From contig NZ_NHRX01000061.1 in NCBI RefSeq assembly GCF_016653115.1, positions 62,001-126,000 on the forward strand: a stretch of DNA of 64,000 bases, given 5' to 3'. This document shows positions 1-64,000 of the stretch, piece by piece. The DNA is from Rhodocyclus purpureus (GTDB taxonomy: Bacteria > Pseudomonadota > Gammaproteobacteria > Burkholderiales > Rhodocyclaceae). The notes below the pieces were generated by a model. The model did not search any database. It saw only the letters and a program-made list of their open reading frames with translations, and was not told where the DNA came from. The translations under genes and the position numbers were made by a program. Each line of letters begins with the position of its first letter. Position 1 is the first letter of the stretch.

Positions 1-1609
1 CCTGCGTCGTGGAGCGCAGGCCGCCGCCGGGTTTGTCGACGAGCTTGCCGTCGGTCAGCTTGTCGGTGAGCTTGTCGGGCTTCTTGTCGGTCAGCTTGTC
101 GTGAAGTGGCTTGTCGATCGCAACATCCTTCTTCAGCTCCTTGAGTTCCTTCTGGAACTCCTTCTTGACCTCCTTGATCTCCTTCACCTTGACGACGCAC
201 TTGACGCGCAGGTTGGCACTCATCACCGGCCCGGAGGCGCCGATGCCGGTCACCGCCACGCAGGTGTCGGCGCCTGCGTAGGACTTGGAGTTCGGCGTCG
301 AGGCGCTGTTGAAGGTGGTGTTGTTGCTCGAACCCGGATACGGGTCGCCCGCGTCGCCGCGGTTGTGGTCGAGTTCCATGTCGCGCTTGCCGTCGGCCTG
401 CTCCAGCGCCACCTTGTAGTGCGCCTCGTTGGTGTTGTTGGCGACGCTGTCGTCGATGTGCCAGATCAGCAGCCCGCCCGCCGGCAGCGAGGCATCGAAG
501 CCCGTCTTCTGGCGGTTCTCGACCAGGAAGTATTCGCTGCTCGCGGCACCGTCCTTCCACAGGCGATAGACCGTTCCCGAGTCCTTCACGTCGGCGATGT
601 TCCTGGCCCCGTTGCTGGTCACGTTGATCACACTGGCCCAGCCCTGGTTCACCTTGCACCAGGCCGAGGGGTGTGCGGGTGTATTGCCGCCGCCACCCCA
701 GCTGCCGCCCGCCATCAGGCACCAGTTGCCGATGCCTTCGGAGGTGTAGTCGGTGTCGTAGAGATCGGGGAAGCCGAACAGCAGGTGCCCCAGTTCGTGG
801 CAGCAGACGCCGATCTTCGAGTCTTCCGGAACGGTCAGGTAGGAATAGACCTTGGTGCCATCGATGTTCATCGCGCCACCGGCGATATTCCACTTGTGCG
901 ACCAGATGTCACCGGCACTGCCGGTTACCTCCGCCCCCGATCCCGCATGCACGACGATGAAGGCATCGACGTAGCCGTTGCCGTCGTTGTCGTACAGGCC
1001 GAAATTCACGCTGGCATTGGCGGCCAGCAAGGCATCGCGTGCCATCGTCTGCGCGTTGGGCTGGGCGCCGCCGATGCCCGAGGCACCGTGGGCGTACTGG
1101 GCCAGCGTCTGCGGCATGCGGAAGGGACCGACCACCTGGCCCTGGATATCCACGAGGCCGCGGCTGACCTCGCTGTAATACTCGCGCACGCTCCTGGTCG
1201 GGATGACGCCGGTCGAGAAGAACAGCTGATTGAAATGCGCCGCCGTCTGCACCATCGGCTTGTCGGAAAAGTCCACCAGTACAACGATCACGCGCACGAC
1301 CCCGCGCAGCGGCGCACGCTCGGCGGCGGCGCCGCGGATCATGCTCGGCGAGGCACCGAGCGGGAAATCCTCCGGTGGAAAGATCGTTCCGTCGTTGAAG
1401 CCGTCATGACGAGGCTCGGAGGCGCGCAGCTGGAAGGAGGACAGGAATTCCTTGGCCTTGCCGCGCATCTGCGCCAGTTCCTTCTTCAGCTTGTCCGCCA
1501 GTTCCGGGCACGGCGCCACCATGCTCCGCTCGCCATCCGCGTTGGCCTGCGCTGTCCGGTAGATATGCGCCATCTCCCTCGCCAGGGACCGGTAACCATG
1601 TTCACTCAT
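1..1609 (-). CDS. M6-family metalloprotease, C-terminus cut by window edge
   Basis: Zinc metalloprotease of the M6 (immune inhibitor A-like) type. The active-site HELGH motif lies near residue 271, followed by the usual LLFGFPDLYD stretch and a later LMAGGSWGG segment. A calcium-site-like DNDGNGYVDA motif precedes it. The start at 1609 is chosen for the GAGGG 7 bases upstream. The frame is open for 536 codons and runs off the left edge. No N-terminal signal peptide is visible, which is odd for a family that is normally secreted. The visible C-terminal end is a lysine-rich, probably helical tail with repeated DKLTD units. Family assignment is from motifs; substrate and location are unknown. 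Confidence 0.85.
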   Translation of the reverse strand, partial: MSEHGYRSLAREMAHIYRTAQANADGERSMVAPCPELADKLKKELAQMRGKAKEFLSSFQLRASEPRHDGFNDGTIFPPEDFPLGASPSMIRGAAAERAPLRGVVRVIVVLVDFSDKPMVQTAAHFNQLFFSTGVIPTRSVREYYSEVSRGLVDIQGQVVGPFRMPQTLAQYAHGASGIGGAQPNAQTMARDALLAANASVNFGLYDNDGNGYVDAFIVVHAGSGAEVTGSAGDIWSHKWNIAGGAMNIDGTKVYSYLTVPEDSKIGVCCHELGHLLFGFPDLYDTDYTSEGIGNWCLMAGGSWGGGGNTPAHPSAWCKVNQGWASVINVTSNGARNIADVKDSGTVYRLWKDGAASSEYFLVENRQKTGFDASLPAGGLLIWHIDDSVANNTNEAHYKVALEQADGKRDMELDHNRGDAGDPYPGSSNNTTFNSASTPNSKSYAGADTCVAVTGIGASGPVMSANLRVKCVVKVKEIKEVKKEFQKELKELKKDVAIDKPLHDKLTDKKPDKLTDKLTDGKLVDKPGGGLRSTTQ

Positions 1610-1758
1610 GACATTTCCCTCGTAGACGATGCGTGCAAGTCGGCCACCGGGCGGATGCCGATCGATTGATCGAGATCAGGGATGAGCCGAAGTCAGGGCG
1701 CTTCCTTCGCGGCGATGGGGCTTCCACCCGGACTGCCGGAAGGGCTCACCTGCACATG

Positions 1759-1787
1759 ATCTTAGATTGCGGAAATGACAATGTAAA
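1759..1787 (-). promoter_or_regulatory. candidate sigma-70 promoter for the M6 protease
   Basis: Read leftward, TTTACA (1787-1782) and TAAGAT (1764-1759) are separated by exactly 17 bases inside a locally AT-rich stretch. A start near 1752 would give a leader of about 140 bases. This is a pattern match only. Confidence 0.35.
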
Positions 1788-1866
1788 TATGATTTTTGAA
1801 TTTTCGAGGGGCGGTGCTGCCGGCACGGGTGCGTGCCGGCGCCGATCACGCGCGCGGCGCTCCGTG

Positions 1867-3498
1867 CTAGCGCAACTTGGCGACCGCGCGTACGTACGGG
1901 CGAGGGTTGGCGAGGGTGGCGGGCAACTGCGCCATCGCCGCCGCGGCTGCTGCCCTGTCCGGATAGTCGCCATAGATGATGCCGATGCGCTCGCGTCCGC
2001 TCAGACGCGAACGATAGGCCCGCACCTGTTGCGGATCGAGCGCAGCGAGGACCTCGGCGAGCCGGGCTTCTGCCGCCGGGCGCTGCCGGGCGTCGTTCGA
2101 CCACAACTGGATGAAGCAGTGCTCGCCCGGCGCTTCCCTGATCCACCCGGCCGATGCGGCGATCAGGGAATCGAGCGTGTCGCCGGCAGCGCCCGACGGC
2201 TCGGGCGCGGCAGGTACCGCTGCGGTTCCGGCGTTCGCGGCAGCGGCAGATGCAAGCCGGGCCGCGGGTGGTGTTTCCGGTACCACGACGGGATCGGTCT
2301 GGCGATCACCGCGCAGCTGGTGCACCTGACGCAGCGTGGGGCGGCTCTTGCGCAGGGCCACCGGCAATTGCGCCAGCGCGGCGGCGGCACTTGCCCGGTC
2401 GGCGAAGTCGCCGTAGATGATGCCGATGCGATCGCGACCGCTGAGCGCCGAGCGATAGGCGCGCACCTGCTCGGGGTCGAGCAGGGCCAGGGCTTCGTCG
2501 AGCTTGTCTTCGGCAGCTGTCCGCTGGTCGGCGCGATTCGCCCACAACTGGATGAAATAGTGCCCGCCCGGGGTCCGCTGCACCCAGTCGCCGGAAGCGG
2601 CGATCCGTGCATCGAGCGCACTGCCCGCTGCCGGGCTTGTCGCCTGGCTGGTGACGGGAGGCGTTGCCGGCGTCGGCGCAGTTGCCATGAGCGTAGCCGG
2701 CCTCCCGCCTGCACTCGGCGCAGCAGCGCCGGCTGGCGTGAGCGAGCCCGCGGACAAGGGAGGCGCAGCGCGTAGCGCAGGCGCTGCCGTCGGTGCTGCC
2801 GTCAGTGCAGCCTGCTCCCGGGCGGTCGGCAGTCCCGCCGGCAAGTCCTGCCGATCCAGTTGCGCCAGGATTTCCGGTCGGTCGCCCTGGTCGGCATACA
2901 TCGCCGCCAGGTTTTCCCTGACGGCCAGCGTGCTCGGATGGTCCTTGCCGAGGTTCCGGTCGAGAATCTCCAGGCTGCGCTCGTAGAGCGGCTTCGCTTC
3001 GGCGATCTGCCCGCGTGCCCGATACAGCTGGGCCAGATTGTTGAGGCTGACGGCGACATCGAGGTGCTCGGGGCCGAGCGTCTTTTCCCGGATGGCCAGG
3101 CTGCGGCGATAGAGCGGCGCAGCCTCGTCGTACTGGCCCAGGTTCTTGTACAGCATCGCCAGGTTGTTGAGCCCGATCGCGACGGCGGCGTGCTCCGCTC
3201 CCAACTCCCTCTCCAGGATCGCGATGCTCCGGCGATACAGGGGAACGGCCCGCGCGCTCTGCCCCTGCTGGTGATAGAGCGCCGCCAGATTGTTCAGCGC
3301 CTTCGCGGTCTGCGTGCTGCCCGGGCCGCTTTCCCTTTCCGAAATGGCCAGGGCTTCCTCGACCAGCGCGGTGGCACGCGGGTAGTCGCCCGCACGAAAG
3401 AGACGCGTTGCCTCCGCGTTGACCGAGTCGTAGCTCGAACCGGCGAAGGCACTCGCGGTGGCAAACAGGAGAGCAATGGCGGTGAGTCGTGATTTCAT
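1867..3498 (-). CDS. exported TPR protein with two SPOR-like domains
   Basis: A 543-residue protein with a clear signal peptide (MKSRLTAIALLFATASAFA), so probably periplasmic. Residues about 25-205 form four kinesin-light-chain-type tetratricopeptide repeats of 42 residues (LNNLAxLYxxxGQxxEAxPLYxRSL). An Ala/Pro-rich linker follows, then two copies of a domain of about 100 residues starting near 305 and 440, each with FIQLW, an AYRSxLSGRxRIGIIYGD core and an A-rich helix, which resembles a SPOR fold. TPRs bind proteins and SPOR domains bind denuded peptidoglycan, so a scaffold at the cell wall is a reasonable inference. The start at 3498 is supported by AAGGAA 8 bases upstream; an upstream ATG lacks a signal peptide. 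Confidence 0.8.
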   Translation of the reverse strand: MKSRLTAIALLFATASAFAGSSYDSVNAEATRLFRAGDYPRATALVEEALAISERESGPGSTQTAKALNNLAALYHQQGQSARAVPLYRRSIAILERELGAEHAAVAIGLNNLAMLYKNLGQYDEAAPLYRRSLAIREKTLGPEHLDVAVSLNNLAQLYRARGQIAEAKPLYERSLEILDRNLGKDHPSTLAVRENLAAMYADQGDRPEILAQLDRQDLPAGLPTAREQAALTAAPTAAPALRAAPPLSAGSLTPAGAAAPSAGGRPATLMATAPTPATPPVTSQATSPAAGSALDARIAASGDWVQRTPGGHYFIQLWANRADQRTAAEDKLDEALALLDPEQVRAYRSALSGRDRIGIIYGDFADRASAAAALAQLPVALRKSRPTLRQVHQLRGDRQTDPVVVPETPPAARLASAAAANAGTAAVPAAPEPSGAAGDTLDSLIAASAGWIREAPGEHCFIQLWSNDARQRPAAEARLAEVLAALDPQQVRAYRSRLSGRERIGIIYGDYPDRAAAAAAMAQLPATLANPRPYVRAVAKLR

Positions 3499-3549
3499 CG
3501 TCTGTGTTCCTTGAGTCGTGGCCCGGCGTATGGGGCGCACGCCGACATA

Positions 3550-3589
3550 ATATGGTGCCATATCAACGCGGGAATGTTTAGCCTGTCAA
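3550..3589 (-). promoter_or_regulatory. candidate promoter and palindrome upstream of the TPR gene
   Basis: Read leftward, a perfect TTGACA (3589-3584) is followed after 17-18 bases by a weak TTGATA/TGATAT. An inverted repeat ATATGG-TG-CCATAT (3550-3563) overlaps the -10 side and could be an operator. The -10 is poor, so confidence is limited. Confidence 0.3.
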
Positions 3590-4418
3590 TGTGTGCCGGT
3601 CGAAGCGTTCATCATGCTGCAGACTGCCCGCTTTCCACGGGTATCGGAAAGTATGTTTTGATGCTAGTCCAAAGGCATTTTCAGGTGCGGCAGACGGCGA
3701 GGTCGGATAGTGTTGCTTGCGTCAGGGTATATATGTCCGACATTGATGATCAGGTGATTCAGCCGATATCTCCACGTTGTTTGTTTATGATGAATAACTT
3801 GTTTTTGGCATGTTCAGCCGCGCCCGGCGAATCATCCGCCTGTGATTCCAGAAAAGCGCCAACTTTCTGATTTCGATGAAGATAAATCCAGACAAGAAAC
3901 CGGACAATCAGCGCTGTCCGGTATTTTTTTAACTGCAGGCAGGTATTTTCAGGTCTGCCTTTTTGCCGGCGGGAGAAATCGAGAAACGCGCCCAATTGTC
4001 CGGTGAATTTGCTGCACATTGGCCATCCATCGTCTCGCCTGATCGTCCGGATGGCAGGAGTCGAGCTCGGACGGGTCATGATTTTCCGATTCGCCAGCTG
4101 TTTCTTGCATTCCGGGTAGGCTATGCGTCACGCGCGAAGAAACATGAATCGCCGGGAATATTTCCCTGTTTTCGGAAATGCATGAAGATAATGAAATATG
4201 GTTATTCCTTATGGATGAAGTCCGGCGGTGCCGTATTTGTGTCGAAGAAACCCGCTGACGATGAATCCTCGAATCCGTTCCGGTCGTGACGGGCTCTGGC
4301 AACCGGCCAGTTGCCCGCCCTTTGGCTGAAGCAGCCGTTTGCGCAGATGCCGGGCCCTCCGATCGCCGTGAGTTGCTGCACTAACTCGACATCCCCAGAC
4401 TCGTCGCAAGACTCGGCG
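3590..4418. other. long lower-GC intergenic stretch with no supported gene
   Basis: About 830 bases whose base composition is visibly more AT-rich than the flanking genes. The open frames that cross it lack recognisable motifs, ribosome sites or the GC-rich third positions of the neighbours. The one clear element is a rightward terminator at 3899-3930. It could be a remnant of transferred DNA or hold a small RNA, but nothing further is visible. Confidence 0.5.
3899..3930 (+). terminator. Rho-independent terminator (rightward)
   Basis: Arms ACCGGACA (3899-3906) and TGTCCGGT (3915-3922) pair perfectly over an 8-base loop and are followed by a run of seven T (3924-3930). No supported rightward gene lies upstream, so the transcript it ends is unknown. 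Confidence 0.75.
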
Positions 4419-4880
4419 TCAGCGCGCCTGCTGGCCCGGGAAGCTCGGGGCATGCGGTTTTGACGCCGGCGGCACGGCATGCCCGCGCGCGTGGCCGAGC
4501 CTACGCCTGATGTTGTTGACGACGAGCGCCAGTTCAGGTTCCGAGACAGGTTTGCTCAGGTAGATGTCGGCACCGCTGACGTAGCCCCGAATCCGCTCTT
4601 CCGCATTGGCATGGGCGGTCAGCATGAGGATGTAGGTATCAGGGTGGGTGGTACGCATCCGCTTCGCGATGTTGTAGCCGTCCTCACCCGGCAACTTGAG
4701 GTCGAGTACCAGGAGGTCTGGTGTCGTGCAGGCCAGATAATCGTAGAACTCGTCGGCCAGGGCAAAACCGATGACGATATGCCCCATGCCGGAGAGGAAG
4801 TTGACGAGCAGATTACGCAAATCGGCATGATCCTCGACTATCGCGATTCTAAGCCCGAGTTCTTGATTTTCACTTCGCAT
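4419..4880 (-). CDS. single-domain response regulator (receiver only)
   Basis: About 153 residues comprising a CheY-like receiver domain: acidic pair in VEDH, phosphoacceptor Asp in VLDLKLPGEDG, Thr in LTAH and Lys in LSKPVSE. A Pro/Ala-rich tail of about 30 residues follows and there is no DNA-binding output domain. It therefore probably signals through protein contacts or phosphotransfer. No histidine kinase is adjacent. The start is uncertain: ATGs at 4880, 4889 and 4904 are in frame and none has a strong ribosome site; 4880 is chosen because the receiver begins shortly after it. A 9-bp inverted repeat (4881-4914) lies just upstream. Confidence 0.8.
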   Translation of the reverse strand: MRSENQELGLRIAIVEDHADLRNLLVNFLSGMGHIVIGFALADEFYDYLACTTPDLLVLDLKLPGEDGYNIAKRMRTTHPDTYILMLTAHANAEERIRGYVSGADIYLSKPVSEPELALVVNNIRRRLGHARGHAVPPASKPHAPSFPGQQAR

Positions 4881-5163
4881 GCCCCGCATTAAAGCACGTG
4901 GCATTATGCGGGGCCAGCGAATTCTTGCATTGCCGAAACCGGCGAGGCGCTGCAGCCCTTGACGCAAAAGCGCAAGTTCAGCAGCAGTGGCGTCTCCCTC
5001 TGCGCCCGTTCGGGTGGCGAGCGTCAGCAGGAGGGAGGGGAGCAGCTCAACAGCAGCGCAGGCTCAAGGCGCGTCCGCTGGTGAAGGCGTGAGGGCGCGC
5101 GCCGGTACACGGTCACGGATTGCGCATGGCTGCAGTCTCGCTGCGCATTCAGGAAGATCGGTT

Positions 5164-6774
5164 TCAGCGCAGTACTTCGCCGTGCTCGCGGGAGGCATGG
5201 AAGCCGACCTTGGTCCATTTCTCGCGGGTGACGTCGAGGTTGTAGCGCGTGCTGGCGAGATAGACGAGGTTGCCGTCGACGTCGCGGCCCATGCGGTGCT
5301 GCTGCTCGCGCTCGAAGTTGCGCCGCGTCGTCTCGTCGGGGAAGGTCAGCCAGCGTGCCGAGTAGATGTCGGCCGGCTCGAAGATCGCGTCGACCTTGTA
5401 CTCGCTGCGCAGGCGCTCGGCGACGACTTCGAACTGCAGCTGCCCGATCGCGCCGAGCAGCAGCGCGCCGGTGGCGAGGTTCTCGAAGACCTGGATCGCG
5501 CCTTCCTCGCCGAGTTCCTGCAGGCCCTTCTGCAACTGCTTGCTCTTCAGCGGATCGCGCAGCCGCGCCTGGCGGAACAGTTCGGGCGAGAAGTAGGGGA
5601 TGCCCTTGAAGCCCAGCGCCTCGCCCTCGGTCAGCGTGTCGCCGATGTGCAGCTGGCCGTGGTTGTGGATGCCGATGATGTCGCCGGCGACCGCGTCCTC
5701 CATCAGCACGCGCTCGTTGGCCATGAAGGTCAGCGCGTTGGCGAGCTTGATCTCGCGGTCGAGGCGAACGTGCTTCACCTTCATCCCCGACGAATAGCGG
5801 CCCGAGCAGACGCGGAAGAAGGCGATGCGGTCGCGGTGGCGCGGGTCCATGTTGGCCTGGATCTTGAAGACGAAGCCGGAGAACGCCGCTTCGGCCGGTT
5901 GCACCTCGCGCTTGCCGCCGTCGCGCGCCAGCGGCGCCGGCGCCCAGTCGAGCAGCGCCTGCAGGATTTCCTGGACGCCGAAGTTGTTGATGCCCGAGCC
6001 GAAGAATACCGGCGTCTGCTGGCCGGCGAGGAAGTCGACCAGGCTGAACGGGCTGCTCGCGTCGCGCAGGAGTTCGACGTCCTCGCGCAGCTTGCCGACC
6101 TCGAGCGGGAACTGCGCGTCGAGCAGCGGGTTGTCGATGCCGTCGAGCTTCTCCGCCTCGACGCGGCGCTCCTCGCCGGGCGAGAAGCGCAACAGCGAGT
6201 CTTCCTGCAGGTGGTAGACGCCGCGGAAGGTCTTGCCCATGCCGATCGGCCAGGTGATCGGCGCGCACTCGATGCCGAGCACCGACTCGATCTCCTCGAG
6301 CAGGTCGAAGGGCTCGCGCACCTCGCGGTCGAACTTGTTCACGAAGGTGATGATCGGCGTGTTGCGCATGCGGCAGACTTCGAGGAGCTTGATCGTCTGC
6401 GCCTCGACGCCCTTGGCCGCGTCGATCACCATCACCGCCGCGTCGACCGCGGTCAGCACGCGGTAGGTGTCTTCCGAGAAGTCCTCGTGACCCGGCGTGT
6501 CGAGCAGGTTGACGACGTGGTCCCGGTACTCGAACTGCATCACCGAGCTGGTGACCGAGATGCCGCGCTGCTTCTCGACTTCCATCCAGTCGGAGGTGGC
6601 GTGACGCGCGCTCTTGCGCGCCTTGACGGTACCGGCGAGCTGGATCGCGCCGCCGAAGAGCAGGAGCTTCTCGGTCAGTGTCGTCTTGCCCGCGTCGGGG
6701 TGGGAGATGATGGCGAAGGTGCGCCGGCGCGCGATGTCGCGCAGCAGTTCGGGCGGGTAGGGCAGCGAATTCAT
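5164..6774 (-). CDS. prfC: peptide chain release factor 3
   Basis: Translational GTPase that recycles RF1/RF2 from the ribosome after peptide release. At 536 residues it has the usual length. The G domain shows the P-loop HPDAGKTT near residue 26, switch [10 protein letters not shown] near 92 and NKFD (VNKFDRE), followed by domain II and the RF3 C-terminal domain ending with the DxxRxxW-like segment. It stands alone between a response regulator and a permease on the same strand, with more than 150 bases of spacing on both sides, so it is probably a single transcription unit. Confidence 0.97.
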
Positions 6775-6934
6775 GAAGGTCTGGGCGGGGAATGGCCTGA
6801 TGCCGACCCTCGTGAGGGGTCGGCGGGCAAAGGGTGGCGCCGGGGCGCAGCGAGGCCGAACTATAGCAGGACTGGCTCGCCGGCGGAATTTGCCGGCGCC
6901 GCCGCGCTCGCGCCGGTCGCGACGATGCGGCGCT

Positions 6935-7972
6935 TCAGATCAGGCCGCGACTCGCGAGCTCGTCCTTCAGCCAGGCGTAGCAGATCGGCGCGGCGACCAG
7001 TCCGGGGATGCCGAAGACGCTTTCCATCACCAGCATCGCGCTCAGCAGTTCCCAGGCGCGCGCCCTGATCTGCGTGCCGACGATGCGCGCGTTGAGGAAG
7101 TATTCGAGCTTGTGGATGACGACGAGGAAGAGCAGCGAGCCGACCGCCACCAGTGGCGAATTGGCGAAGCTGACGGTGACGATCACCGTATTCGAGATGA
7201 TGTTGCCGACCACCGGCAGCAGGCCGGCGACGAAGGTGACGACGATCAGCGTCTTGACGAGCGGCAGCTCGACCCCGAGCATTGGCAGCAGCAGCGCCAG
7301 ATAGATGCCGGTGAGCACGGTGTTGATCGCCGAGATGCGGACCTGCGCGAAAACGATGCGGCGGAAGGCGTCACCGAGGCGCGCCGCGCGTTCGCCGAGC
7401 GCGCGCGCGAGCGGGCCGACCTTCTCGCCGTCGACCACCTCGCGCAGCGAAACCAGACCGCCGATGATCATCCCGATCAAGAGCTGCGCGATCAGGCGAC
7501 CCGTTTCGCCACCGACGCGGCGCAGGTCGGCGGCGTGCTCGCGCAGCCAGGCGATGATGTCCTCGCGCAACTCGGCAGCGTTTTCCGGCAGCGCACTCCC
7601 CAGCCAGCCGAGCCAGTCCGGCAAGGACGAGCGCGACTCCTCGATGATGTCGGCCATGCGCGAGAGCAGCGCCGAGAGGCTGCTTCCTTCGCGGTGCATC
7701 AGCACGAAGACGGCGAAGGCGAGCCCGCTCACCGCGGCGATCACGAGCAGCGATACCAGCCCGACCGCCAGCCCCTTGCCGCTACCGACGGGCAGGTGGC
7801 GCGCGAAGATCGGCGCCAGCACGCGCACCATCTCGTGCACCAGCAGGCCGGCGAGCAGCGCCGGCAAGAGCTGCGTCGAGATCACCAGCAGCATCGCCAG
7901 TCCGGCGAGCACCCAGGCCGCGTAGTCGTGGCGGCTGGCCGCCTGCATTGTCCGCGTCATCGGTAGCTTCAT
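6935..7972 (-). CDS. AI-2E family transporter (PerM-like permease)
   Basis: A 345-residue inner-membrane protein with the hydrophobic layout of the AI-2E exporter/PerM family: two N-terminal membrane pairs, a long amphipathic middle region rich in Arg and Glu (about residues 100-180), and C-terminal membrane segments with [17 protein letters not shown] and the hallmark [17 protein letters not shown]. The ATG at 7972 overlaps the stop of the upstream flavoprotein gene (ATGA), which implies translational coupling. Transport substrates in this family are mostly unknown; proton-coupled export is the general model. Confidence 0.88.
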
Positions 7973-9267
7973 TCCGCGCTCCCCGGCGCCGGCGCCTCGC
8001 CCGCGCCGGCGCGCAGCCAGGCGGCAATCCCTGCGCCGGCCGCACGGCCGCTGGCGAAGCAGGCAGTGAGCAGGTAGCCGCCGGTCGGCGCCTCCCAGTC
8101 GAGCATCTCGCCGGCGCAGAAGACGCCGGGCAGCGCCTTCAGCATCAGGTGCTGGTCGAGCGCCGCGAAGCGCACGCCGCCGGCACTGCTGATTGCCTCG
8201 GCGAGCGGGCGCGGCGCATTCACGGTGATCGGCAGGGCCTTGATCGTCGCCGCCAGCGTCGGCGCGTCGTTGATCCGCGCCTTGCCGAGCACCTCGTGGA
8301 GCAGCGCGAGCTTTACGCCGGCGATGCCGACGCGGCTGGCGAGGTGGCTGGCCAGCGAGCGCGAGCCGCGCGGGTGCATGACCTCGGCCAGCACCCGTTC
8401 GGCGCTGCGACCCGGTGCCAGGTCGAGCGTGAAGCTGGCGCTGCCGCGGGCATTCACCGCCTCGCGCAGGCGCTGCGCGAAGGCGTAGATCAGGCTGCCC
8501 TCGACCCCGCGTGCGCTGATCGTCAGTTCGCCCTGCCGCGTCTCCGTGTTTCCCTCGGCGTCGGTGAAGCTGAGCGCCACCGACTTCAGCGGTGCGCCGG
8601 CAAATTTCTCGCGCAGGTAGGCACTCCACGCCACCTCGAAGCCGCAGTTGGCCGGCTGCCAGGGGGCGATGTCGACGCCGCGCTGTTCGAGCCAGGGCAC
8701 CCAGGCGCCATCCGAACCGAGCCGTGGCCAGCTGGCGCCGCCGAGCGCGAGCAAGGTCGCCTGCGGCTGCAGCGAGAATTCGCCGTCGGGCGTCGCGAAG
8801 CGCAAGGCGCCCGTTGCAAGGTTCCAGCCGAGCCAGCGGTGGCGGACGTGGAAGTGCACGCCGGCCGCGCGCAGCCGCTGCAGCCACGCGCGCAGCAGCG
8901 GTGCCGCCTTCATCTCCTTCGGGAAGACGCGCCCGGAACTGCCGACGAAGGTGTCGACGCCGAGCCCGTGCACCCACTCGCGCAGCGCCTGTGGCGGAAA
9001 CGCGTCGAGCCAGGGCTGCAGCTCCGCCCGGCGCGCGCCGTAGCGGCTGCAGAAGGATTCGTGATCCTCGCCGTGCGTGATGTTCAGCCCGCCGACGCCC
9101 GCCTGCAGGAACTTGCGCCCGAGCGACGGCATCGCGTCGAAGACGGCGACCGACAGGCCGCTGCCGGCGAGCACCTCGGCCGCCATCAGCCCGGCCGGAC
9201 CGCCGCCGATGACGGCGACTTGCGCTGAACGTTGATCGGGAATTGACGGGAGCGGGGGAGATTTCAT
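7969..9267 (-). CDS. FAD-dependent oxidoreductase, TIGR03862/HI0933-like flavoprotein
   Basis: A 432-residue flavoprotein. The Rossmann dinucleotide motif VAVIGGGPAGLMAAE is near the N-terminus, GRKFLQAGVGGLNITHGED matches the family signature, and the FAD-contacting C-terminal segment is GVFCAGEMLDWEAPTGGYLL. The start at 9267 is chosen because the Rossmann strand begins about 15 residues later; longer in-frame sequence upstream is low-complexity shadow of murI. It overlaps the downstream permease gene by 4 bases and follows murI by about 30 bases, so the three are probably cotranscribed. The physiological substrate is not known. Confidence 0.85.
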   Translation of the reverse strand: MKSPPLPSIPDQRSAQVAVIGGGPAGLMAAEVLAGSGLSVAVFDAMPSLGRKFLQAGVGGLNITHGEDHESFCSRYGARRAELQPWLDAFPPQALREWVHGLGVDTFVGSSGRVFPKEMKAAPLLRAWLQRLRAAGVHFHVRHRWLGWNLATGALRFATPDGEFSLQPQATLLALGGASWPRLGSDGAWVPWLEQRGVDIAPWQPANCGFEVAWSAYLREKFAGAPLKSVALSFTDAEGNTETRQGELTISARGVEGSLIYAFAQRLREAVNARGSASFTLDLAPGRSAERVLAEVMHPRGSRSLASHLASRVGIAGVKLALLHEVLGKARINDAPTLAATIKALPITVNAPRPLAEAISSAGGVRFAALDQHLMLKALPGVFCAGEMLDWEAPTGGYLLTACFASGRAAGAGIAAWLRAGAGEAPAPGSAE

Positions 9268-9301
9268 CGGGGACGCATTCCAGGCGCCGTTGCTGCGCGG
9301 C

Positions 9302-10087
9302 TCAGACGCGGACCTCCTGGGCCGGCCTCGACATGCGCCGCGCGAGCCAGTCGAGCCCGAGTGTCGGCAGCGCCGCCTGCAGCTGTTCCGGGTGCGCGCT
9401 GGCGAAGAGTTCGAGGCGACCGTCACCCTGCGCCTCGCTGCCGGCGAGGCGCACGCACTGGCGCGCGACCGCGTCGGCGACGTCGACGAGTTCGGCACGG
9501 CCATCGATCAGCGTGTTCAGGGTCGGCGCGAGGAAGGCGTAGTGGGTGCAGCCGAGGACGATGCGGTCCGCGCCGGCGGCGAGCAGGGGTTCGATGCGCG
9601 CACGCGCTTCGGCGACGAAGTCCGGGTGGTCGAGCTGCAGGGTTTCCACCCGCGTCGCCCAGCCCGGGCAGGGTTCGACGTCGACGCGGACACCGGTGGC
9701 GTGATCCTCGATCAACTGTGCCAAGCGCTCGCTGCGTGCGGTCGCCGGGGTGGCGAGGACGGCGATGTGCCGGCGCGCCGAGCTGGCGGCCGCCGGCTTG
9801 ATTCCGGGCTCGATGCCGACCACCGGCACCTCCGGGAAGTGCTCGCGGCAGGCGGCGACCGCGGCGACCGTCGCCGTGTTGCAGGCGACGACGATCAGCG
9901 AGCAGCCGCGCCCTACGAGGTACTGGCTGATCGCCAGCGCGCGACCGCGGATGAATGCATCGTCGCGTTCGCCGTAGGGAACGTTGGCGCTGTCGGCGAG
10001 GTAGCAGAGGTCGGCGGCGGGCAGCGCACGCGCGATCGCCGCGAGTACCGAGAGTCCACCCAGGCCGCTGTCGAAGACGCCGATCAT
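9302..10087 (-). CDS. murI: glutamate racemase
   Basis: Cofactor-independent racemase that makes D-glutamate for peptidoglycan. The 261-residue length fits. The N-terminus MIGVFDSGLGGLSV, YLADSANVPYG and both catalytic cysteine motifs, VVACNTATV near residue 70 and VLGCTHYAF near residue 180, are present. It is first in a probable leftward unit with the flavoprotein and AI-2E-type permease. Confidence 0.97.
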   Translation of the reverse strand: MIGVFDSGLGGLSVLAAIARALPAADLCYLADSANVPYGERDDAFIRGRALAISQYLVGRGCSLIVVACNTATVAAVAACREHFPEVPVVGIEPGIKPAAASSARRHIAVLATPATARSERLAQLIEDHATGVRVDVEPCPGWATRVETLQLDHPDFVAEARARIEPLLAAGADRIVLGCTHYAFLAPTLNTLIDGRAELVDVADAVARQCVRLAGSEAQGDGRLELFASAHPEQLQAALPTLGLDWLARRMSRPAQEVRV

Positions 10088-10193
10088 GATGATTGGGGAA
10101 GGGGGGGAGCGGCGGCCGCGACAGCCGCCGCGAAGGCCCCGCCAGGCATGGACATGCGCGGCTGCCGCCGCTCCCGCTGCTTCAGCCCGAGCC

Positions 10194-11741
10194 TCAGGCG
10201 GCGACCACCGGGATGTTGCCGATCTTCGCCTGCGCGATCTTTTCCTGCCACGCGCGCGGGCCGGTCTCGTGCACCGAGCTGCCGTTGGCGTCGACGGCGA
10301 CGGTGACCGGCATGTCCTTGACCTCGAACTCGTAGATCGCTTCCATGCCGAGGTCGGCGAAGCCGACCACCCTGGCTGCCTTGATCGCCTTGGCGACCAG
10401 GTAGGCGGCGCCGCCGACGGCCATCAGGTAGGCCGAACGGTGCTTCCTGATCGCCTCGATCGCCGCCGGGCCGCGTTCGGCCTTGCCGACCATCGAGATC
10501 AGGCCGGTCTTGTCGAGCATCATCTCGGTGAACTTGTCCATGCGCGTCGCCGTGGTCGGGCCGGCCGGGCCGACCGCCTCGTCGCGCACCGGGTCGACCG
10601 GGCCGACGTAGTAGATGACGCGGTTGGTGAAGTCGACCGGCAGTTTCTCGCCGCGGGCCAGCATGTCCTGGATGCGCTTGTGTGCAGCGTCACGGCCGGT
10701 GAGGAGCTTGCCGTTCAGGAGCAGCGTCTGTCCCGGCGTCCATGAGGCGACTTCCTCGGGTGTCAGCGTGTCGAGGTCGATGCGCTTGGCGGTCTCCAGG
10801 TCGGGAACCCAGTTCACCTGCGGCCATTCGGACAGCGCCGGCGGTTCGAGCCTGGCCGGGCCGCTGCCGTCGAGGTGGAAATGCACGTGGCGGGTCGCCG
10901 CGCAGTTCGGGATCATCGCCACGGGCAGGCTGGCGGCGTGCGTCGGGTAATCCATGATCTTCACGTCGAGGACCGTGGTCAGACCACCGAGTCCCTGCGC
11001 GCCGATGCCGAGCGCGTTGACCTTCTCGTAGAGTTCGAGCCGGAGTTCCTCGACGCGGCTGAGCTGTTCGCCCGCCTGTTTCCTGGCGACCAGTTCGTGG
11101 ATGTCGACCGGCGCCATCAGCGACTCCTTGGCCAGCAGCATCGCCTTCTCGGGCGTGCCGCCGATGCCGATGCCGAGGATGCCGGGCGGACACCAGCCGG
11201 CACCCATCTGCGGGACGGTCTTGATCACCCAGTCGACGATCGAGTCGGACGGATTGAGCGCGACGAACTTCGACTTGTTCTCGGAGCCGCCGCCCTTGGC
11301 CGCGCAGATCACCTCGACGTGGTCGCCGGGGACCACCTCGAAATGGACGATCGCCGGCGTGTTGTCCTTCGAGTTCTTGCGGCTGCCGGCCGGGTCGAGC
11401 AGCACCGAGGCGCGCAGCGGGTTGTCCGGGTTCATGTAGGCACGGCGCACGCCTTCGTCGACCATCTCCTGCACCGACAGCGTCGCGTCCCACTGCACGT
11501 TCATGCCGACCTTGAGGAAGACGACGGCGATCCCCGTGTCCTGGCAGATCGGCCGGCGGCCCTCGGCGCACAGGCGGCTGTTGGTCAGGATCTGTGCGAT
11601 CGCGTCCTTCGCGGCAGGGCTTTCCTCACGCTCGAAGGCCTTGGCGAGCGCCTGCAGGTAGTCGAGCGGGTGGTAGCAGCTGATGTACTGGAAGGCATCG
11701 GCGATGCTGTCGATGAAGTCTTGCTGGCGGATGACGGTCAT
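10194..11741 (-). CDS. fumarate hydratase, class I (iron-sulfur)
   Basis: A 515-residue class I fumarase that converts fumarate and malate using an oxygen-sensitive [4Fe-4S] cluster. The N-terminal alpha part contains GRRPICQDTGIAVVFLKVG with one cluster cysteine, and further conserved segments are GAGWCPPGILGIGIGGTPEKA and PNCAATRHVHFHLDG; the beta part follows (PGQTLLLNGKLLTGRDAAHKR). Alpha and beta parts are in one chain, as in FumA/FumB. It is distinct from the oxygen-stable FumC type. It is about 106 bases downstream of no other same-strand gene except YqhA upstream, with 43 bases between the two. Confidence 0.95.
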   Translation of the reverse strand: MTVIRQQDFIDSIADAFQYISCYHPLDYLQALAKAFEREESPAAKDAIAQILTNSRLCAEGRRPICQDTGIAVVFLKVGMNVQWDATLSVQEMVDEGVRRAYMNPDNPLRASVLLDPAGSRKNSKDNTPAIVHFEVVPGDHVEVICAAKGGGSENKSKFVALNPSDSIVDWVIKTVPQMGAGWCPPGILGIGIGGTPEKAMLLAKESLMAPVDIHELVARKQAGEQLSRVEELRLELYEKVNALGIGAQGLGGLTTVLDVKIMDYPTHAASLPVAMIPNCAATRHVHFHLDGSGPARLEPPALSEWPQVNWVPDLETAKRIDLDTLTPEEVASWTPGQTLLLNGKLLTGRDAAHKRIQDMLARGEKLPVDFTNRVIYYVGPVDPVRDEAVGPAGPTTATRMDKFTEMMLDKTGLISMVGKAERGPAAIEAIRKHRSAYLMAVGGAAYLVAKAIKAARVVGFADLGMEAIYEFEVKDMPVTVAVDANGSSVHETGPRAWQEKIAQAKIGNIPVVAA

Positions 11742-11784
11742 GGGATTTTCCTGCGTTGAGATGTCCGGCGCCGGAGTTCGCGCC

Positions 11785-12327
11785 TCAGTGGTGGTCCTTG
11801 GAGAGCAGCAGCGTCTGCGTCATCATCCTGTCGACCCAGACCATCGCCATCGCCGACAAGAGGAAGACGACGTGGATGATCACCTGCCACTGGATCGCAT
11901 GCTCGCTCATGTTCTCGGCGTTGATGAAGGTCTTCAGGAGGTGGATCGACGAGATGCCGATGATCGCCGTCGACAGCTTGATCTTGAGCACGCCCGCATT
12001 GACGTGGGAGAGCCACTCGGGCTGGTCGGGGTGGCCTTCGAGGTCGAGCGGCGAGACGAAGGTCTCGTAGCCGCCGATGATGACCATGATCAGCAGGTTG
12101 GCGATCATCACCACGTCGATCAGGCCGAGGACCACGAGCATGATCGTGGTCTCTTCGACGTGGCCGGTTTTGAAGATGTCGCCGACGAGGTGCGACAACT
12201 CGACCATGAACAGGTAAACATACACGCACTGGGCGACGATCAGGCCGAGGTAGAGCGGCGCCTGCAGCCAGCGGCTCCAGAAGATCGTCTTTTCGAGGGT
12301 TTGTTCGAATGCTGTCTTCTTCATCAT
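11785..12327 (-). CDS. YqhA/UPF0114 family inner-membrane protein
   Basis: About 180 residues with four hydrophobic segments. The sequence matches the TIGR00645/YqhA family: LEKTIFWSRWLQAPLYLGLI at the start, VMIANLLIMVIIGGYETFVSP in the middle and KLSTAIIGISSIHLLKTFIN near the end. Two adjacent ATGs (12327, 12324) are possible starts and neither has a strong ribosome site. The gene lies 43 bases upstream of fumarase on the same strand. Function is unknown; distant relation to ion-channel folds has been suggested for the family, which is not testable from sequence here. Confidence 0.88.
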   Translation of the reverse strand: MMKKTAFEQTLEKTIFWSRWLQAPLYLGLIVAQCVYVYLFMVELSHLVGDIFKTGHVEETTIMLVVLGLIDVVMIANLLIMVIIGGYETFVSPLDLEGHPDQPEWLSHVNAGVLKIKLSTAIIGISSIHLLKTFINAENMSEHAIQWQVIIHVVFLLSAMAMVWVDRMMTQTLLLSKDHH

Positions 12328-12639
12328 CGTGGAAGGGCTCGGGAGGGGGGGCGATGGGCGCTGCGCGGAGGCGGCGATTCTAGCACGGCCGGTGCTCGCC
12401 GCCCTTGCCGGACGCATGCTGCTGCCTGCCGCCGCGCCTGTAAGGCGCTTGTAAGATAGCTGTCGTCAAATGCGCTTCGGGCAAAGTTATGCCAACTACC
12501 GGGTCCAGGTGCCCGGACCGACTGTGCTTCCTGCGCAGCAGTCCGGCGCTGCGACCGCCCCGTCGGCATCGCCTTTGCATGCAGCTTGCCATACCCCGAT
12601 TCGCTTCAAGTCATAAAAAACCCCTACAGGAGATACACG
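12328..12639. other. divergent intergenic region between yqhA-like gene and acs
   Basis: About 310 bases that must hold the promoters of the leftward fumarase operon and of acs. I see no convincing -35/-10 pair. A repeated TGTAAG (near 12440-12455) and the acs ribosome site AGGAG are the only clear elements. Confidence 0.5.
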
Positions 12640-14613
12640 ATGTCCGAGAGCCAGTCCGTCCAGGTTTTTCCGCCGCCCGCCGACTTCGCCGCACAGGCGA
12701 CGATTTCCGGCATGGACGCCTATCGCGCCCTCTGTGCCGAGGCCGAGCAGGACTACGAAGGCTACTGGGCACGTCTCGCCCGCGAACACGTGACCTGGAA
12801 GCAGCCGTTCACGCAGACGCTCGACGAGTCGAACGCACCTTTCTTCAAGTGGTTCGCTGACGGCAAGCTGAACGTCTCGCACAACTGCATCGACCGCAAC
12901 ATCGAAGCCGGCCTCGGCGACAAGACCGCGATCATCTTCGAAGCCGACGGTGGTGAAGTCACCCACGTCAGCTACAAGGAACTGCTCGTCCGCGTCTCGC
13001 GCTTCGCCAACGCGCTCAAGGCGCAGGGCGTCAAGAAGGGCGACCGCGTCGTCATCTACCTGCCGATGTCGATCGAAGGCATCGTCGCCATGCAGGCCTG
13101 CGCGCGCATCGGCGCGACGCACTCGGTCGTCTTCGGCGGCTTCTCGGCGCAATCGCTGCGCGACCGCATCAACGACGCCGGCGCCGTCCTGCTGATCACC
13201 TCCGACGGCCAGTGCCGCGGCGGCAAGGCGCTGCCGCTGAAGCCGATCGCCGACGAGGCGCTGGCGATGGGCGGCTGCGAGTCGATCAAGAAGGTCGTCG
13301 TCTGGCAGCGCACCGGCGCCGCCTGCGCGATGACCGAAGGCCGCGACATCTTCTGGCAGGACTTCGTCGCCGGCCAGGCGGACTATTGCGAACCCGAGTG
13401 GGTCGAAGCCGAACACCCGCTGTTCCTGCTCTACACCTCGGGCTCGACCGGCAAGCCGAAGGGTGTCCAGCACTCGAGCGGTGGCTACCTGCTGCACGCC
13501 ATCCTGACCATGAAGTGGACCTTCGACCTGAAGGCGAACGACGTCTTCTGGTGTACCGCCGATATCGGCTGGGTCACCGGCCACACCTACATCACCTACG
13601 GCCCGCTCGCCTGCGGCGGCACCGAGATCGTCTTCGAAGGCGTCCCGACCTACCCCGATGCCGGCCGCTTCTGGAAGATGATCCAGGACCACAAGGTCTC
13701 GATCTTCTACACCGCGCCGACCGCGATCCGTTCGCTGATCAAGGCTGCCGACACCAACGCCGCCGTGCATCCGAAGAGCTTCGACCTCTCTTCGCTGCGC
13801 CTCCTCGGCTCGGTCGGTGAGCCGATCAACCCGGCGGCCTGGTCGTGGTACCACGACAACGTCGGTGGCGGCCGTTGCCCGATCGTCGACACCTTCTGGC
13901 AGACCGAGACCGGCGGCCACATGATCACCCCGCTGCCGGGCGTCACGCCGTTGGTTCCGGGTTCGTGCACGCTGCCCTTCCCGGGCATCCAGGCGGCGAT
14001 CGTCGATGAGACCGGTACCGAGCTCGACTGGGGCAAGGGCGGCATCCTCGTCGTCAAGCGTCCGTGGCCGTCGATGATCCGCACCATCTGGAACGATCCG
14101 GACCGTTTCCAGACCTCGTACTATCCGGCCGATTTCAACGGCAAGCTGTACCTGGCGGGTGACGGCGCGACGCGCGACGCGGAAACCGGCTACTTCACCA
14201 TCACCGGCCGCATCGACGACGTGCTCAACGTTTCCGGCCACCGCATGGGCACGATGGAAATCGAGTCGGCGCTGGTCTCGCACCCGCTGGTCGCCGAAGC
14301 GGCCGTCGTCGGCCGTCCGGACGACCTGACCGGCGAAGCCATCTGCGCTTTCGTCGTCCTGAAGGGCGAGCGTCCCGAAGGCGACGCTGCGAAGAAGGTG
14401 ATCAAGGAACTGCAGGATCACGTCGGCAAGCTGATCGGACCGATCGCCAAGCCGAAGGACATCCGCTTCGGCGAGAACCTGCCGAAGACGCGTTCGGGCA
14501 AGATCATGCGCCGCCTGCTGCGCTCGCTGGCCAAGGGCGAGGAAGTGACGCAGGACACCTCGACGCTGGAAAACCCGGCGATCCTGGCGCAGCTGTCGCA
14601 CACCGCCGGCTGA
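12640..14613 (+). CDS. acs: acetyl-CoA synthetase
   Basis: AMP-forming acetate activation: acetate + ATP + CoA to acetyl-CoA. At 657 residues it has the standard length. The adenylation motif [20 protein letters not shown] is near residue 263, the [12 protein letters not shown] motif follows, and the regulatory acetylation lysine lies in [11 protein letters not shown] near residue 620. The start at 12640 is fixed by AGGAG 8-9 bases upstream; an earlier in-frame ATG at 12586 has no ribosome site. It heads a cluster with a CNBD/CBS/DUF294 protein, an exonuclease, a symporter and a DUF4212 protein, a grouping linked to acetate uptake and use. Confidence 0.97.
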
Positions 14614-14734
14614 GCATCGCCCGGCAGCGGCGTGGTCCCTGCGGCCACGCCGCCCGTATCGTGTTGGAGGAGACCGGCCGCGGCATTGTCGCGGCCATGA
14701 AACGAGGCAAAGCGGCGACCGAAGCCGCGCCCGG

Positions 14735-14763
14735 GCCGGCGGCGAACAACTGCCGGCCTTTTC
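14735..14763 (+). terminator. terminator downstream of acs
   Basis: Arms GGCCGGC (14735-14741) and GCCGGCC (14753-14759) enclose an 11-base loop and are followed by TTTT. Two other strong hairpins precede it (14627-14653 with 9-bp arms, 14676-14696 with 7-bp arms), so the acs 3' region carries three stem-loops in a row. Confidence 0.65.
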
Positions 14764-14825
14764 ATTGGTCCGCCAGTAAGCGCATGCCGGGACGAGGACT
14801 GGCGGGAAACGGGGAGGATCGGAAA

Positions 14826-16730
14826 GTGAGCGCTACGCAGATGCTGGTTGCAGCGACGGCGGAGTTCCTGCGCCGTCATCCGCCCTTCGACCGAATGGAA
14901 GCCGAGGCGCTGCAGTTCCTCGGCGAGCGCGTCAAGCTCGCCTACTACGCGAAGGATACGGCGATCATCACCCCCGAGATGGGGGTGATGCAGCGTTTCT
15001 ACATCCTGCAGCGCGGCAAGGTGCTGGTGCGCCGCGAGGGCGAGGTCGGTGCCATCGACTACGCGACGATGACACTGTCGGCCGGCGAGTGTTTCCCGAT
15101 CGGTTCGCTCACCGCGCGTCGGGCGTCGACCAACGTCTATTCGGCGCTCGAAGACGTCTTCTGCTATGAACTCGCGGTCGATGACTACTTTGCGCTGATG
15201 CGCATGAGTCCCGAGTTCAACTACTTCTGCACGCAGTACATCGCCAGCCTGCTCGGCCAGTCGCGGCAGCAACTGCAGGTCGAGTTCGCGCAGCGCGCCA
15301 GCGAACAGCAGACGATGAACTCGCCACTGTCGTCGATCATCAAGAAGCAGCCGGTGTGTGCGTCCGAGCAGACGACGATCCGCGAGGTGATCGCCGTCAT
15401 GGCCGGCGGCCACATCGGCTCGATGATCGTCGTCGACGACGAAGAGCGGCCGATCGGCATCTTCACCCAGTCCGACGTCCTGAAGCGCGTCGTCCTGCCC
15501 GGCGTCCCGCTCGATGCGCCGATTGCCTCGGTGATGTCGCCCGACCCGCACACCCTGCCGCTGGCCTCGAGCGCCTACGATGCGGTGCTGGCGATGGCCT
15601 CGTTCGGCATCCGTCACGTGCTCGCTGTCGACGAGGGCGGACGCCTGAAGGGCGTCGTCTCCGAGCGCGACCTGTTCGCCCTGCAACGCGTCGGCCTGCG
15701 CCAGATCCGCCAGGAGATCGAGACGGCAGCCGACATCGAAGTGCTCGCGCAGGCGGCGGTCGATGTGCGCAAGCTGGCCCTGAACATGCTCGCGCAGGGT
15801 GTCGGCGCCGAGCAGCTGACCCAGTTCATCTCGGCGCTGAATGACACGCTGACCCGCCGCGTGATCCAGTTGAACCTCGACCGCCACGACCTCTACGGGA
15901 TCGACTGGGCGTGGCTGTCCTTCGGTTCGGAAGGGCGCGACGAGCAGACCTTCAGTACCGACCAGGACAACGGCCTGATCTTCATCTGCACCGACATCAT
16001 GGACCGCGAGCAGACGCAGTTGCGCATGCTCGAATTCGCCCGCGACGTGAACGACGACCTCGACCGCGTCGGCTTCCCGCTCTGCCCGGGCAAGATCATG
16101 GCCAGCAACCCCGAGTGGTGCCTGACGCTTGAAGAGTGGGAGGAGAAGTTCCTGAACTGGATCCGCACGCCGGAGCCGCAGGCACTCTTGAACGCCAGCA
16201 TCTTCTTCGACTTCCGCCCGCTCTACGGGCAGTTCCACCTCGCGCACCGGCTGCGCCTGACCCTGCTCAGGGCGGCGCAGGACAACCGCCTGTTCCTGCG
16301 CATGATGGCGCAGAACGCGCTTTCGGTGCAGCCGCCGCTCGGCCGCATCCGCGATTTCGTCACCGACGCCGATCCCGAGCATCCGGGAACGATCGACCTG
16401 AAGAAATTCGGCACGCGCCTCTTCGTCGACGCCGCACGCGTGCTGGCGCTGGCGGCCGGCGTCGCGGCGACGAACACCGCGCAGCGCCTGCGCCTGGCAA
16501 GCGCAGCCTCGCGCGCTGCGGGCGAGGAGGCGGCGAGCACCATCGAGGGCTTCAACTTCCTCCAGTTGCTGCGCCTCAAGCGGCAGAATTTCGAACTCGA
16601 ACAGGGTCGCGCTGGCGACAACCTGATCAATCCCGACGAACTCAACCAGGTCGAGCGGCGCGTGCTCAAGGAAGCTTTCCGCCAGGCGCGCAAGCTGCAG
16701 CAGCGCTTGAAGCTCGACTACCAGACATGA
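14826..16730 (+). CDS. CNBD-CBS-DUF294 putative nucleotidyltransferase signalling protein
   Basis: A 634-residue cytoplasmic regulator. Residues about 20-140 resemble a cyclic-nucleotide-binding domain, 160-290 are a CBS pair (FTQSDVLKRVV, VSERDLFAL), and the DUF294 nucleotidyltransferase-like domain has WLSFGSEGRDEQTFSTDQDN near residue 363, followed by a helical DUF294_C domain. The GSxxRxEQ and DQDN residues match the catalytic pattern of GlnD/PII-uridylyltransferase relatives. The GTG start at 14826 is chosen for GGGGAGGA 8 bases upstream. It overlaps the next gene by 4 bases. Beside acs and an acetate-type symporter, a role in controlling acetate metabolism is inferred, not shown. Confidence 0.88.
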   Translation: MSATQMLVAATAEFLRRHPPFDRMEAEALQFLGERVKLAYYAKDTAIITPEMGVMQRFYILQRGKVLVRREGEVGAIDYATMTLSAGECFPIGSLTARRASTNVYSALEDVFCYELAVDDYFALMRMSPEFNYFCTQYIASLLGQSRQQLQVEFAQRASEQQTMNSPLSSIIKKQPVCASEQTTIREVIAVMAGGHIGSMIVVDDEERPIGIFTQSDVLKRVVLPGVPLDAPIASVMSPDPHTLPLASSAYDAVLAMASFGIRHVLAVDEGGRLKGVVSERDLFALQRVGLRQIRQEIETAADIEVLAQAAVDVRKLALNMLAQGVGAEQLTQFISALNDTLTRRVIQLNLDRHDLYGIDWAWLSFGSEGRDEQTFSTDQDNGLIFICTDIMDREQTQLRMLEFARDVNDDLDRVGFPLCPGKIMASNPEWCLTLEEWEEKFLNWIRTPEPQALLNASIFFDFRPLYGQFHLAHRLRLTLLRAAQDNRLFLRMMAQNALSVQPPLGRIRDFVTDADPEHPGTIDLKKFGTRLFVDAARVLALAAGVAATNTAQRLRLASAASRAAGEEAASTIEGFNFLQLLRLKRQNFELEQGRAGDNLINPDELNQVERRVLKEAFRQARKLQQRLKLDYQT

Positions 16731-17443
16731 GCTGGCTGAAGCGAATCTTCGGCGGCAAGGCCGAGCCAGGCGTCGAACTCGGCGACGCGCAGCGCGACTC
16801 GCTCGCCGCCTGGCAGCGCTCGGCCGCCGCCGACCTTTCCCGCCCGCACTACCAGACCCGCTACGTCGTCGTCGATGTCGAGTCGAGCGGGCTCGACATG
16901 AACCGCGACCGGCTGATCGCGATCGGCGCGGTCGCCGTCGTCGACGGCCTCATCGACGCGCACGACAGCTTCGCGACGATCCTGCGCCAGGACGAGGTGA
17001 GCACCACCGAGAACATCCTGATCCACGGTATCGGCGGCTCGGCGCAGCGCGACGGCATCGACCCGCCGCAGGCGCTGCTCGACTTCCTGAACTACTGTGC
17101 CAAGGCGCCGCTGGTCGCCTACCATGCGCTGTTCGACCAGACGATGATCGAGCGCGCCTTGCGCCGCCACCTCGGCGTCAGGCTCGACGCCGAATGGATC
17201 GACCTCGCCTGGGTGCTCCCCGACCTCTTTCCTGAACGCATCGACGCGCAGGTGCAACTCGACGACTGGCTCGACCTCTTCTCGATCGAGAACATCCAGC
17301 GCCACAACGCCGTTTCCGATGCGCTGGCGACGGCGATGCTGCTGCAGGCGGCGATCGCGCGCGGCGCCGCCCGCAATGCGCGCACGCCGGCGAGTTTCAT
17401 AGACATCCAGAAGTCGCGCCGCTGGCTGCGCCGCTCGACCTGA
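16727..17443 (+). CDS. 3'-5' exonuclease, DnaQ-like DEDDh type
   Basis: A 238-residue exonuclease related to the DNA polymerase III epsilon subunit. Exo I is VVVDVESSGLDMNRDRLIAIG, Exo II is LVAYHALFDQTMIE, and Exo III contains RHNAVSDALATA, giving the DEDDh set. The start overlaps the stop of the DUF294 gene (ATGA), so the two are coupled. This exonuclease/DUF294/symporter association recurs in bacteria; its target nucleic acid is unknown. Confidence 0.9.
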   Translation: MSWLKRIFGGKAEPGVELGDAQRDSLAAWQRSAAADLSRPHYQTRYVVVDVESSGLDMNRDRLIAIGAVAVVDGLIDAHDSFATILRQDEVSTTENILIHGIGGSAQRDGIDPPQALLDFLNYCAKAPLVAYHALFDQTMIERALRRHLGVRLDAEWIDLAWVLPDLFPERIDAQVQLDDWLDLFSIENIQRHNAVSDALATAMLLQAAIARGAARNARTPASFIDIQKSRRWLRRST

Positions 17444-17451
17444 TCAGCGCC

Positions 17452-19485
17452 ATGCCCGACCTTCCCGCCCGCCTGCGCCGTTACTTCGTCGCCTACACCG
17501 GCGCCTTCGTTGCGCTCGTGCTGCTGCTCGGCACGCTCGAACAGCTGGGCCTGCCGCCGCGCTGGATCGGCTGGTCCTTCCTGTTCCTGACCATCATCCT
17601 CTACGCGACCATCGGCGTCCTCGCCCGTACCGCCAACATCACCGAGTATTACGTCGCCGGCAGGAGCATCCCGGCGCTCTACAACGGCATGGCGACCAGC
17701 GCCGACTGGATGAGCGCCGCGTCGTTCATGGGGCTCGCCGGGACGCTCTACCTGGCCGGCTACCAGGGCCTGGCCTACGTCATCGGCTGGACCGGCGGCT
17801 ACGTGCTGGTCGCGCTGCTGCTCGCCCCCTACCTGCGCCGCTTCGGTCAATACACGATTCCCGACTTTCTCGGCGAGCGCTACGGTGGCGACTCCGCGCG
17901 CCTGATCGGCGTCGCCGCCGTGGTGCTCGCTTCCTTCGTCTATGTCGTCGCGCAGATCTACGGCGTCGGCCTGATCACCAGCCGCTTCGTCGGCTTGCAG
18001 TTCGAGGTCGGCGTCTTCGTCGGGCTCGCCGGCATCCTCGTCTGTTCCTTCCTCGGCGGCATGCGTGCGGTGACCTGGACGCAGGTCGCGCAGTACGTGA
18101 TCCTGATCGCTGCCTACGTCGTTCCGGTGGCGATCCTGTCGTTCAAGGCGACCGGCTTGCCGCTGCCGCAGATCGCCTACGGCGAGGTGCTGCAGCGCGT
18201 CGAGGCGCTGGAGACGAAGATCTTCCAGCAGCCGGAGGAGGTCGAGGCGCGCCGCCTCTATCGCGAGCGCGCCGAAGAGACCGGCGAGCGCATCGCCCGC
18301 CTGCCCGAATCGCTGACCGAGGAAAGGCAGCGCCTGTCGGAGAAGATCGGCGAGCTGAAGGCGGGCGACGCGCGCATGCGCGACATCGTCGTCGTCGAGC
18401 GGCAGCGCCGCGAACTGCCGCAGAACGTCGACGCGGCGCGTGACTACTGGGAGGCGTCGATGGAGGCCGCCGCCGAGCGTGGTGCCGAGCCCGTGCATCA
18501 CGCGACGGCGTTTCCGGGCGACGAGGGCAGGAGCGACAATGCGCGGCTCAACTTCCTCGCGCTCGTCTTCTGCCTGATGATCGGCACCGCCGCCCTGCCG
18601 CACATCCTGATGCGCTCGTATACGACGCCGACCGTGGCCGACGCGCGCACCTCGGTGTTCTGGTCGCTGCTCTTCATCTCGCTGCTCTACCTGACGGCGC
18701 CGGCCTACGCGGTTTTCGCCAAGTACGAGATCTACTCGGGGCTGATCGGCAGCAGCATCGCCGAGCTGCCGGGCTGGATCGCTTCTTGGGGCAAGGTCGG
18801 TCTGGTGTCGATCGATGACATCAACGGCGATGGCCGCCTGCAACTCGCCGAGCTGACACTCAATCCCGACCTGATCGTGCTGGCGACGCCGGAGATCGCC
18901 GGGCTTCCCTATGTCGTCTCCGGCCTCGTGGCCGCCGGTGCGCTGGCAGCTGCGCTGTCGACCGCCGACGGCCTCCTGCTGACGATCGCCGGCGCGCTGT
19001 CGCACGACCTCTACTACAAGATCCACCGCCCGCAGGCGTCGACGCAATGGCGCCTGCTGGTATCGAAGACGATGCTGCTCGTCGTCGCAGTACTCGGCGC
19101 GACGGTCGCCGCGCAGAAGCCGGCGAGCATCCTCTACATGGTTTCCTGGGCCTTCTCGATCGCCGCCGCCGCCTTCTTCCCGGCGCTGGTCTGCGGCATC
19201 TTCTGGAAACGCGCGAACCAGGCCGGCGCCGTCGCCGGCATGCTGGTCGGCATGCTGCTCACCCTCTATTACCTCGTCCGCGTGCAGTTCGATTCGATCC
19301 CCTGGCTCGGCATTCACGGCATCCGCATGCAGCCCTGGTTCGGCATCGAGTCGCTGTCGGCCGGGATCTGGGGCGTCGCCGCAGGATTCGTCACCATCGT
19401 CGTCGTCAGCCTGCTGACCTCGCCACCCTCTGCGGAACTGCAGCGCTTCGTCAGGAGCGTTCGCTACCCGCCGATGCAGGCCTGA
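17452..19485 (+). CDS. sodium:solute symporter, VC_2705/ActP-like (probable acetate uptake)
   Basis: A 677-residue inner-membrane symporter of the SSS family with about 13 hydrophobic segments. Hallmarks are TEYYVAGRSIPALYNGMATSADWMSAASFMG near residue 65 and ALSTADGLLLTIAGALSHDLYYK near 505. Residues about 245-360 form a long charged, coiled-coil-like insertion rich in Glu and Arg, and a loop near 456-467 (DINGDGRLQLAE) fits a canonical EF-hand. It starts 8 bases after the exonuclease and is followed by the DUF4212 partner gene, so acetate or a similar short acid is the likely substrate. Confidence 0.92.
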   Translation: MPDLPARLRRYFVAYTGAFVALVLLLGTLEQLGLPPRWIGWSFLFLTIILYATIGVLARTANITEYYVAGRSIPALYNGMATSADWMSAASFMGLAGTLYLAGYQGLAYVIGWTGGYVLVALLLAPYLRRFGQYTIPDFLGERYGGDSARLIGVAAVVLASFVYVVAQIYGVGLITSRFVGLQFEVGVFVGLAGILVCSFLGGMRAVTWTQVAQYVILIAAYVVPVAILSFKATGLPLPQIAYGEVLQRVEALETKIFQQPEEVEARRLYRERAEETGERIARLPESLTEERQRLSEKIGELKAGDARMRDIVVVERQRRELPQNVDAARDYWEASMEAAAERGAEPVHHATAFPGDEGRSDNARLNFLALVFCLMIGTAALPHILMRSYTTPTVADARTSVFWSLLFISLLYLTAPAYAVFAKYEIYSGLIGSSIAELPGWIASWGKVGLVSIDDINGDGRLQLAELTLNPDLIVLATPEIAGLPYVVSGLVAAGALAAALSTADGLLLTIAGALSHDLYYKIHRPQASTQWRLLVSKTMLLVVAVLGATVAAQKPASILYMVSWAFSIAAAAFFPALVCGIFWKRANQAGAVAGMLVGMLLTLYYLVRVQFDSIPWLGIHGIRMQPWFGIESLSAGIWGVAAGFVTIVVVSLLTSPPSAELQRFVRSVRYPPMQA

Positions 19486-19510
19486 GCGCTTTTCGGGGAA
19501 GTTCATTCCG

Positions 19511-19777
19511 ATGCAGACATCCGACCGGCAGAAGCAGTACTGGCGGCGCAACATGCGCGTCACGCTGATCCTGCTCGCGATCTGGCTCCTGGCCACCTTC
19601 AGTGCCTGTTTCTTCGCGCGCGAACTGAACGGGCTCAGCGTGCTCGGCTTCCCGCTCGGCTTCTACATGGGGGCGCAGGGCCTGCTGCTCATCTACCTGG
19701 CCATCGTCGGCTTCTACGCCTTCTACATGAACCGGCTCGATCGCGAGTACGGGGTCGATGAGGGTGGCAGCCGCTGA
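19511..19777 (+). CDS. DUF4212 small membrane protein, symporter partner
   Basis: An 88-residue protein with two membrane segments (LILLAIWLLATFSACFFA and GLLLIYLAIVGFYAFYMNRL) joined by a short loop, and the family features KQYWRRN at the start and FPLGFYMGAQG in the loop. DUF4212 proteins are encoded beside VC_2705-type symporters and are thought to be their small subunit. Usually the small gene comes first; here it follows the symporter by 25 bases. Confidence 0.9.
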   Translation: MQTSDRQKQYWRRNMRVTLILLAIWLLATFSACFFARELNGLSVLGFPLGFYMGAQGLLLIYLAIVGFYAFYMNRLDREYGVDEGGSR

Positions 19778-19808
19778 TGCCGCCATCCGCTGCCACGCTC
19801 GATCGCCG

Positions 19809-20096
19809 ATGTCCGCGCTGCTCTTCCTGATCAGTCTCCTGCGCACGCTGGTCGAGGTCGCGCTGCTGTCGCTGCTGGCGCAGGGGATCGTCGGCCTGCT
19901 CAGCGGCGCCGCCCGGCAGGCGAATCCGGTCTATCGCGTCCTCGCGCTGGTGAGCGCGCCGGCACTGCGCGCCAGCCGCTTCGTCACCGGCGGCGTGTGC
20001 CCGGAAAGGCGCCTGCCCTTGCTAGCTTTCCTGCTTCTCTTTTCGCTCTGGATCGGTCTCGCCTGGCTGAAACTTTCCTTGTCCGCACCGGTCTGA
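19809..20096 (+). CDS. small hypothetical membrane protein
   Basis: About 95 residues with two hydrophobic stretches (residues 3-30 and 70-90) flanking a basic loop, somewhat YggT-like in layout but without a clear family match. It begins 31 bases after the DUF4212 gene and may belong to the same transcript. The ATG at 19809 is preferred because the hydrophobic segment starts right after it. Function unknown. Confidence 0.65.
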   Translation: MSALLFLISLLRTLVEVALLSLLAQGIVGLLSGAARQANPVYRVLALVSAPALRASRFVTGGVCPERRLPLLAFLLLFSLWIGLAWLKLSLSAPV

Positions 20097-20213
20097 GGCA
20101 GCTGCTGTTCGCATTTGTCATGATTTGTGCATTGCGGGACTTTCGCTGCCGCCTGCGTTAGAATCCCGCAGTCGCTCGTCTCCGGCTTCGCAACGGGCAT
20201 TCTTGGGTATCTT

Positions 20214-20957
20214 ATGCGCATATTGCTCAGTAATGACGACGGTTACTTCGCCCCCGGGATCGAGCATCTCGCCCGGGCGCTCGCCGGTCTCGCCGACATC
20301 ACCGTCGTCGCACCTGAACGCGACCGCAGCGGCGCCAGCAATTCGCTGACGCTCGACCGTCCGCTCTCGCTGCGTCGCGCCGCCAACGGCTTCTACTTCG
20401 TCAATGGCACGCCGACCGACTGCGTCCATCTCGCGGTCACCGGCATGCTCGACGAGCAACCGGACATGGTCGTCTCCGGCATCAACCACGGTGCCAACAT
20501 GGGCGACGACACGATTTACTCGGGTACCGTCGCTGCGGCGACCGAGGGCTTTCTGCTCGGCGTCCCCTCGCTGGCGATCTCTCTCGTCAGCCGCAGCGGT
20601 ACGCATTTCGAGACCGCGGCGCGGGTCGCACGCGAGATGGTCGAGGAATTGCTGCATCGGCCGTTCCCGCAGCCGATGCTGCTCAACGTCAATGTCCCCG
20701 ACGTCCCCTACGCCGAACTGCGCGGTCGCGTCGTCACGCGCCTGGGCAAGCGGCACAAGGCCGAGCCGGTGGTGGCCGCGCAGACGCCGCGCAACGAGAC
20801 CGTCTATTGGGTTGGTGCCGCGGGCGCGGCGCAGGACGCCGGCGAGGGAACCGATTTCCACGCGCTACGCCAGAATCAGGTGTCGGTGACGCCCTTGCAG
20901 ATCGATCTCACCCATACCGCACAACTGGGCCTGCTGCGCGAATGGATGGGCGGATGA
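20214..20957 (+). CDS. surE: 5'/3'-nucleotidase SurE
   Basis: Metal-dependent nucleoside-monophosphate phosphatase, 247 residues. The start [16 protein letters not shown] carries the metal-binding Asp pair, and GTPTDCV and [25 protein letters not shown] are present. An extra in-frame ATG at 20127 is rejected because the family begins exactly at 20214. A TTAGAAT -10-like element sits at 20158-20164. SurE is the first gene of the stationary-phase group surE-pcm-nlpD-rpoS, joined by ATGA overlaps. Confidence 0.97.
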
Positions 20958-21610
20958 ATGTCGCCGCAGGCATCGGCATGACGTCGGCGCGCACGCGCGC
21001 ACGCATGGTCGATCGCCTGCGCGAGCGCGGCATCCACGACGAGGAGGTGCTGGCGGCGCTCGGCGCCGTCCCGCGCCACCTGTTCGTCGAGGAGGCGCTG
21101 GCTTCGCGCGCCTACGAGGATACGGCGCTGCCGCTCGGTTGCTCGCAGACCATCTCGCAGCCTTACGTCGTCGCCCTGATGATCCAGGCGCTGCGTTGCG
21201 GCGGGCGCGCCTTGGGCAAGACGCTCGAAGTCGGCGCCGGCTGTGCCTACCAGGCCGTGGTGCTGGGCAGGCTCGCCAGCGAGGTCCATGCGCTCGAGCG
21301 CATCGGCACCCTGGCCGAACGGGCGCGCCAGAACGTTGCGCGCGTTGCGCAGTCCAACGTCCGCATCCTGCATGGCGACGGCCATCTCGGGTTGCCGGAA
21401 GCGGCGCCCTTCGACAGCATCATCGTCGCTGCAGCGACGCCGGTCCTGCCGCCGGCTCTGCGCATGCAACTGGCCCCCGGCGGCAGGATGATCCTGCCCT
21501 TCGGTGCCAGCGAGCAACAACTGCTCATGATCGAACGTCGTGGCGAAAGCTTCGTCGAAAAACGCCTCGACGGAGTCAAGTTCGTCCCATTACGCCAAGG
21601 AGTCGAATGA
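20954..21610 (+). CDS. pcm: protein-L-isoaspartate O-methyltransferase
   Basis: Repairs isoaspartyl damage in proteins by S-adenosylmethionine-dependent methylation. About 218 residues. Family markers are [37 protein letters not shown] and the SAM-binding [15 protein letters not shown]. The usual motif has GSGSGYQAA; Cys-Ala replace Gly-Ser-Gly positions here, a mild variant. The start overlaps the surE stop and its stop overlaps the nlpD start (ATGA in both cases). Confidence 0.95.
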
Positions 21611-22554
21611 ATCAGGACCGTCGCCGCCGTGCCGCCCTCGTCACGGTTTCTTCCTGCACGCTGTTCCTGGCCGCCTGTGCCAGCAATGTCCCGGCGCCGG
21701 TGATCAGCCGGGCAGCGCCCGCGACGGTGAGCACCGCGAAAGTCCCTGCGACCGAGAACGGTGCGTACACGGTGAGGAAGGGCGATACGCTCTACAGCAT
21801 CGCGCTCGACAACGGCCAGGATTACAAGGACATTGCTGCCTGGAATGGCATTGCCAATCCTGATATCATATTCGTCGGGCAGCAGCTGCGCGTCAGGCCG
21901 CCTGAAGATGGCGCGTCGGTCGCCGTGGTCAGGCCGCTTTCGACGGGGCCCGTGGTGGAGACGCGTCTCCTGGCCGGCAACAGCGAACTGCTCAAGCGCG
22001 AGCCGAAAGCGGGCAAGGAGCCTTATTCGGAACAGGCGCTGGCGCAGGCAGCGAGGCGCAGCGAGCCGGCGCCGCAACTGGTGGCTGTGCGTCAGGAGCC
22101 GCGGCCGGAGGTGAAGACGGAAACCCGGCCCGAGGCTAAGGCCGAGGCCAAGGTCGACGCGGCAGCCAGTGAGGCGGCGGTGGCCGACGGGATCAGCTGG
22201 AAGTGGCCGGCGACGGGAACCGTGATCGGCGCCTTCAGCGAGGGCACGAACAAGGGCATCGACATCGGCGGCAAGCCGGGAGATCCGGTGCGGGCAGCCA
22301 GCGACGGCAAGGTCGTCTATAGCGGCTCCGGCCTGCGCGGCTACGGCAAACTGCTGATCGTCAAGCACAACGCGTCCTACCTGTCGGCTTACGCACACAA
22401 CCGCCAGGTGCTGGTCAAGGAAGGGCAGACCGTCACGATGGGGCAGAAGATCGCCGAGATGGGCAATACCGATTCAGAGCAGGTCAAGTTGCACTTCGAG
22501 ATCCGCCGCCAGGGCAAGCCGGTCGATCCCCTCAAATATTTGCCGCAGCGTTGA
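21607..22554 (+). CDS. nlpD: NlpD-like murein hydrolase activator (LysM + M23 lipoprotein)
   Basis: A 315-residue envelope protein. The N-terminus ends in a lipobox-like FLAAC, so it is probably lipid-anchored. LysM at about 55-100 ([30 protein letters not shown]) binds peptidoglycan; an Ala/Glu/Lys linker follows; the C-terminal M23 (LytM) domain has [24 protein letters not shown] and [17 protein letters not shown]. Active-site metal ligands are incomplete, as in NlpD, which activates the amidase AmiC. It sits directly upstream of rpoS, the classic arrangement in which the rpoS promoter lies within nlpD. Confidence 0.93.
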
Positions 22555-22556
22555 CC

Positions 22557-23543
22557 ATGAGTGATTCCCGCGATCCCACCGACGAAGAGTTTGCCGCCGC
22601 CGACGCGGAAGGGGTGCCTGTGGACGAGGCCTGTGCCGACGCGGCGCTGGGACTTGCCCAGGAAGCGTCGCCGGGCGCGGCCAATGGCACGGTCGCCAAC
22701 GGCGAGGCCGAGGTGCTCAACGACGTCACGCTGATCTACCTCAACGCGATCGGTGCCAAACCCCTGCTCACGCCGAGCGAGGAACTCGACTGTGCGCGGC
22801 GCGTGCGCGCCGGGGACTTTGCCGCGCGCCAGACGATGATCGAGCGCAACCTGCGCCTGGTCGCCAGCATCGCCAAGCGCTACCTCAACCGCGGCGTTCC
22901 CCTGCTCGACCTGATCGAGGAGGGCAATCTGGGGCTCATCCACGCGCTGGAGAAGTTCGATCCCGAACGCGGCTTCCGTTTTTCGACCTACGCGACCTGG
23001 TGGATCAGGCAGAGCATCGAACGGGCGATCATGAACCAGTCGCGCACGATCCGCCTGCCGGTCCATGTGGTGAAGGAACTCAACGTCGTCCTGCGTGCGG
23101 TCCGTCGCCTCGAGGCGCGGCATGGCCACGACGTCGGCGTCGAACGCATCGCCGAGGAGAGCGGCCTTCCGGTCGAGGATGTCCGCCGCGCACTGGGACT
23201 CAACGAGCATGTCGGATCGCTCGACGCGCCGCTCGAATTCGACGCCGAGCGCAGTCTCGGCGACGCGCTCGCCGACGAGAATGCGACCGATCCCGAGGAC
23301 AGCATGCAGTCGCTCGAGATCGGTGAACTGCTCGAGCGCTGGCTGGGGCAACTCGACGAGCGGCACCGGGCCGTGATCGAGCGCCGCTACGGACTGGGCA
23401 GCGCCGAGGTGAGCACGCTGGAGACGATCGCCAGCGAACTCAAGCTCACGCGCGAGCGTGTCCGCCAGATCCAGATCGAGTCGCTCGACCAGTTGCGGCG
23501 GCTGATCAAGCGCGCCGGCCTCGGTCCGGACAGCCTGTTCTGA
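22557..23543 (+). CDS. rpoS: RNA polymerase sigma factor RpoS
   Basis: Stationary-phase/general stress sigma factor, 328 residues. Region 1.2 has [18 protein letters not shown], region 2 has [35 protein letters not shown] split over its normal span, and region 4 has [18 protein letters not shown]. The start at 22557 follows the nlpD stop by 2 bases. The N-terminal 45 residues are acidic and Ala-rich, typical of the group. Confidence 0.96.
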
Positions 23544-23564
23544 ACTCGCCAGGACGGCGCAGCT

Positions 23565-24671
23565 TCAGCGCTGCTCCTCTCCAGTGCGCAGTGCCTGCGC
23601 CAGCTGGAACACCGCCATCGCGTAAAAGCTCGAGCGGTTGTAGCGCGTGATCACCCAGAAGTTGTCGAAGGTCGCCCAGTATTCGTCGTCCGCCTCCGGG
23701 GAGGACAGGCGGATCAGCGCCGCCTGCCGCTCCGGCTCGACCTCGGCGGCGGTGAGGACTCCCTGACGTGCGAGTTCACCGACCGGGACCGAGGGCTTCA
23801 TCCCGGCCGCGAGCAGCGCCCCGGGGTCGCCGTCGACGCGCGCCGGCAGCGTCACCGGCGCACCGCTCTGCCAGCCATGCGCCGCCAGATAGCGGGCGAC
23901 GCTGCCGATGGCGTCGGCGCGGCTATGCTCGAGATCGATCCGGCTGTCGCCGTCGTAGTCCACCGCGAAACGGCGCAGGCTGCTCGGCATGAACTGCGCG
24001 ATGCCACTGGCGCCGGCAAACGAGCCGCGCAACGACAAGGGGTCGATGCCGCGCTCGCGCGCGAAGAGCAGCAAGGCTTCCAGTTCGTCGCGGAAGAAGG
24101 GCGCACGCGGCGGGTAATGGAAGGCGAGTGTCGCCAGCACCTCGAACACGCCGAAACGGCCGGTGTTGGCGCCGTAGGCCGTTTCGACACCGATCAGCGC
24201 GGTGACGATTTCCGGCGGCACCCCGTAGTCGGCCTCGGCACGGCGCAGGAGATCGTCGTTCTCCTGCCAGAAGCGCAGGCCGGCGTCGATGCGCTGGCGA
24301 TTGACGAAGCGCATGCGGTAGCGTTCCCATGAACGCTGCAGTTCCGGGGTCGCTGCCGGCGCGATGGCGCGCAGCGCCGCGTCGTTGCGCTCGATCGAAG
24401 CAAAGAAGCGGTGCAGTTGCGTCGGGTCGAAACCGTGCCTCGCCTGCATTTCGGCGACGAAGGCGCTGACCTCCGCGGCGGCGCCGAAGGCGGCCGGCTT
24501 CCTCGGCGCGGCAAGGCGGAGCTTGGCCTTGCCCGGTTTCACTGCGGCATGGCGGGCCTGCGTCTTGGCCGGCTTCGCCATCGCCTCGACCGGGGCCAGC
24601 GCCAGCGCGAGCAGCGCGGCGAAGAGCAACTGCAGCCAGCGTGCCGGCGGGTTTTTCGGGGGCGGCGTCAT
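23565..24671 (-). CDS. mltB: lytic murein transglycosylase B
   Basis: Cleaves peptidoglycan glycan strands to 1,6-anhydro products; 368 residues. A hydrophobic signal segment (LLFAALLALALAPVEAMA) is at the N-terminus without a lipobox cysteine, so it is likely soluble periplasmic. The SLT-2 domain shows VPPEIVTALIGVETAYGANTG with the catalytic Glu, and GASGIAQFMPSSLRRFAVDYDGDSRIDL. It converges with rpoS (21 bases between stops) and lies 5 bases downstream of the transglutaminase gene on the same strand. Confidence 0.93.
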   Translation of the reverse strand: MTPPPKNPPARWLQLLFAALLALALAPVEAMAKPAKTQARHAAVKPGKAKLRLAAPRKPAAFGAAAEVSAFVAEMQARHGFDPTQLHRFFASIERNDAALRAIAPAATPELQRSWERYRMRFVNRQRIDAGLRFWQENDDLLRRAEADYGVPPEIVTALIGVETAYGANTGRFGVFEVLATLAFHYPPRAPFFRDELEALLLFARERGIDPLSLRGSFAGASGIAQFMPSSLRRFAVDYDGDSRIDLEHSRADAIGSVARYLAAHGWQSGAPVTLPARVDGDPGALLAAGMKPSVPVGELARQGVLTAAEVEPERQAALIRLSSPEADDEYWATFDNFWVITRYNRSSFYAMAVFQLAQALRTGEEQR

Positions 24672-24676
24672 CGCCT

Positions 24677-26680
24677 TCAGGCCTCGTCTTCGTTCATCGG
24701 CGACCGCCAGTGCATGCGGTTGGCGCGACGCACGCACCGGCGAAGCTGCAGCAGGTCTTCCGGCGTGCCCTTGCCGTAGCGCAGAAGAGCGTAATGGCCG
24801 GCGGCGTCCCGGGTCAAGCGCGCCAGCTGCGGGCGTTCGCGCGCGACGCGTTCGGCAAAGGCGAGCGGTCCTTCCCAGCCGGCGCGGATGACGCCGTGCG
24901 CGGCGAGTCGGCGGCAGAAGCGCTGCCAGGCACGCTCGGCCGGGTCCCTGGGCCGCTGGCGCAGGAAGGCGGCCGCGGCGAGGGCAAGCAGGACCATGCC
25001 TGCCGTGGCCGAGAGGGCGATGGCCAGGGGGCGCCAGTCGACCTCGCCGAGTCCGAGGCGGGCGAAGGTGCTGCGCTGGCGCTCCGGAGAGTAGCCGAGC
25101 ACCCACTGGTTCCAGGCATTGTTGCTCGCCTCCCAGCGGTCGCGCAGCGCGCGCAGCCATGGAGCATCGATGCGCAGCGCCAGCGGCAGGGCGTCGCCGA
25201 CCGGCAGCGCAGCGGCAACGCCGCGTTCGATGCGCGACGGCGCCACGGCGGCGGTCGGATCGACGCGCAGCCAGCCGCGACCGCGGATCCATACTTCCGC
25301 CCAGGCGTGCGCGTCGGACTGGCGCAGCACGAGATAGCCGTCGACCGGGTTGATCTCGCCCCCCTGGTAGCCGCCGACCACGCGCGCCGGAATCCCGGCA
25401 GCGCGCATCAGGAAGACGAAGGCAGAGGCGTAGTGCTCGCAGAAGCCGCGCCGCGACGAGAAGAGGAAGTCGTCGACCGCGTCGCGTCCGAGCAGCGGCG
25501 GCTGCAGCGTGTAGGCGAAGGGCTCTTCCCTGAACAGGGCGAGCGCGCGCTCCACGATCCGCTCCGGCGCCTGGCCGCCGGATTCCGCGACCCAGCCGCT
25601 AGCCAGGGCGCGGGCGCGCGGATTTACGTTACCCGGCAGCTGCAGCGAGCGCAGCAGCATGCGGCCACTTTCCTCGCGGTTGGCGACGAAGGCGGGCGCC
25701 GAGGTGAAGGAGAAACGGGCGCGCTGGCGCACCGGCTCGCGCGCGAGCGCGGCGAAGCTTTCGCCGAGCACGGCATCGGCCGGCAGCACCAGCGGCATGT
25801 CGAGCGCCAGCAACCAGCGCTGGTTGTGCGCTTCGAGCGTCGTCTCGTAGTCGATGGCACGCCTGCTGCCCGCCGCAAGCTCGATGCGCGGTGGGGGCGC
25901 TCCTGCGTCCGGCGCCATCGTCCAGGTGCGGCCGTCGTAGTTCTCGAAGACGGGACCGCGAAAGTAGCGCTCGTCCTGCCTCGGCACCTCGCCTGCGAAA
26001 CGCACGCGCAGGGCGATCGCGCCCGACTGGATCAGGGAACTGAACGAGCCCGGGGACATGCGCTCGGACAGTCCGACGCCGGCGGTGAAGGCGTCCTGCG
26101 GCAGTCCCCAGAGCGGTCCCGAGACGCGCGGAAAGATCACGAAGAGCAGCAGCGCCAGCGGCAGCGCCTGCAGGCTGAGCCGCGCCGCCAGGGCGGCGAT
26201 CGCCCTCGCTGGCTGCGCGCCGCCATGCACGCGGATCAGCACCGCCGAGAGCAGGGTCGCCGTCGCCACCATCCAGGCACCGACGAGCAGGGTCTGCGCG
26301 TAGAAGAACAGGGTCAGCAGCAGGAAATAAGCGAGCATGACGAGCGCGATTGCATCGCGGCGCGTCTGCATCTCCATCGGCTTGGCGGCCATCAGCAGGA
26401 AGAGCACGGCGACACCGGCATCGCGTCCGAAGAAGGCGCGGTACTCGCCGCTGATGGCGACGATCGCGCCGAGGACCGGCAGCGCGAGCAGCCAGCGCGG
26501 CGGCAGGGGTTTCTCCTGCTGCCAGAGCCACGCACGCCAGAGCAGCAGGACGGCGCCGAGCGCACTGATCCACGGCGGCAGGTGCAAGGCATGCGGCGCC
26601 GCGCTGGCCAGGGCGGCGGCGAGCAGCCAGGGGACCGTGCCGCGCTCGAGCGGCGGCGACGGACGGTCAGCGCCGGCCAT
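24677..26680 (-). CDS. TgpA-like membrane transglutaminase
   Basis: A 667-residue inner-membrane protein. About six hydrophobic segments fill residues 1-190, a DUF3488 extracytoplasmic part follows, and a transglutaminase core contains the Cys (RRGFCEHYASAF), His (SDAHAWAEVW) and Asp (LRVDPTAAV) triad. A late membrane helix (LSATAGMVLLALAAAAFL) and a DUF4129-like tail end the protein. The ATG at 26680 overlaps the DUF58 gene by 14 bases. Together with MoxR and DUF58 it forms the conserved three-gene unit whose role is not settled. Confidence 0.92.
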   Translation of the reverse strand: MAGADRPSPPLERGTVPWLLAAALASAAPHALHLPPWISALGAVLLLWRAWLWQQEKPLPPRWLLALPVLGAIVAISGEYRAFFGRDAGVAVLFLLMAAKPMEMQTRRDAIALVMLAYFLLLTLFFYAQTLLVGAWMVATATLLSAVLIRVHGGAQPARAIAALAARLSLQALPLALLLFVIFPRVSGPLWGLPQDAFTAGVGLSERMSPGSFSSLIQSGAIALRVRFAGEVPRQDERYFRGPVFENYDGRTWTMAPDAGAPPPRIELAAGSRRAIDYETTLEAHNQRWLLALDMPLVLPADAVLGESFAALAREPVRQRARFSFTSAPAFVANREESGRMLLRSLQLPGNVNPRARALASGWVAESGGQAPERIVERALALFREEPFAYTLQPPLLGRDAVDDFLFSSRRGFCEHYASAFVFLMRAAGIPARVVGGYQGGEINPVDGYLVLRQSDAHAWAEVWIRGRGWLRVDPTAAVAPSRIERGVAAALPVGDALPLALRIDAPWLRALRDRWEASNNAWNQWVLGYSPERQRSTFARLGLGEVDWRPLAIALSATAGMVLLALAAAAFLRQRPRDPAERAWQRFCRRLAAHGVIRAGWEGPLAFAERVARERPQLARLTRDAAGHYALLRYGKGTPEDLLQLRRCVRRANRMHWRSPMNEDEA

Positions 26681-27662
26681 GGAACGCGAGCGCCTCCAGG
26701 CAGGCCGCACGATGCGCCTCGCCGTACGCCGGCGCAATCTCCCGCCCGGGGAGGCGCAGGCCGTAGGGGCTGCCCTCTGCGTCGGCGGCCAGCACCCAGC
26801 CGGTGAGCAGCGACAGCCGCGTCTCGACGTCGCTGTCGGCGGGCAACTGCTCCCAGTCGAGCCAGCGCTCGCCGCTGTCGCCGCCGGCGAACTGCTTGAC
26901 CAGCAGCGGGCTGTTGCCGGCGTCACGCGCCGCCACCTTCCAGGCCACGTGGCGCAGGGGGTCGCCCGGCTGGCGCAGGCGCAGGCCGGCGAAATCCTCG
27001 TCGCCGCCGTTGCCAGTGAGGCTCACGCCGCCTGCGCTCGCCGCCAGCGGCGGCAGCGGCGAGGGGAGCGGACGCGGATAGACGATGCAGGATAGCAGCG
27101 GGTGCGGATGGCTCCAGGCGCGGAAGAGGCCGAGCGGGTAGCGCGTGGCGAGCGTCAGTCGCCCCGGGTCGAGCAGGCCGCGCCGGGGCGCGGGCAGGGG
27201 GATCGACACGCTGCTGCGCTGGCCGCTGGCGACCGCGAAGACGACGGTCCCGGCCGGGGCATCGGCGAACCCCAGTTCGAGCGCGTGGCGCGCGCGTGCC
27301 GCCGGGTTGTCGACATGCACGACGAAGCGCGCCGTGTCGCCGGCGAAAACCGGCTCGCTGCGCCCCGGGCTGATGGCGAGTAGCGAGAGGTTGCGGAAGG
27401 TGTGCAGGATGGTGGTGGCACCGATCGACGCGAGCAGGAAGACCAGCGCGTGGCCGAGACCGAGCTCGTAGTTGATCGCGCCGAGCAGCATCAGGCCGAG
27501 CAGCAGCGCGAACAAGAGCCCGCTGCCGGTCGGCAGGATGAAGATGCGCCGCTGGCTGAGCACGACCGGAAGTTCCTCGTCGCGCCCGAAGCGGAACAGG
27601 CGTTGGCGCAGGCGCTCCATCAGGCGGCGCAGCAGCGCGGAGCGGTCCGCGGCGACGTGCAT
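26667..27662 (-). CDS. DUF58 domain protein
   Basis: A 331-residue protein with two N-terminal membrane segments (GLLFALLLGLMLLGAINYELGLGHALVFLLASIG) written here as one hydrophobic block near residues 50-85, then a soluble part with the family core YPLGLFRAWS and LRLRQPGDPLRHVAWKVAARD. It is the middle gene of the MoxR-DUF58-transglutaminase operon: its ATG shares one base with the MoxR stop (TGATG). Confidence 0.92.
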   Translation of the reverse strand: MHVAADRSALLRRLMERLRQRLFRFGRDEELPVVLSQRRIFILPTGSGLLFALLLGLMLLGAINYELGLGHALVFLLASIGATTILHTFRNLSLLAISPGRSEPVFAGDTARFVVHVDNPAARARHALELGFADAPAGTVVFAVASGQRSSVSIPLPAPRRGLLDPGRLTLATRYPLGLFRAWSHPHPLLSCIVYPRPLPSPLPPLAASAGGVSLTGNGGDEDFAGLRLRQPGDPLRHVAWKVAARDAGNSPLLVKQFAGGDSGERWLDWEQLPADSDVETRLSLLTGWVLAADAEGSPYGLRLPGREIAPAYGEAHRAACLEALAFHGRR

Positions 27663-28591
27663 CAGGGCAGGGCGACGCGCTGGATGAGCTCGGCGATGTC
27701 GTCGGCGCCGGCACCGATGCCCTTCTGCGCAAGACGCAGCCGATGGCGGGCGACGCCGGGAAAGACCGCCTGTACGTCTTCCGGCAGCACCAGCGCGCGT
27801 CCGTCGATCAGCGCCCAGGCGCGTGCTGCGGCGAGCAGCGCGAGCGCCGCGCGCGGGCTCAGGCCATGCACGAAACGCGGATCGTCGCGCGTCGCCGCGA
27901 CCAGGGCCTGCACGTAGTCGAGCAGTGCCGGCGCGACATGGACCTCCGCCGCCCGAAGCTGCAGCGTGAGCAGCATTCCCGGCGCCAGGCAGGCACCGAT
28001 GTTCACAGCCTGGTCGCGCCGTCCGCCGCTTTCGAGCAGCGCACGCTCGGCGGCACGGTCGGGATAGCCGAGCTCGATGCGCATCATGAAACGGTCGAGT
28101 TGCGACTCGGGCAGCGGGAAGGCGCCGATGTGGTGTGAGGGATTCTGCGTCGCAATGACGAAGAAGGGCTCGGGCATCGGGCGGGTCTCGCCTTCGCTGG
28201 TCACCTGGTGTTCCTCCATCGCCTCGAGCAGCGCGCTCTGCGTCTTCGGCGTGGCGCGGTTGATCTCGTCGGCGAGGACGACGTGCGCGAAGATCGGGCC
28301 GGGGACGAAGCGGAAGGAGGCGCGCTCGCGGTCGAACACCGAGACGCCGATGATGTCGGCCGGCAGCAGGTCGCTGGTGAACTGGATGCGCGCAAAGCGC
28401 ATGCCGAGCACCGCTGCCAGCGCATGCGCCAGCGTCGTCTTGCCGACCCCCGGCAGGTCCTCGATCAGCAGATGCCCGCGTGCCAGCAGGCAGGCGAGCG
28501 CCAGCCGGATTTCGTGCTCCTTGCCGAGGATGACGCGGTTGACGGCAGAGAGGATCGTGGCGATCGGCACTTCCTGGTCGGGCGGGTTCAT
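27662..28591 (-). CDS. MoxR-family AAA+ ATPase
   Basis: A 309-residue AAA+ chaperone-like ATPase. Walker A is EDLPGVGKTT, Walker B is VVLADEINRATPKTQSALLEAMEE, and the sensor region is FFVIATQNPSHHIGAFPLPESQLDRFMM. MoxR proteins act on partner complexes, often with DUF58/von Willebrand proteins, as in this operon. The start at 28591 is chosen because the family begins with the helix before VNRVILGKEHEI; longer in-frame sequence upstream is the antisense of the deacetylase. Confidence 0.94.
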   Translation of the reverse strand: MNPPDQEVPIATILSAVNRVILGKEHEIRLALACLLARGHLLIEDLPGVGKTTLAHALAAVLGMRFARIQFTSDLLPADIIGVSVFDRERASFRFVPGPIFAHVVLADEINRATPKTQSALLEAMEEHQVTSEGETRPMPEPFFVIATQNPSHHIGAFPLPESQLDRFMMRIELGYPDRAAERALLESGGRRDQAVNIGACLAPGMLLTLQLRAAEVHVAPALLDYVQALVAATRDDPRFVHGLSPRAALALLAAARAWALIDGRALVLPEDVQAVFPGVARHRLRLAQKGIGAGADDIAELIQRVALP

Positions 28592-28789
28592 CTGGATTCC
28601 TCGGGCATGGCTTGTCGACGACACGGCATTGCGATCATAATCGAGCATCGCCGTAGATTGCTGATGGACGCACGGGTTCGGCAAGAGTTCATTCGTGCCG
28701 CCCTTGTTTCGATCCTGCCGCGTCGCCGGCGCAGATTTCCGCTTGAGTTCCCGAAGGGGCATCCGCCTCACTGTTCGAGAAAGGCCCGC

Positions 28790-29716
28790 GTGACCAGTAC
28801 TGCATTCATCACCCACCGTGACTGTCACCTGCACGACATGGGTTCGTATCACCCCGAGGCGCCGGGGCGCCTCGCGGCCATCGGTGATCAGCTGATTGCA
28901 CAAGGTATCGACCCCTATCTCGTGCACCATGAGGCGCCGCTGGCGACCTTCGAGCAACTCGGGCGCGTGCATCCGGCCGCGCATCTGCAGAACCTGAAGC
29001 GCAAGTCGCCCGAGCACGGCATCGTGCACCTCGACCCCGATACGGCGATGTGCCCGCATACCTGGCAGGCCGCGCTGCGTGCGGCCGGAGCCGGCATCGA
29101 GGCGGTCGACATGGTAATGCGCGGCGAGGTCGAGAACGCCTTCTGCTCGGTGCGTCCGCCCGGACACCATGCCGAGCGCGAGACTGCGATGGGTTTCTGC
29201 TTCTTCAACAACGTCGCGGTCGCTGTCGCGCACGCGCTCGCCGTCCATGGCCTTGAACGCGTCGCCGTCGTCGATTTCGACGTGCACCACGGCAACGGGA
29301 CCGAGGACATCTTCCGCGGCGACCCGCGCGTGCTGATGACGAGCATCTTCCAGCATCCGTTCTTCCCGTATTCGGGCACCGAGAAGCCCGCCGAGAACAT
29401 GCTCAACGTGCCTCTCCCAGCGGGCGCCGACAGCGAGCAGTTCCGCGCCGTGGTCAGCGAGCTGTGGCTGCCGCGACTGCGCGAGTTCCGTCCGCAGATG
29501 GTCTTCTTCTCGGCCGGCTTCGACGCGCATCAGGAAGACGAGATGGGCAACATGAGGCTCACCGAGAAGGATTTCGCGTGGGTCACGAGCGAGGTCCGCC
29601 GCGTCGCCCGGGAGACGGCAGGAGGGCGCATCGTCTCGATGCTCGAAGGCGGTTATTCGCTCTCCTCGCTGGCACGCAGCGTCACCGCACACCTGCGCGC
29701 GCTCGCCGACCTGTAG
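28790..29716 (+). CDS. histone deacetylase/AcuC-like family protein
   Basis: A 308-residue zinc-dependent deacetylase homologue. The charge-relay His pair is in RPPGHHAERETAMGFCFFNN, the zinc ligands in VVDFDVHHGNGTEDIF and SAGFDAHQEDEMG, and EGGYS near the C-terminus. The GTG start at 28790 follows AGAAAGG by 5 bases and begins right before the conserved TAFITHRDCHLHDMGSYHPEAPGR start. Family members remove acetyl groups from proteins or small amines; regulation of acetyl-CoA synthetase is one known role, but that link is inference here. Confidence 0.9.
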   Translation: MTSTAFITHRDCHLHDMGSYHPEAPGRLAAIGDQLIAQGIDPYLVHHEAPLATFEQLGRVHPAAHLQNLKRKSPEHGIVHLDPDTAMCPHTWQAALRAAGAGIEAVDMVMRGEVENAFCSVRPPGHHAERETAMGFCFFNNVAVAVAHALAVHGLERVAVVDFDVHHGNGTEDIFRGDPRVLMTSIFQHPFFPYSGTEKPAENMLNVPLPAGADSEQFRAVVSELWLPRLREFRPQMVFFSAGFDAHQEDEMGNMRLTEKDFAWVTSEVRRVARETAGGRIVSMLEGGYSLSSLARSVTAHLRALADL

Positions 29717-29801
29717 TGGGGCGCCGGCACGGCCGTCGTAGGCAGGCTGTGCGCCTTCGGTTAGAATTCACCGCTCAATTTTCCTGACGGATCCCCGCCC
29801 C

Positions 29802-30680
29802 ATGATTACCGGATCGATCGTTGCGATTGTCACCCCGATGCACGAGGACGGCAGCCTGGACCTCCCCGGTCTGCGCCGCCTGATCGACTTTCACGTGCAG
29901 GAGGGAACCGACGGTCTCGTCATCGTCGGCACCACTGGCGAATCGCCGACAGTCACCCCCGAGGAACACTGCGAACTCATCCGCGTCGCCGTCGAACACG
30001 CCGGCGGCCGCATCCCGGTGATCGCCGGCGCCGGCGCCAATTCGACCGCCGAAGCGATCGAGCTGACCCGCTTCGCGCAGCAGGCCGGCGCCGACGCCAG
30101 CCTCTCGGTCGTCCCCTATTACAACAAGCCGACGCAGGAGGGGATGTACCGCCACTTCCGCGCGGTGGCCGAGGCGGTCGATCTGCCGCTGATCCTCTAC
30201 AACGTGCCGGGGCGCACCGTCGCCGACCTGGCCAACGATACCGTCCTGCGGCTGGCCGAAATCCCCAACATCGTCGGCGTCAAGGATGCAACCGGTAACA
30301 TCGAACGTGGCTCCGACCTTATCGCGCGCGCGCCCGCCGATTTCGCCGTCTATAGCGGCGACGACGCCAGCGCCTGCGCGCTGATGCTGCTCGGTGCCAA
30401 GGGCGACATCTCGGTGGTCGCCAACGTGGCGCCGCGGCTGATGCACGAGATGTGCGCGGCGGCCTTGGCCGGCGACGTCGTGCGCGCGCGCGAACTCAAT
30501 TTCCGCCTGCTCGGACTGCACCGTCACCTGTTCTGCGAAGCCAACCCGATTCCGGTCAAGTGGGCCTGTCAGCAGATCGGCCTGGTCGGCAGCGGCATCC
30601 GCCTGCCGCTGACCCCGCTGTCGCCGGAGTACCACGAGCGCGTGCGTGCTGCCATGCGCCAGGCCGGACTCGCTGCATGA
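29802..30680 (+). CDS. dapA: 4-hydroxy-tetrahydrodipicolinate synthase
   Basis: Condenses pyruvate and aspartate semialdehyde in lysine/diaminopimelate synthesis; 292 residues. [28 protein letters not shown] and the Schiff-base lysine in GVKDATGN are all present. A TTAGAAT -10-like element lies at 29761-29767. Its stop overlaps the start of bamC (ATGA), the same dapA-bamC order as in many proteobacteria. Confidence 0.97.
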
Positions 30681-31876
30681 AGCGAACGCCTTCCAGTTTC
30701 CATCCCGAATCCCAGATGAAATCCTCCTCCCTGGCAGTGAAGCCCTTGGCGCTTCGGCTCACCCCGCTCGTGCTGGCGATGGCGGCGGCCGGCTGCAGCG
30801 GCCAACTCTTCGAATCGAAGAAGATCGACTACAAGTCGACTGCCGTGCAGACCGTGCCGCGGCTGGAAGTCCCGCCCGACCTGATCGCCCCGACGCGTGA
30901 CGACCGTTTCGCCGTCCCCGACATCGGCGGCAAGGGCGGCGCCACCTTCTCAGCTTACAGCGCCGAGCGCTCGCCGCAGGCGGTGGCGGCGCAGCAGAGC
31001 GACGTCTTGCCCGCGGTCGACAAGACGCGCATCGAGCGAGCCGGCACTCAGCGCTGGCTGGTCGTGAGCGGGACGCCCGACAAGGCCTGGGACGTGGTCA
31101 GGGAGTTCTGGCAGGAGACCGGCTTCATCGTCAGCATCGAGCGCCCCGAGGCCGGGGTGATGGAGACCGACTGGGCCGAGAACCGCGCCAAGATTCCGCA
31201 GGACGGCTTGCGTGCGCTGCTCGGCAAGGCCATCGATGCGCTCTATTCGACCGCCGAACGCGACAAGTTCCGCACCCGCCTCGAGCCCGGCAGCGAGCCG
31301 GGGACGACCGACATCTTCATCAGCCACCGCGGCATGTACGAGACCTTCATCAGCGAAGGCAAGGACGAGACGCGCTGGCAGCCGCGTCCGGCCGACCCCG
31401 ACCTCGAAGCCGAGATGCTGCGTCGCCTGATGGTCCGTTTCGGCGTCGACGAGAAGCGCGCGGAAGCCGCGCTTGCCGCTGCTCAGTCGAAGCCGCTCGA
31501 CAAGGCGAGGCTCGCGCGTGGCAACGACGGCGTCGGCAGCCTCGAAGTCGACGAGTCCTTCGATCGTGCCTGGCGCCGTGTCGGTCTGGCGCTCGACCGG
31601 GTCGGCTTCACCGTCGAGGACCGCGATCGCTCGAAGGGTCTCTACTTCGTCCGCTACGTCGATCCCGACGCGGGCAAGAAGGACGAGGGCATTCTCGGCA
31701 AGCTGGCCTTCTGGAAGGGCAAGCCGGCCGACGCCGAGGCGCAGACGCAGTTCCGCGTCTACCTGCGCGACGACGGCGCGATCACCACCGTTCAGGTCCT
31801 CTCGCGCGAGGGCGGCGTCGATCGTTCCGAAACAGCGCGCAGGATCCTTGGCCTGCTGCACGAGCAGCTGAAGTAA
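30677..31876 (+). CDS. bamC: outer-membrane assembly lipoprotein BamC
   Basis: Lipoprotein of the BAM complex that inserts outer-membrane barrels. The N-terminus has a signal segment ending AMAAAGCSG; the cysteine is the likely lipidation site although the -3 residue is Ala rather than Leu. [24 protein letters not shown] is split family signature followed by two helix-grip domains (near residues 110-210 and 270-390). Two starts are possible: 30677 (coupled to dapA by ATGA) and 30716, which gives a more usual signal peptide length. Confidence 0.9.
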
Positions 31877-31900
31877 GTTTTCCCTGCGGAGGCAGGCGCC

Positions 31901-32629
31901 GTGCGTGAGACCTGCAGCGGCTGCGGCGCCGCCCTGCGCCCCGGGGCGAAGTTCTGCGGCCGCTGCGGCCTGCGCATCGCCGCCGCGGTTCCCGTGGCGG
32001 TCCCGGCTGTTCGCGAGCGCGTGCCTGCGGGCCACATCCGCATCCTGGAAACCCTCACCGAGGGACCCGACGAGAGTGGGCGTTACCGCCTCGTCACGGT
32101 GTTCGAACTTGCCGATGAGCCTGGCGGCGCGCTCGTCCCTGCCGTAGCGACCAGCGCCGCAGCCGACACGCCGCCAGCGCCGCTCGCATCCTCCGGCTGG
32201 CGCGTGCGCCTGCTCGACCCTGCCGCGCACCCCCGCCGCAGCAGCGCTGGCGCCTTCCCGCTCATCGTGATGGTGGTCGGGCAGGAGGCACGCCCCTGGG
32301 ATCGCTCGGCTCTGGGCGATGCCCTGTTCGCCGGTCGCTCATGGCGCTGCTGCGAGCCGCCGGGAAGCAGCATTCCGGGAGGGCTGCTGCCGGGGCTCGC
32401 TGCCGACGGCAAGCTGAGCTACCGCGAGCTGAAGGCGGCGGGAGACCCTGCAGCGCTGCTGCAGGCACTCTTTCCCCATCTCGACGGGGTGTTCAAGGTC
32501 GATGCGTCGAGCCGGACGATCGAGGAGTGGGAGCTTTCCGAAAGCAGCGTCAGCTTCTTCCTCAAGTTCGACGTCCTCGCCAAGCCCGAGCGCTTCTACA
32601 TCGAATTCGTCGAGTTCGTTCCCGCCTGA
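31901..32629 (+). CDS. zinc-ribbon protein of unknown function
   Basis: A 242-residue protein that begins with a compact zinc ribbon (CSGCGAALRPGAKFCGRCG, four Cys) followed by an Ala/Pro linker and a mixed alpha/beta domain with no family I recognise. GTG start at 31901 with GGAGG 8 bases upstream. The next gene also encodes a zinc-ribbon protein 3 bases downstream, so the pair is probably cotranscribed and may work together. Confidence 0.75.
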   Translation: MRETCSGCGAALRPGAKFCGRCGLRIAAAVPVAVPAVRERVPAGHIRILETLTEGPDESGRYRLVTVFELADEPGGALVPAVATSAAADTPPAPLASSGWRVRLLDPAAHPRRSSAGAFPLIVMVVGQEARPWDRSALGDALFAGRSWRCCEPPGSSIPGGLLPGLAADGKLSYRELKAAGDPAALLQALFPHLDGVFKVDASSRTIEEWELSESSVSFFLKFDVLAKPERFYIEFVEFVPA

Positions 32630-32632
32630 GCC

Positions 32633-32851
32633 ATGTTGAAATGCCTTCATTGCGGGGCCTGGGGAGACGCCCGGGCAGCCGTCTGCATGGGCTGCGGCAA
32701 GCCGGCCGAACTCGCCTACGCGCTCGATGCGTATTGCCTGCACTGCGGCGCCGCGCTCGCGCCCGAAGACCGCTTCTGTTGCGCATGCGGCGCACGCCGC
32801 GGCGGCGGCAGGACCGCCGCCGTGCCGCCGGCAATGCCCGGCCAATCCTAG
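32633..32851 (+). CDS. double zinc-ribbon small protein
   Basis: 72 residues with two CxxC...CxxC ribbons: CLHCGAWG/CMGCGK and CLHCGAAL/CCACGAR. It starts 3 bases after the preceding zinc-ribbon gene. Proteins like this usually make protein or nucleic-acid contacts; no specific role can be given. Confidence 0.7.
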   Translation: MLKCLHCGAWGDARAAVCMGCGKPAELAYALDAYCLHCGAALAPEDRFCCACGARRGGGRTAAVPPAMPGQS

Positions 32852-32878
32852 GCCGCGGCATTCCAGCTGGCCAGCCAG

Positions 32879-32900
32879 CCGCCGGCCGTACGGCCGGCGG
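32879..32900. repeat. 22-bp perfect palindrome between convergent genes
   Basis: CCGCCGGCCGT and its exact complement lie back to back midway between the stops of the zinc-ribbon gene and metY. With no loop and no T-run it is not a textbook terminator, but a bidirectional stop or protein-binding site is possible. Confidence 0.5.
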
Positions 32901-32914
32901 TGCGGGCGACGCGC

Positions 32915-34186
32915 TCAGGCGGCGGCGAGCGCCTGCTCGAGGTCGGCGATCAGGTCGTCCGCGTGCTCGATGCCGATCGACAGGCGGATCATGTCCTCGG
33001 AGACGCCGGCGCGCTCGAGTTCATCGGGCGACAACTGGCGGTGCGTCGTCGACGCCGGGTGGCAGGCGAGCGACTTGGCATCGCCGATGTTGACGAGGCG
33101 CGTGAACAGCTTCAGGGCGTCCTGGAAGCGTGCCCCGGCCTCGCGGCCGCCCTTGACGCCGAAGGTGAGGATGCCCGAGGCCTTGCCGCCCATGTATTTC
33201 CTGACCAGTCCGTGGTCGGGGTGCGAGGCGAGCCCCGCGTAATTGACCCATTCCACCTTCGGGTGCTGCTGCAGGAAGTAGGCGATCTGCAAGGCGTTCT
33301 CGCAGGTCCGCTCCATGCGCAAGGCGAGCGTCTCGATCCCCTGCAGGATCAGGAAGGCGTTGAACGGCGACAGCGCCGCGCCCATGTTGCGCAGCGGGAC
33401 GACGCGCGCGCGGCCGATGTAGGCGGCGGCGCCGAGCGCCTCCGTATAGACGACGCCGTGGTAGGAAACGTCGGGTTCGTTGAGGCGGGCGAAGCGCTCC
33501 TTGTGCTCGGCCCAGGGGAACTTGCCGCTGTCAACGATGGCGCCGCCGAGCGAGGTGCCGTGGCCGCCCAGGTACTTGGTCAGCGCATGCACGACGATGT
33601 CGGCACCGTGCTCGATCGGGCGGCACAGGTAGGGCGAGGGCACCGTGTTGTCGACGATCAGCGGCAGCCCGTGGCGGTGGGCGATGTCGGCGAGTTTCTC
33701 GAAATCGGTGACGTTGCCGAGCGGGTTGCCGATCGATTCGCAGAAGATCGCCTTGGTGCGCGCGTCGATCTGGCGCTCGAAGGCGGCCGGGTCCTGGTAA
33801 TCGGCGAAGCGCACCTCGATCCCGTACTGCGGGAAGGTGTGCGCGAACAGGTTGTAGGTGCCGCCGTAGAGCGTCGCCGAGGAGACGATGTTGTCGCCGG
33901 CAGCAGCGATGGTCTGGATCGCGTAGGTGATCGCTGCCATTCCCGATGCCACCGCCAGTGCGCCGATGCCGCCCTCGAGCGCGGCGACCCGTTTTTCGAG
34001 CACGTCGGTGGTCGGGTTCATGATGCGCGTGTAGATGTTGCCGGCCACCTTGAGGTCGAACAGGTCGGCACCGTGCTGCGTGTCGTCGAAGGCGTACGAG
34101 GTCGTCTGGTAGATCGGCACCGCCGCGGAACGCGTGGTCGGGTCGGGACTGTAGCCGGCGTGGACGGCGAGTGTTTCGAGTTTCAT
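32915..34186 (-). CDS. metY: O-acetylhomoserine aminocarboxypropyltransferase / cysteine synthase-like
   Basis: PLP enzyme of the Cys/Met metabolism family that makes homocysteine from O-acetylhomoserine and sulfide. 423 residues. The start [28 protein letters not shown], the [22 protein letters not shown] segment and the PLP lysine in [15 protein letters not shown] near residue 204 are diagnostic of the longer MetY type (extended middle insertion). It stands alone between two rightward units. Confidence 0.93.
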
Positions 34187-34338
34187 CTAGGCTCCCTGGA
34201 CTTGGCTGCGTGAATGAGGGGAAGCAAATCTTAGCATTGCGTCCGTCCCGGATGAGCGCCGGGCAGTACGGATCGAGCGGTGCCCGCCCCGGAACGCGGC
34301 GGCCGGCGGCGGCGACTTCGCTGTGTATTCGTTTGGAA

Positions 34339-34368
34339 TTGGTCCGGGCGATGCCGATTTGTTAGAAT
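34339..34368 (+). promoter_or_regulatory. candidate promoter for the porin-PstS-EAL operon
   Basis: TTGGTC (34339-34344), 18 bases, TAGAAT (34363-34368). The same TTAGAAT hexamer region precedes surE and dapA. The predicted leader contains complementary TCTGGT (34399-34404) and ACCAGA just before the start, which would fold over the ribosome site. Confidence 0.4.
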
Positions 34369-34443
34369 CGGGAGGTGCTGCAGAAATTCCGGGCGTCAGA
34401 TCTGGTGGGCGTGAAAAAACTCTTGGAAAGACCAGAGGCGACG

Positions 34444-35748
34444 ATGGCCAATGACAATCCGACAGGCAGGGTGGGCAGGGCCGTGCAGGGCGCTCCGCGC
34501 CGTTCGCCGACGCGCAAGGGCACCGGTTCTTTCCGTCTCCGGCTCGCCTGCTGTCTCGCCGCTGCCGTCCTCGGCGCACCGGGCGCCTTCGCCGCGACCG
34601 ACGAGGGCGCGCTGCCCGGCCTGTCGTTGCGCGGTTTCGGCACCCTCGGGCTGGCGCGGACGACGACCGACCAGGCCGAGTTCGTCCGCGACCTGTCGCA
34701 GCCGGGGGGCGTCCAGCGCGACTGGTCGCCGAAGATCGACTCGATTCTGGGTGTGCAGGCCAACTACCTCGTCGGCGACCAGCTCGAAGCGGTGGTGCAG
34801 GCGGTCAGCCGCTACCGTTCCGATGGCTCGTTCCGGCCGGAGGTGAGCTGGGCCTTCCTGAAGTACGACCCGAACCCGCAGTTCTCCTGGCGCGTCGGAC
34901 GCCTCGGCACCGAGTTCTACATGCTCGCCGACTCGCGCCTGGTCGGCTATTCGTACCTGCCGATCCGTCCTCCCGGCGATTACTTTGGCACCTTGCCGTT
35001 CACCTACATCGACGGCGCCGACGTCGCCGTGACCGCGCCTTTCGCAGCCGGCCTCGTGCGCGGCAAGCTGTTCGCCGGGGTGTCGCGCGAGAGCGCGCCG
35101 GTCGATAACCGGCAGTTCGACCTGAACGGCTCGCAGATGCAGGGCGGTCATCTCGATTACCAGCAGGGCTCGTGGTTGTGGCGCCTGGGCTACGCGCAGT
35201 TGCGCTTCGAGCACGAGTTGCCGCCGGTGGCCGACCTGCGCAGCGTGCTGCTCGGCCCCGGCTTGCCGGCTTCCGCGCGCGCCGTGGCCGACGCACTGGC
35301 GACCGCGGGCACGGTGTCGCGCTTCCATTCGGCGGGGATGAGCTACGACCGTGGCCCGCTGCAGCTGCAGTTGATGGCGAGCCGGACGACGCACGAGGCG
35401 GGCATCTACCAGGACACCAATGCCGGCTACCTGATCGCCGCCTACCGCGTGAACGAATTCACGCCCTACGTCGGTCGCTCGTGGGCGAGGTCGAAGGCCA
35501 GGTCGCTGCCTTCCAGCGGTGTCGGCGAACTCGACGCACTGGTCGCCGCTTCGCAGGCGCGCACCCACACCGACCAATTCACGCATTTCCTCGGCGTACG
35601 CTGGGATTTCCGGCGCGACATGGCACTCAAGGCGCAGGTCGACTTCATCCGCGGTGCGCCGTCCTCAGTTTATCCGTTCCAGTGGGTCACCCCCGCCTAC
35701 GACGGCCGGATGAACGTGTACAGTCTTTCGCTTGATTTCGTCTTCTGA
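34444..35748 (+). CDS. porin-like outer-membrane protein
   Basis: About 434 residues with an N-terminal signal region (LACCLAAAVLGAPGAFA, after a basic stretch) and a long series of amphipathic strands ending in SLDFVF, the terminal Phe being typical of outer-membrane barrels. The first strand GLSLRGFGTLGLARTTTD is porin-like. ATG at 34444 has AGAGG 5 bases upstream. It begins an operon with a PstS-like periplasmic protein and a GGDEF/EAL protein; the trio suggests an envelope sensing role for c-di-GMP output. Confidence 0.75.
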   Translation: MANDNPTGRVGRAVQGAPRRSPTRKGTGSFRLRLACCLAAAVLGAPGAFAATDEGALPGLSLRGFGTLGLARTTTDQAEFVRDLSQPGGVQRDWSPKIDSILGVQANYLVGDQLEAVVQAVSRYRSDGSFRPEVSWAFLKYDPNPQFSWRVGRLGTEFYMLADSRLVGYSYLPIRPPGDYFGTLPFTYIDGADVAVTAPFAAGLVRGKLFAGVSRESAPVDNRQFDLNGSQMQGGHLDYQQGSWLWRLGYAQLRFEHELPPVADLRSVLLGPGLPASARAVADALATAGTVSRFHSAGMSYDRGPLQLQLMASRTTHEAGIYQDTNAGYLIAAYRVNEFTPYVGRSWARSKARSLPSSGVGELDALVAASQARTHTDQFTHFLGVRWDFRRDMALKAQVDFIRGAPSSVYPFQWVTPAYDGRMNVYSLSLDFVF

Positions 35749-35750
35749 AC

Positions 35751-36185
35751 ATGGCGCGTCGTACCTTCAAAGTCATGCTGCTCGCCGGCATGCTCCTGCT
35801 GGCGGCCAGCGCAAGCCTCGCGGAAGTGGTGGTGGTCGCCAACGCGAGGAGCGGCATCGATCGTCTGACGCGCGACGAGGTCGTTAACATCTTCCTCGGC
35901 CGCTACCGGCAACTGTCTTCCGGCCTGCCGGCGATTCCCGTCGACCTGCCGGCGAGCGATGCGGGGAAGGCGAGCTTCTACCGACTGCTGGTCGGCAAGG
36001 ACCTCTCCGACCTCAACGCGTACTGGGCGCGCCTCGTCTTTTCCGGCAGGACGGCGCCTCCCCGCCAGTCGAACGGCGAGGACGACCTGTTGCGCTTCGT
36101 CGCCGAGAACCCGGGTGCCGTCGGCTACCTCGAGCGTTCCCGCGTCGATTCGCGCGTCAGGATCGTCTTCGATTTCGGTAGCTGA
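35751..36185 (+). CDS. short PstS-like periplasmic protein
   Basis: 144 residues with a signal peptide (MLLAGMLLLAASASLAE) and a small substrate-binding-protein-like domain: RSGIDRLTRDEVVNIFLGRYRQ and a final AVGYLERSRVDSRVRIVF. This resembles phosphate ABC transporter binding proteins but is far too short for one, and no ABC genes are near. It starts 2 bases after the barrel gene and ends 9 bases before the GGDEF/EAL gene, so it may be the periplasmic sensor part of that system. Confidence 0.75.
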   Translation: MARRTFKVMLLAGMLLLAASASLAEVVVVANARSGIDRLTRDEVVNIFLGRYRQLSSGLPAIPVDLPASDAGKASFYRLLVGKDLSDLNAYWARLVFSGRTAPPRQSNGEDDLLRFVAENPGAVGYLERSRVDSRVRIVFDFGS

Positions 36186-36194
36186 ACCCTCGCC

Positions 36195-38606
36195 ATGGCC
36201 GTTCTCCCCAAACAGCGCAGCATCCTCTACCTGTCGGCGCGCGCGATCGTTTACAGCGCGGTCGTCGTCGGCCTGCTGTTCATCGGTCTCACCGCCTGGC
36301 TGAGCGGAGAGCGCGCCCAGGAGCGGACGACGCAGCGGCTGGGCGAACTGCTCGCCACCGTCGAGAGTACGGTCAGCATCGCCTGCTTCACCGAAGACCC
36401 GACCCTGGCCATGGAGGTCGCGCGTGGCCTGATGAAGAACAGCGAGGCGCTGGCGGTGGTCATCCGCACCGATGCGGGCGAGCTGGCGCGTGTCCAGCGC
36501 GACGGTGCCAGCGCCGCCGACCTCGCGCAAGCCGCCAAGGCGCGCCTGCTGCGTCCGATCGTCTCCCCCTTCGACAGCGTGCAGCAGGTCGGCGAAATCA
36601 TGCTCGACCCGGACCACAAGGCCGTGCAGCGCGTCGTCTTCGAGGAGGTACGCTTCACCGGGCTGCTCCTCTGGTGCCTCTTGGTGGTGCTGGTGGTGGT
36701 GATCGCCGCGGTCATGCGACGGCGCATCGTCGAACCCGTCCAGGGCCTGTCCGAACAACTGCACCAGATGGATGCCGCTGCCGGCGAGCGTCTCGCCGTC
36801 GGCAAGGTGGCCCCCGGGATCGAGCTGGAGCGCCTCGTCGGCGACGTGAACGCGCTGGCCGACCGGCTGGTGACCTCGCTCGACGACGAACGCAAGCTGC
36901 GCATCCAGCGCGAACTCGACGAGAAGAAGTACCGGGCGATCTTCGACAACGCCGAGACCGGCATCTTCATCGCTGCCGCCGACGGTGCCATCGAGTCGTG
37001 CAACCGGGCGCTTGGCCGTCAGCTCGGCCTGCCTGCCGGGTCGGCGCCTGAGGCGCCGGGCATCCACCTCGATACCCTGGCCTGGCAGGAACCGGAGCGC
37101 CTGCACGCGCTCGTCGCCGACTGTCTCGGCGGCAACCGGACTTGTGCAGACGACTTCGAATACCGCTATGGCGACGGCAGCCGCCGCTGGCTGAACGTGC
37201 TCATCAGTCCGATCGGCGAGGGCAGGGTCGAAGGCCTGGTCAGCGACGTGACCGAGCGGCGCCTGGCCGAAGAGGCCGCCCGCCGGCAGGCCTTCACCGA
37301 TCCCCTGACTGGCAACCTCAACCGCCATGCGCTCGAACGGCGTCTGGCCTCGACCATCGGCCAGGAGCACGCCGCCTTCGCCTTCCTCCTGATCGACATC
37401 GACGGTTTCAAGCGCGTCAACGACGCCTTCGGGTTGCCCTTCGGCGACCGCATCCTGCGCGCGGCCAGCGCGCGCATCCAGGCTTGCCTCGGCCCGGCGG
37501 ACATCCTGGCGCGCATCGGCAGCGACACCTTCGCCGTCATCCTTCCCGGCGCCGACGGCAGCGCTGCTGCCGCTGCCGGAGAATGCCTCGTCAGCGCGAT
37601 GCAGCGCACTTACGACTTGCCGAGTGCCCTGCCGATCAAGCTCGGCGCGAGCATCGGCATCACCCTCTTCCCGCGTGACGCCGCCGACATCCCCGGACTG
37701 CTGCGCAACACCGAACTCGCGCTCGATGACGCCAGGGGCAACGGGGGCGCTCGCTTCAGCTTCTTCGACCCGGCCATGGTCGAGGCCACCGAGCGCCGTC
37801 GCGAACTCGAAACCGACATGCAGCTGGCGCTGGCGCGCAATGAGTTCAGGCTCTACCTGCAACCGATCATCGATGCCCAGACGGGGCGACTGGGTGGCGC
37901 CGAAGCGCTCATCCGCTGGCAGCACCGCGAGAAGGGGCTGATCAGTCCCGACGTCTTCATCCCGCTGGCCGAGGAAACCGGCCTCATCACCGAGATCGGC
38001 GGGTGGTGCCTCGAAGAGGCTTGCGCGCAACTGGCGCGCTGGCAGCGCGAGGGGCGTGACTTCTACCTTTCATTCAACGTCTCGGGACGGCAGATTCCCG
38101 ACGGCCTGACCCCGGCGCGGCTGATCGAGACCGTTCGCCGGCACGGGGTCAGGCCGGAGCGCCTGTCCATCGAGATCACCGAAGGCGTGCTCCTCGCCGA
38201 TGTCGTTCCCGCCCAGACCTGGCTCGACGAACTGCGCGACAACGGTTTCCGCATCTTCCTCGACGACTTCGGTACCGGCTACTCGTCGCTTTCCTATCTC
38301 AAGCGTTTTGCCGTCGACAAGGTCAAGATCGACCGGGCCTTCATCCGTGACATGGCCAAGGACGAGGGCGATCGCGCGCTGGTTGGGGCGATCATCGCTA
38401 TGGCGCGCAGCCTGCGCCTGCAGGTCGTCGCCGAAGGGGTGGAGGACGCCGAGCAGTTCGCGCAACTGCGGCAGATGGGCTGCCACTACGTGCAGGGCTT
38501 CCTGTTCTCGCCGGCGGTGTCGGCTGACGAGTTCGACGCCGTCGCCGAACTCATCGCCGAGCGCTTGGCGACGATCGAAGCGTCCCCGGCACTCGGCTCC
38601 CGCTAG
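36195..38606 (+). CDS. membrane PAS-GGDEF(degenerate)-EAL protein, probable c-di-GMP phosphodiesterase
   Basis: An 803-residue inner-membrane signalling protein. Two membrane segments (about 15-40 and 155-175) flank a periplasmic sensor of the CHASE8 kind; HAMP follows, then PAS (about 235-360), GGDEF (about 370-530) and EAL (about 545-790). The GGDEF signature is GSDTF, so cyclase activity is unlikely. The EAL part is intact: EALIRW, FNVSG, EITEG, DDFGTGYSSLSYLK and AEGVE. It therefore most likely degrades c-di-GMP, with GGDEF as a GTP-sensing or structural domain. Its stop overlaps the convergent mnmD stop by 4 bases (CTAG). Confidence 0.92.
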   Translation: MAVLPKQRSILYLSARAIVYSAVVVGLLFIGLTAWLSGERAQERTTQRLGELLATVESTVSIACFTEDPTLAMEVARGLMKNSEALAVVIRTDAGELARVQRDGASAADLAQAAKARLLRPIVSPFDSVQQVGEIMLDPDHKAVQRVVFEEVRFTGLLLWCLLVVLVVVIAAVMRRRIVEPVQGLSEQLHQMDAAAGERLAVGKVAPGIELERLVGDVNALADRLVTSLDDERKLRIQRELDEKKYRAIFDNAETGIFIAAADGAIESCNRALGRQLGLPAGSAPEAPGIHLDTLAWQEPERLHALVADCLGGNRTCADDFEYRYGDGSRRWLNVLISPIGEGRVEGLVSDVTERRLAEEAARRQAFTDPLTGNLNRHALERRLASTIGQEHAAFAFLLIDIDGFKRVNDAFGLPFGDRILRAASARIQACLGPADILARIGSDTFAVILPGADGSAAAAAGECLVSAMQRTYDLPSALPIKLGASIGITLFPRDAADIPGLLRNTELALDDARGNGGARFSFFDPAMVEATERRRELETDMQLALARNEFRLYLQPIIDAQTGRLGGAEALIRWQHREKGLISPDVFIPLAEETGLITEIGGWCLEEACAQLARWQREGRDFYLSFNVSGRQIPDGLTPARLIETVRRHGVRPERLSIEITEGVLLADVVPAQTWLDELRDNGFRIFLDDFGTGYSSLSYLKRFAVDKVKIDRAFIRDMAKDEGDRALVGAIIAMARSLRLQVVAEGVEDAEQFAQLRQMGCHYVQGFLFSPAVSADEFDAVAELIAERLATIEASPALGSR

Positions 38607-39364
38607 GCCTCCGGCCAGCGTCCGTAAAGCATCTCGCGCTTCCCGGCAAAACCGGCGCGCTTGGCCAGCTGCCAGCCCGCGGCGGCGAGCGAGCGGCGCA
38701 CCGCCGCCGCGACCGACCAGGTGGCGAGCGTCGCCCCCGGCGCCGCCAGCCGGGCGAGCTCGGCGAGCAGCGGTTCGCTCCACAGATCGGGATTCCTCGC
38801 CGGCGAGAAACCGTCGAGGTAGAAGGCGTCGACGGGCGCCGAAAGTCTTGGCAGCGCCTGCGTCGCGTCGGCGAAGACGAGGCCGAGGCGGACGCGACCG
38901 TCGGCGAAGACGAGGTCGTGGCGACCCGGCGCCAGCGGCGGCCAGGCCGCGGCGAGCTCGCAGGCGAGCGCGGCAAGTTCTGCTTCCAGCTGCGGAGCCA
39001 TGCCGCCCTCGCCGGCTTCGGCGAGCAGTGCCGCGTGCGCGCGCGCCAGATCGACGGCAGCGAACGGGTGCTTCTCGAAGGAGATGAAGTCGAGCTGCCG
39101 TGCACGCTGCGGGTCGGCGCGCCACGCGGCCCAGGTGACGAGGAAGTTCAGCCCGAGACCGAATCCCGTCTCGAGGATGACGAAGCGCTCGCGCCCCTGC
39201 CAGCGCAGCGGCAGATCGTTGCCACCGAGAAAGACGTGCCGCGACTGCCCGACGCCGCCGCTCTTCGTGTGATAGACGTCACCGTAGTCCTCCGAGAAAG
39301 GAATTCCCTCGGGGGAGAACGACAGCTGCGCGGGCTCGATCGAGGCTTCTTTCCGAAGAATCAT
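38603..39364 (-). CDS. mnmD: tRNA mnm5(s2)U34 methyltransferase, MnmD-type
   Basis: A 253-residue methyltransferase equal to the N-terminal half of bifunctional MnmC, without the FAD oxidase half. Conserved parts are FSEDYGDVYHTKSGG, VFLGGNDLPLRW, ILETGFGLGLNFL (SAM binding) and DAFYLDGFSPARNPDLWS. It would methylate nm5U34 of certain tRNAs in the last step of the wobble modification. The start at 39364 has AAGGGG 8 bases upstream; 39406 is also in frame but has no site. Confidence 0.9.
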   Translation of the reverse strand: MILRKEASIEPAQLSFSPEGIPFSEDYGDVYHTKSGGVGQSRHVFLGGNDLPLRWQGRERFVILETGFGLGLNFLVTWAAWRADPQRARQLDFISFEKHPFAAVDLARAHAALLAEAGEGGMAPQLEAELAALACELAAAWPPLAPGRHDLVFADGRVRLGLVFADATQALPRLSAPVDAFYLDGFSPARNPDLWSEPLLAELARLAAPGATLATWSVAAAVRRSLAAAGWQLAKRAGFAGKREMLYGRWPEA

Positions 39365-39384
39365 CCTGGAAACCCCTTCCGAGC

Positions 39385-39410
39385 CACGAAAGACACGAAA
39401 AGCCACGAAA
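39385..39410. repeat. three spaced CACGAAA repeats
   Basis: CACGAAA occurs at 39385, 39394 and 39404, i.e. every 9-10 bases, just upstream of mnmD. The pattern resembles the short CACGAAA-type repeats dispersed in some environmental genomes. Confidence 0.6.
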
Positions 39411-39608
39411 TGAAATCAGGACTCATTTTTCGCGCATTTCGTCGCCAACTATTTCTTCAGGACCGTCGACGGCGTGTTTCCTGAAAATACAATCCCGTAT
39501 GCGATGCGGCTAGGCGAGCGCAGCCCAGGCAAGGCGCGCACCCCCGCCGCATGGCAGCGCCATGCAAGGGGGTAAGCAACGCCGCATGGGCAAGCGCAGC
39601 CGGGCGCA

Positions 39609-41141
<1,533 letters not shown>

Positions 41142-41306
41142 GGCGGTTTCCGGTCGGAATCTTTGAGGTGGGTCCGGCAGCGGCGCGGGCTGCCGGGCGG
41201 TGTCGGCGGATTGGGCGGAGTGGCTGGGGGCGGGCAGAGCCTGTCTGAGTTTGTCAGAGTGTGACAGGCGCCGCGGGCGCGGGCCGGCATTGGCCGGCCC
41301 CGACGC

Positions 41307-42411
41307 TCAGACCCCCTGTTTCAGGCTGGCCTCGATGAACAGGTCGAGGTCGCCGTCGAGGACGCTCTGCGTGTTGCCGACTTCGACGTTGGTGCGCAGG
41401 TCCTTGATCCGCGACTGGTCGAGCACGTAGGAGCGGATCTGGTGGCCCCAGCCGATGTCGGTCTTGGCGTCCTCGAGCTTCTGCTGCTCGGCCTGGCGCT
41501 TGCGCAACTCGGCCTCGTACAGGCGCGACTTCAGCATCGCCATCGCCTCGGCGCGGTTGCGGTGCTGCGAGCGGTCGTTCTGGCACTGGACGACGATTCC
41601 CGACGGGATGTGCGTGATGCGCACCGCCGAGTCGGTCTTGTTGATGTGCTGGCCGCCGGCGCCCGACGCCCGGTAGGTATCGACGCGCAGGTCGGCCGGG
41701 TTAACCTCGATCTCGAACGAGTCGTCGATTTCCGGATAGGCGAAGACCGAGCAGAAGCTGGTGTGCCGGCGCGCGTTCGAGTCGAACGGCGACTTGCGCA
41801 CCAGGCGGTGGATGCCCGACTCCGAGCGCAGCATGCCGTAGGCGTACTCGCCGGACAGCTTGATGGTCGCCGTCTTGATGCCGGCGACTTCGCCTTCGGA
41901 TTCTTCGAGCACCTCGACCGTGAAGCCCTTGCGCTCGCCGTACTTGATGTACATGCGCAGCAGCATCGACGCCCAGTCCTGCGCTTCGGTGCCGCCGGCG
42001 CCGGCCTGGATGTCGATGAAGGTGTTGAGCGGGTCGGCCGGGTTGTTGAACATGCGCCGGAATTCCAGCCCGGAGATTTCCTTCTCGATGCCGTCGATGT
42101 CGGCGGCGACGGCGTGCAGCGTGTCGTCGTCGTTTTCCTCGCGCGCCATCTCGAACAGGTCGCTGGCGTCGGCGAGGCCGGCGGCGACGCGGTCGAGGAC
42201 GAGGACGACGCCTTCGAGCGCCTTCTTCTCCTTGCCGAGTTCCTGCGCGCGTTCGGGCTTATCCCAGACCGTCGGGTCTTCGAGTTCGCGGCTGACCGCG
42301 TTCAGCTGATCGTGCTTCTGATCGTAGTCAAAGATACCTCCGCAGTTCGTTCGCCCGCTGGGCGAGGTCCGCAAAGCGGTTGGCGAGGACGTTGAGCTGT
42401 TCGGCTTCCAT
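41307..42411 (-). CDS. prfB: peptide chain release factor 2 (programmed +1 frameshift)
   Basis: Recognises UAA/UGA stop codons; 367 residues as join of 42411-42331 and 42329-41307. The first frame encodes 27 residues ([13 protein letters not shown]...RRYL) and ends at an in-frame TGA at 42330-42328. Skipping one base gives DYDQK and the rest of RF2, with the GGQ motif in [13 protein letters not shown] and the codon-recognition region [13 protein letters not shown]. The product with a continuous frame from 42482 would have an unrelated N-terminus and is rejected. It is upstream of lysS. Confidence 0.96.
42327..42341 (-). promoter_or_regulatory. prfB autoregulatory frameshift site
   Basis: Read leftward: GGAGG, TAT, CTT, TGA, C. 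The Shine-Dalgarno-like GGAGG just before the slippery CTT-TGA-C matches the classic RF2 site, where low RF2 lets the ribosome slip +1 at CTT and make more RF2. Confidence 0.95.
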
Positions 42412-42469
42412 GATCTTGTATCTTCCGCGAGGGCAAAGGCGAGATTATAACCGAGCACCGCGGCAAGGA

Positions 42470-42498
42470 TTGACCCGCGCAACGGGCTGTGGTTTAAT
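42470..42498 (+). promoter_or_regulatory. sigma-70 promoter of tRNA-Val
   Basis: TTGACC (42470-42475), 17 bases, TTTAAT (42493-42498), ending 16 bases before the mature tRNA. Confidence 0.75.
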
Positions 42499-42514
42499 AC
42501 GCACCTTCTCTATC

Positions 42515-42589
42515 GGGCGGTTAACTCAGCGGTAGAGTGCCACCTTCACACGGTGGAAGCCACTGGTTCGATCCCAGTACCGCCCACCA
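42515..42589 (+). tRNA. tRNA-Val (anticodon CAC)
   Basis: A complete cloverleaf: acceptor GGGCGGT/ACCGCCC, D stem ACTC/GAGT, anticodon stem CCACC/GGTGG with loop TTCACAC, T stem ACTGG/CCAGT with TTCGATC, and an encoded CCA. Anticodon CAC reads GTG (valine). An integrase gene faces its 3' end, so it is the prophage integration target. Confidence 0.97.
42556..42589. other. probable attachment site (tRNA-Val 3' half)
   Basis: Tyrosine recombinases commonly recombine at the T-arm/acceptor end of tRNA genes, and the integrase is 117 bases beyond this one with its 3' end toward it. The second copy needed to define the core is beyond the right edge, so limits are inferred. Confidence 0.45.
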
Positions 42590-42627
42590 TTTCAAAGCCT
42601 TGTATTTGCAAGGTTTTCAGCAAAAAA

Positions 42628-42704
42628 GCTGTCTAACAATATTTTCAGCGGCAAGCGATTAAGCCATTGATTTTATTGGTTATGCAATAATGCTATTAGA
42701 CAGC
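42628..42704. repeat. inverted repeat between tRNA and integrase
   Basis: GCTGTCTAA (42628-42636) and TTAGACAGC (42696-42704) are exact complements 59 bases apart in AT-rich DNA, the second touching the integrase stop codon. They could be arm-type integrase sites or ends of a larger fold. Confidence 0.5.
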
Positions 42705-42705
42705 C

Positions 42706-43761
42706 TCAAGCCGCTCCGGCCGGCTTGATCCGCTCGGGTTTCCGGCGATAGACGCGGGCCGTCATCCTCGCGTCGGAGTGGGCCAGCAGTTGCCGCGCGC
42801 GCTCCAGCGACTCCGCATCGCTCCCCACTTTTGCGCGCAGGTCGTGCTCGGTGAAACGCTCGCTCACGGCGGTTTCCTTCAGCACACGAGTCATGAAGTG
42901 CTGCCAGATGTTGTTCCAGTTGCCCGCGGTGCCGTCGGAGCGCACGAAGCATTTGCCGTCGAGCTGGCAGAACAGGTACGGCGAGAGTGCCGGTCGCGCA
43001 TCCTTGGCGGACTCGACCGCGGCGCGCAGTTCGGGCGACCATTCGTAGATCACGCGCTTCCCGGTGCTCGCCTTCGTCTTGCTCGGCGTGACGTGGATGC
43101 CGTCCTCGCGGCAGTCGGAGACCGTCAGCAGCAGCAGGTCGCGCTGGCGAAGGCCCGTCAGCAGCTTCAGCCGCAGGTAGGCCTGCACCATGCGGACGCT
43201 GCCGACCTTGCGCGTCGGCGGCAGCGACAGCGCCTCTTCCAGCTCCCAGTCTTCGACGTATCGGGTGCGCGGCGCGGCGCCGGAGATGCGGACTTCGCCC
43301 TTGAACGGGTGCGCGGCGATCAGGCCCCACTCGACCGCCTTCGTGAAGGCGTGGCTCAGCACCTCGATTTCCCGCTTCGCGGCCGTCGCCTTGCCGCGCT
43401 TCGCGGCGTACTGGTAGACGTGCTGCGGCTCCAGGTCTTCGAGCGCCATCGCGCCGAACACCGCGCGCAGCGTGGCCAAGTGCCGCTTGTTCTCGGTCTG
43501 CGTCTTCGGCGCCTTGCCGGGCACGGTGTCGAGCAGGTAGCGGTCGAGCAGCTCGCCGATCGTGGTCGGCTTCTCCGGTGCGACGCCGCGATCGGCCCAC
43601 GTCCGGTAGGCCTCCTGGAGCGTGCCGCCGAGCCGGAACCATGTCTTTCCATCCCACTGCGCTTTGCATGCTGGCGGGACGATGTAGTAGACGGACCCGT
43701 TCTTCCACGTCCAGCGTGCCGGCAGCCCGCGGTTCTCCTGGCGGCGTTTAAGCGGCGACAT
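42706..43761 (-). CDS. int: tyrosine recombinase (prophage integrase)
   Basis: A 351-residue integrase: an N-terminal arm-binding region, a core-binding SAM-like domain (TIGELLDRYLLDTVPGKAPKT) and the catalytic domain with Arg in LLTGLRQRDLL, Lys in TPSKTKAST, HxxR in TEHDLRAK, His in LLAHSDARMTARVY and the nucleophile Tyr in VYRRK. It is the last gene of the leftward early operon and lies next to tRNA-Val; it overlaps the DUF4224 gene by 14 bases. Confidence 0.95.
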   Translation of the reverse strand: MSPLKRRQENRGLPARWTWKNGSVYYIVPPACKAQWDGKTWFRLGGTLQEAYRTWADRGVAPEKPTTIGELLDRYLLDTVPGKAPKTQTENKRHLATLRAVFGAMALEDLEPQHVYQYAAKRGKATAAKREIEVLSHAFTKAVEWGLIAAHPFKGEVRISGAAPRTRYVEDWELEEALSLPPTRKVGSVRMVQAYLRLKLLTGLRQRDLLLLTVSDCREDGIHVTPSKTKASTGKRVIYEWSPELRAAVESAKDARPALSPYLFCQLDGKCFVRSDGTAGNWNNIWQHFMTRVLKETAVSERFTEHDLRAKVGSDAESLERARQLLAHSDARMTARVYRRKPERIKPAGAA

Positions 43762-43969
43762 CGAGGGCGCTCCAGTCGGGCTTAGTCTTGCGCTTCGGTT
43801 TCTGCGCGGCCTTGTTCTCGGCCTCGATGTCGGCGCGCACGACCACGACGACGCCGTCGGGGCGCCGCGTGTAGCGGATGCCCATTGCCGTGAGCGCGCG
43901 GACCTGAGCCGACGGGCGGACCTTGCCGGTCAATGTTTCGAGTTCGGCGGGGGAGAGGAAGAGGCTCAT
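43748..43969 (-). CDS. DUF4224 family protein
   Basis: 73 residues: LSPAELETLTGKVRPSAQVRAL and GIRYTRRPDGVVVVVRADIE are the DUF4224 signature. These small proteins are typically encoded immediately upstream of phage integrases and may act as excision or recombination directionality factors; that role is an inference from position. It overlaps both neighbours (4 and 14 bases). Confidence 0.8.
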   Translation of the reverse strand: MSLFLSPAELETLTGKVRPSAQVRALTAMGIRYTRRPDGVVVVVRADIEAENKAAQKPKRKTKPDWSALDVAA

Positions 43970-44175
43970 GTCGCCTCGCCTTTCGTCATTTTCTCCTGCC
44001 GCCTGATCTCCCGCTCCAGCATCCGGATGATGGTCTTGCGCGGCGTCGCGCTCTTGCGCTCTTCCTCTACGGACGCCTGCAGGCGGTCGATCGCGAACGG
44101 CCGGCCGTTGTCGATCGCGCAGCGGATCGTCGAGGCGAGATCCTGCGCGCTGGTATTGTTGAGCAGGTAAGCCAT
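43966..44175 (-). CDS. small phage protein of unknown function
   Basis: 69 residues, helical and charged (DNGRPFAIDRLQASVEEERKSAT, then a basic C-terminal helix). The stop overlaps the DUF4224 start (ATGA), and the gene follows the winged-helix-like gene by 2 bases. No family recognised. Confidence 0.7.
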   Translation of the reverse strand: MAYLLNNTSAQDLASTIRCAIDNGRPFAIDRLQASVEEERKSATPRKTIIRMLEREIRRQEKMTKGEAT

Positions 44176-44177
44176 GA

Positions 44178-44957
44178 TCAGACCTTCATCCTGTGCTGGG
44201 TGAGCGTGGCGCCGGCGGTGAGTTGGGAGACGGTCTTGCTGCCGCCATGTCCTGGCGCGATCGCCGTGAGCAGCCGTGCCAGTTGAGTGGTCTGGTCCTC
44301 GTCGAGCAGCAACTTGGCGCCGCCAACCTGGATGCGCAGCCGGCGGTCAGAGCCAAGCAGGAAGAGCGGCTTGTCGTCAGCTTCGCGTGCCTCGCGTTTC
44401 TCGGCGTTCTTCGCCAGCATCTCGCGCACCGACGGCGCTGCCGCTGCCGGCGCTTCGGCAGTCGGCGCCTTGCCGGCGACAAGCCAGCCCTTGGTCGGTC
44501 GATGGATGTCGCCGACCCGGGCCAGCCCGGTGAGCTGCGAGTCGATCGAGGCCTTGCCGATGTCGGGCAGCGCCGTGAGCAGCTCCTGGCGGCTGATGCC
44601 GATCGATCCGCGCGCGCGGATGACGGCGAGGATGCGAGATGCGATCGTTGTTTTCTGCATGGCAAAAGTTCCTTTCGTTGTTCTCAGCGCCGGGCGGCGC
44701 GATGCGCCTGCAGCCTGCGCCCCTCCCGGCGCCGCCAGCGGATTGCGCAGCGGGCACGCGTCCTGGCCGGCCGGGGTGATGCGATAGACGAACCCTTCGA
44801 AGCTCTCCGAGCGGGTCGCAAGCCCGGCGCGCACGGCGGTACTGGCCTGGGTGTAGGCCGCCGGGCAGCGCTCGCGCAACTGCGCGGCCTCGATCGGCCC
44901 GGCGCGCAGGATCAGCAGCAGCCGGCCCAGGGTGCTGTCGGGACTGATCGGCTTCAT
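44178..44957 (-). CDS. two-part winged-helix-like phage protein with internal start
   Basis: An open frame of 259 residues. The N-terminal part (1-95) looks like a winged helix: LLLILRAGPIEAAQLRERC, then VYRITPAGQDAC. The C-terminal part (100-259) begins with an internal ATG at 44660 that has AAAGGAA 7-8 bases upstream; it has a second winged-helix-like segment (SRILAVIRARGSIGISRQELLTALPDIG) and a C-terminal domain ending QHRMKV. Either a fused regulator, or a long and a short product from one frame. The first ATG overlaps the upstream gene's stop (ATGA). Confidence 0.7.
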   Translation of the reverse strand: MKPISPDSTLGRLLLILRAGPIEAAQLRERCPAAYTQASTAVRAGLATRSESFEGFVYRITPAGQDACPLRNPLAAPGGAQAAGASRRPALRTTKGTFAMQKTTIASRILAVIRARGSIGISRQELLTALPDIGKASIDSQLTGLARVGDIHRPTKGWLVAGKAPTAEAPAAAAPSVREMLAKNAEKREAREADDKPLFLLGSDRRLRIQVGGAKLLLDEDQTTQLARLLTAIAPGHGGSKTVSQLTAGATLTQHRMKV

Positions 44958-45298
44958 TGCTGCGGACCCTCCGGAATCGGCGCCCAGAACAGGACCGACT
45001 CGGCATCGACCGGCTCGCAGCCGTCGGTCAGCATCCAGCGCTCTTCGCCGCGGAACGCCGTCCACACCGAGAACGGCGAGAACTCATCCCGGGTCTTGAT
45101 CAGCGCCTCCTCGTCAGAGCCGGGGAGCTCCGGGCCGGCGGGTCGCCACTCGATCAGCTCGACGTTCGGCCGCAGCGCGCGCAGGCCGGCAGCCACGATC
45201 GCGTCGTAGACCTCCTCCAGGCTCGCGCCATGCATCTTCGTGCGCAGGCGCTCAATCGTCTCCATCAGCTCGACCTCGAGCTTCTCGCTAGCGGTCAT
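44954..45298 (-). CDS. hypothetical phage protein
   Basis: 114 residues with an N-terminal helix-rich half (MTASEKLEVELMETIERLRTK) and an acidic C-terminal half. The ATG at 45298 is chosen over longer frames because the upstream extension is Arg/Ser-rich shadow. It overlaps the upstream gene by 11 bases and the downstream gene by 4. No family recognised. Confidence 0.7.
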   Translation of the reverse strand: MTASEKLEVELMETIERLRTKMHGASLEEVYDAIVAAGLRALRPNVELIEWRPAGPELPGSDEEALIKTRDEFSPFSVWTAFRGEERWMLTDGCEPVDAESVLFWAPIPEGPQQ

Positions 45299-45704
45299 CG
45301 CGCATCTCCTTGCCCATGACCCGCGGCTTGGCTGCCCGCCAGTCGACCATGTCGAGGTCGGCCTCGTGATGGTGCCCACGGTCGCCGTGCCAGAACCCGG
45401 CGTGGCCGTCCTGGCCGATTGTCCGGCGGCGCTGGGCGCCGGGCATCGCTGCCCGTCGGTGCGCCTGCGCGGCATCGACGCCGCCGTCGGCCGCGCGCGC
45501 CTCCGGCGTCGATACCCGCAGTTCCGCGCGCTGCAGCTTGTGGCGCAGCGTCGTCGCCTCGGTACGGGCGATCGCCAGCGACTCCAGCGTGTCTTCCAGC
45601 CGTTGCTCCAGCTGCTCGACCATGGCATCGGCCAAGGCGGAGTCGCGCTTCAGGTTGCGCAGGGCCACGGCGCCTTTTGCGTGTTGGTAGAGGCGTTTCA
45701 GCAT
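45288..45704 (-). CDS. hypothetical phage protein with coiled coil
   Basis: 138 residues. A coiled coil spans about 20-65 (MVEQLEQRLEDTLESLAIAR and following), and the tail is His/Asp-rich. The ATG at 45704 is preferred over a GTG at 45719 because GGAGG lies 8 bases upstream. It overlaps the 45698-45892 gene. No family recognised. Confidence 0.65.
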   Translation of the reverse strand: MLKRLYQHAKGAVALRNLKRDSALADAMVEQLEQRLEDTLESLAIARTEATTLRHKLQRAELRVSTPEARAADGGVDAAQAHRRAAMPGAQRRRTIGQDGHAGFWHGDRGHHHEADLDMVDWRAAKPRVMGKEMRDDR

Positions 45705-45892
45705 TGCCGCGCCCTCCACCAGGCGTCGGCCTGCGCGTTGATGCGCGCCAGGCGTTCGGACAGGGCCCGTTCGCGGTCCTGGTTCTCGACCAGCGCCTGT
45801 CCGCAGCGGCGCAGCCGGTCGCGGGCGAGGTCAGTCTCGAGACACGCGTACATCAGCCGCGCACGCAGCAAGAGTCGGCGGAGGCGGATCAC
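45698..45892 (-). CDS. small basic phage protein
   Basis: 64 residues, very Arg/Leu-rich (LRRLLLRARLMYACLETDLAR), predicted helical. It sits between overlapping genes of the leftward operon (4 bases with the upstream gene). No family recognised. Confidence 0.6.
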   Translation of the reverse strand: MIRLRRLLLRARLMYACLETDLARDRLRRCGQALVENQDRERALSERLARINAQADAWWRARQC

Positions 45893-46413
45893 GATTGCAC
45901 CTCCTGTGCACGCGTGTGCACCGCCCGGGCCATGATCGCCGCCGGGGCGATGCAGGCGTCGCGCAGCGCGCAGAGCTGCGACGCGCGCACGAACTCGTCG
46001 ATCTCATCCTGCGGCATCACGACCAGCGACTCGAAATGTTTGGCCGGGATGATCGTGTACCAGCATCCGAGGTCGCCGTGCCAGAGGGCGTCCGCCTCGA
46101 ACGTCAGCGTCTCGGCTGCTATATCGACGCCAACGCACTTCGCGACGAAGCCGCCCAGGGCGGTGCGCGCCTGACCCGAAGCCTGCTTCGCCTCGCGCAG
46201 CGCGGCGCCGGCGCGCTGGATCAGCGCCAGGCGCGGATTGGCGCGCGTCGTGCCGCCATCCTCGCCGACCAGGCCCTCCCGATCGTTCCGCTCCGCCCAG
46301 CGGATCTTCTCCGCGGGCGACATCACCGCCAGCGCGCCCTGGATGATCTTGTTCGCGGCGGAGAGCTCCTCGAGCAGCTCGCCCGCCAGCGCCTGCAGGT
46401 CCGGGGCGCTCAC
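45889..46413 (-). CDS. hypothetical phage protein
   Basis: 174 residues. The first half is helical and Ala-rich (LAGELLEELSAANKIIQGALAVM), the middle contains GGFVAKCVGVDIAAETLTFEADAL and CWYTIIPAKHFESLVVMPQ, possibly a small beta domain. Overlaps both neighbours by 4 bases. No family recognised. Confidence 0.7.
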   Translation of the reverse strand: MSAPDLQALAGELLEELSAANKIIQGALAVMSPAEKIRWAERNDREGLVGEDGGTTRANPRLALIQRAGAALREAKQASGQARTALGGFVAKCVGVDIAAETLTFEADALWHGDLGCWYTIIPAKHFESLVVMPQDEIDEFVRASQLCALRDACIAPAAIMARAVHTRAQEVQS

Positions 46414-46529
46414 TTCAACACCTCGATCAGCGTGCAGATGGCGTCGGCGGCATTCGTTCCGGAAACCACATGCGTGATGCCGCGATGGCGGATCCGGTAC
46501 AGGCCCGGGCGAATTCTCGTTGCAGCCAT
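46410..46529 (-). CDS. 39-residue phage protein
   Basis: A very short but convincing gene: GAGGAG lies 6 bases before the ATG and the stop overlaps the next start (ATGA). The product MAATRIRPGLYRIRHRGITH plus 19 residues ends in a short helix. No family recognised. Confidence 0.65.
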   Translation of the reverse strand: MAATRIRPGLYRIRHRGITHVVSGTNAADAICTLIEVLK

Positions 46530-46539
46530 GTCGATCTCC

Positions 46540-46962
46540 TCAAACGGTGGTTTCGATGTCGCGCAACTGCCCGCCGACGTGGTGGGCCATGGCCAGCAGC
46601 GCCGCGCGGTAGCCGCGCCGATACTCCTCGCCCTGCGCAGGGTCTGCTTGCGGCAGCAGGTCGAGCCCGCCGCAGCGCTGCAGCTCGTCGAGCGGCTCGG
46701 CAATCTCCGCAAGGATCTGCTGGGCGCGCAGCCGCCTGAATTGAGCCATCGGCATCTCCGCTGCCGCATCGATCGCCGCCTGCCCGGCCTCCGCCGTTTC
46801 GGCCCAGTCGGTCGCCGTGATGCCTTCGCGCGTAATCCACCATGCGCTGCGCCCAGCGCAGCTCGATCCTTCTGGATACGTGTGCACATGCCCGCGCTCG
46901 ACACCGGCGGACAAAGACACGAGCGTCCGCGTGTCTTCTCCCACTCGCCATCTTTCGCCCAT
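46540..46962 (-). CDS. first gene of the leftward early operon, hypothetical
   Basis: 140 residues with no recognised family; N-terminal half beta-like (VHTYPEGSSCAGRSAWWITREGITATDW in that region), C-terminal half helical. It is the promoter-proximal gene behind the paired operators at 47061-47106, with a leader of about 90 bases. In lambda this position is held by regulators such as N or exclusion genes, but nothing in the sequence shows that function. Confidence 0.7.
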   Translation of the reverse strand: MGERWRVGEDTRTLVSLSAGVERGHVHTYPEGSSCAGRSAWWITREGITATDWAETAEAGQAAIDAAAEMPMAQFRRLRAQQILAEIAEPLDELQRCGGLDLLPQADPAQGEEYRRGYRAALLAMAHHVGGQLRDIETTV

Positions 46963-47060
46963 CTCGCTCTCCTTGGTCGGTGTCGCCCGCCGTCGGGGAG
47001 GATTCCCCTGCCGTTTCCCGCGGCCTTGCCTGGTTGATGAGTTGCGGCGGGCGATGGTTA

Positions 47061-47106
47061 AATACTAGCGCCGCTATTCTACGAATGCAATAGCGGCGCT
47101 AGTATT
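47061..47106 (-). promoter_or_regulatory. leftward early promoter with two repressor operators (PL/OL)
   Basis: Two 18-base arms, 47061-47078 and 47089-47106, are exact inverted copies; each contains the 11-bp palindrome TAGCG-N-CGCTA (47066-47076 and 47091-47101, centres 25 bp apart). Read leftward, TTGCAT (47090-47085), 17 bases and TAGTAT (47067-47062) form a promoter covered by both sites. The same palindrome and -10 occur at the cro promoter, so the CI-like repressor is the likely ligand. Confidence 0.8.
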
Positions 47107-47113
47107 CGAGGCG

Positions 47114-47145
47114 AAAAAAACCCGCCAGCCTTTCGGGTGGCGGGT
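47114..47145 (-). terminator. terminator of the DUF4041/GIY-YIG gene
   Basis: ACCCGCCA (47120-47127) pairs with TGGCGGGT (47138-47145); read leftward the stem is followed by seven T. It isolates the cargo gene from the PL operon. Confidence 0.85.
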
Positions 47146-47161
47146 CTTGGCGCCCAGGCAG

Positions 47162-48766
47162 TTAGGCGGCCACTTCTTCCTCTTCGATCTCCGTTTCGAT
47201 CTCCTCCTGGACTTGCGCCCACTCCTGGGCGATCTGTGGGTTTTCGAGGATCTGCTGTTCGATGCGCAGCGTCTCGCGATACTGCAGGGCCTCGGCAGCC
47301 ATGGTCCATTGCGCCTCGATGCCGAGCGCGCTCACTTCGCTGCGGATGTCGGCGAGTTCGACGCGGAAAAACTCCTTGCGCGGGTTCACCTTGTTCAACT
47401 GCCGGCGCCGGAAGTGTGCGTGCAGCGAGCGTTCGAGCGTAGGTGCGTCGTCGCTGTAGATCATCGCGTGAATGTCGAACTCGAACGGCACGCTGGCGTC
47501 TCCCAGTTCTCGAATGCGGTCAGTCGGCTCCAGACGCCGTGTCATGCCAATCTTGAAGACATCCTCGCCGAAAGAACCGATGTTGGAGATGATGTAGACG
47601 TGTCCGGCGCGCGTCTGCTGCGCCATCGAGAGCGCACGCTGGCTCTTTGCTTCAGCGGCGGCGAGCTTTTCCTCCATGTCGCGCAGTTTCGCCTCGTATT
47701 CGGCACGCTGGGCATCGCTCGCGGTGGCGACTTGCGCCTGCAGCTTGTCCATGGCCTTGCGCAAGGCCTCCTCGTCACGTGCCGCTTCCTTGATCGCGCG
47801 CTCGTATTCGCGCCGGGCCTTCTCTTCCTCGCGCATCTGCTCGCGCAGCGCGCGCTGCTCTTCGCGCTCCTGTTCCTTCAGCGCGTTGGCGGTGGCGGCC
47901 CATTTCAGCTCTTCGAGGCGTGCCCCGAGGTATTCCTCGGTGATGCGGGCGTTGCGGAAGGCGGCGCCGTTGAAATTCACCAGGGCGTAGGCGTCGCGGA
48001 TTTCCTGCGCGAGCTTGCCGTGGTTATCCGCCTTGCTGCGCGACAGGATCGAGTCGACCTTGCCGTTGAAGGCGTCGACGGCAAAGCGGATGGCGGTCTC
48101 CTTGCGGTTCTCCTCGACGTAATCGCAAGTAGCGGCGCGGCCAGTCCGGACCATGGCGCGGCTGGTTTCGCGCGCCTCCTTGAGACGCTGCCCGGCTTCG
48201 GTGTAACCGAACTCTTCGGCCAGATTGTCGAGCAGGTTGTAGGTCGGGACGATGTAGGCGTCGCCGTAGCCTTCGATGAGGTTCTTCATCGCCTGGGCAG
48301 TGTCGGCGAACTCCTTGGCGCGGTTCATCGCACCATACGCTTCGCCGGCAATCTCTTCGGCCCGCCGCTTTGCAGCGTCGATGATGCGCGATGCTTCGAC
48401 GACGGCGGCCTGCAGGCGGGTCTCGCTCTGCTCGAGTTTTGCCCGGGCGGCCTGGTTAGCCTCCTTGCGCTCGCGCTCGGCATCCTGTTTGGCTTGTGCC
48501 AACGTGTCGCTTGCTTCGCCAAGGATGTCCTTGGCCTTGGCGTCGGCGTCTAGAATGCCCTCATACTTGGCCAGCTCGCCGACGCGCTTTTCGAGCGAGG
48601 CGACCTGCGACGAGAACTGCCGCTGCATCTGCTCACGCTCTGCGGCGGCTGCCTTGGCTGCATTCGCTGCAGCTTCGGTCGCGGAGACCAGCGCGGCATC
48701 GGCCTCGCGCTTTTTGAACCAAAGAACGAGCACCGCGACGAGCGCGATGACCAGCAAGAACTCCAT
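47162..48766 (-). CDS. membrane-anchored DUF4041 and GIY-YIG/MUG113-like protein
   Basis: 534 residues. A single N-terminal membrane helix (MEFLLVIALVAVLVLWF) is followed by a long coiled coil (about 20-130), a DUF4041 region (about 150-300), a second charged coiled coil (about 300-375) and a C-terminal GIY-YIG-related domain: VYIISNIGSFGEDVFKIGMT, RIRELGDASVPFEFD and LHAHFRRRQLNKVNPRKEFF. The pattern matches the T5orf172/MUG113 class. The gene is an isolated leftward unit with GGGAGG upstream and terminators on both sides, which is typical of phage cargo. A DNA-targeting defence role is plausible but not shown. Confidence 0.85.
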   Translation of the reverse strand: MEFLLVIALVAVLVLWFKKREADAALVSATEAAANAAKAAAAEREQMQRQFSSQVASLEKRVGELAKYEGILDADAKAKDILGEASDTLAQAKQDAERERKEANQAARAKLEQSETRLQAAVVEASRIIDAAKRRAEEIAGEAYGAMNRAKEFADTAQAMKNLIEGYGDAYIVPTYNLLDNLAEEFGYTEAGQRLKEARETSRAMVRTGRAATCDYVEENRKETAIRFAVDAFNGKVDSILSRSKADNHGKLAQEIRDAYALVNFNGAAFRNARITEEYLGARLEELKWAATANALKEQEREEQRALREQMREEEKARREYERAIKEAARDEEALRKAMDKLQAQVATASDAQRAEYEAKLRDMEEKLAAAEAKSQRALSMAQQTRAGHVYIISNIGSFGEDVFKIGMTRRLEPTDRIRELGDASVPFEFDIHAMIYSDDAPTLERSLHAHFRRRQLNKVNPRKEFFRVELADIRSEVSALGIEAQWTMAAEALQYRETLRIEQQILENPQIAQEWAQVQEEIETEIEEEEVAA

Positions 48767-48806
48767 GGCATCCTCCCTGTGTTTGGCGAAGATACGATGG
48801 TATAAA

Positions 48807-48831
48807 AAAACCCGCTTCGCAGGCGGGTTTT
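48807..48831. terminator. bidirectional terminator upstream of the DUF4041 gene
   Basis: AAAACCCGC (48807-48815) and GCGGGTTTT (48823-48831) pair perfectly; A-run and T-run on opposite sides allow action in both directions. Confidence 0.75.
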
Positions 48832-48873
48832 ATGATCGGATGATCGGGCATTCGTCATGCACTGGCAGCGCGC

Positions 48874-48900
48874 AAAAAAAAGCCCGCGCGAGGCGGGCTT
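48874..48900 (-). terminator. leftward terminator upstream of the toxin-antitoxin promoter
   Basis: AAGCCCGC (48880-48887) pairs with GCGGGCTT (48893-48900); read leftward it is followed by eight T. No supported gene runs into it from the right. Confidence 0.7.
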
Positions 48901-48943
48901 GGTCGCTAAGTGCCAGGGAGTCGCCGGGAGTGGCGTTTTGGGC

Positions 48944-48993
48944 TTGACGCGGAACGGGTAAGCGCCGATACTTCAGTCATGGTGTATATACAC
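48944..48993 (+). promoter_or_regulatory. toxin-antitoxin promoter with palindromic operator
   Basis: TTGACG (48944-48949), 17 bases, GATACT (48967-48972), and a perfect 12-bp palindrome GTGTATATACAC (48982-48993) starting a few bases after the expected start site. A repressor there would block initiation; autoregulation by the RHH antitoxin is the obvious candidate. Confidence 0.75.
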
Positions 48994-49014
48994 AACATTT
49001 AGCAGGGCGATGCC

Positions 49015-49308
49015 ATGCCTCTCTTGATCAGTGACCGCATCCGCGAAAAGCTGGCCGGGAAGAACCCTCCCGTGTCGGAACAGGAACTGGTTCAATGTTT
49101 CGCCAATCAAACCCGAGAACCTCTGATCGATCTGCGCAGCGAACACCTCACCGACCCGCCAACACGCTGGTTCGTGGGTGAGACCGACTACGGAAGAAAG
49201 ATCAAGATCATGTACGTCAATCGGCAAGAGGGTACGCACATCAAGTCGGCTTACGACGCCGATCAAAACATCATCCGTATATACAACAAGTACGCTAAGC
49301 CACTATGA
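49015..49308 (+). CDS. BrnT-like RelE-fold toxin candidate
   Basis: 97 residues (MPLLISDRIREKLAGKNPPV start; TRWFVGETDYGRKIKIMYVN core; HIKSAYDADQNIIRIYNKY end). This matches the small proteins sometimes annotated as ADP-ribosyl-dinitrogen-reductase hydrolase-like or DUF4258/BrnT-type, which fold like RelE ribonucleases. It is followed by a ribbon-helix-helix gene, the toxin-first order of BrnTA. mRNA cleavage is inferred from the family. Confidence 0.75.
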   Translation: MPLLISDRIREKLAGKNPPVSEQELVQCFANQTREPLIDLRSEHLTDPPTRWFVGETDYGRKIKIMYVNRQEGTHIKSAYDADQNIIRIYNKYAKPL

Positions 49309-49316
49309 GGAAAACC

Positions 49317-49682
49317 ATGGAAGCCACTCAACGCATCCCCGACACCGAAGAGGCGTGGGACACCGGCGAGCTGGGCGCTGACGAAGCCTTCGTTGGGCAT
49401 CTGTCCGAGGATGAGCGCGCCGCCGATTTTGCTGCGATCAACGAGTCGCTTGGCCTTCAACCCATCTCGATCCGCCTTGAAAAGTCGCTGATCGATGACT
49501 TCAAGTCGATCGCGACCATCAACGGGCTCGGCTATCAGACCCTGATGCGGCAGGCGCTCAAGCGCTTTGCCGAGTGCGAGAAAAAGCGGATCGTGGGGCA
49601 GATGGCGGCGCAGATGCGCGAGAGACAGAGCGCGCTCGCCGACGACAAGCCGAGAGCCCAGCGACAAAAAAAGGCCGCCTGA
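49317..49682 (+). CDS. BrnA-like ribbon-helix-helix antitoxin
   Basis: About 121 residues. The RHH region is LQPISIRLEKSLIDDFKSIA followed by a helix (GYQTLMRQALKRFAE), preceded by an acidic N-terminal part that could cover the toxin. Starts at 49305 (ATGA overlap with the toxin) and 49317 (AGGA 5-6 bases upstream) are both possible; the second is chosen. It probably represses its own promoter through the palindrome at 48982-48993. Confidence 0.78.
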   Translation: MEATQRIPDTEEAWDTGELGADEAFVGHLSEDERAADFAAINESLGLQPISIRLEKSLIDDFKSIATINGLGYQTLMRQALKRFAECEKKRIVGQMAAQMRERQSALADDKPRAQRQKKAA

Positions 49683-49702
49683 CCGGGCCCATCAACCAGA
49701 CG

Positions 49703-49725
49703 AAGCCGCCTCCGGGCGGCTTTTT
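49703..49725 (+). terminator. terminator of the toxin-antitoxin operon
   Basis: AAGCCGCC (49703-49710), TCCG loop, GGCGGCTT and five T. It closes the two-gene unit 20 bases after the antitoxin stop. Confidence 0.85.
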
Positions 49726-49837
49726 CACATCTGGGGCATGCTACGTTCGCCCGGAAAATGATGCCGGTCAGTGGTCAGGCATCGCCGCAGCAGGCATAAG
49801 AAAGCCCGCGCGGGACGGCCTGGACCGCCGCCGCGCG

Positions 49838-50812
49838 CTATATCAGCCGGGCAGTTTTCGGAAGGGGATCGACGCGCTCGACGTACATCAGCCGGGGACG
49901 GCCTTGCGGGTCGCATTCGTAACGCCCCGACACCTGAACCGCGCTGCCTAGCATGGCTTTGGCCTGTTCGATGTGCAGCACGGGCAAGGCGCAGCGCACG
50001 ACGCCGTCTGCCGTGCGCAGATGAAAGCGCGTCTTGTCCAAATCCGCCTCGCGCACTTCACCCTGAAACACTCCTTCGCGCAAGCGGTCGACCACGGGGC
50101 GCCGGAACGCCTCTTGAAGAACGACGCGCTCGCGTTGCGACAGCGAGGCGCTTCCGTATTGCCGCGACGAAATCCCCAGAGTATGGATGCCGCGCTTTCC
50201 GGTCGGCGCGAACGCCAACAACGACATGAGCGCAGCGTCGCGCTGTGCCGGGTCGGGCTCCGCTTCGTTCAGACCTGGGCGTAGCGCTTCGTCGTCGATG
50301 AAACGCGCGAGCATCGGCAGCCGTGCCGCGGTGTCGACCAGTCGCTCGCCAAGGCCGCTGTCCTCTGCCAGCAACGGCGATTCCGGCATCATCAGCTTGA
50401 GTCCGATCCACACGCTGCCAGGGGCAATTCCAGACAGACGCAGGTCCGCCTCTCGCGAAATGCGTTTGCCGTCGACGCCCATCAGGTCGAGTGTCGCCCG
50501 GATTAGGGCACGCATGTTCTTGTTGGCGGTTCCCGTCAGCCAGTTGAGTGCGGACAGCCAGGGCAGATTGTGTTCGGCGCCCGGCCCCTCGGCATGCAGG
50601 ACCAGATCGGAGTGCTCGACCACCTGGAACAGCGGGTAGGACTCGTACGCGATCTTGTCGATCTGGTCGATGATGCCCCTTACCAGGTCCGCCGCATCGA
50701 CAGCGATGCCTTGATCCTTGGCGAGCAGGCCGACGCCGATGCTGTGCTCAAGGAAAATACGCATCGCGTCTTTGGGCGTTCCGTCCCAGAGCGGACGAAC
50801 GTCTGTCATCAT
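49838..50812 (-). CDS. unknown 324-residue protein, partner of the DUF6932 gene
   Basis: A soluble-looking protein with an N-terminal helical domain (GTPKDAMRIFLEHSIGVGLL start), a central region (SALNWLTGTANKNMRALIRAT, LSGIAPGSVWIGLKLMMPES) and a C-terminal beta-rich domain (FQGEVREADLDKTRFHLRT, QVSGRYECDPQGRPRLMYVE) reminiscent of small barrels. No family recognised. Its start overlaps the DUF6932 stop by 4 bases, so both are translated together. The unit lies directly downstream of the CI-like repressor, the position of lambda rexAB, and GC is lower than in the host genes. Confidence 0.8.
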   Translation of the reverse strand: MMTDVRPLWDGTPKDAMRIFLEHSIGVGLLAKDQGIAVDAADLVRGIIDQIDKIAYESYPLFQVVEHSDLVLHAEGPGAEHNLPWLSALNWLTGTANKNMRALIRATLDLMGVDGKRISREADLRLSGIAPGSVWIGLKLMMPESPLLAEDSGLGERLVDTAARLPMLARFIDDEALRPGLNEAEPDPAQRDAALMSLLAFAPTGKRGIHTLGISSRQYGSASLSQRERVVLQEAFRRPVVDRLREGVFQGEVREADLDKTRFHLRTADGVVRCALPVLHIEQAKAMLGSAVQVSGRYECDPQGRPRLMYVERVDPLPKTARLI

Positions 50813-51264
50813 GGAACGATCCTCAGAATACCTTTCGGATGGGTGCGATCGAGCTGCAATTCCGCCGCTGCCTTGTCGCCCAAGTACTGAAAAAACTTAG
50901 CTAAGTCGTTCGGCAAGGCCGGGTGACGAGGCCACACGTCCACATGATACTTCGTCTTGAGGTCTGCCCGCTCGCATTGGCAGCGAAGCATGAAAACTAC
51001 CGCCTGCTCCAGTGGCGCCTGCGGATGGAGGTCGAACACGGCATCGATGTCATCGGGGTCTGGCTTTCTCCGGACGAAACTGCCATCAACCAGCACCGCC
51101 GCCGGAAGGCCTTGCGGTGCCCACCATTCGGCGAGCAATCGTTGCAGTCCTGATAGCAACATCACCCTTCGCGGCGTCCAGCAAAAACGCTGCTCGATTT
51201 CCGCCGTGGTCGCGTCGTGGATGCCAGGCGGCAGCAGGCCGTGTTCGTCGTGATCGGGAATCAT
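50809..51264 (-). CDS. DUF6932-like protein with nucleotidyltransferase-type motif
   Basis: 151 residues. LLPPGIHDATTAEIEQRFCW and AAVLVDGSFVRRKPDPDDID plus AVFD match the DUF6932 pattern, in which GS followed by DxD resembles the active site of MNT-type minimal nucleotidyltransferases. The start at 51264 is preferred to 51270 because AAGAAGG then has a 6-base spacing. The gene follows the repressor stop by 34 bases with no visible terminator or promoter, so it is probably transcribed with cI in lysogens. A nucleotidyltransferase-dependent toxin or defence function is inferred. Confidence 0.8.
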   Translation of the reverse strand: MIPDHDEHGLLPPGIHDATTAEIEQRFCWTPRRVMLLSGLQRLLAEWWAPQGLPAAVLVDGSFVRRKPDPDDIDAVFDLHPQAPLEQAVVFMLRCQCERADLKTKYHVDVWPRHPALPNDLAKFFQYLGDKAAAELQLDRTHPKGILRIVP

Positions 51265-51298
51265 GGCCATCCTTCTTGTCTCCCCCTTTGGGTCGTTG

Positions 51299-52078
51299 TT
51301 AAGGCTTGCACGTCTTGAACCACCGCCGTACCTGGCCGAGGATGGTCAGGCGGTCGGCTTCGCGCGGGGTGGCGATCTGGTCAGGGTAGAGCTCCTTGTC
51401 GGGATTGTCGGAGACGATGCGCAGGTTGCCGCTGAGCACGTCGGCGATCAGCCGCTTGACGATGAGGTGCTCGTTCCACGCCAGGCAGTAGATGCCGTCG
51501 CCGCGAAACTCGCGCACGCGCACGTCGACGAACATCAGCGAGCCGTCGTCTATGGTCGGCTGCATGCTGATGCCGGCGCACGTGACCAGCTTGACGTACT
51601 CGGGGTTCGCCGTGCCCAGGTTCTCCAGCGCCCACGACTTCAACACCGGCAGGTTGGCGACGATGTCGGAGCGGTCGATGCATTCGGCGCCGGCGCCGGC
51701 GGACATCCGCACGTCGTGGATCTCGAGCTGGACGTAGTCGGCGTGCGTCGGCTGCGGTAGCGCTTGGCGCGAAGCGTCGGCGGCCGGGGCGGCGTCTGTT
51801 GCCGGAGACAGCGCCGAGACGGTGCGCGCTTCAGCGGCCAGCCGCGGCGAGAAGTCTTCGATGGCGCAGCCCAGCGCTTTTGCGAACTTCGCCGCAGCAG
51901 CGAGATTCAGCGGCGATTTCGCATTGAGGTATTGCCACACCATGCCCTGCGTGCCGATGCCCGTTTCCGCACCGAATTCAGCCTGTGATCCGACGGCGCG
52001 TTCGACGTAAATCGCCTTGAGCGCCTTGGCCTCACGGGTATGGACGTCCTCAATCTTCGAAGCTTTTGTTTTTGGCAT
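51299..52078 (-). CDS. CI-like repressor with S24 peptidase domain
   Basis: 259 residues. The N-terminal helix-turn-helix is around 30-60 (SQAEFGAETGIGTQGMVWQYL). The C-terminal LexA/S24 domain (150-255) has Ser in CAGISMQPTIDDG and Lys in HLIVKRLIAD, with Ala-Gly (MSAGAGAE) as the probable self-cleavage site, so RecA-induced prophage induction is expected. It is transcribed leftward from a promoter whose predicted start is the ATG itself. It probably binds the TAGCG-N-CGCTA sites on both sides of itself. Confidence 0.93.
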   Translation of the reverse strand: MPKTKASKIEDVHTREAKALKAIYVERAVGSQAEFGAETGIGTQGMVWQYLNAKSPLNLAAAAKFAKALGCAIEDFSPRLAAEARTVSALSPATDAAPAADASRQALPQPTHADYVQLEIHDVRMSAGAGAECIDRSDIVANLPVLKSWALENLGTANPEYVKLVTCAGISMQPTIDDGSLMFVDVRVREFRGDGIYCLAWNEHLIVKRLIADVLSGNLRIVSDNPDKELYPDQIATPREADRLTILGQVRRWFKTCKP

Positions 52079-52084
52079 GGCTCG

Positions 52085-52153
52085 ATCATAAGCAACGCTA
52101 TTTTATCTGCAACGAGCAGCACTATTGACGCGATTAAATAGCGGCGCTAGTAT
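52085..52153. promoter_or_regulatory. divergent cI/cro promoters with three operators (OR-like)
   Basis: Rightward: TTGACG (52125-52130), 17 bases, TAGTAT (52148-52153). Leftward: TTGCAG (52112-52107), 16 bases, TATGAT (52090-52085). Three sites related to TAGCG-N-CGCTA lie at 52139-52149 (10 of 10 positions), 52114-52124 (7 of 10) and 52090-52100 (8 of 10), centres 25 and 24 bp apart. The first covers the cro promoter, the third the cI promoter, the second lies between. Confidence 0.8.
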
Positions 52154-52159
52154 GTTCCT

Positions 52160-52567
52160 ATGAACAACATCCTCACCATCCGCGAGCGGCTGAAGCTGTC
52201 ACAAGCGGCCTTTGGCAAGGCCATCGGCGTGACGCAGGGCAACGTCTCGCACTACGAGCGCGGACAGGAAGTGCCGCCGGACGTGGCCCGCCGGGTCATC
52301 GCCGCCGCGGCGCTGCATGGACTGCACATTTCCTTCGACGACATCTACGGCATCGAGGTGCGCGCCGGCGGCAGCAAGTCGCCCGCTAAGACCTACGTCT
52401 GCGTCTGCGCTCCCGTGGGCGCACCGCCTGCCGAGCGTGCCGACCATTCGGGCGGCGCCACCGAAATGGTCGACGAGCACCCCTGCGGCCTCTGCGACCC
52501 GCGCCAGTCCGACCGCCGCACCCACCCCGACCGCCGCCAAGCGCGGCACAACGAAGAGGCCGTCTGA
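52160..52567 (+). CDS. Cro-like XRE-family repressor
   Basis: 135 residues. The helix-turn-helix is LSQAAFGKAIGVTQGNVSHYERG, near residues 13-35. The C-terminal half after residue 70 is unusual for Cro: it contains a few Cys and basic segments (CVCAPVGAPP, CGLCDPRQSDRR). The predicted transcript begins at the ATG and no ribosome site is seen, so the mRNA may be leaderless. Divergent from the CI-like gene. Confidence 0.85.
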   Translation: MNNILTIRERLKLSQAAFGKAIGVTQGNVSHYERGQEVPPDVARRVIAAAALHGLHISFDDIYGIEVRAGGSKSPAKTYVCVCAPVGAPPAERADHSGGATEMVDEHPCGLCDPRQSDRRTHPDRRQARHNEEAV

Positions 52568-52579
52568 TGTCATCCGATT

Positions 52580-52834
52580 TCACGCTTCAGATATCGACGA
52601 CGCTGGACGGCGTTTGCGTGACGCTGGCCGTTCAAGTCGCGCCCGCTGATCTAGGAAGGCTGCTTGAAGTTCGAGAACGCGGGTTTTCAGGCGATGAAGT
52701 TTCAGGTCTTGCCCAAGCGACTCTTCCGGCATTGCTGCCAGCATTGTTTCAAGCGCGCGATCAATGGTTGCAAAGTCTATCGGCGGCGCATCGCCGTCTG
52801 CTTGCGTCTGAGATCGAGGCGCTTCGGTCGTCAT
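52580..52834 (-). CDS. hypothetical leftward gene antisense to the cro transcript
   Basis: 84 residues, helical (DFATIDRALETMLAAMPEES region) with a basic tail. GAGGGGAG lies 6 bases before the ATG and the gene follows 52847-53059 by 12 bases, which favours it over the rightward open frame 52567-52836 on the same DNA. Third-position GC is low in both frames, so the choice is not certain. Confidence 0.5.
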   Translation of the reverse strand: MTTEAPRSQTQADGDAPPIDFATIDRALETMLAAMPEESLGQDLKLHRLKTRVLELQAAFLDQRARLERPASRKRRPASSISEA

Positions 52835-52846
52835 GATCGGCTCCCC

Positions 52847-53059
52847 TCAATTCCGGTCGGGCAGCCGCGCTTCGACCGTGCGCGCGATTTCGTCGAGCAG
52901 GCCGGCGCTCGGTCCTTGCCCGCGCTGCTCGGCTTCGTCGGCAAGCCGGCGCAGGTCGGCGGCGAGCCTGGCCGGGTCGACCTGCTCGCCAAGCGCGATC
53001 GCCAGTCCACCCAGGGCGTCGGTGATGGCTTGTATGGCTTCCTGATCGGTCAGTTTCAT
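52847..53059 (-). CDS. small leftward phage protein
   Basis: 70 residues, helical and acidic (MKLTDQEAIQAITDALGGLA start, ADLRRLADEAEQRG centre). GGAAGGAA lies 5 bases upstream of the ATG and codon third positions are strongly GC, as in true genes here. In-frame GTG/ATG at 53140/53137 would add about 27 residues. It runs against the flow of the rightward early genes. No family recognised. Confidence 0.75.
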   Translation of the reverse strand: MKLTDQEAIQAITDALGGLAIALGEQVDPARLAADLRRLADEAEQRGQGPSAGLLDEIARTVEARLPDRN

Positions 53060-53171
53060 GGGCGTTCCTTCCGTTTCGAGGCTGATGAAGTGGAATTCGC
53101 ATTCTCCCACGGTCGGGGCGCCCGCCTTTTCGAGCATCACCTCCCCAAGCCGCGACGGCGGCGTTTTGGCC

Positions 53172-53203
53172 CCGGGGGTCTCGCGATCCCCGGGCTTTTT
53201 TTC
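53172..53203 (+). terminator. early rightward terminator (tR1-like position)
   Basis: CCCGGGG on the left pairs with CCCCGGG (near 53188-53194) and is followed by seven T. It lies between cro and the CII-like gene, as tR1 does in lambda. Confidence 0.75.
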
Positions 53204-53259
53204 ATGATGGTCGGGGGCGATGTGTTCTTCAACGGCAATAAAAAGGGAGGTCTACCGAG

Positions 53260-53760
53260 ATGACATGCCGTTACACCGAGATCAATCAGCACGATGCGCT
53301 GTACATTGCGGCGCGCGCTTACCCCGGCGGGGTCGAGGCCATGGCCCAGCGCATGGGCACGGCAGCGCATGTGCTGTACAAGAAGCTGCGGCCGGCCGTC
53401 GCGACGCATCACGTCAATTACGAGGAGGTCTCGGAGATCGTCGAGCACCTCGAGGCGGCCGGTAAGTCGGACATGGCCGACCTGGCGTTGTCGGCGTTCG
53501 CGTGGCGTCATGGCCGCGTCCTCGTCCGCTTGCCAGAGACGAGCGCTGCCGGCGGCGAGCTGTTCGCCCTGGTGCTGCAGCTCATGCGCGAGGAGGGCGC
53601 ACTGGCGGCGCACATCGACGCGGCGCTGGCCGACGACGGCCGCATCGATGATGCCGAGCTGGCAACGGTCGAGAAGGATCTGCAGGAGTGCATCTCCGCG
53701 CTCGTGGTGCTGCGCGACCAGGTGCGCGCGCGGCACGCGGCCGACCAGCGGAAGGGCTGA
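53260..53760 (+). CDS. phage regulatory CII-family protein (CP76-type)
   Basis: 166 residues. The N-terminal half matches the CII/CP76 pattern: DALYIAARAYPGGVEAMAQRMG, VLYKKLRPAV and the helix NYEEVSEIVEHLEAAG, which form a DNA-binding domain. The C-terminal half is helical. GGGAGG lies 8-9 bases upstream. It should regulate the lysis-lysogeny choice or early gene expression; which promoter it acts on is not visible. Confidence 0.8.
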   Translation: MTCRYTEINQHDALYIAARAYPGGVEAMAQRMGTAAHVLYKKLRPAVATHHVNYEEVSEIVEHLEAAGKSDMADLALSAFAWRHGRVLVRLPETSAAGGELFALVLQLMREEGALAAHIDAALADDGRIDDAELATVEKDLQECISALVVLRDQVRARHAADQRKG

Positions 53761-53766
53761 TCGGTG

Positions 53767-56457
53767 ATGCACCGAATCGACCAGTCGGATATCGACGCGC
53801 TTCTGGCGCGGGTCGATATCGTTTCCGTCATCGACCAGTTCGTCCCGCTGAAGAAGGCGGGGTCGGAATTCGAGGCGCTGTGCCCGTTTCACTCGGAGAA
53901 GACGCCGTCGTTCCGCGTCGTCCCGGCCAAGGGCTTCTATCACTGCCACGGCTGCGGCACGCACGGCAACGCGATCGATTTCATGATGGAGTACGGCTCG
54001 ATGGGTTTCCGCGAGGCGTTCCAGGCGCTCGGGGGTGTCATCCCGGGCGAAGAGAACGCGCCGGCGCTGCCTGTACGCCCGGCACCGGCTCCGCGCGCAG
54101 ACGTTCAGGCCGATGATGAGTCGCCGTGGGTGGCGGTCCTGCCGGCGCCGGCGGATGCGCCAGAGCCGCCGCGGGCGCATTACGTGCGCGGCCTGCCGGA
54201 GTGCGTGTGGGCGTACCGCAACTTTACGGGCTCGCTGCTCGGCTTCGTCTATCGCTTCCGCCGTTCGGGCGGCGGCAAGGAGACGCTGCCGCTGGTGTGG
54301 TGCCGCAACGAACTGACCGGCGCCTGCGAGTGGCGCTGGAAGGCGTTCCCCGAGCCGCGCCCGCTGTACGGGCTGGACCGCCTGGCGGCGCGACCGTCGG
54401 CGCCGGTGCTGGTGGTCGAGGGCGAGAAGTGCGCGGATGCGGGCCATCTGGCGCTGCCGGACTTCGTCACGGTGTCGTGGCCCGGCGGCGGCAAAGCGGT
54501 GAGCAAGGCGAGCTGGGAGGCGCTGCGCGATCGCGAGGTCTGGCTGTGGCCGGACTGCGACGCGGCGCGCGTGCCGCTGACGCAGGATCAATTGCTCGAG
54601 CTGGTCGGCGATCCCGAGCTGTCGGCGCTGCCGCGTTCACGCGAGCGGACGGCGCGCCTGCAGGCGGCGGTGAAGTTGCACCAGGAGGCGGTCGATGCTG
54701 CTGCTGCAAGGCAGCCGCTGCTGCCGGTCGAGGAGCAGCCGGGGGTGCGCGCGATGAACGAGGTCGCCGAGATCCTGCGCGGCCTGGGCTGCACGGTGCG
54801 CCTGGTGCCGATCCCGGACCCGGGCGAGGCGCCGTCGGGGTGGGACATCGCCGATGCGATCGAGGACGGGCTGCTCGGTGAGGCGCTCGCCGTGCGCGTG
54901 CGGTCGGCGCCGTTGCTGTTCTCGTCGGACCTTGCTGCCGCCGATGCGTGCGATGCGGACGATGCTTCCCCGCTGCCGTGGGAGGAGGGTGCGCCTGCGG
55001 ACTCTCCCGTTCCCTCTGGAGGCGAGGCGTCGCCAGCGGCCCCGGCGCACTCCGGGGGGGCGGGGGCGGAGGCCGCAGGATCCACGAGCCAGCCGGGGGC
55101 GGCGAAGCCGAAGAAGGAGAAGAAGCCGGTCGATTGGAACAAGTTCAACGACTTGGCAGAAAACTTCGTGCTGGTCTATGGCACCGATACGGTGTGGGAC
55201 TGCCTCCAGAAGATGCTGATCAAGGTCAATCATCTGCGTCTGGCGTTCGGTTCCGACCTGGTCAAGATGTGGCTGGGGTCGGAGAAGCGGCGCATGGTCC
55301 GGCTGGATCAGTTGGTGTTCGAGCCTGGGCGTGAGGTCGAGTATCCGGCCATCAACCTCTTCGACGGCTTCGAGATGAAGCCGAAGCGCGGGGACTGCGA
55401 TCCGCTGATCGAGCTGCTGGCGTACCTGTGCCGGGATTCTGCCGAGACACCCGAAGACGTCGAGCGCGTCGTCGATTGGGTGCTCAAGTGGCTCGCGCTG
55501 CCCTTGCAGCGGCCGGGGGCGAAGATGCGCTCGGCGCTGGTGTTCCACGGCCCGCAGGGCGCCGGCAAGAACCTGTTCTTCGAGTCGGTGGCAGCGATCT
55601 ACGGGAAGTATTCGATCGTGGTCGGCCAGGGGCAGCTCGAGTCGCAGTACAACGAGTGGTGCTCGCGCCGGCTGATGGCGATCGGCGACGAGGTCATCGC
55701 GCGCGCGGAGCTCTATCACCACAAGAACAAGCTGAAGTCGCTGATCACCGGCGAGACGATCCCGATCGAGCAGAAGTTCATGCCGATGCGTGTCGAGTCG
55801 AATCACCTGAACGTGGTGTTCCTGTCGAACGAGACGCAGCCGCTGGCATTGGAGGAGGGCGACCGCCGCTATTTCGTCGTCTACACGCCGTCGCAGAACC
55901 AGGAGGGGCTGTACGAGCGGGTGGATCAGTGCCTCAGGGCCGGTGGCGCGGAAGCGCTGTACCGCTATCTGCTCGATTACCCGCTCGGCGACTTTTCCGA
56001 GTTCACGCGGCCGCTGATGACGACGGCCAAGCGTGACCTGATCGAGCTGGGTCTGCGCCCGGCGGAACGCTTCATCCGCGAGTGGCTGGCTGGGTATCTC
56101 CCGCTCCCTCTTCAGGTGTGTTCGGCAACGCAGCTCTACCGGGCCTTCCGGCGTTGGTGCGGGGCGACCGGGGAGCGCTTCCCGCCGCCTCAGGAGCAAT
56201 TCACCAAGGTGGTGCAGAAGTACGTCTCCCAGCTGAGCGAGAAGGCCGGCAAGCCGCTGCTGATCCGCTACAAGGTGGTCAAGCTGTCCGACCCGGTGCG
56301 CGGCAAGCGCTGCGATCGCATGTGGATACCGTCCGGCTGCGGGGCACCCGAAGGCATGACCGAGGGCGCGTGGGCGGCCGATTCGTCAGTTGCGTTCGAG
56401 AAGCCGCTGCACGACTTCCTGAGCGAGGGCGTGCCTGCGGGCACGGTGGGGCAGTGA
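53767..56457 (+). CDS. phage primase-helicase (CHC2 zinc finger, SF3-type helicase)
   Basis: 896 residues. The CHC2 zinc finger (CPFHSEKTPSFRVVPAKGFYHCHGCGTHG) is split at residues about 38-66; the middle has a toprim-like region (VLVVEGEKCADAGHLALP, WPDCDAAR) near 215-270; a disordered Ala/Pro/Gly linker follows; the C-terminal helicase has Walker A FHGPQGAGKN near residue 598 and IGDEVIARAELYHHKNKLKSLI. It would unwind and prime phage DNA. Starts GTG 53764 and ATG 53767 are adjacent. The iteron array lies directly downstream. Confidence 0.9.
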   Translation: MHRIDQSDIDALLARVDIVSVIDQFVPLKKAGSEFEALCPFHSEKTPSFRVVPAKGFYHCHGCGTHGNAIDFMMEYGSMGFREAFQALGGVIPGEENAPALPVRPAPAPRADVQADDESPWVAVLPAPADAPEPPRAHYVRGLPECVWAYRNFTGSLLGFVYRFRRSGGGKETLPLVWCRNELTGACEWRWKAFPEPRPLYGLDRLAARPSAPVLVVEGEKCADAGHLALPDFVTVSWPGGGKAVSKASWEALRDREVWLWPDCDAARVPLTQDQLLELVGDPELSALPRSRERTARLQAAVKLHQEAVDAAAARQPLLPVEEQPGVRAMNEVAEILRGLGCTVRLVPIPDPGEAPSGWDIADAIEDGLLGEALAVRVRSAPLLFSSDLAAADACDADDASPLPWEEGAPADSPVPSGGEASPAAPAHSGGAGAEAAGSTSQPGAAKPKKEKKPVDWNKFNDLAENFVLVYGTDTVWDCLQKMLIKVNHLRLAFGSDLVKMWLGSEKRRMVRLDQLVFEPGREVEYPAINLFDGFEMKPKRGDCDPLIELLAYLCRDSAETPEDVERVVDWVLKWLALPLQRPGAKMRSALVFHGPQGAGKNLFFESVAAIYGKYSIVVGQGQLESQYNEWCSRRLMAIGDEVIARAELYHHKNKLKSLITGETIPIEQKFMPMRVESNHLNVVFLSNETQPLALEEGDRRYFVVYTPSQNQEGLYERVDQCLRAGGAEALYRYLLDYPLGDFSEFTRPLMTTAKRDLIELGLRPAERFIREWLAGYLPLPLQVCSATQLYRAFRRWCGATGERFPPPQEQFTKVVQKYVSQLSEKAGKPLLIRYKVVKLSDPVRGKRCDRMWIPSGCGAPEGMTEGAWAADSSVAFEKPLHDFLSEGVPAGTVGQ

Positions 56458-56469
56458 TGCGCGGCGCCG

Positions 56470-56709
56470 GTTACGCGGTTACGCCAGCGGTTACGCGGGA
56501 GTTACGCCGTAACTCATTGAAGTTACGCAGGTTACGCGTAAAGCGCGCGCGCGTATACGTGAGCGATTTACGCCGCTGCGCTCTGACGTTGACGTAGTGC
56601 ATTGGTGTAGGTTGTTCATGTGCGGGAAAAAAGCGCGTAACCGCGTAACTTGCGTAACTTCAGATACTTACGGCGTAACCACCGCGTAACTTTTACGTTT
56701 TGACGTAAC
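56470..56709. other. iteron array, probable phage replication origin
   Basis: GTTACGC occurs forward at 56470, 56478, 56490, 56501, 56522 and 56531, and reversed (GCGTAAC) at 56635, 56643, 56652, 56673 and 56684, with variant copies at 56507-56513 and 56703-56709. The two groups face each other across about 97 bases that include an alternating GCGCGC segment. The 274-base gap carries no gene. Directly repeated short iterons behind a helicase-primase gene are what phage origins look like. Confidence 0.7.
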
Positions 56710-56731
56710 TGCAAGGAAAGAAGGGGGATAA

Positions 56732-56974
56732 ATGAAAGAGAAGAAGCCTTTGCGAAAGCTGATGCCGGAGACTGCTGAGTTCATCGATGCGGCCCGGGCG
56801 GCTTTCGGCGCTGCCGATGTCGATGCTGCGCTGAGGGCCGGAGTCTCTGGACAACCTGCCTTCTGGGCCGGTGAGGCGGGGAATGAGGTCGGCACCCGTT
56901 CTCCGGTCCCGGCCTTGTCGGTCAGCGGTTCGGCGCTATTCGTCCATGTTCAGCGAAAGGGCGGCGCGAAATGA
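56732..56974 (+). CDS. small phage protein upstream of Q-like gene
   Basis: 80 residues: a basic start (MKEKKPLRKLMPETAEFIDA) then an Ala-rich helical part and a beta-like end. AAGGGGG lies 4-5 bases before the ATG, and the stop overlaps the next start (ATGA). No family recognised. Confidence 0.7.
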   Translation: MKEKKPLRKLMPETAEFIDAARAAFGAADVDAALRAGVSGQPAFWAGEAGNEVGTRSPVPALSVSGSALFVHVQRKGGAK

Positions 56975-57354
56975 TCGAGCACATCGACAACAGGCTGCTG
57001 CGGTGGGCGGATTGGGCGGCAGGCGGACGCAGGGCGGCAGGATTAGGGTTTTCGCCCTGCACCCTTTCCCGCTGGGAGGCGACGTGCTCCTTGCGTCCGG
57101 TCGATCCGAAGTACGACGAAGAGGCCAGCGCCACCGATTCGGCCGTATCCAAGCTGCCGGACGAACTGCGCCTGGTGGTGTGCGTCTTCTACCTCAAGCC
57201 GGGCACCGCCAGGCAGAAGGCTCGGGACTGCGGGTTCAGTAGCGATACGCTGTACGCGCGGTTGCATCACGCTCACCAGCGCATCGAGCAGCATCTGGCC
57301 GATGCCAAGAAGCGCCGCACCTGGCCGGCGCGATCTTTTCTCGCGGAGGGTTGA
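56971..57354 (+). CDS. Q-like late antiterminator
   Basis: 127 residues. The C-terminal half (LPDELRLVVCVFYLKPGTAR, CGFSSDTLYARLHHAHQRIE) is a sigma-region-4/helix-turn-helix-like segment found in the short phage antitermination Q family, and the length fits. Position is strong support: a promoter begins in its last codons and a terminator lies 30 bases beyond the predicted start, as at lambda pR'-tR'. It should allow late transcription through to the packaging and head genes. Confidence 0.72.
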   Translation: MIEHIDNRLLRWADWAAGGRRAAGLGFSPCTLSRWEATCSLRPVDPKYDEEASATDSAVSKLPDELRLVVCVFYLKPGTARQKARDCGFSSDTLYARLHHAHQRIEQHLADAKKRRTWPARSFLAEG

Positions 57355-57379
57355 CACGATCCGACACAAGTTGTGTAAT
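57351..57379 (+). promoter_or_regulatory. late promoter (pR'-like)
   Basis: TTGACA (57351-57356), 17 bases, TGTAAT (57374-57379). The spacer end carries a perfect palindrome ACACAA-G-TTGTGT (57364-57376), which could be a regulator site. It is the only strong promoter seen before the late genes. Confidence 0.75.
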
Positions 57380-57409
57380 TCGGGCACGCTGGTGTTTCGA
57401 CCGTCCAGC

Positions 57410-57441
57410 AAGCCCGCATCCGAGAGGAGAGCGGGCTTTTT
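57410..57441 (+). terminator. terminator right behind the late promoter (tR'-like)
   Basis: AAGCCCGC (57410-57417) pairs with GCGGGCTT (57431-57438) and continues into T bases. Without antitermination, transcripts from the promoter above would be only about 55 bases long. Confidence 0.8.
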
Positions 57442-57460
57442 CGTTTTCAGGGGCGTCGGC

Positions 57461-58078
57461 ATGGTCAAGATCAATGTGCGGCATAACCTCAAGGAACAGG
57501 CGTCCGCACTGAGGAAGGTCGCGGTTGGCCTGAGGTCAGTTGCCATCAACGAGGCGATCAACAAGACCGCTTCGAAGGCCAGGTCGGATATGGTCAAGAA
57601 GATCACCGACGAGTTCAACATCGACAAGAGCGAAGCTAGATCCCAGTTGAAGGTGAGTCGCGCTAAGGATCGCAGCAATCTGGTCGCGGTGATCCAGGCA
57701 TTCCCACGGCGCCGCGGCCATAGGTCGAGAAATGTCATGCTGTTTAATGCCGAGCCAGCCCCTGGTACGGCGACGAAACGTATTGCTGTCCTACTCGGCG
57801 GGCGATGGGTGACGCTTACCGTTCCGGTGGGTGGTGGCGTATCCGTGCAGATCAAAAGGAACGGTCCGCGAAAGATCATCAAGGGAGCGTTCATTGGCAA
57901 CAAGGGCCGCACGGTGTTCGAACGAACCGGTGATGGTAGAAAGATCAAAGCCGTTGAGACTGTTGATGTTCCGTCGATGTTCAACACAAAGAGAATCAAT
58001 GGCTTTGTGGTCAAGCGAATTCAAGAGAACTTTCCTAAAGAGCTACGGAAAGCAATCGCCAAGCGCCTCGCAATGTAA
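57461..58078 (+). CDS. phage minor tail protein Z-like (gpZ)
   Basis: 205 residues similar in layout to lambda gpZ: N-terminal helix (NLKEQASALRKVAVGLRSVA), INEAINKTASKARSDMVKKI, a glycine-rich beta middle, GAFIGNKGRTVFERTG and a closing helix (NFPKELRKAIAKRLAM). The start at 57461 is set by CAGGGG upstream. Tail genes normally follow the head genes; here it lies before the terminase and right after the late terminator, and its codons are less GC-rich than those of its neighbours, which hints at a separate origin. Confidence 0.7.
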   Translation: MVKINVRHNLKEQASALRKVAVGLRSVAINEAINKTASKARSDMVKKITDEFNIDKSEARSQLKVSRAKDRSNLVAVIQAFPRRRGHRSRNVMLFNAEPAPGTATKRIAVLLGGRWVTLTVPVGGGVSVQIKRNGPRKIIKGAFIGNKGRTVFERTGDGRKIKAVETVDVPSMFNTKRINGFVVKRIQENFPKELRKAIAKRLAM

Positions 58079-58166
58079 AACGGGTCCTTTAAAATCCCTT
58101 GTATTGCGGCGCTGAAAGACGCGGTTTCTCTCTAGTTTCGAGATGGCTAAGGGGGCCATAAGTCTC

Positions 58167-58736
58167 ATGCCGACTCAGCAGCAGATTGCCGATCACCTCG
58201 ACCTCAACCAGTCGGAGGTGAGCCGCCACCTGGAGAAGCTGGGGATCGACTGGAAGGTGGCGACGATGGACGAGATCCGCGTCGCCTACCTGCGCCATCT
58301 GCGCGGCGTGGCTGCCGGGCACCGGTCCGACGACGGCCTTGACCTGACGCGCGAGCGCGTACTGACCGAACGTGTCGATCGTGAGCTGAAGATGCTGACG
58401 GTCGCCGAGAAGAAGGGAATGCTCATCAACGTGGCCCAGTTGGAGCCCGAGCTGATGCAGATGGTCGGCGCCTTCCGGTCGGAGTTGCTGTCCCGCGACG
58501 ACAAGCTCAAGAGCGAGCTCGACGCGCTGTACGGGATCGAAGTCGACCTGAGCATCCTCAATGAACACACCTTCGCCGCACTGGCACAACTCGCTCGATA
58601 CGACCCAGGCGAACGCGGCTTTGCTGCGCCGGCTGGCGGCACTATTGGCGCCGCCCGAGCAAATGTCGACAACGGACTGGGCGCGCCGGTACCGGGGGAT
58701 GTCGGCGAAGGCATCGGCGAGGCCGGGCCGGTATAA
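58167..58736 (+). CDS. terminase small subunit (Nu1/DUF1441-like)
   Basis: About 189 residues. The N-terminus is a winged-helix-like DNA-binding segment (MPTQQQIADHLDLNQSEVSR, then HLEKLGI), as in Nu1-type small terminases that recognise the packaging site; the middle is a helical oligomerisation region. The start at 58167 is chosen for AAGGGGG upstream and for the family's usual N-terminus; 58143 is also possible. The last 176 bases overlap the large-subunit gene in another frame. Confidence 0.75.
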   Translation: MPTQQQIADHLDLNQSEVSRHLEKLGIDWKVATMDEIRVAYLRHLRGVAAGHRSDDGLDLTRERVLTERVDRELKMLTVAEKKGMLINVAQLEPELMQMVGAFRSELLSRDDKLKSELDALYGIEVDLSILNEHTFAALAQLARYDPGERGFAAPAGGTIGAARANVDNGLGAPVPGDVGEGIGEAGPV

Positions 58737-60672
58737 CCCGGAGCTGACGCCCTGGGTGCCCGGCATCCACGCGGCGCTCGACGATCCGACCGTCACCAAG
58801 GTGGTGGCGAAGAAGTCGGCGCAGGTCGCCTGGACCGACGGCGTGCTGCTGAACTACGTGGGCCGGCGGATCGACATCGATCCATGCCCGATGATCATCA
58901 TGTTCGCCAAGGATGGCGCGGCAAAGGAGTTCAACGACGAGAAGTTCGGACCGATGGTCGAGGCGACGCCTCGCCTGGCCGAGAAGATCCCGGTGCACAA
59001 GAAGCGCGACCGGGACAACCGCTGGCAGTTCAAGGGCTTCCCCGGCGGCTTCCTGAAGTTCGTCGGGTCCAACAGCCCCAGTTCGGTGAAATCCACGCCG
59101 GCCCCGGTGGTCGCGGTAGAGGAGCCGGACGACTGCAACGAGAACGTCAACGACCAGGGCGACACCATCACCTTGCTCGAAGAGCGGACCAAGTCCTTCC
59201 CGCGGCGCAAGGTCATCTTCGGCGGTACGCCGACGATCGAGGGTCTGTCGCGAGTCGACGCCGGCTACAAGGCCAGCGACCAGCGCAAGTTCTTCGTGCC
59301 GTGCCATCACTGCGACGAAGCGCACGTACTGTCGTGGGAGCATGTCCGCTGGACCGAAGACCCTGAGTTCAATCACGAGGTCTTCGGCCATGCCCGGCCG
59401 GAGACCGCGTACTACGTCTGTCCGCACTGCAGTTGCACGTGGAGCGATGCCGAAAAGAACCGCAACGTACGCCGGGCCGAGTCCGCCGGCTTCGGCTGGC
59501 AGGCGACGGCGCCGTTCTACGGCGTGGCCGGGTTCTACATCAACGAGCTGTACAGCCCCTTCCCCGGGTCGATCCTGCAGCGCCTGGTGGAGAAGTGGCT
59601 CACTGCGCAGCACGCGCTCGAGCAGGGCGACGACACGAAGCTGCGCTCGTTCGTGAACAACACGCAGGGGCTGGCCTATGCGTACGCGAGCGACCTGCCC
59701 GACGTCGACACGCTGAAGGAACGCGCCGAGGACTACGCCGAACTGACGGTGCCGTGGGGCGCCCTGGTGATCACGGCCGGCGTGGACGTGCAGCACGACC
59801 GCCTGGCAGTCGTGATCCGCGCCTGGGGCCGCGGCGAGGAGTCCTGGCTGCTCTACTGGGGCGAGATCCACGGTCAGACCGTGGTCGCCGAGCAAGGCGC
59901 CTGGATCGACCTCGATGCCCTGCTGTCGCGCCCGATCGCGCACGTCAGCGGCGCGAGCCTGCGCGTGCGCGCCGTCAGCGTCGACTCGTCGGACGGCCAG
60001 ACCTCCGACGCCGTCTATGCCTACGTGCGGCGCCGGATGGGCCGCGGCTACATGGCGGTCAAGGGCGCGTCGATGGACGACGGTCGCGAAGTCTTCAGCC
60101 CGCCGAAGCTCTCGGTGGACACCGACCGGAAACAGAAGGCGCACAAGTACGGTCTCCGCCCGTTCATCGTCGGGACGCAGCGGGCCAAGGATCTGCTGCT
60201 CGGCGTCGATTCGAACGGCGGCCGGATCAAGCTGAACGGTACCGGGCCGGGGCGGATGCACTGGTACAAGGGCGTGCGCCCCGACTACTTCGAGCAGATC
60301 ACCGCCGAGGTGAAAGCCCCGCACCGAACCATCCGCAACCGCAAGGTCTGGCAGAAAAAGGCCGGTGTGCGCAACGAAGCGCTCGACTGCGAGGTGTACG
60401 CGCTGCATGCGGCGCGCAGCCTCAAGATCAACCTCTGGAAGGAAGAGCGCTGGACCGACGAGGAACGAAAGGTTCGCCAGGCAGACCTGCTCGGCGCACC
60501 GGCAGCCGAACCGCTGCCGCCGCTTCAACCGCTGGAAGGAGGTGATCCATCGTCTGACGGCGCCGGGCCGCCTGCAGCACCCCCGGCACCCCAAGCGAAA
60601 CCCGCCCGACCGAAACCTGGCGGGTTTTTTAACGCCCCGTCAGGCGGGGGCTTCAAGGCAACGAGGTGGTAA
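58561..60672 (+). CDS. terminase large subunit, gpA family
   Basis: 703 residues. The packaging ATPase/nuclease of lambda gpA type: PELTPWVPGIHAALDDPTVTK near 60, KKSAQVAWTDGVLLNYVG, VEEPDDCNENVNDQGD for the Walker B region, FGGTPTIEGLSR, two Cys pairs of a zinc site (CHHCDEAH, CPHCSCTW) and the nuclease domain with GVDVQHDRLAVVIRAWGRGEE. A start at 58663 would remove most of the overlap with the small subunit. A terminator-like hairpin lies inside the final codons. Confidence 0.93.
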   Translation: MNTPSPHWHNSLDTTQANAALLRRLAALLAPPEQMSTTDWARRYRGMSAKASARPGRYNPELTPWVPGIHAALDDPTVTKVVAKKSAQVAWTDGVLLNYVGRRIDIDPCPMIIMFAKDGAAKEFNDEKFGPMVEATPRLAEKIPVHKKRDRDNRWQFKGFPGGFLKFVGSNSPSSVKSTPAPVVAVEEPDDCNENVNDQGDTITLLEERTKSFPRRKVIFGGTPTIEGLSRVDAGYKASDQRKFFVPCHHCDEAHVLSWEHVRWTEDPEFNHEVFGHARPETAYYVCPHCSCTWSDAEKNRNVRRAESAGFGWQATAPFYGVAGFYINELYSPFPGSILQRLVEKWLTAQHALEQGDDTKLRSFVNNTQGLAYAYASDLPDVDTLKERAEDYAELTVPWGALVITAGVDVQHDRLAVVIRAWGRGEESWLLYWGEIHGQTVVAEQGAWIDLDALLSRPIAHVSGASLRVRAVSVDSSDGQTSDAVYAYVRRRMGRGYMAVKGASMDDGREVFSPPKLSVDTDRKQKAHKYGLRPFIVGTQRAKDLLLGVDSNGGRIKLNGTGPGRMHWYKGVRPDYFEQITAEVKAPHRTIRNRKVWQKKAGVRNEALDCEVYALHAARSLKINLWKEERWTDEERKVRQADLLGAPAAEPLPPLQPLEGGDPSSDGAGPPAAPPAPQAKPARPKPGGFFNAPSGGGFKATRW
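60598..60630 (+). terminator. terminator-like hairpin inside the TerL 3' end
   Basis: AAACCCGCC (60598-60606) pairs with GGCGGGTTT (60619-60627) over a 12-base loop and is followed by more T. It lies within the coding sequence, about 40 bases before the stop, so late transcription must read through it. Confidence 0.65.
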
Positions 60673-61232
60673 TGAACATCCCCGCACAGATCACCGCCGG
60701 CGACTCCGCCAGTTGGAACGACGCCCCGGTCGTCGACGCCCAAGGGCGGCTACTGGACGCCTCGGCCTACACGCTCAAGTACCTGCTGCGCGGCCCGGCG
60801 GCGCTCGACCTGACCGCCGTCGCCGATGGCCGAGGGTGGAAGACGAGCCTGATGACCGCGCAGAGCGCTGGCCTGACGGCCGGCGCTTACACGGTGGTGG
60901 CCCAGCTCAGCAAGAGCGGCGAGCGCATCACGGTCGGCTCAGGCCGCCTGACGGTGCTTCCCGATCTGAGCGCGCAAGCCGCCGGCTACGACGGTCGCAG
61001 CCTCGCCGAGAAGGCGCTGGCCGACGCCGAAAGCGCGCTCGCCGACCTCACGCGCAGCGGCGCCAAGGTCAAGGAATACAAGATCGGCACGCGCGAAGCC
61101 CGCTACTACACCGCACCCGAACTCATCTCGGCCATCACCTTCTGGAAGGCGAGGGTCCTGAACGAGCGCACCGCGCAGGACATCGCCAACGGTCTGGGCA
61201 ATCCCCGCAACCTGATGGTCAGATTCAAGTGA
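60672..61232 (+). CDS. head-tail connector-like/gpW-position protein
   Basis: 186 residues between terminase and portal, where lambda encodes gpW. The first 100 residues are beta-rich (SAYTLKYLLRGPAALDLTAV, GLTAGAYTVVAQLSKSGERI) and the last 80 form helices with GTREARYYTAPELISAITFW. The start at 60672 shares bases with the TerL stop (TAATG) and has GAGG upstream. Function in head completion or joining is inferred from position. Confidence 0.7.
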   Translation: MNIPAQITAGDSASWNDAPVVDAQGRLLDASAYTLKYLLRGPAALDLTAVADGRGWKTSLMTAQSAGLTAGAYTVVAQLSKSGERITVGSGRLTVLPDLSAQAAGYDGRSLAEKALADAESALADLTRSGAKVKEYKIGTREARYYTAPELISAITFWKARVLNERTAQDIANGLGNPRNLMVRFK

Positions 61233-61239
61233 GCCGCTG

Positions 61240-62886
61240 ATGGGTAACTGGTACAACCAAGAGCGCATCGCCCAGAAGGGGTCCGTCGTGCTTGCCGCAT
61301 GGAACGCCGAACGGCAGGCGCAGCGCGACAAGATCGCCCGGCAGGAAGCGCAGCGCATGTACGCCGCCGCGCAGATGAACCGCCTGACCTCCGACTGGTC
61401 GGCGCTCAACACCTCCGCCGACTCGGAGATCCTGACCAGCCTGCGCCTGTTGCGCGCGCGCTCGCGCGAAATGGTGCGCGACAACGCACACGCCAAGAAC
61501 GCCGTGCGCATCGTGCAGAACAACGTCGTCGGTACCGGCATCGGCGTCCAGGCGCAGGTAGCGAACGCGCGCGGCAAGCTGCTCGACCCGATCAACTCGC
61601 AGATCGAGGAGGCCTGGGAGCGTTGGTGCGATCGCAAGACCTGCCACACGGCGGGGCTGCTCGGCCTGCCCGACATCCTGCGCCTGATCATGGGGCAACT
61701 GGTCGAAGCCGGCGAAGTGCTGATCCGCAAGGTCAGGCAGCCATTCGGCGGCGGTCGCATCCCGTTCGCCCTCGAAGTGATCGAGGCCGACCGGCTGATG
61801 GACCAATGGCAGACCGCGCAGGCGCCGAATGGCAACGCCATCCGCATGGGGGTCGAGATCGACGCATGGGGCCGCCCGGTGGCCTACTGGCTGCACCCGA
61901 CGCACCCCGGCGACTACCAGTTTCGCGCCTTCGTCGCCAGCAAGTTCATCCGCGTGCCGGCCGAAGAGATGATCCACCTCTACATCGTCGAGCGCTGGCC
62001 GCAGACGCGCGGCGTGCCCTGGTTCCACGCGGTGCTGCGGCGCTTGAACGACATGAAGGGCTACGCCGAGGCAGAGATCGTCGCGGCGAGAGCCTCGGCC
62101 AACATCGTCGGCTTCATCAAGGCGCCCGAGCCCGCCGCTGGCGACGACGTGGCTTACGGACAGCGGGTGATCGATTCCGAGCCAGGCACCTTCAAGCAAC
62201 TGCTGCCCGGCGAGGATTTCATCGGCTTCAACCCGAGCCGGCCGAATGCCGCGCTGGAGCCGTTCATGCGCTTCATGCTGCGCGAAATGGCTGCCGGCGT
62301 CGGCACGAGTTACGAGGCGCTGTCGAGGGACTACTCGCAGTCGAACTACTCCAGCTCGCGCCTGGCGCTGCTCGACGACCGCGACCTATGGCGCGTGCTG
62401 CAGGGGTGGCTGATCCGCAACTGCCTGTCGGAGATCTACCGCGAGTGGCTGCCGGCCGCGGTGCTCGCCGGCGAAGTCCTCGCCCCGGACTACTACAGCA
62501 ACCCGTACAAGTACGAGCGGGTGCGCTTCAAGCCGCGCGGCTGGAACTGGATCGACCCGACCAAGGAGGTCAACGCCTTCCGGGCAGCGGTCCGCGCCGG
62601 CTTCATGACCGTGTCCGACGTGATCGCCCAGACCGGCGGCGGCGCCGATGCCGAGGACGTGTTCAAGGGCCGTCGTCAGGAGCTGGACATGATGGGCGAG
62701 CTCGAGCTGGTGTTCGACACCGACCCGGCGCAAGTCGACATGGCGGGCAAGGGGCAAGCCGCCGCCGGCGCCGAGGCCGGCGAAGAAGGCGCTTCCGGAC
62801 AGGAAGGGCAGGAAGGCGAGCCCGAAGAGCCTGAGCAGGATCCTGGCGAAACAGCAGAAGCCGGCGAGCCGCCGGAGAAGACCTGA
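61240..62886 (+). CDS. phage portal protein, lambda family
   Basis: 548 residues. Portal ring at the head vertex through which DNA is packaged. Matching segments are SAHRSRSREMVRDNAHAKNAVRIVQNN in the family region near 70, NVVGTGIGVQAQV, EVIEADRLMDQWQ near 175, and AGVGTSYEALSRDYSQSNYSSSR near 350. The tail of about 45 residues is acidic and Glu/Gly-rich. It starts 7 bases after the preceding gene. Confidence 0.93.
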   Translation: MGNWYNQERIAQKGSVVLAAWNAERQAQRDKIARQEAQRMYAAAQMNRLTSDWSALNTSADSEILTSLRLLRARSREMVRDNAHAKNAVRIVQNNVVGTGIGVQAQVANARGKLLDPINSQIEEAWERWCDRKTCHTAGLLGLPDILRLIMGQLVEAGEVLIRKVRQPFGGGRIPFALEVIEADRLMDQWQTAQAPNGNAIRMGVEIDAWGRPVAYWLHPTHPGDYQFRAFVASKFIRVPAEEMIHLYIVERWPQTRGVPWFHAVLRRLNDMKGYAEAEIVAARASANIVGFIKAPEPAAGDDVAYGQRVIDSEPGTFKQLLPGEDFIGFNPSRPNAALEPFMRFMLREMAAGVGTSYEALSRDYSQSNYSSSRLALLDDRDLWRVLQGWLIRNCLSEIYREWLPAAVLAGEVLAPDYYSNPYKYERVRFKPRGWNWIDPTKEVNAFRAAVRAGFMTVSDVIAQTGGGADAEDVFKGRRQELDMMGELELVFDTDPAQVDMAGKGQAAAGAEAGEEGASGQEGQEGEPEEPEQDPGETAEAGEPPEKT

Positions 62887-62916
62887 AAGTCGTGCGTCAG
62901 TGCACACGTCTGCACA

Positions 62917-62945
62917 CGCCCGTCGGGGGTTACCGGCGGGCTTTT
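62917..62945 (+). terminator. terminator-like hairpin between portal and capsid genes
   Basis: GCCCGTCGG and CCGGCGGGC pair (one G-T) around GGGTTA-like loop, followed by TTTT. Like the one in terL it would have to be antiterminated. Confidence 0.55.
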
Positions 62946-62960
62946 CAATTGGAGATTCCC

Positions 62961-64000
62961 ATGGCAATTCGTCAGCGGCCCGAGAAGATCGGGCCCCAGT
63001 GCCGAAGCCTGACGCTGCGCGCCGACGGCGGCGGCCAGGTCGACAGAGAAGCACGCACCCTGCGCTTCCCGTTCAGCTCGGAAGAGCCGGTCGACATGTG
63101 GTACGGCACCGAGATCCTGAGCCACGAAAAAGGAGCGATGCGGCAAGGGCAGCGCCAGGCGACGCTGCCGCTCCTCTTCAACCACTGCCGGGACGACCTC
63201 CTCGGCGTGGTCGAAGCGATCGAGCTGGGCGCCGACCGCCGCGGCTACTGCACCGTCCGCTTCGGTCGTGACGAGCGGGGCGAGTGGGCCATGCAACAGG
63301 CTGACGACGGCGTCCTGGTCAATGCCTCGTTCATGTACCGCGTCTTCAAGTTCCTCGAGGACGTCGAAGAAGAAACCTACACGGCGACCGATTGGGAGCC
63401 CTACGAAATCTCGCTCGTGACCGTGCCCGCCGACCCCACCGTGGGCGTCGGGCGCAGTCACGGCGGCGAGGAAGCGCGAGTCGAGATTCAGGTCAAGGAA
63501 TCAGGCCGCCAACAGCAACCGGCATCTGCCGAATCCCAGGAGCAATCCATGTACACGCAACGTCACACCCTGCAAGACAAGGCGACTGACGGCGCAGCCG
63601 GCGGGGCCGGTGGTGCCGTGGTCATCGACGAACCGCAGGTCCGCGCCCAGGGCGCCGAAGCCGAGCGCCGCCGTATCAACGAAATCGACGCCATGTGCCG
63701 CGCCCACAAGGTGCCGGACGACATCCGCGCCGGCCTGATCCAGAAGGGCGCCTCCATCGAAGAAGCCCGCGGCGCCGTGCTCGACCTCCAGTTGCAGCGC
63801 GCCTCGGCACCGGTCGCCAAGCTCGACGACGGCTACGCCCCCGACCTGTCGACGAAGGAAAAGGCCCGCTACTCGATGCTGCGCGCGATCAACGCCGTCG
63901 TCAGCAACTCGTGGAAAGACGCCGGCTTCGAGCTGGAAGTCTCCAACGACATCGGCAAGCGCATGGGCAAGAACACCCAGGGCTTCTTCATGCCGACCAA
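62961..64000 (+). CDS. prohead protease-major capsid fusion, cut by window edge
   Basis: GGAG lies 6 bases before the ATG at 62961 and the frame stays open to the right edge (346 codons seen). Residues 1-180 look like an HK97-type (S78) prohead protease: LRFPFSSEEPVDMWYGTEIL, LLFNHCRDDLLG with the likely catalytic His, and YEISLVTVPADPTVGVG with the likely Ser. A linker with coiled-coil character follows (EAERRRINEIDAMCRAHK), and the visible end (SNDIGKRMGKNTQGFFMPT) is the start of a capsid domain. Protease-capsid fusions are known in this phage type. Confidence 0.85.
   Translation, partial: MAIRQRPEKIGPQCRSLTLRADGGGQVDREARTLRFPFSSEEPVDMWYGTEILSHEKGAMRQGQRQATLPLLFNHCRDDLLGVVEAIELGADRRGYCTVRFGRDERGEWAMQQADDGVLVNASFMYRVFKFLEDVEEETYTATDWEPYEISLVTVPADPTVGVGRSHGGEEARVEIQVKESGRQQQPASAESQEQSMYTQRHTLQDKATDGAAGGAGGAVVIDEPQVRAQGAEAERRRINEIDAMCRAHKVPDDIRAGLIQKGASIEEARGAVLDLQLQRASAPVAKLDDGYAPDLSTKEKARYSMLRAINAVVSNSWKDAGFELEVSNDIGKRMGKNTQGFFMPT

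Follow-up and report, generated by a model that had tools for sequence, protein, structure and literature searches.

A mirrored array of the short repeat GTTACGC, found directly 3' of a primase-helicase gene in Rhodocyclus purpureus, is most probably the replication origin of the prophage that carries it, and this is the best explanation that sequence comparison offers. The same layout is spelled with different words behind related genes in many phages, which makes it very likely that such sites are where these phages start copying their DNA.

Facing repeats behind the primase-helicase gene

The window, which is the whole 64,000-nucleotide stretch analysed, is part of a 133-kb contig in a 3.6-Mb genome. 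In the window, a tailed prophage extends from an integrase gene at 42706 to beyond 58 kb, where terminase and portal genes are located. The integrase is followed in order by a CI-like repressor, a helix-turn-helix regulator, a CII-like activator and the primase-helicase, and terminase, portal and minor tail genes were recognized with Pfam and PHROGs. The main features are:

42706-43761, minus strand: integrase, about 13 kb from the array
51299-52078, minus strand: CI-like repressor
53260-53760, plus strand: CII-like regulator (Pfam, PHROGs)
53764-56457, plus strand: primase-helicase of 897 aa (Pfam, PHROGs), proposed self-loading initiator
56002-56457, plus strand: C-terminal winged-helix domain (AlphaFold), proposed iteron reader
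56470-56537, plus strand: left arm, GTTACGC at 56470, 56478, 56490, 56501, 56522 and 56531, inverted CGTAAC at 56508
56538-56634, no strand: centre between the facing arms, 97 bp
56543-56561, no strand: alternating purine-pyrimidine tract of 19 nt, Z-DNA-prone
56635-56709, minus strand: right arm, GTTACGC at 56635, 56643, 56652, 56673 and 56684, degenerate CGTAAC at 56704
56732-56974, plus strand: small protein of 80 aa, directly after the putative origin
58143-60672, plus strand: terminase small and large subunits (Pfam, PHROGs)

Exact GTTACGC occurs 11 times in the window, all within 56470-56690, as six forward copies and then five reverse ones, while shuffling the window gave a mean of 4.17 copies and a maximum of 10 in 100 shuffles. 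The initial annotation had reported at least eleven exact copies in two opposed groups at 56470-56709, and both the count and the coordinates, to within a few bases, proved right. Near copies were also observed in the array region, namely CGTAAC at 56508 and 56704 and TTACG at 56568, 56668 and 56693. The density of TTACG/CGTAA reached 16 in the best 240-bp interval and at most 2 in intervals clear of the array region. Pairs of GTTACGC no more than 20 bases apart were found at the array and nowhere else in the genome, the reversed pattern used as control giving 1 match.

The spacing of the two arms is mirrored about the centre. Outward from 56531, the left-arm copies are placed at steps of 9, 30, 41, 53 and 61, and outward from 56643 the right-arm copies follow at 9, 30, 41 and 60, the extra inner copy at 56635 being set aside. 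In the same way, the 49-nt stretches 56490-56538 and 56642-56690 are 86% complementary. The first GTTACGC lies 12 bp behind the stop of the primase-helicase gene, and the 274 bp between this stop (56457) and the next likely start (56732) hold no likely gene, in line with the gene-free gap claimed at the outset; a listed ORF that reaches into the gap (56082-56597) overlaps the primase-helicase gene in a different frame. The AT content 3' of the alternating tract in the centre is 48%, a mild enrichment over the 35% of the prophage, and the most AT-rich 20-mer is located in the right arm rather than in the centre.

No DNA similarity to 56300-57000 was found in phage records, and Rfam gave no match in 55500-58500. 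A change of GC skew had been put forward as a sign of an origin; the skew does not turn at the array, whether in the window or in the complete phages Lodos and PG1, so that GC skew gives the origin reading no support.

The 80-aa protein showed no Pfam or PHROGs match. It has the consensus MPEVAAFIDELRAAFG..., and 68/213 of the loci described below have a relative of it no more than 1 kb behind the gene. It was considered as a part of the system and rejected: its relatives occur with and without an array (45/154 iteron loci, 23/59 loci without one), and it is therefore not tied to the iterons. Further on, 56971-57354 matched phage antitermination Q weakly (PF06530, E 0.023, below its cutoff) as well as phrog_4300, and could possibly be a late-gene switch beside the putative origin.

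Layout of the array among relatives

Relatives were gathered through protein similarity alone and not through DNA. Two contig searches contributed the best 80 of 184 and the best 80 of 349 candidates, and the sample therefore leans to close relatives. With the window included, 242 loci were entered, 237 of them with a helicase match; removal of 18 duplicates, 4 loci lacking a stop codon and 2 with insufficient DNA left 213 distinct loci. Left out before this count were L001-L008 and L027 (own genome), as well as L029 and L031-L056 (where the match was to the primase half, mainly of DnaG-like genes, or no DNA lay behind the gene). Arrays were scored as the commonest 8-letter word in the 330 bp 3' of the gene, counted without overlap on either strand with one mismatch allowed.

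At least 8 copies of a word were found 3' of the gene in 154/213 loci, compared with 52/4995 control stretches of the same loci, and in 59/81 against 17/1841 when one locus per 60%-identity cluster was kept. The initial annotation had named absence of the repeats from related phages as evidence against an origin; most relatives keep the layout, and its retention 3' of the gene argues for an origin with initiator sites, as first proposed. The head-to-head arrangement had been described as less common than direct repeats. On the contrary, it is the rule here: the copies on either side of the centre face opposite ways in 137 of the 154 array loci, where shuffled orientations predict 78.8, and do not in the other 17. 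In three word families picked by eye, the sense is nearly constant, being plus-then-minus in 19/22, 20/24 and 24/25. The offsets of the arms are mirrored as well (0.49 over 109 loci, at most 0.38 in 1000 permutations exchanging arms between loci).

The word itself differs from phage to phage. GTTACGC is also the word in a Nitrosomonas contig (L009), while TGTGCGGG is found in Stenotrophomonas phage S1, words like TGTGTTGGG in the Pseudomonas phages PG1, pAN, LPPA56, Lodos and Turba, TTCAGACAG in Halomonas H4907, TGTGCAGGG in Moraxella Mcat1, and TTCCATAC and CCCAACCT in VapE-type phages. As the 102 distinct best words include many shifted spellings of one motif, they were grouped by motif, into 40, 29 or 15 groups at a similarity of 0.7, 0.6 or 0.5. 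With words falling into some 15-40 motif groups, it is the layout that is kept and not the sequence. The position of the array, its mirrored layout, the keeping of this layout across words and the recurrence of an alternating tract can all be read from the sequences compared.

Fewer than 8 copies were counted in 59/213 loci, including all 20 of the L018 group (at most 7 copies each). No clear array was seen in Bordetella PBb001, Variovorax VarioGold, an E. coli plasmid relative (L069), Pseudomonas Haddon, Bacteroides BT2 and Lactiplantibacillus H1-Guo. The count was 7 in Moraxella Mcat7 and 10 in Mcat1, where the copies are not opposed at the centre. By eye, an element like GAAACCCGCGCCGT was also noticed to recur between distal and proximal iterons in L009, L010, L012 and L028, with a mirrored form in some right arms; it is possibly the site of a second protein.

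In parallel, viral contigs were scanned by DNA pattern only (one GTTACGC, 60-90 bp, two inverted copies). The pattern matched 91 stretches, and the 80 of them that were read gave 71 distinct matches. GTTACG was present at least 7 times in 46 of these, and in 31 of the 46 a DUF5906/VapE-type helicase match ends within 450 bp. An alternating run of at least 14 nt was present in 36/36 matches with such a helicase gene and in 4/35 without. Several contigs are common to both collections, and the scan is therefore not independent of the first locus set. Six large ORFs near arrays without this helicase type matched phage primase/helicase families (three), a DnaB-like helicase (one) or nothing (two), and GTTACG-type arrays are therefore not exclusive to the DUF5906/VapE-type family. 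The contigs L413, L376, L434 and L415 carry similar GTTACG arrays beside large ORFs matching other replication families, and the families seen beside such arrays are the phrog_35358 primase, a DnaB-like helicase and the phrog_2373 helicase. This suggests that facing arrays occur with several initiator types.

These observations also bear on other uses of the site. It is improbable that the array is a cis-acting accessory or copy-control region, comparable to P4 crr or to handcuffing iterons, which binds the primase-helicase while the strands first open elsewhere. P4 provides the precedent: its crr, with facing type I repeats, follows alpha directly, and an origin annotated elsewhere carries further repeats. 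However, the genome studied here has no second place of paired GTTACGC, and in 57/59 cluster representatives no other stretch of the fetched locus is as rich as the gap, these loci being of a few to about 12 kb and not whole phages. A transcription operator or autoregulatory site, serving the primase operon or the late genes, is a very remote prospect. In its favour, early genes lie on one side of the site and late genes on the other, and a winged-helix protein presumably binds there. Against it, the scan of 56300-56900 revealed neither promoter-like nor terminator-like sites, an operator would need far less than two arms with a dozen copies and an alternating centre, and in array-bearing relatives the array follows the primase-helicase though the next genes differ.

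A packaging site (cos or pac) is scarcely conceivable: terminase genes lie within 1.7 kb, the small-subunit ORF starting at 58143, yet in Halomonas phage H4907 the array adjoins the primase with terminase about 2.9 kb behind, after other genes, and the iteron words track the primase-helicase. Equally hard to credit are integrase arm-type sites of attP, which do consist of short inverted and direct repeats according to the P4 annotation, since the integrase gene is about 13 kb from the array here, about 15 kb in Lodos and about 10 kb in PG1.

The alternating tract

The array encloses a centre that had been described as GCGCGC-rich; it contains GCGCGCGCGCGTATACGTG at 56543-56561, a 19-nt alternation of purines and pyrimidines located 5 bp from the left arm. 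Where the copies are opposed and the centre spans at least 50 bp (132 loci), the longest alternating run was 19.2 nt on average, compared with 6.5 nt elsewhere, and a run of at least 10 nt was found in 121/132 centres against 768/13526 control stretches. The window itself is a miss in this table, where the word finder counts the chance TTACG at 56568, and its tract was read directly instead. In 95/132 relatives, the second half of the centre was lower in GC than the first.

Runs of at least 14 nt were present in 121/154 array gaps, leaving 33 without one, in 24/42 gaps with 5-7 copies, in 3/17 with fewer and in 75/4995 controls. For the array gaps, Markov-1 resampling of the same 330 bp, which preserves their own dinucleotide content, predicts 16.2 instead of the 121 observed. 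Per 60%-identity cluster, such a run was found in 56/81 against 24/1841 controls, and array and run together in 46/81. When ORF-free gaps were compared with one another, the run was seen in 0/18 other gaps against 12/19 origin gaps, and in 2/133 against 16/31 for proteobacterial loci of at most 60% GC. Steps inside the proteobacterial runs are CG (43%), CA and TG (47%) and TA (10%), and other long runs of the same loci are alike. This mix is varied and the same as in other long runs, and it is therefore the alternation that appears to be kept rather than a word.

A second set was built from searches with the VapE-type genes of three phages, Javan405 of Streptococcus, Bob of Paenibacillus and PS3 of Marinobacter. 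It gave 86 loci, nearly all of them Javan405 relatives, from which 14 were dropped (duplicates, no stop, too little DNA) to leave 72. A run of at least 14 nt was found in 52/72 against 16/1554 controls, with 0.8 expected from resampling. Arrays were weaker in this set, with at least 8 copies in 15/72 against 0/1554 controls. CGCGTATA is present in 33/72 of its longest runs. In the Javan405-related contigs L289-L368, tracts that often contain CGCGTATA lie about 130-190 bp 3' of the VapE-type gene, and in Paenibacillus Bob the alternating tract is located outside the iteron block. Other alternating runs of 16-21 nt occur in the window away from iterons, at 20987-21007, 45905-45921 and 46876-46891.

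No description of such a tract at such origins was found in the open-access literature, as covered by titles and the starts of abstracts. The tract is a concrete and so far unexplained DNA-mechanical feature at a putative replication origin. One rather speculative proposal is that DUF5906/VapE phage origins share an alternating tract of 14-59 nt, conserved in structure and not in sequence, between or beside re-spelled iteron arms, that acts as an opening element by absorbing negative supercoiling or by unstacking and marks where facing rings part the strands. If this holds, these origins would form a class of their own, whose geometry and DNA mechanics stay constant as the iteron word changes together with the domain that reads it. 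Alternatively, the tract may have arisen through slippage or be bound by another protein.

The candidate initiator and comparison with known systems

Pfam and PHROGs recognized in the primase-helicase a CHC2 zinc finger, a DUF6371-like middle and a DUF5906/VapE-like AAA+ helicase, to which AlphaFold adds a C-terminal winged helix. The helicase half (residues 458-897) was modelled with a mean pLDDT of 95, and the nearest solved folds in Foldseek were the NrS-1 C-terminal region, the SaPI5 primase-helicase 7ola, SaPI PriRep1 7pds and poxvirus D5/E5. NrS-1 6k9c matched with an E-value of 5e-38 by profile and 4e-20 in Foldseek, and L020, a VapE-type relative, matches 7pds by sequence (E 3e-43). 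Modelled alone, the last 150 residues again form a predicted winged helix (mean pLDDT 94). VIA-align gave this domain Z values near 6 with RFX as well as other winged helices and of 4.7 with NrS-1 6k9c; such modest values point to a winged helix in general and to no family. Foldseek with this domain alone gave no match at E 0.001, and the C-terminal domains of P4 alpha and SaPI were absent among the VIA-align matches listed. The helicase and winged-helix folds come from models.

Across 114 loci, the similarity of the iterons is tied more closely to identity in the C-terminal domain than to identity in the core. For pairs below 80% core identity, the partial rank correlation with iteron similarity was 0.17 for the C-terminal domain and 0.08 for the core, and 0/500 permutations of a Mantel test were as high. 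At a core identity of 0.6-0.8, mean iteron similarity was 0.46, 0.60, 0.76 and 0.82 as C-terminal identity rose. The C-terminal winged helix is proposed as the iteron reader, an assignment that is correlative because core identity tracks the word too.

From these elements we infer a possible course of initiation. The primase-helicase, made just upstream, would bind the GTTACGC sites through its C-terminal winged helix, and each arm would load one helicase ring, so that two rings would face each other across the 97-bp centre. Opening of this centre by the rings would be eased by the alternating tract next to the left arm. Under negative supercoiling, this tract could switch to Z-DNA or readily unstack, and it might serve as an opening element or as a supercoil sink. 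The primase-helicase would then prime both forks, and replication would be bidirectional. One geometry with re-spelled words makes the specificity between initiator and origin open to swap tests.

Classical iteron plasmid origins have head-to-tail iterons and a Rep initiator without helicase, whereas the window has opposed arms and a primase-helicase. P4 has its primase-helicase (alpha) gene directly upstream of facing 8-bp repeats, adjacent ones having a 9-bp period. However, crr consists of two 120-bp direct repeats with a separate origin (ori1) and the word GGTGAACA, and its facing repeats come with no alternating tract. The array of the window, a single mirrored GTTACGC array, therefore differs in repeat plan and is not a P4 crr. 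With NrS-1, the likeness concerns the protein, the C-terminal helicase of its primase-polymerase being the closest solved fold and sequence profile (6k9c).

For SV40, large T antigen is described as two head-to-head hexamers loaded at the origin (PMC9894130), which resemble the two facing rings proposed here, but also as recognizing the origin through its N-terminal domain (PMC7581432).

The closest likeness is with the SaPIs of staphylococci and the PICIs of E. coli. These are described as having a self-loading D5/AAA+ helicase, an origin directly 3' of its gene and two iteron sets (PMC7581432, PMC6092414, PMC9894130). The SaPI sets are described as lying in opposite orientations (PMC9894130), so that opposed repeats were already known before being taken for a rarity here. 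SaPI Rep helicases are described as reading downstream iterons through a C-terminal domain (PMC7581432), and PICI origins as having an AT-rich region between the sets (PMC6092414). In the same way, the candidate initiator of the window is a D5/SaPI-type AAA+ helicase (Foldseek 7ola and 7pds, DUF5906 and VapE-like Pfam matches), the putative origin lies immediately 3' of its gene, as do the arrays of 154/213 loci, and two iteron sets of opposite orientation are found in the window and its relatives. A region of E. coli CFT073 taken as a PICI origin comparator turned out to be a lambda-like prophage. The element of the window is a full-length phage and not a satellite, and the presence of terminase, portal and tail genes means that it is not a PICI. 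The centre of its array has a long alternating tract and is mildly AT-enriched, where PICI origins are described with an AT-rich region. Since a similar organization is found in ordinary tailed phages of many Proteobacteria, the origin type of the satellites need not be peculiar to satellites. The putative origin would work in the manner of SaPI/PICI origins, though it belongs to full-length phages and includes an alternating tract.
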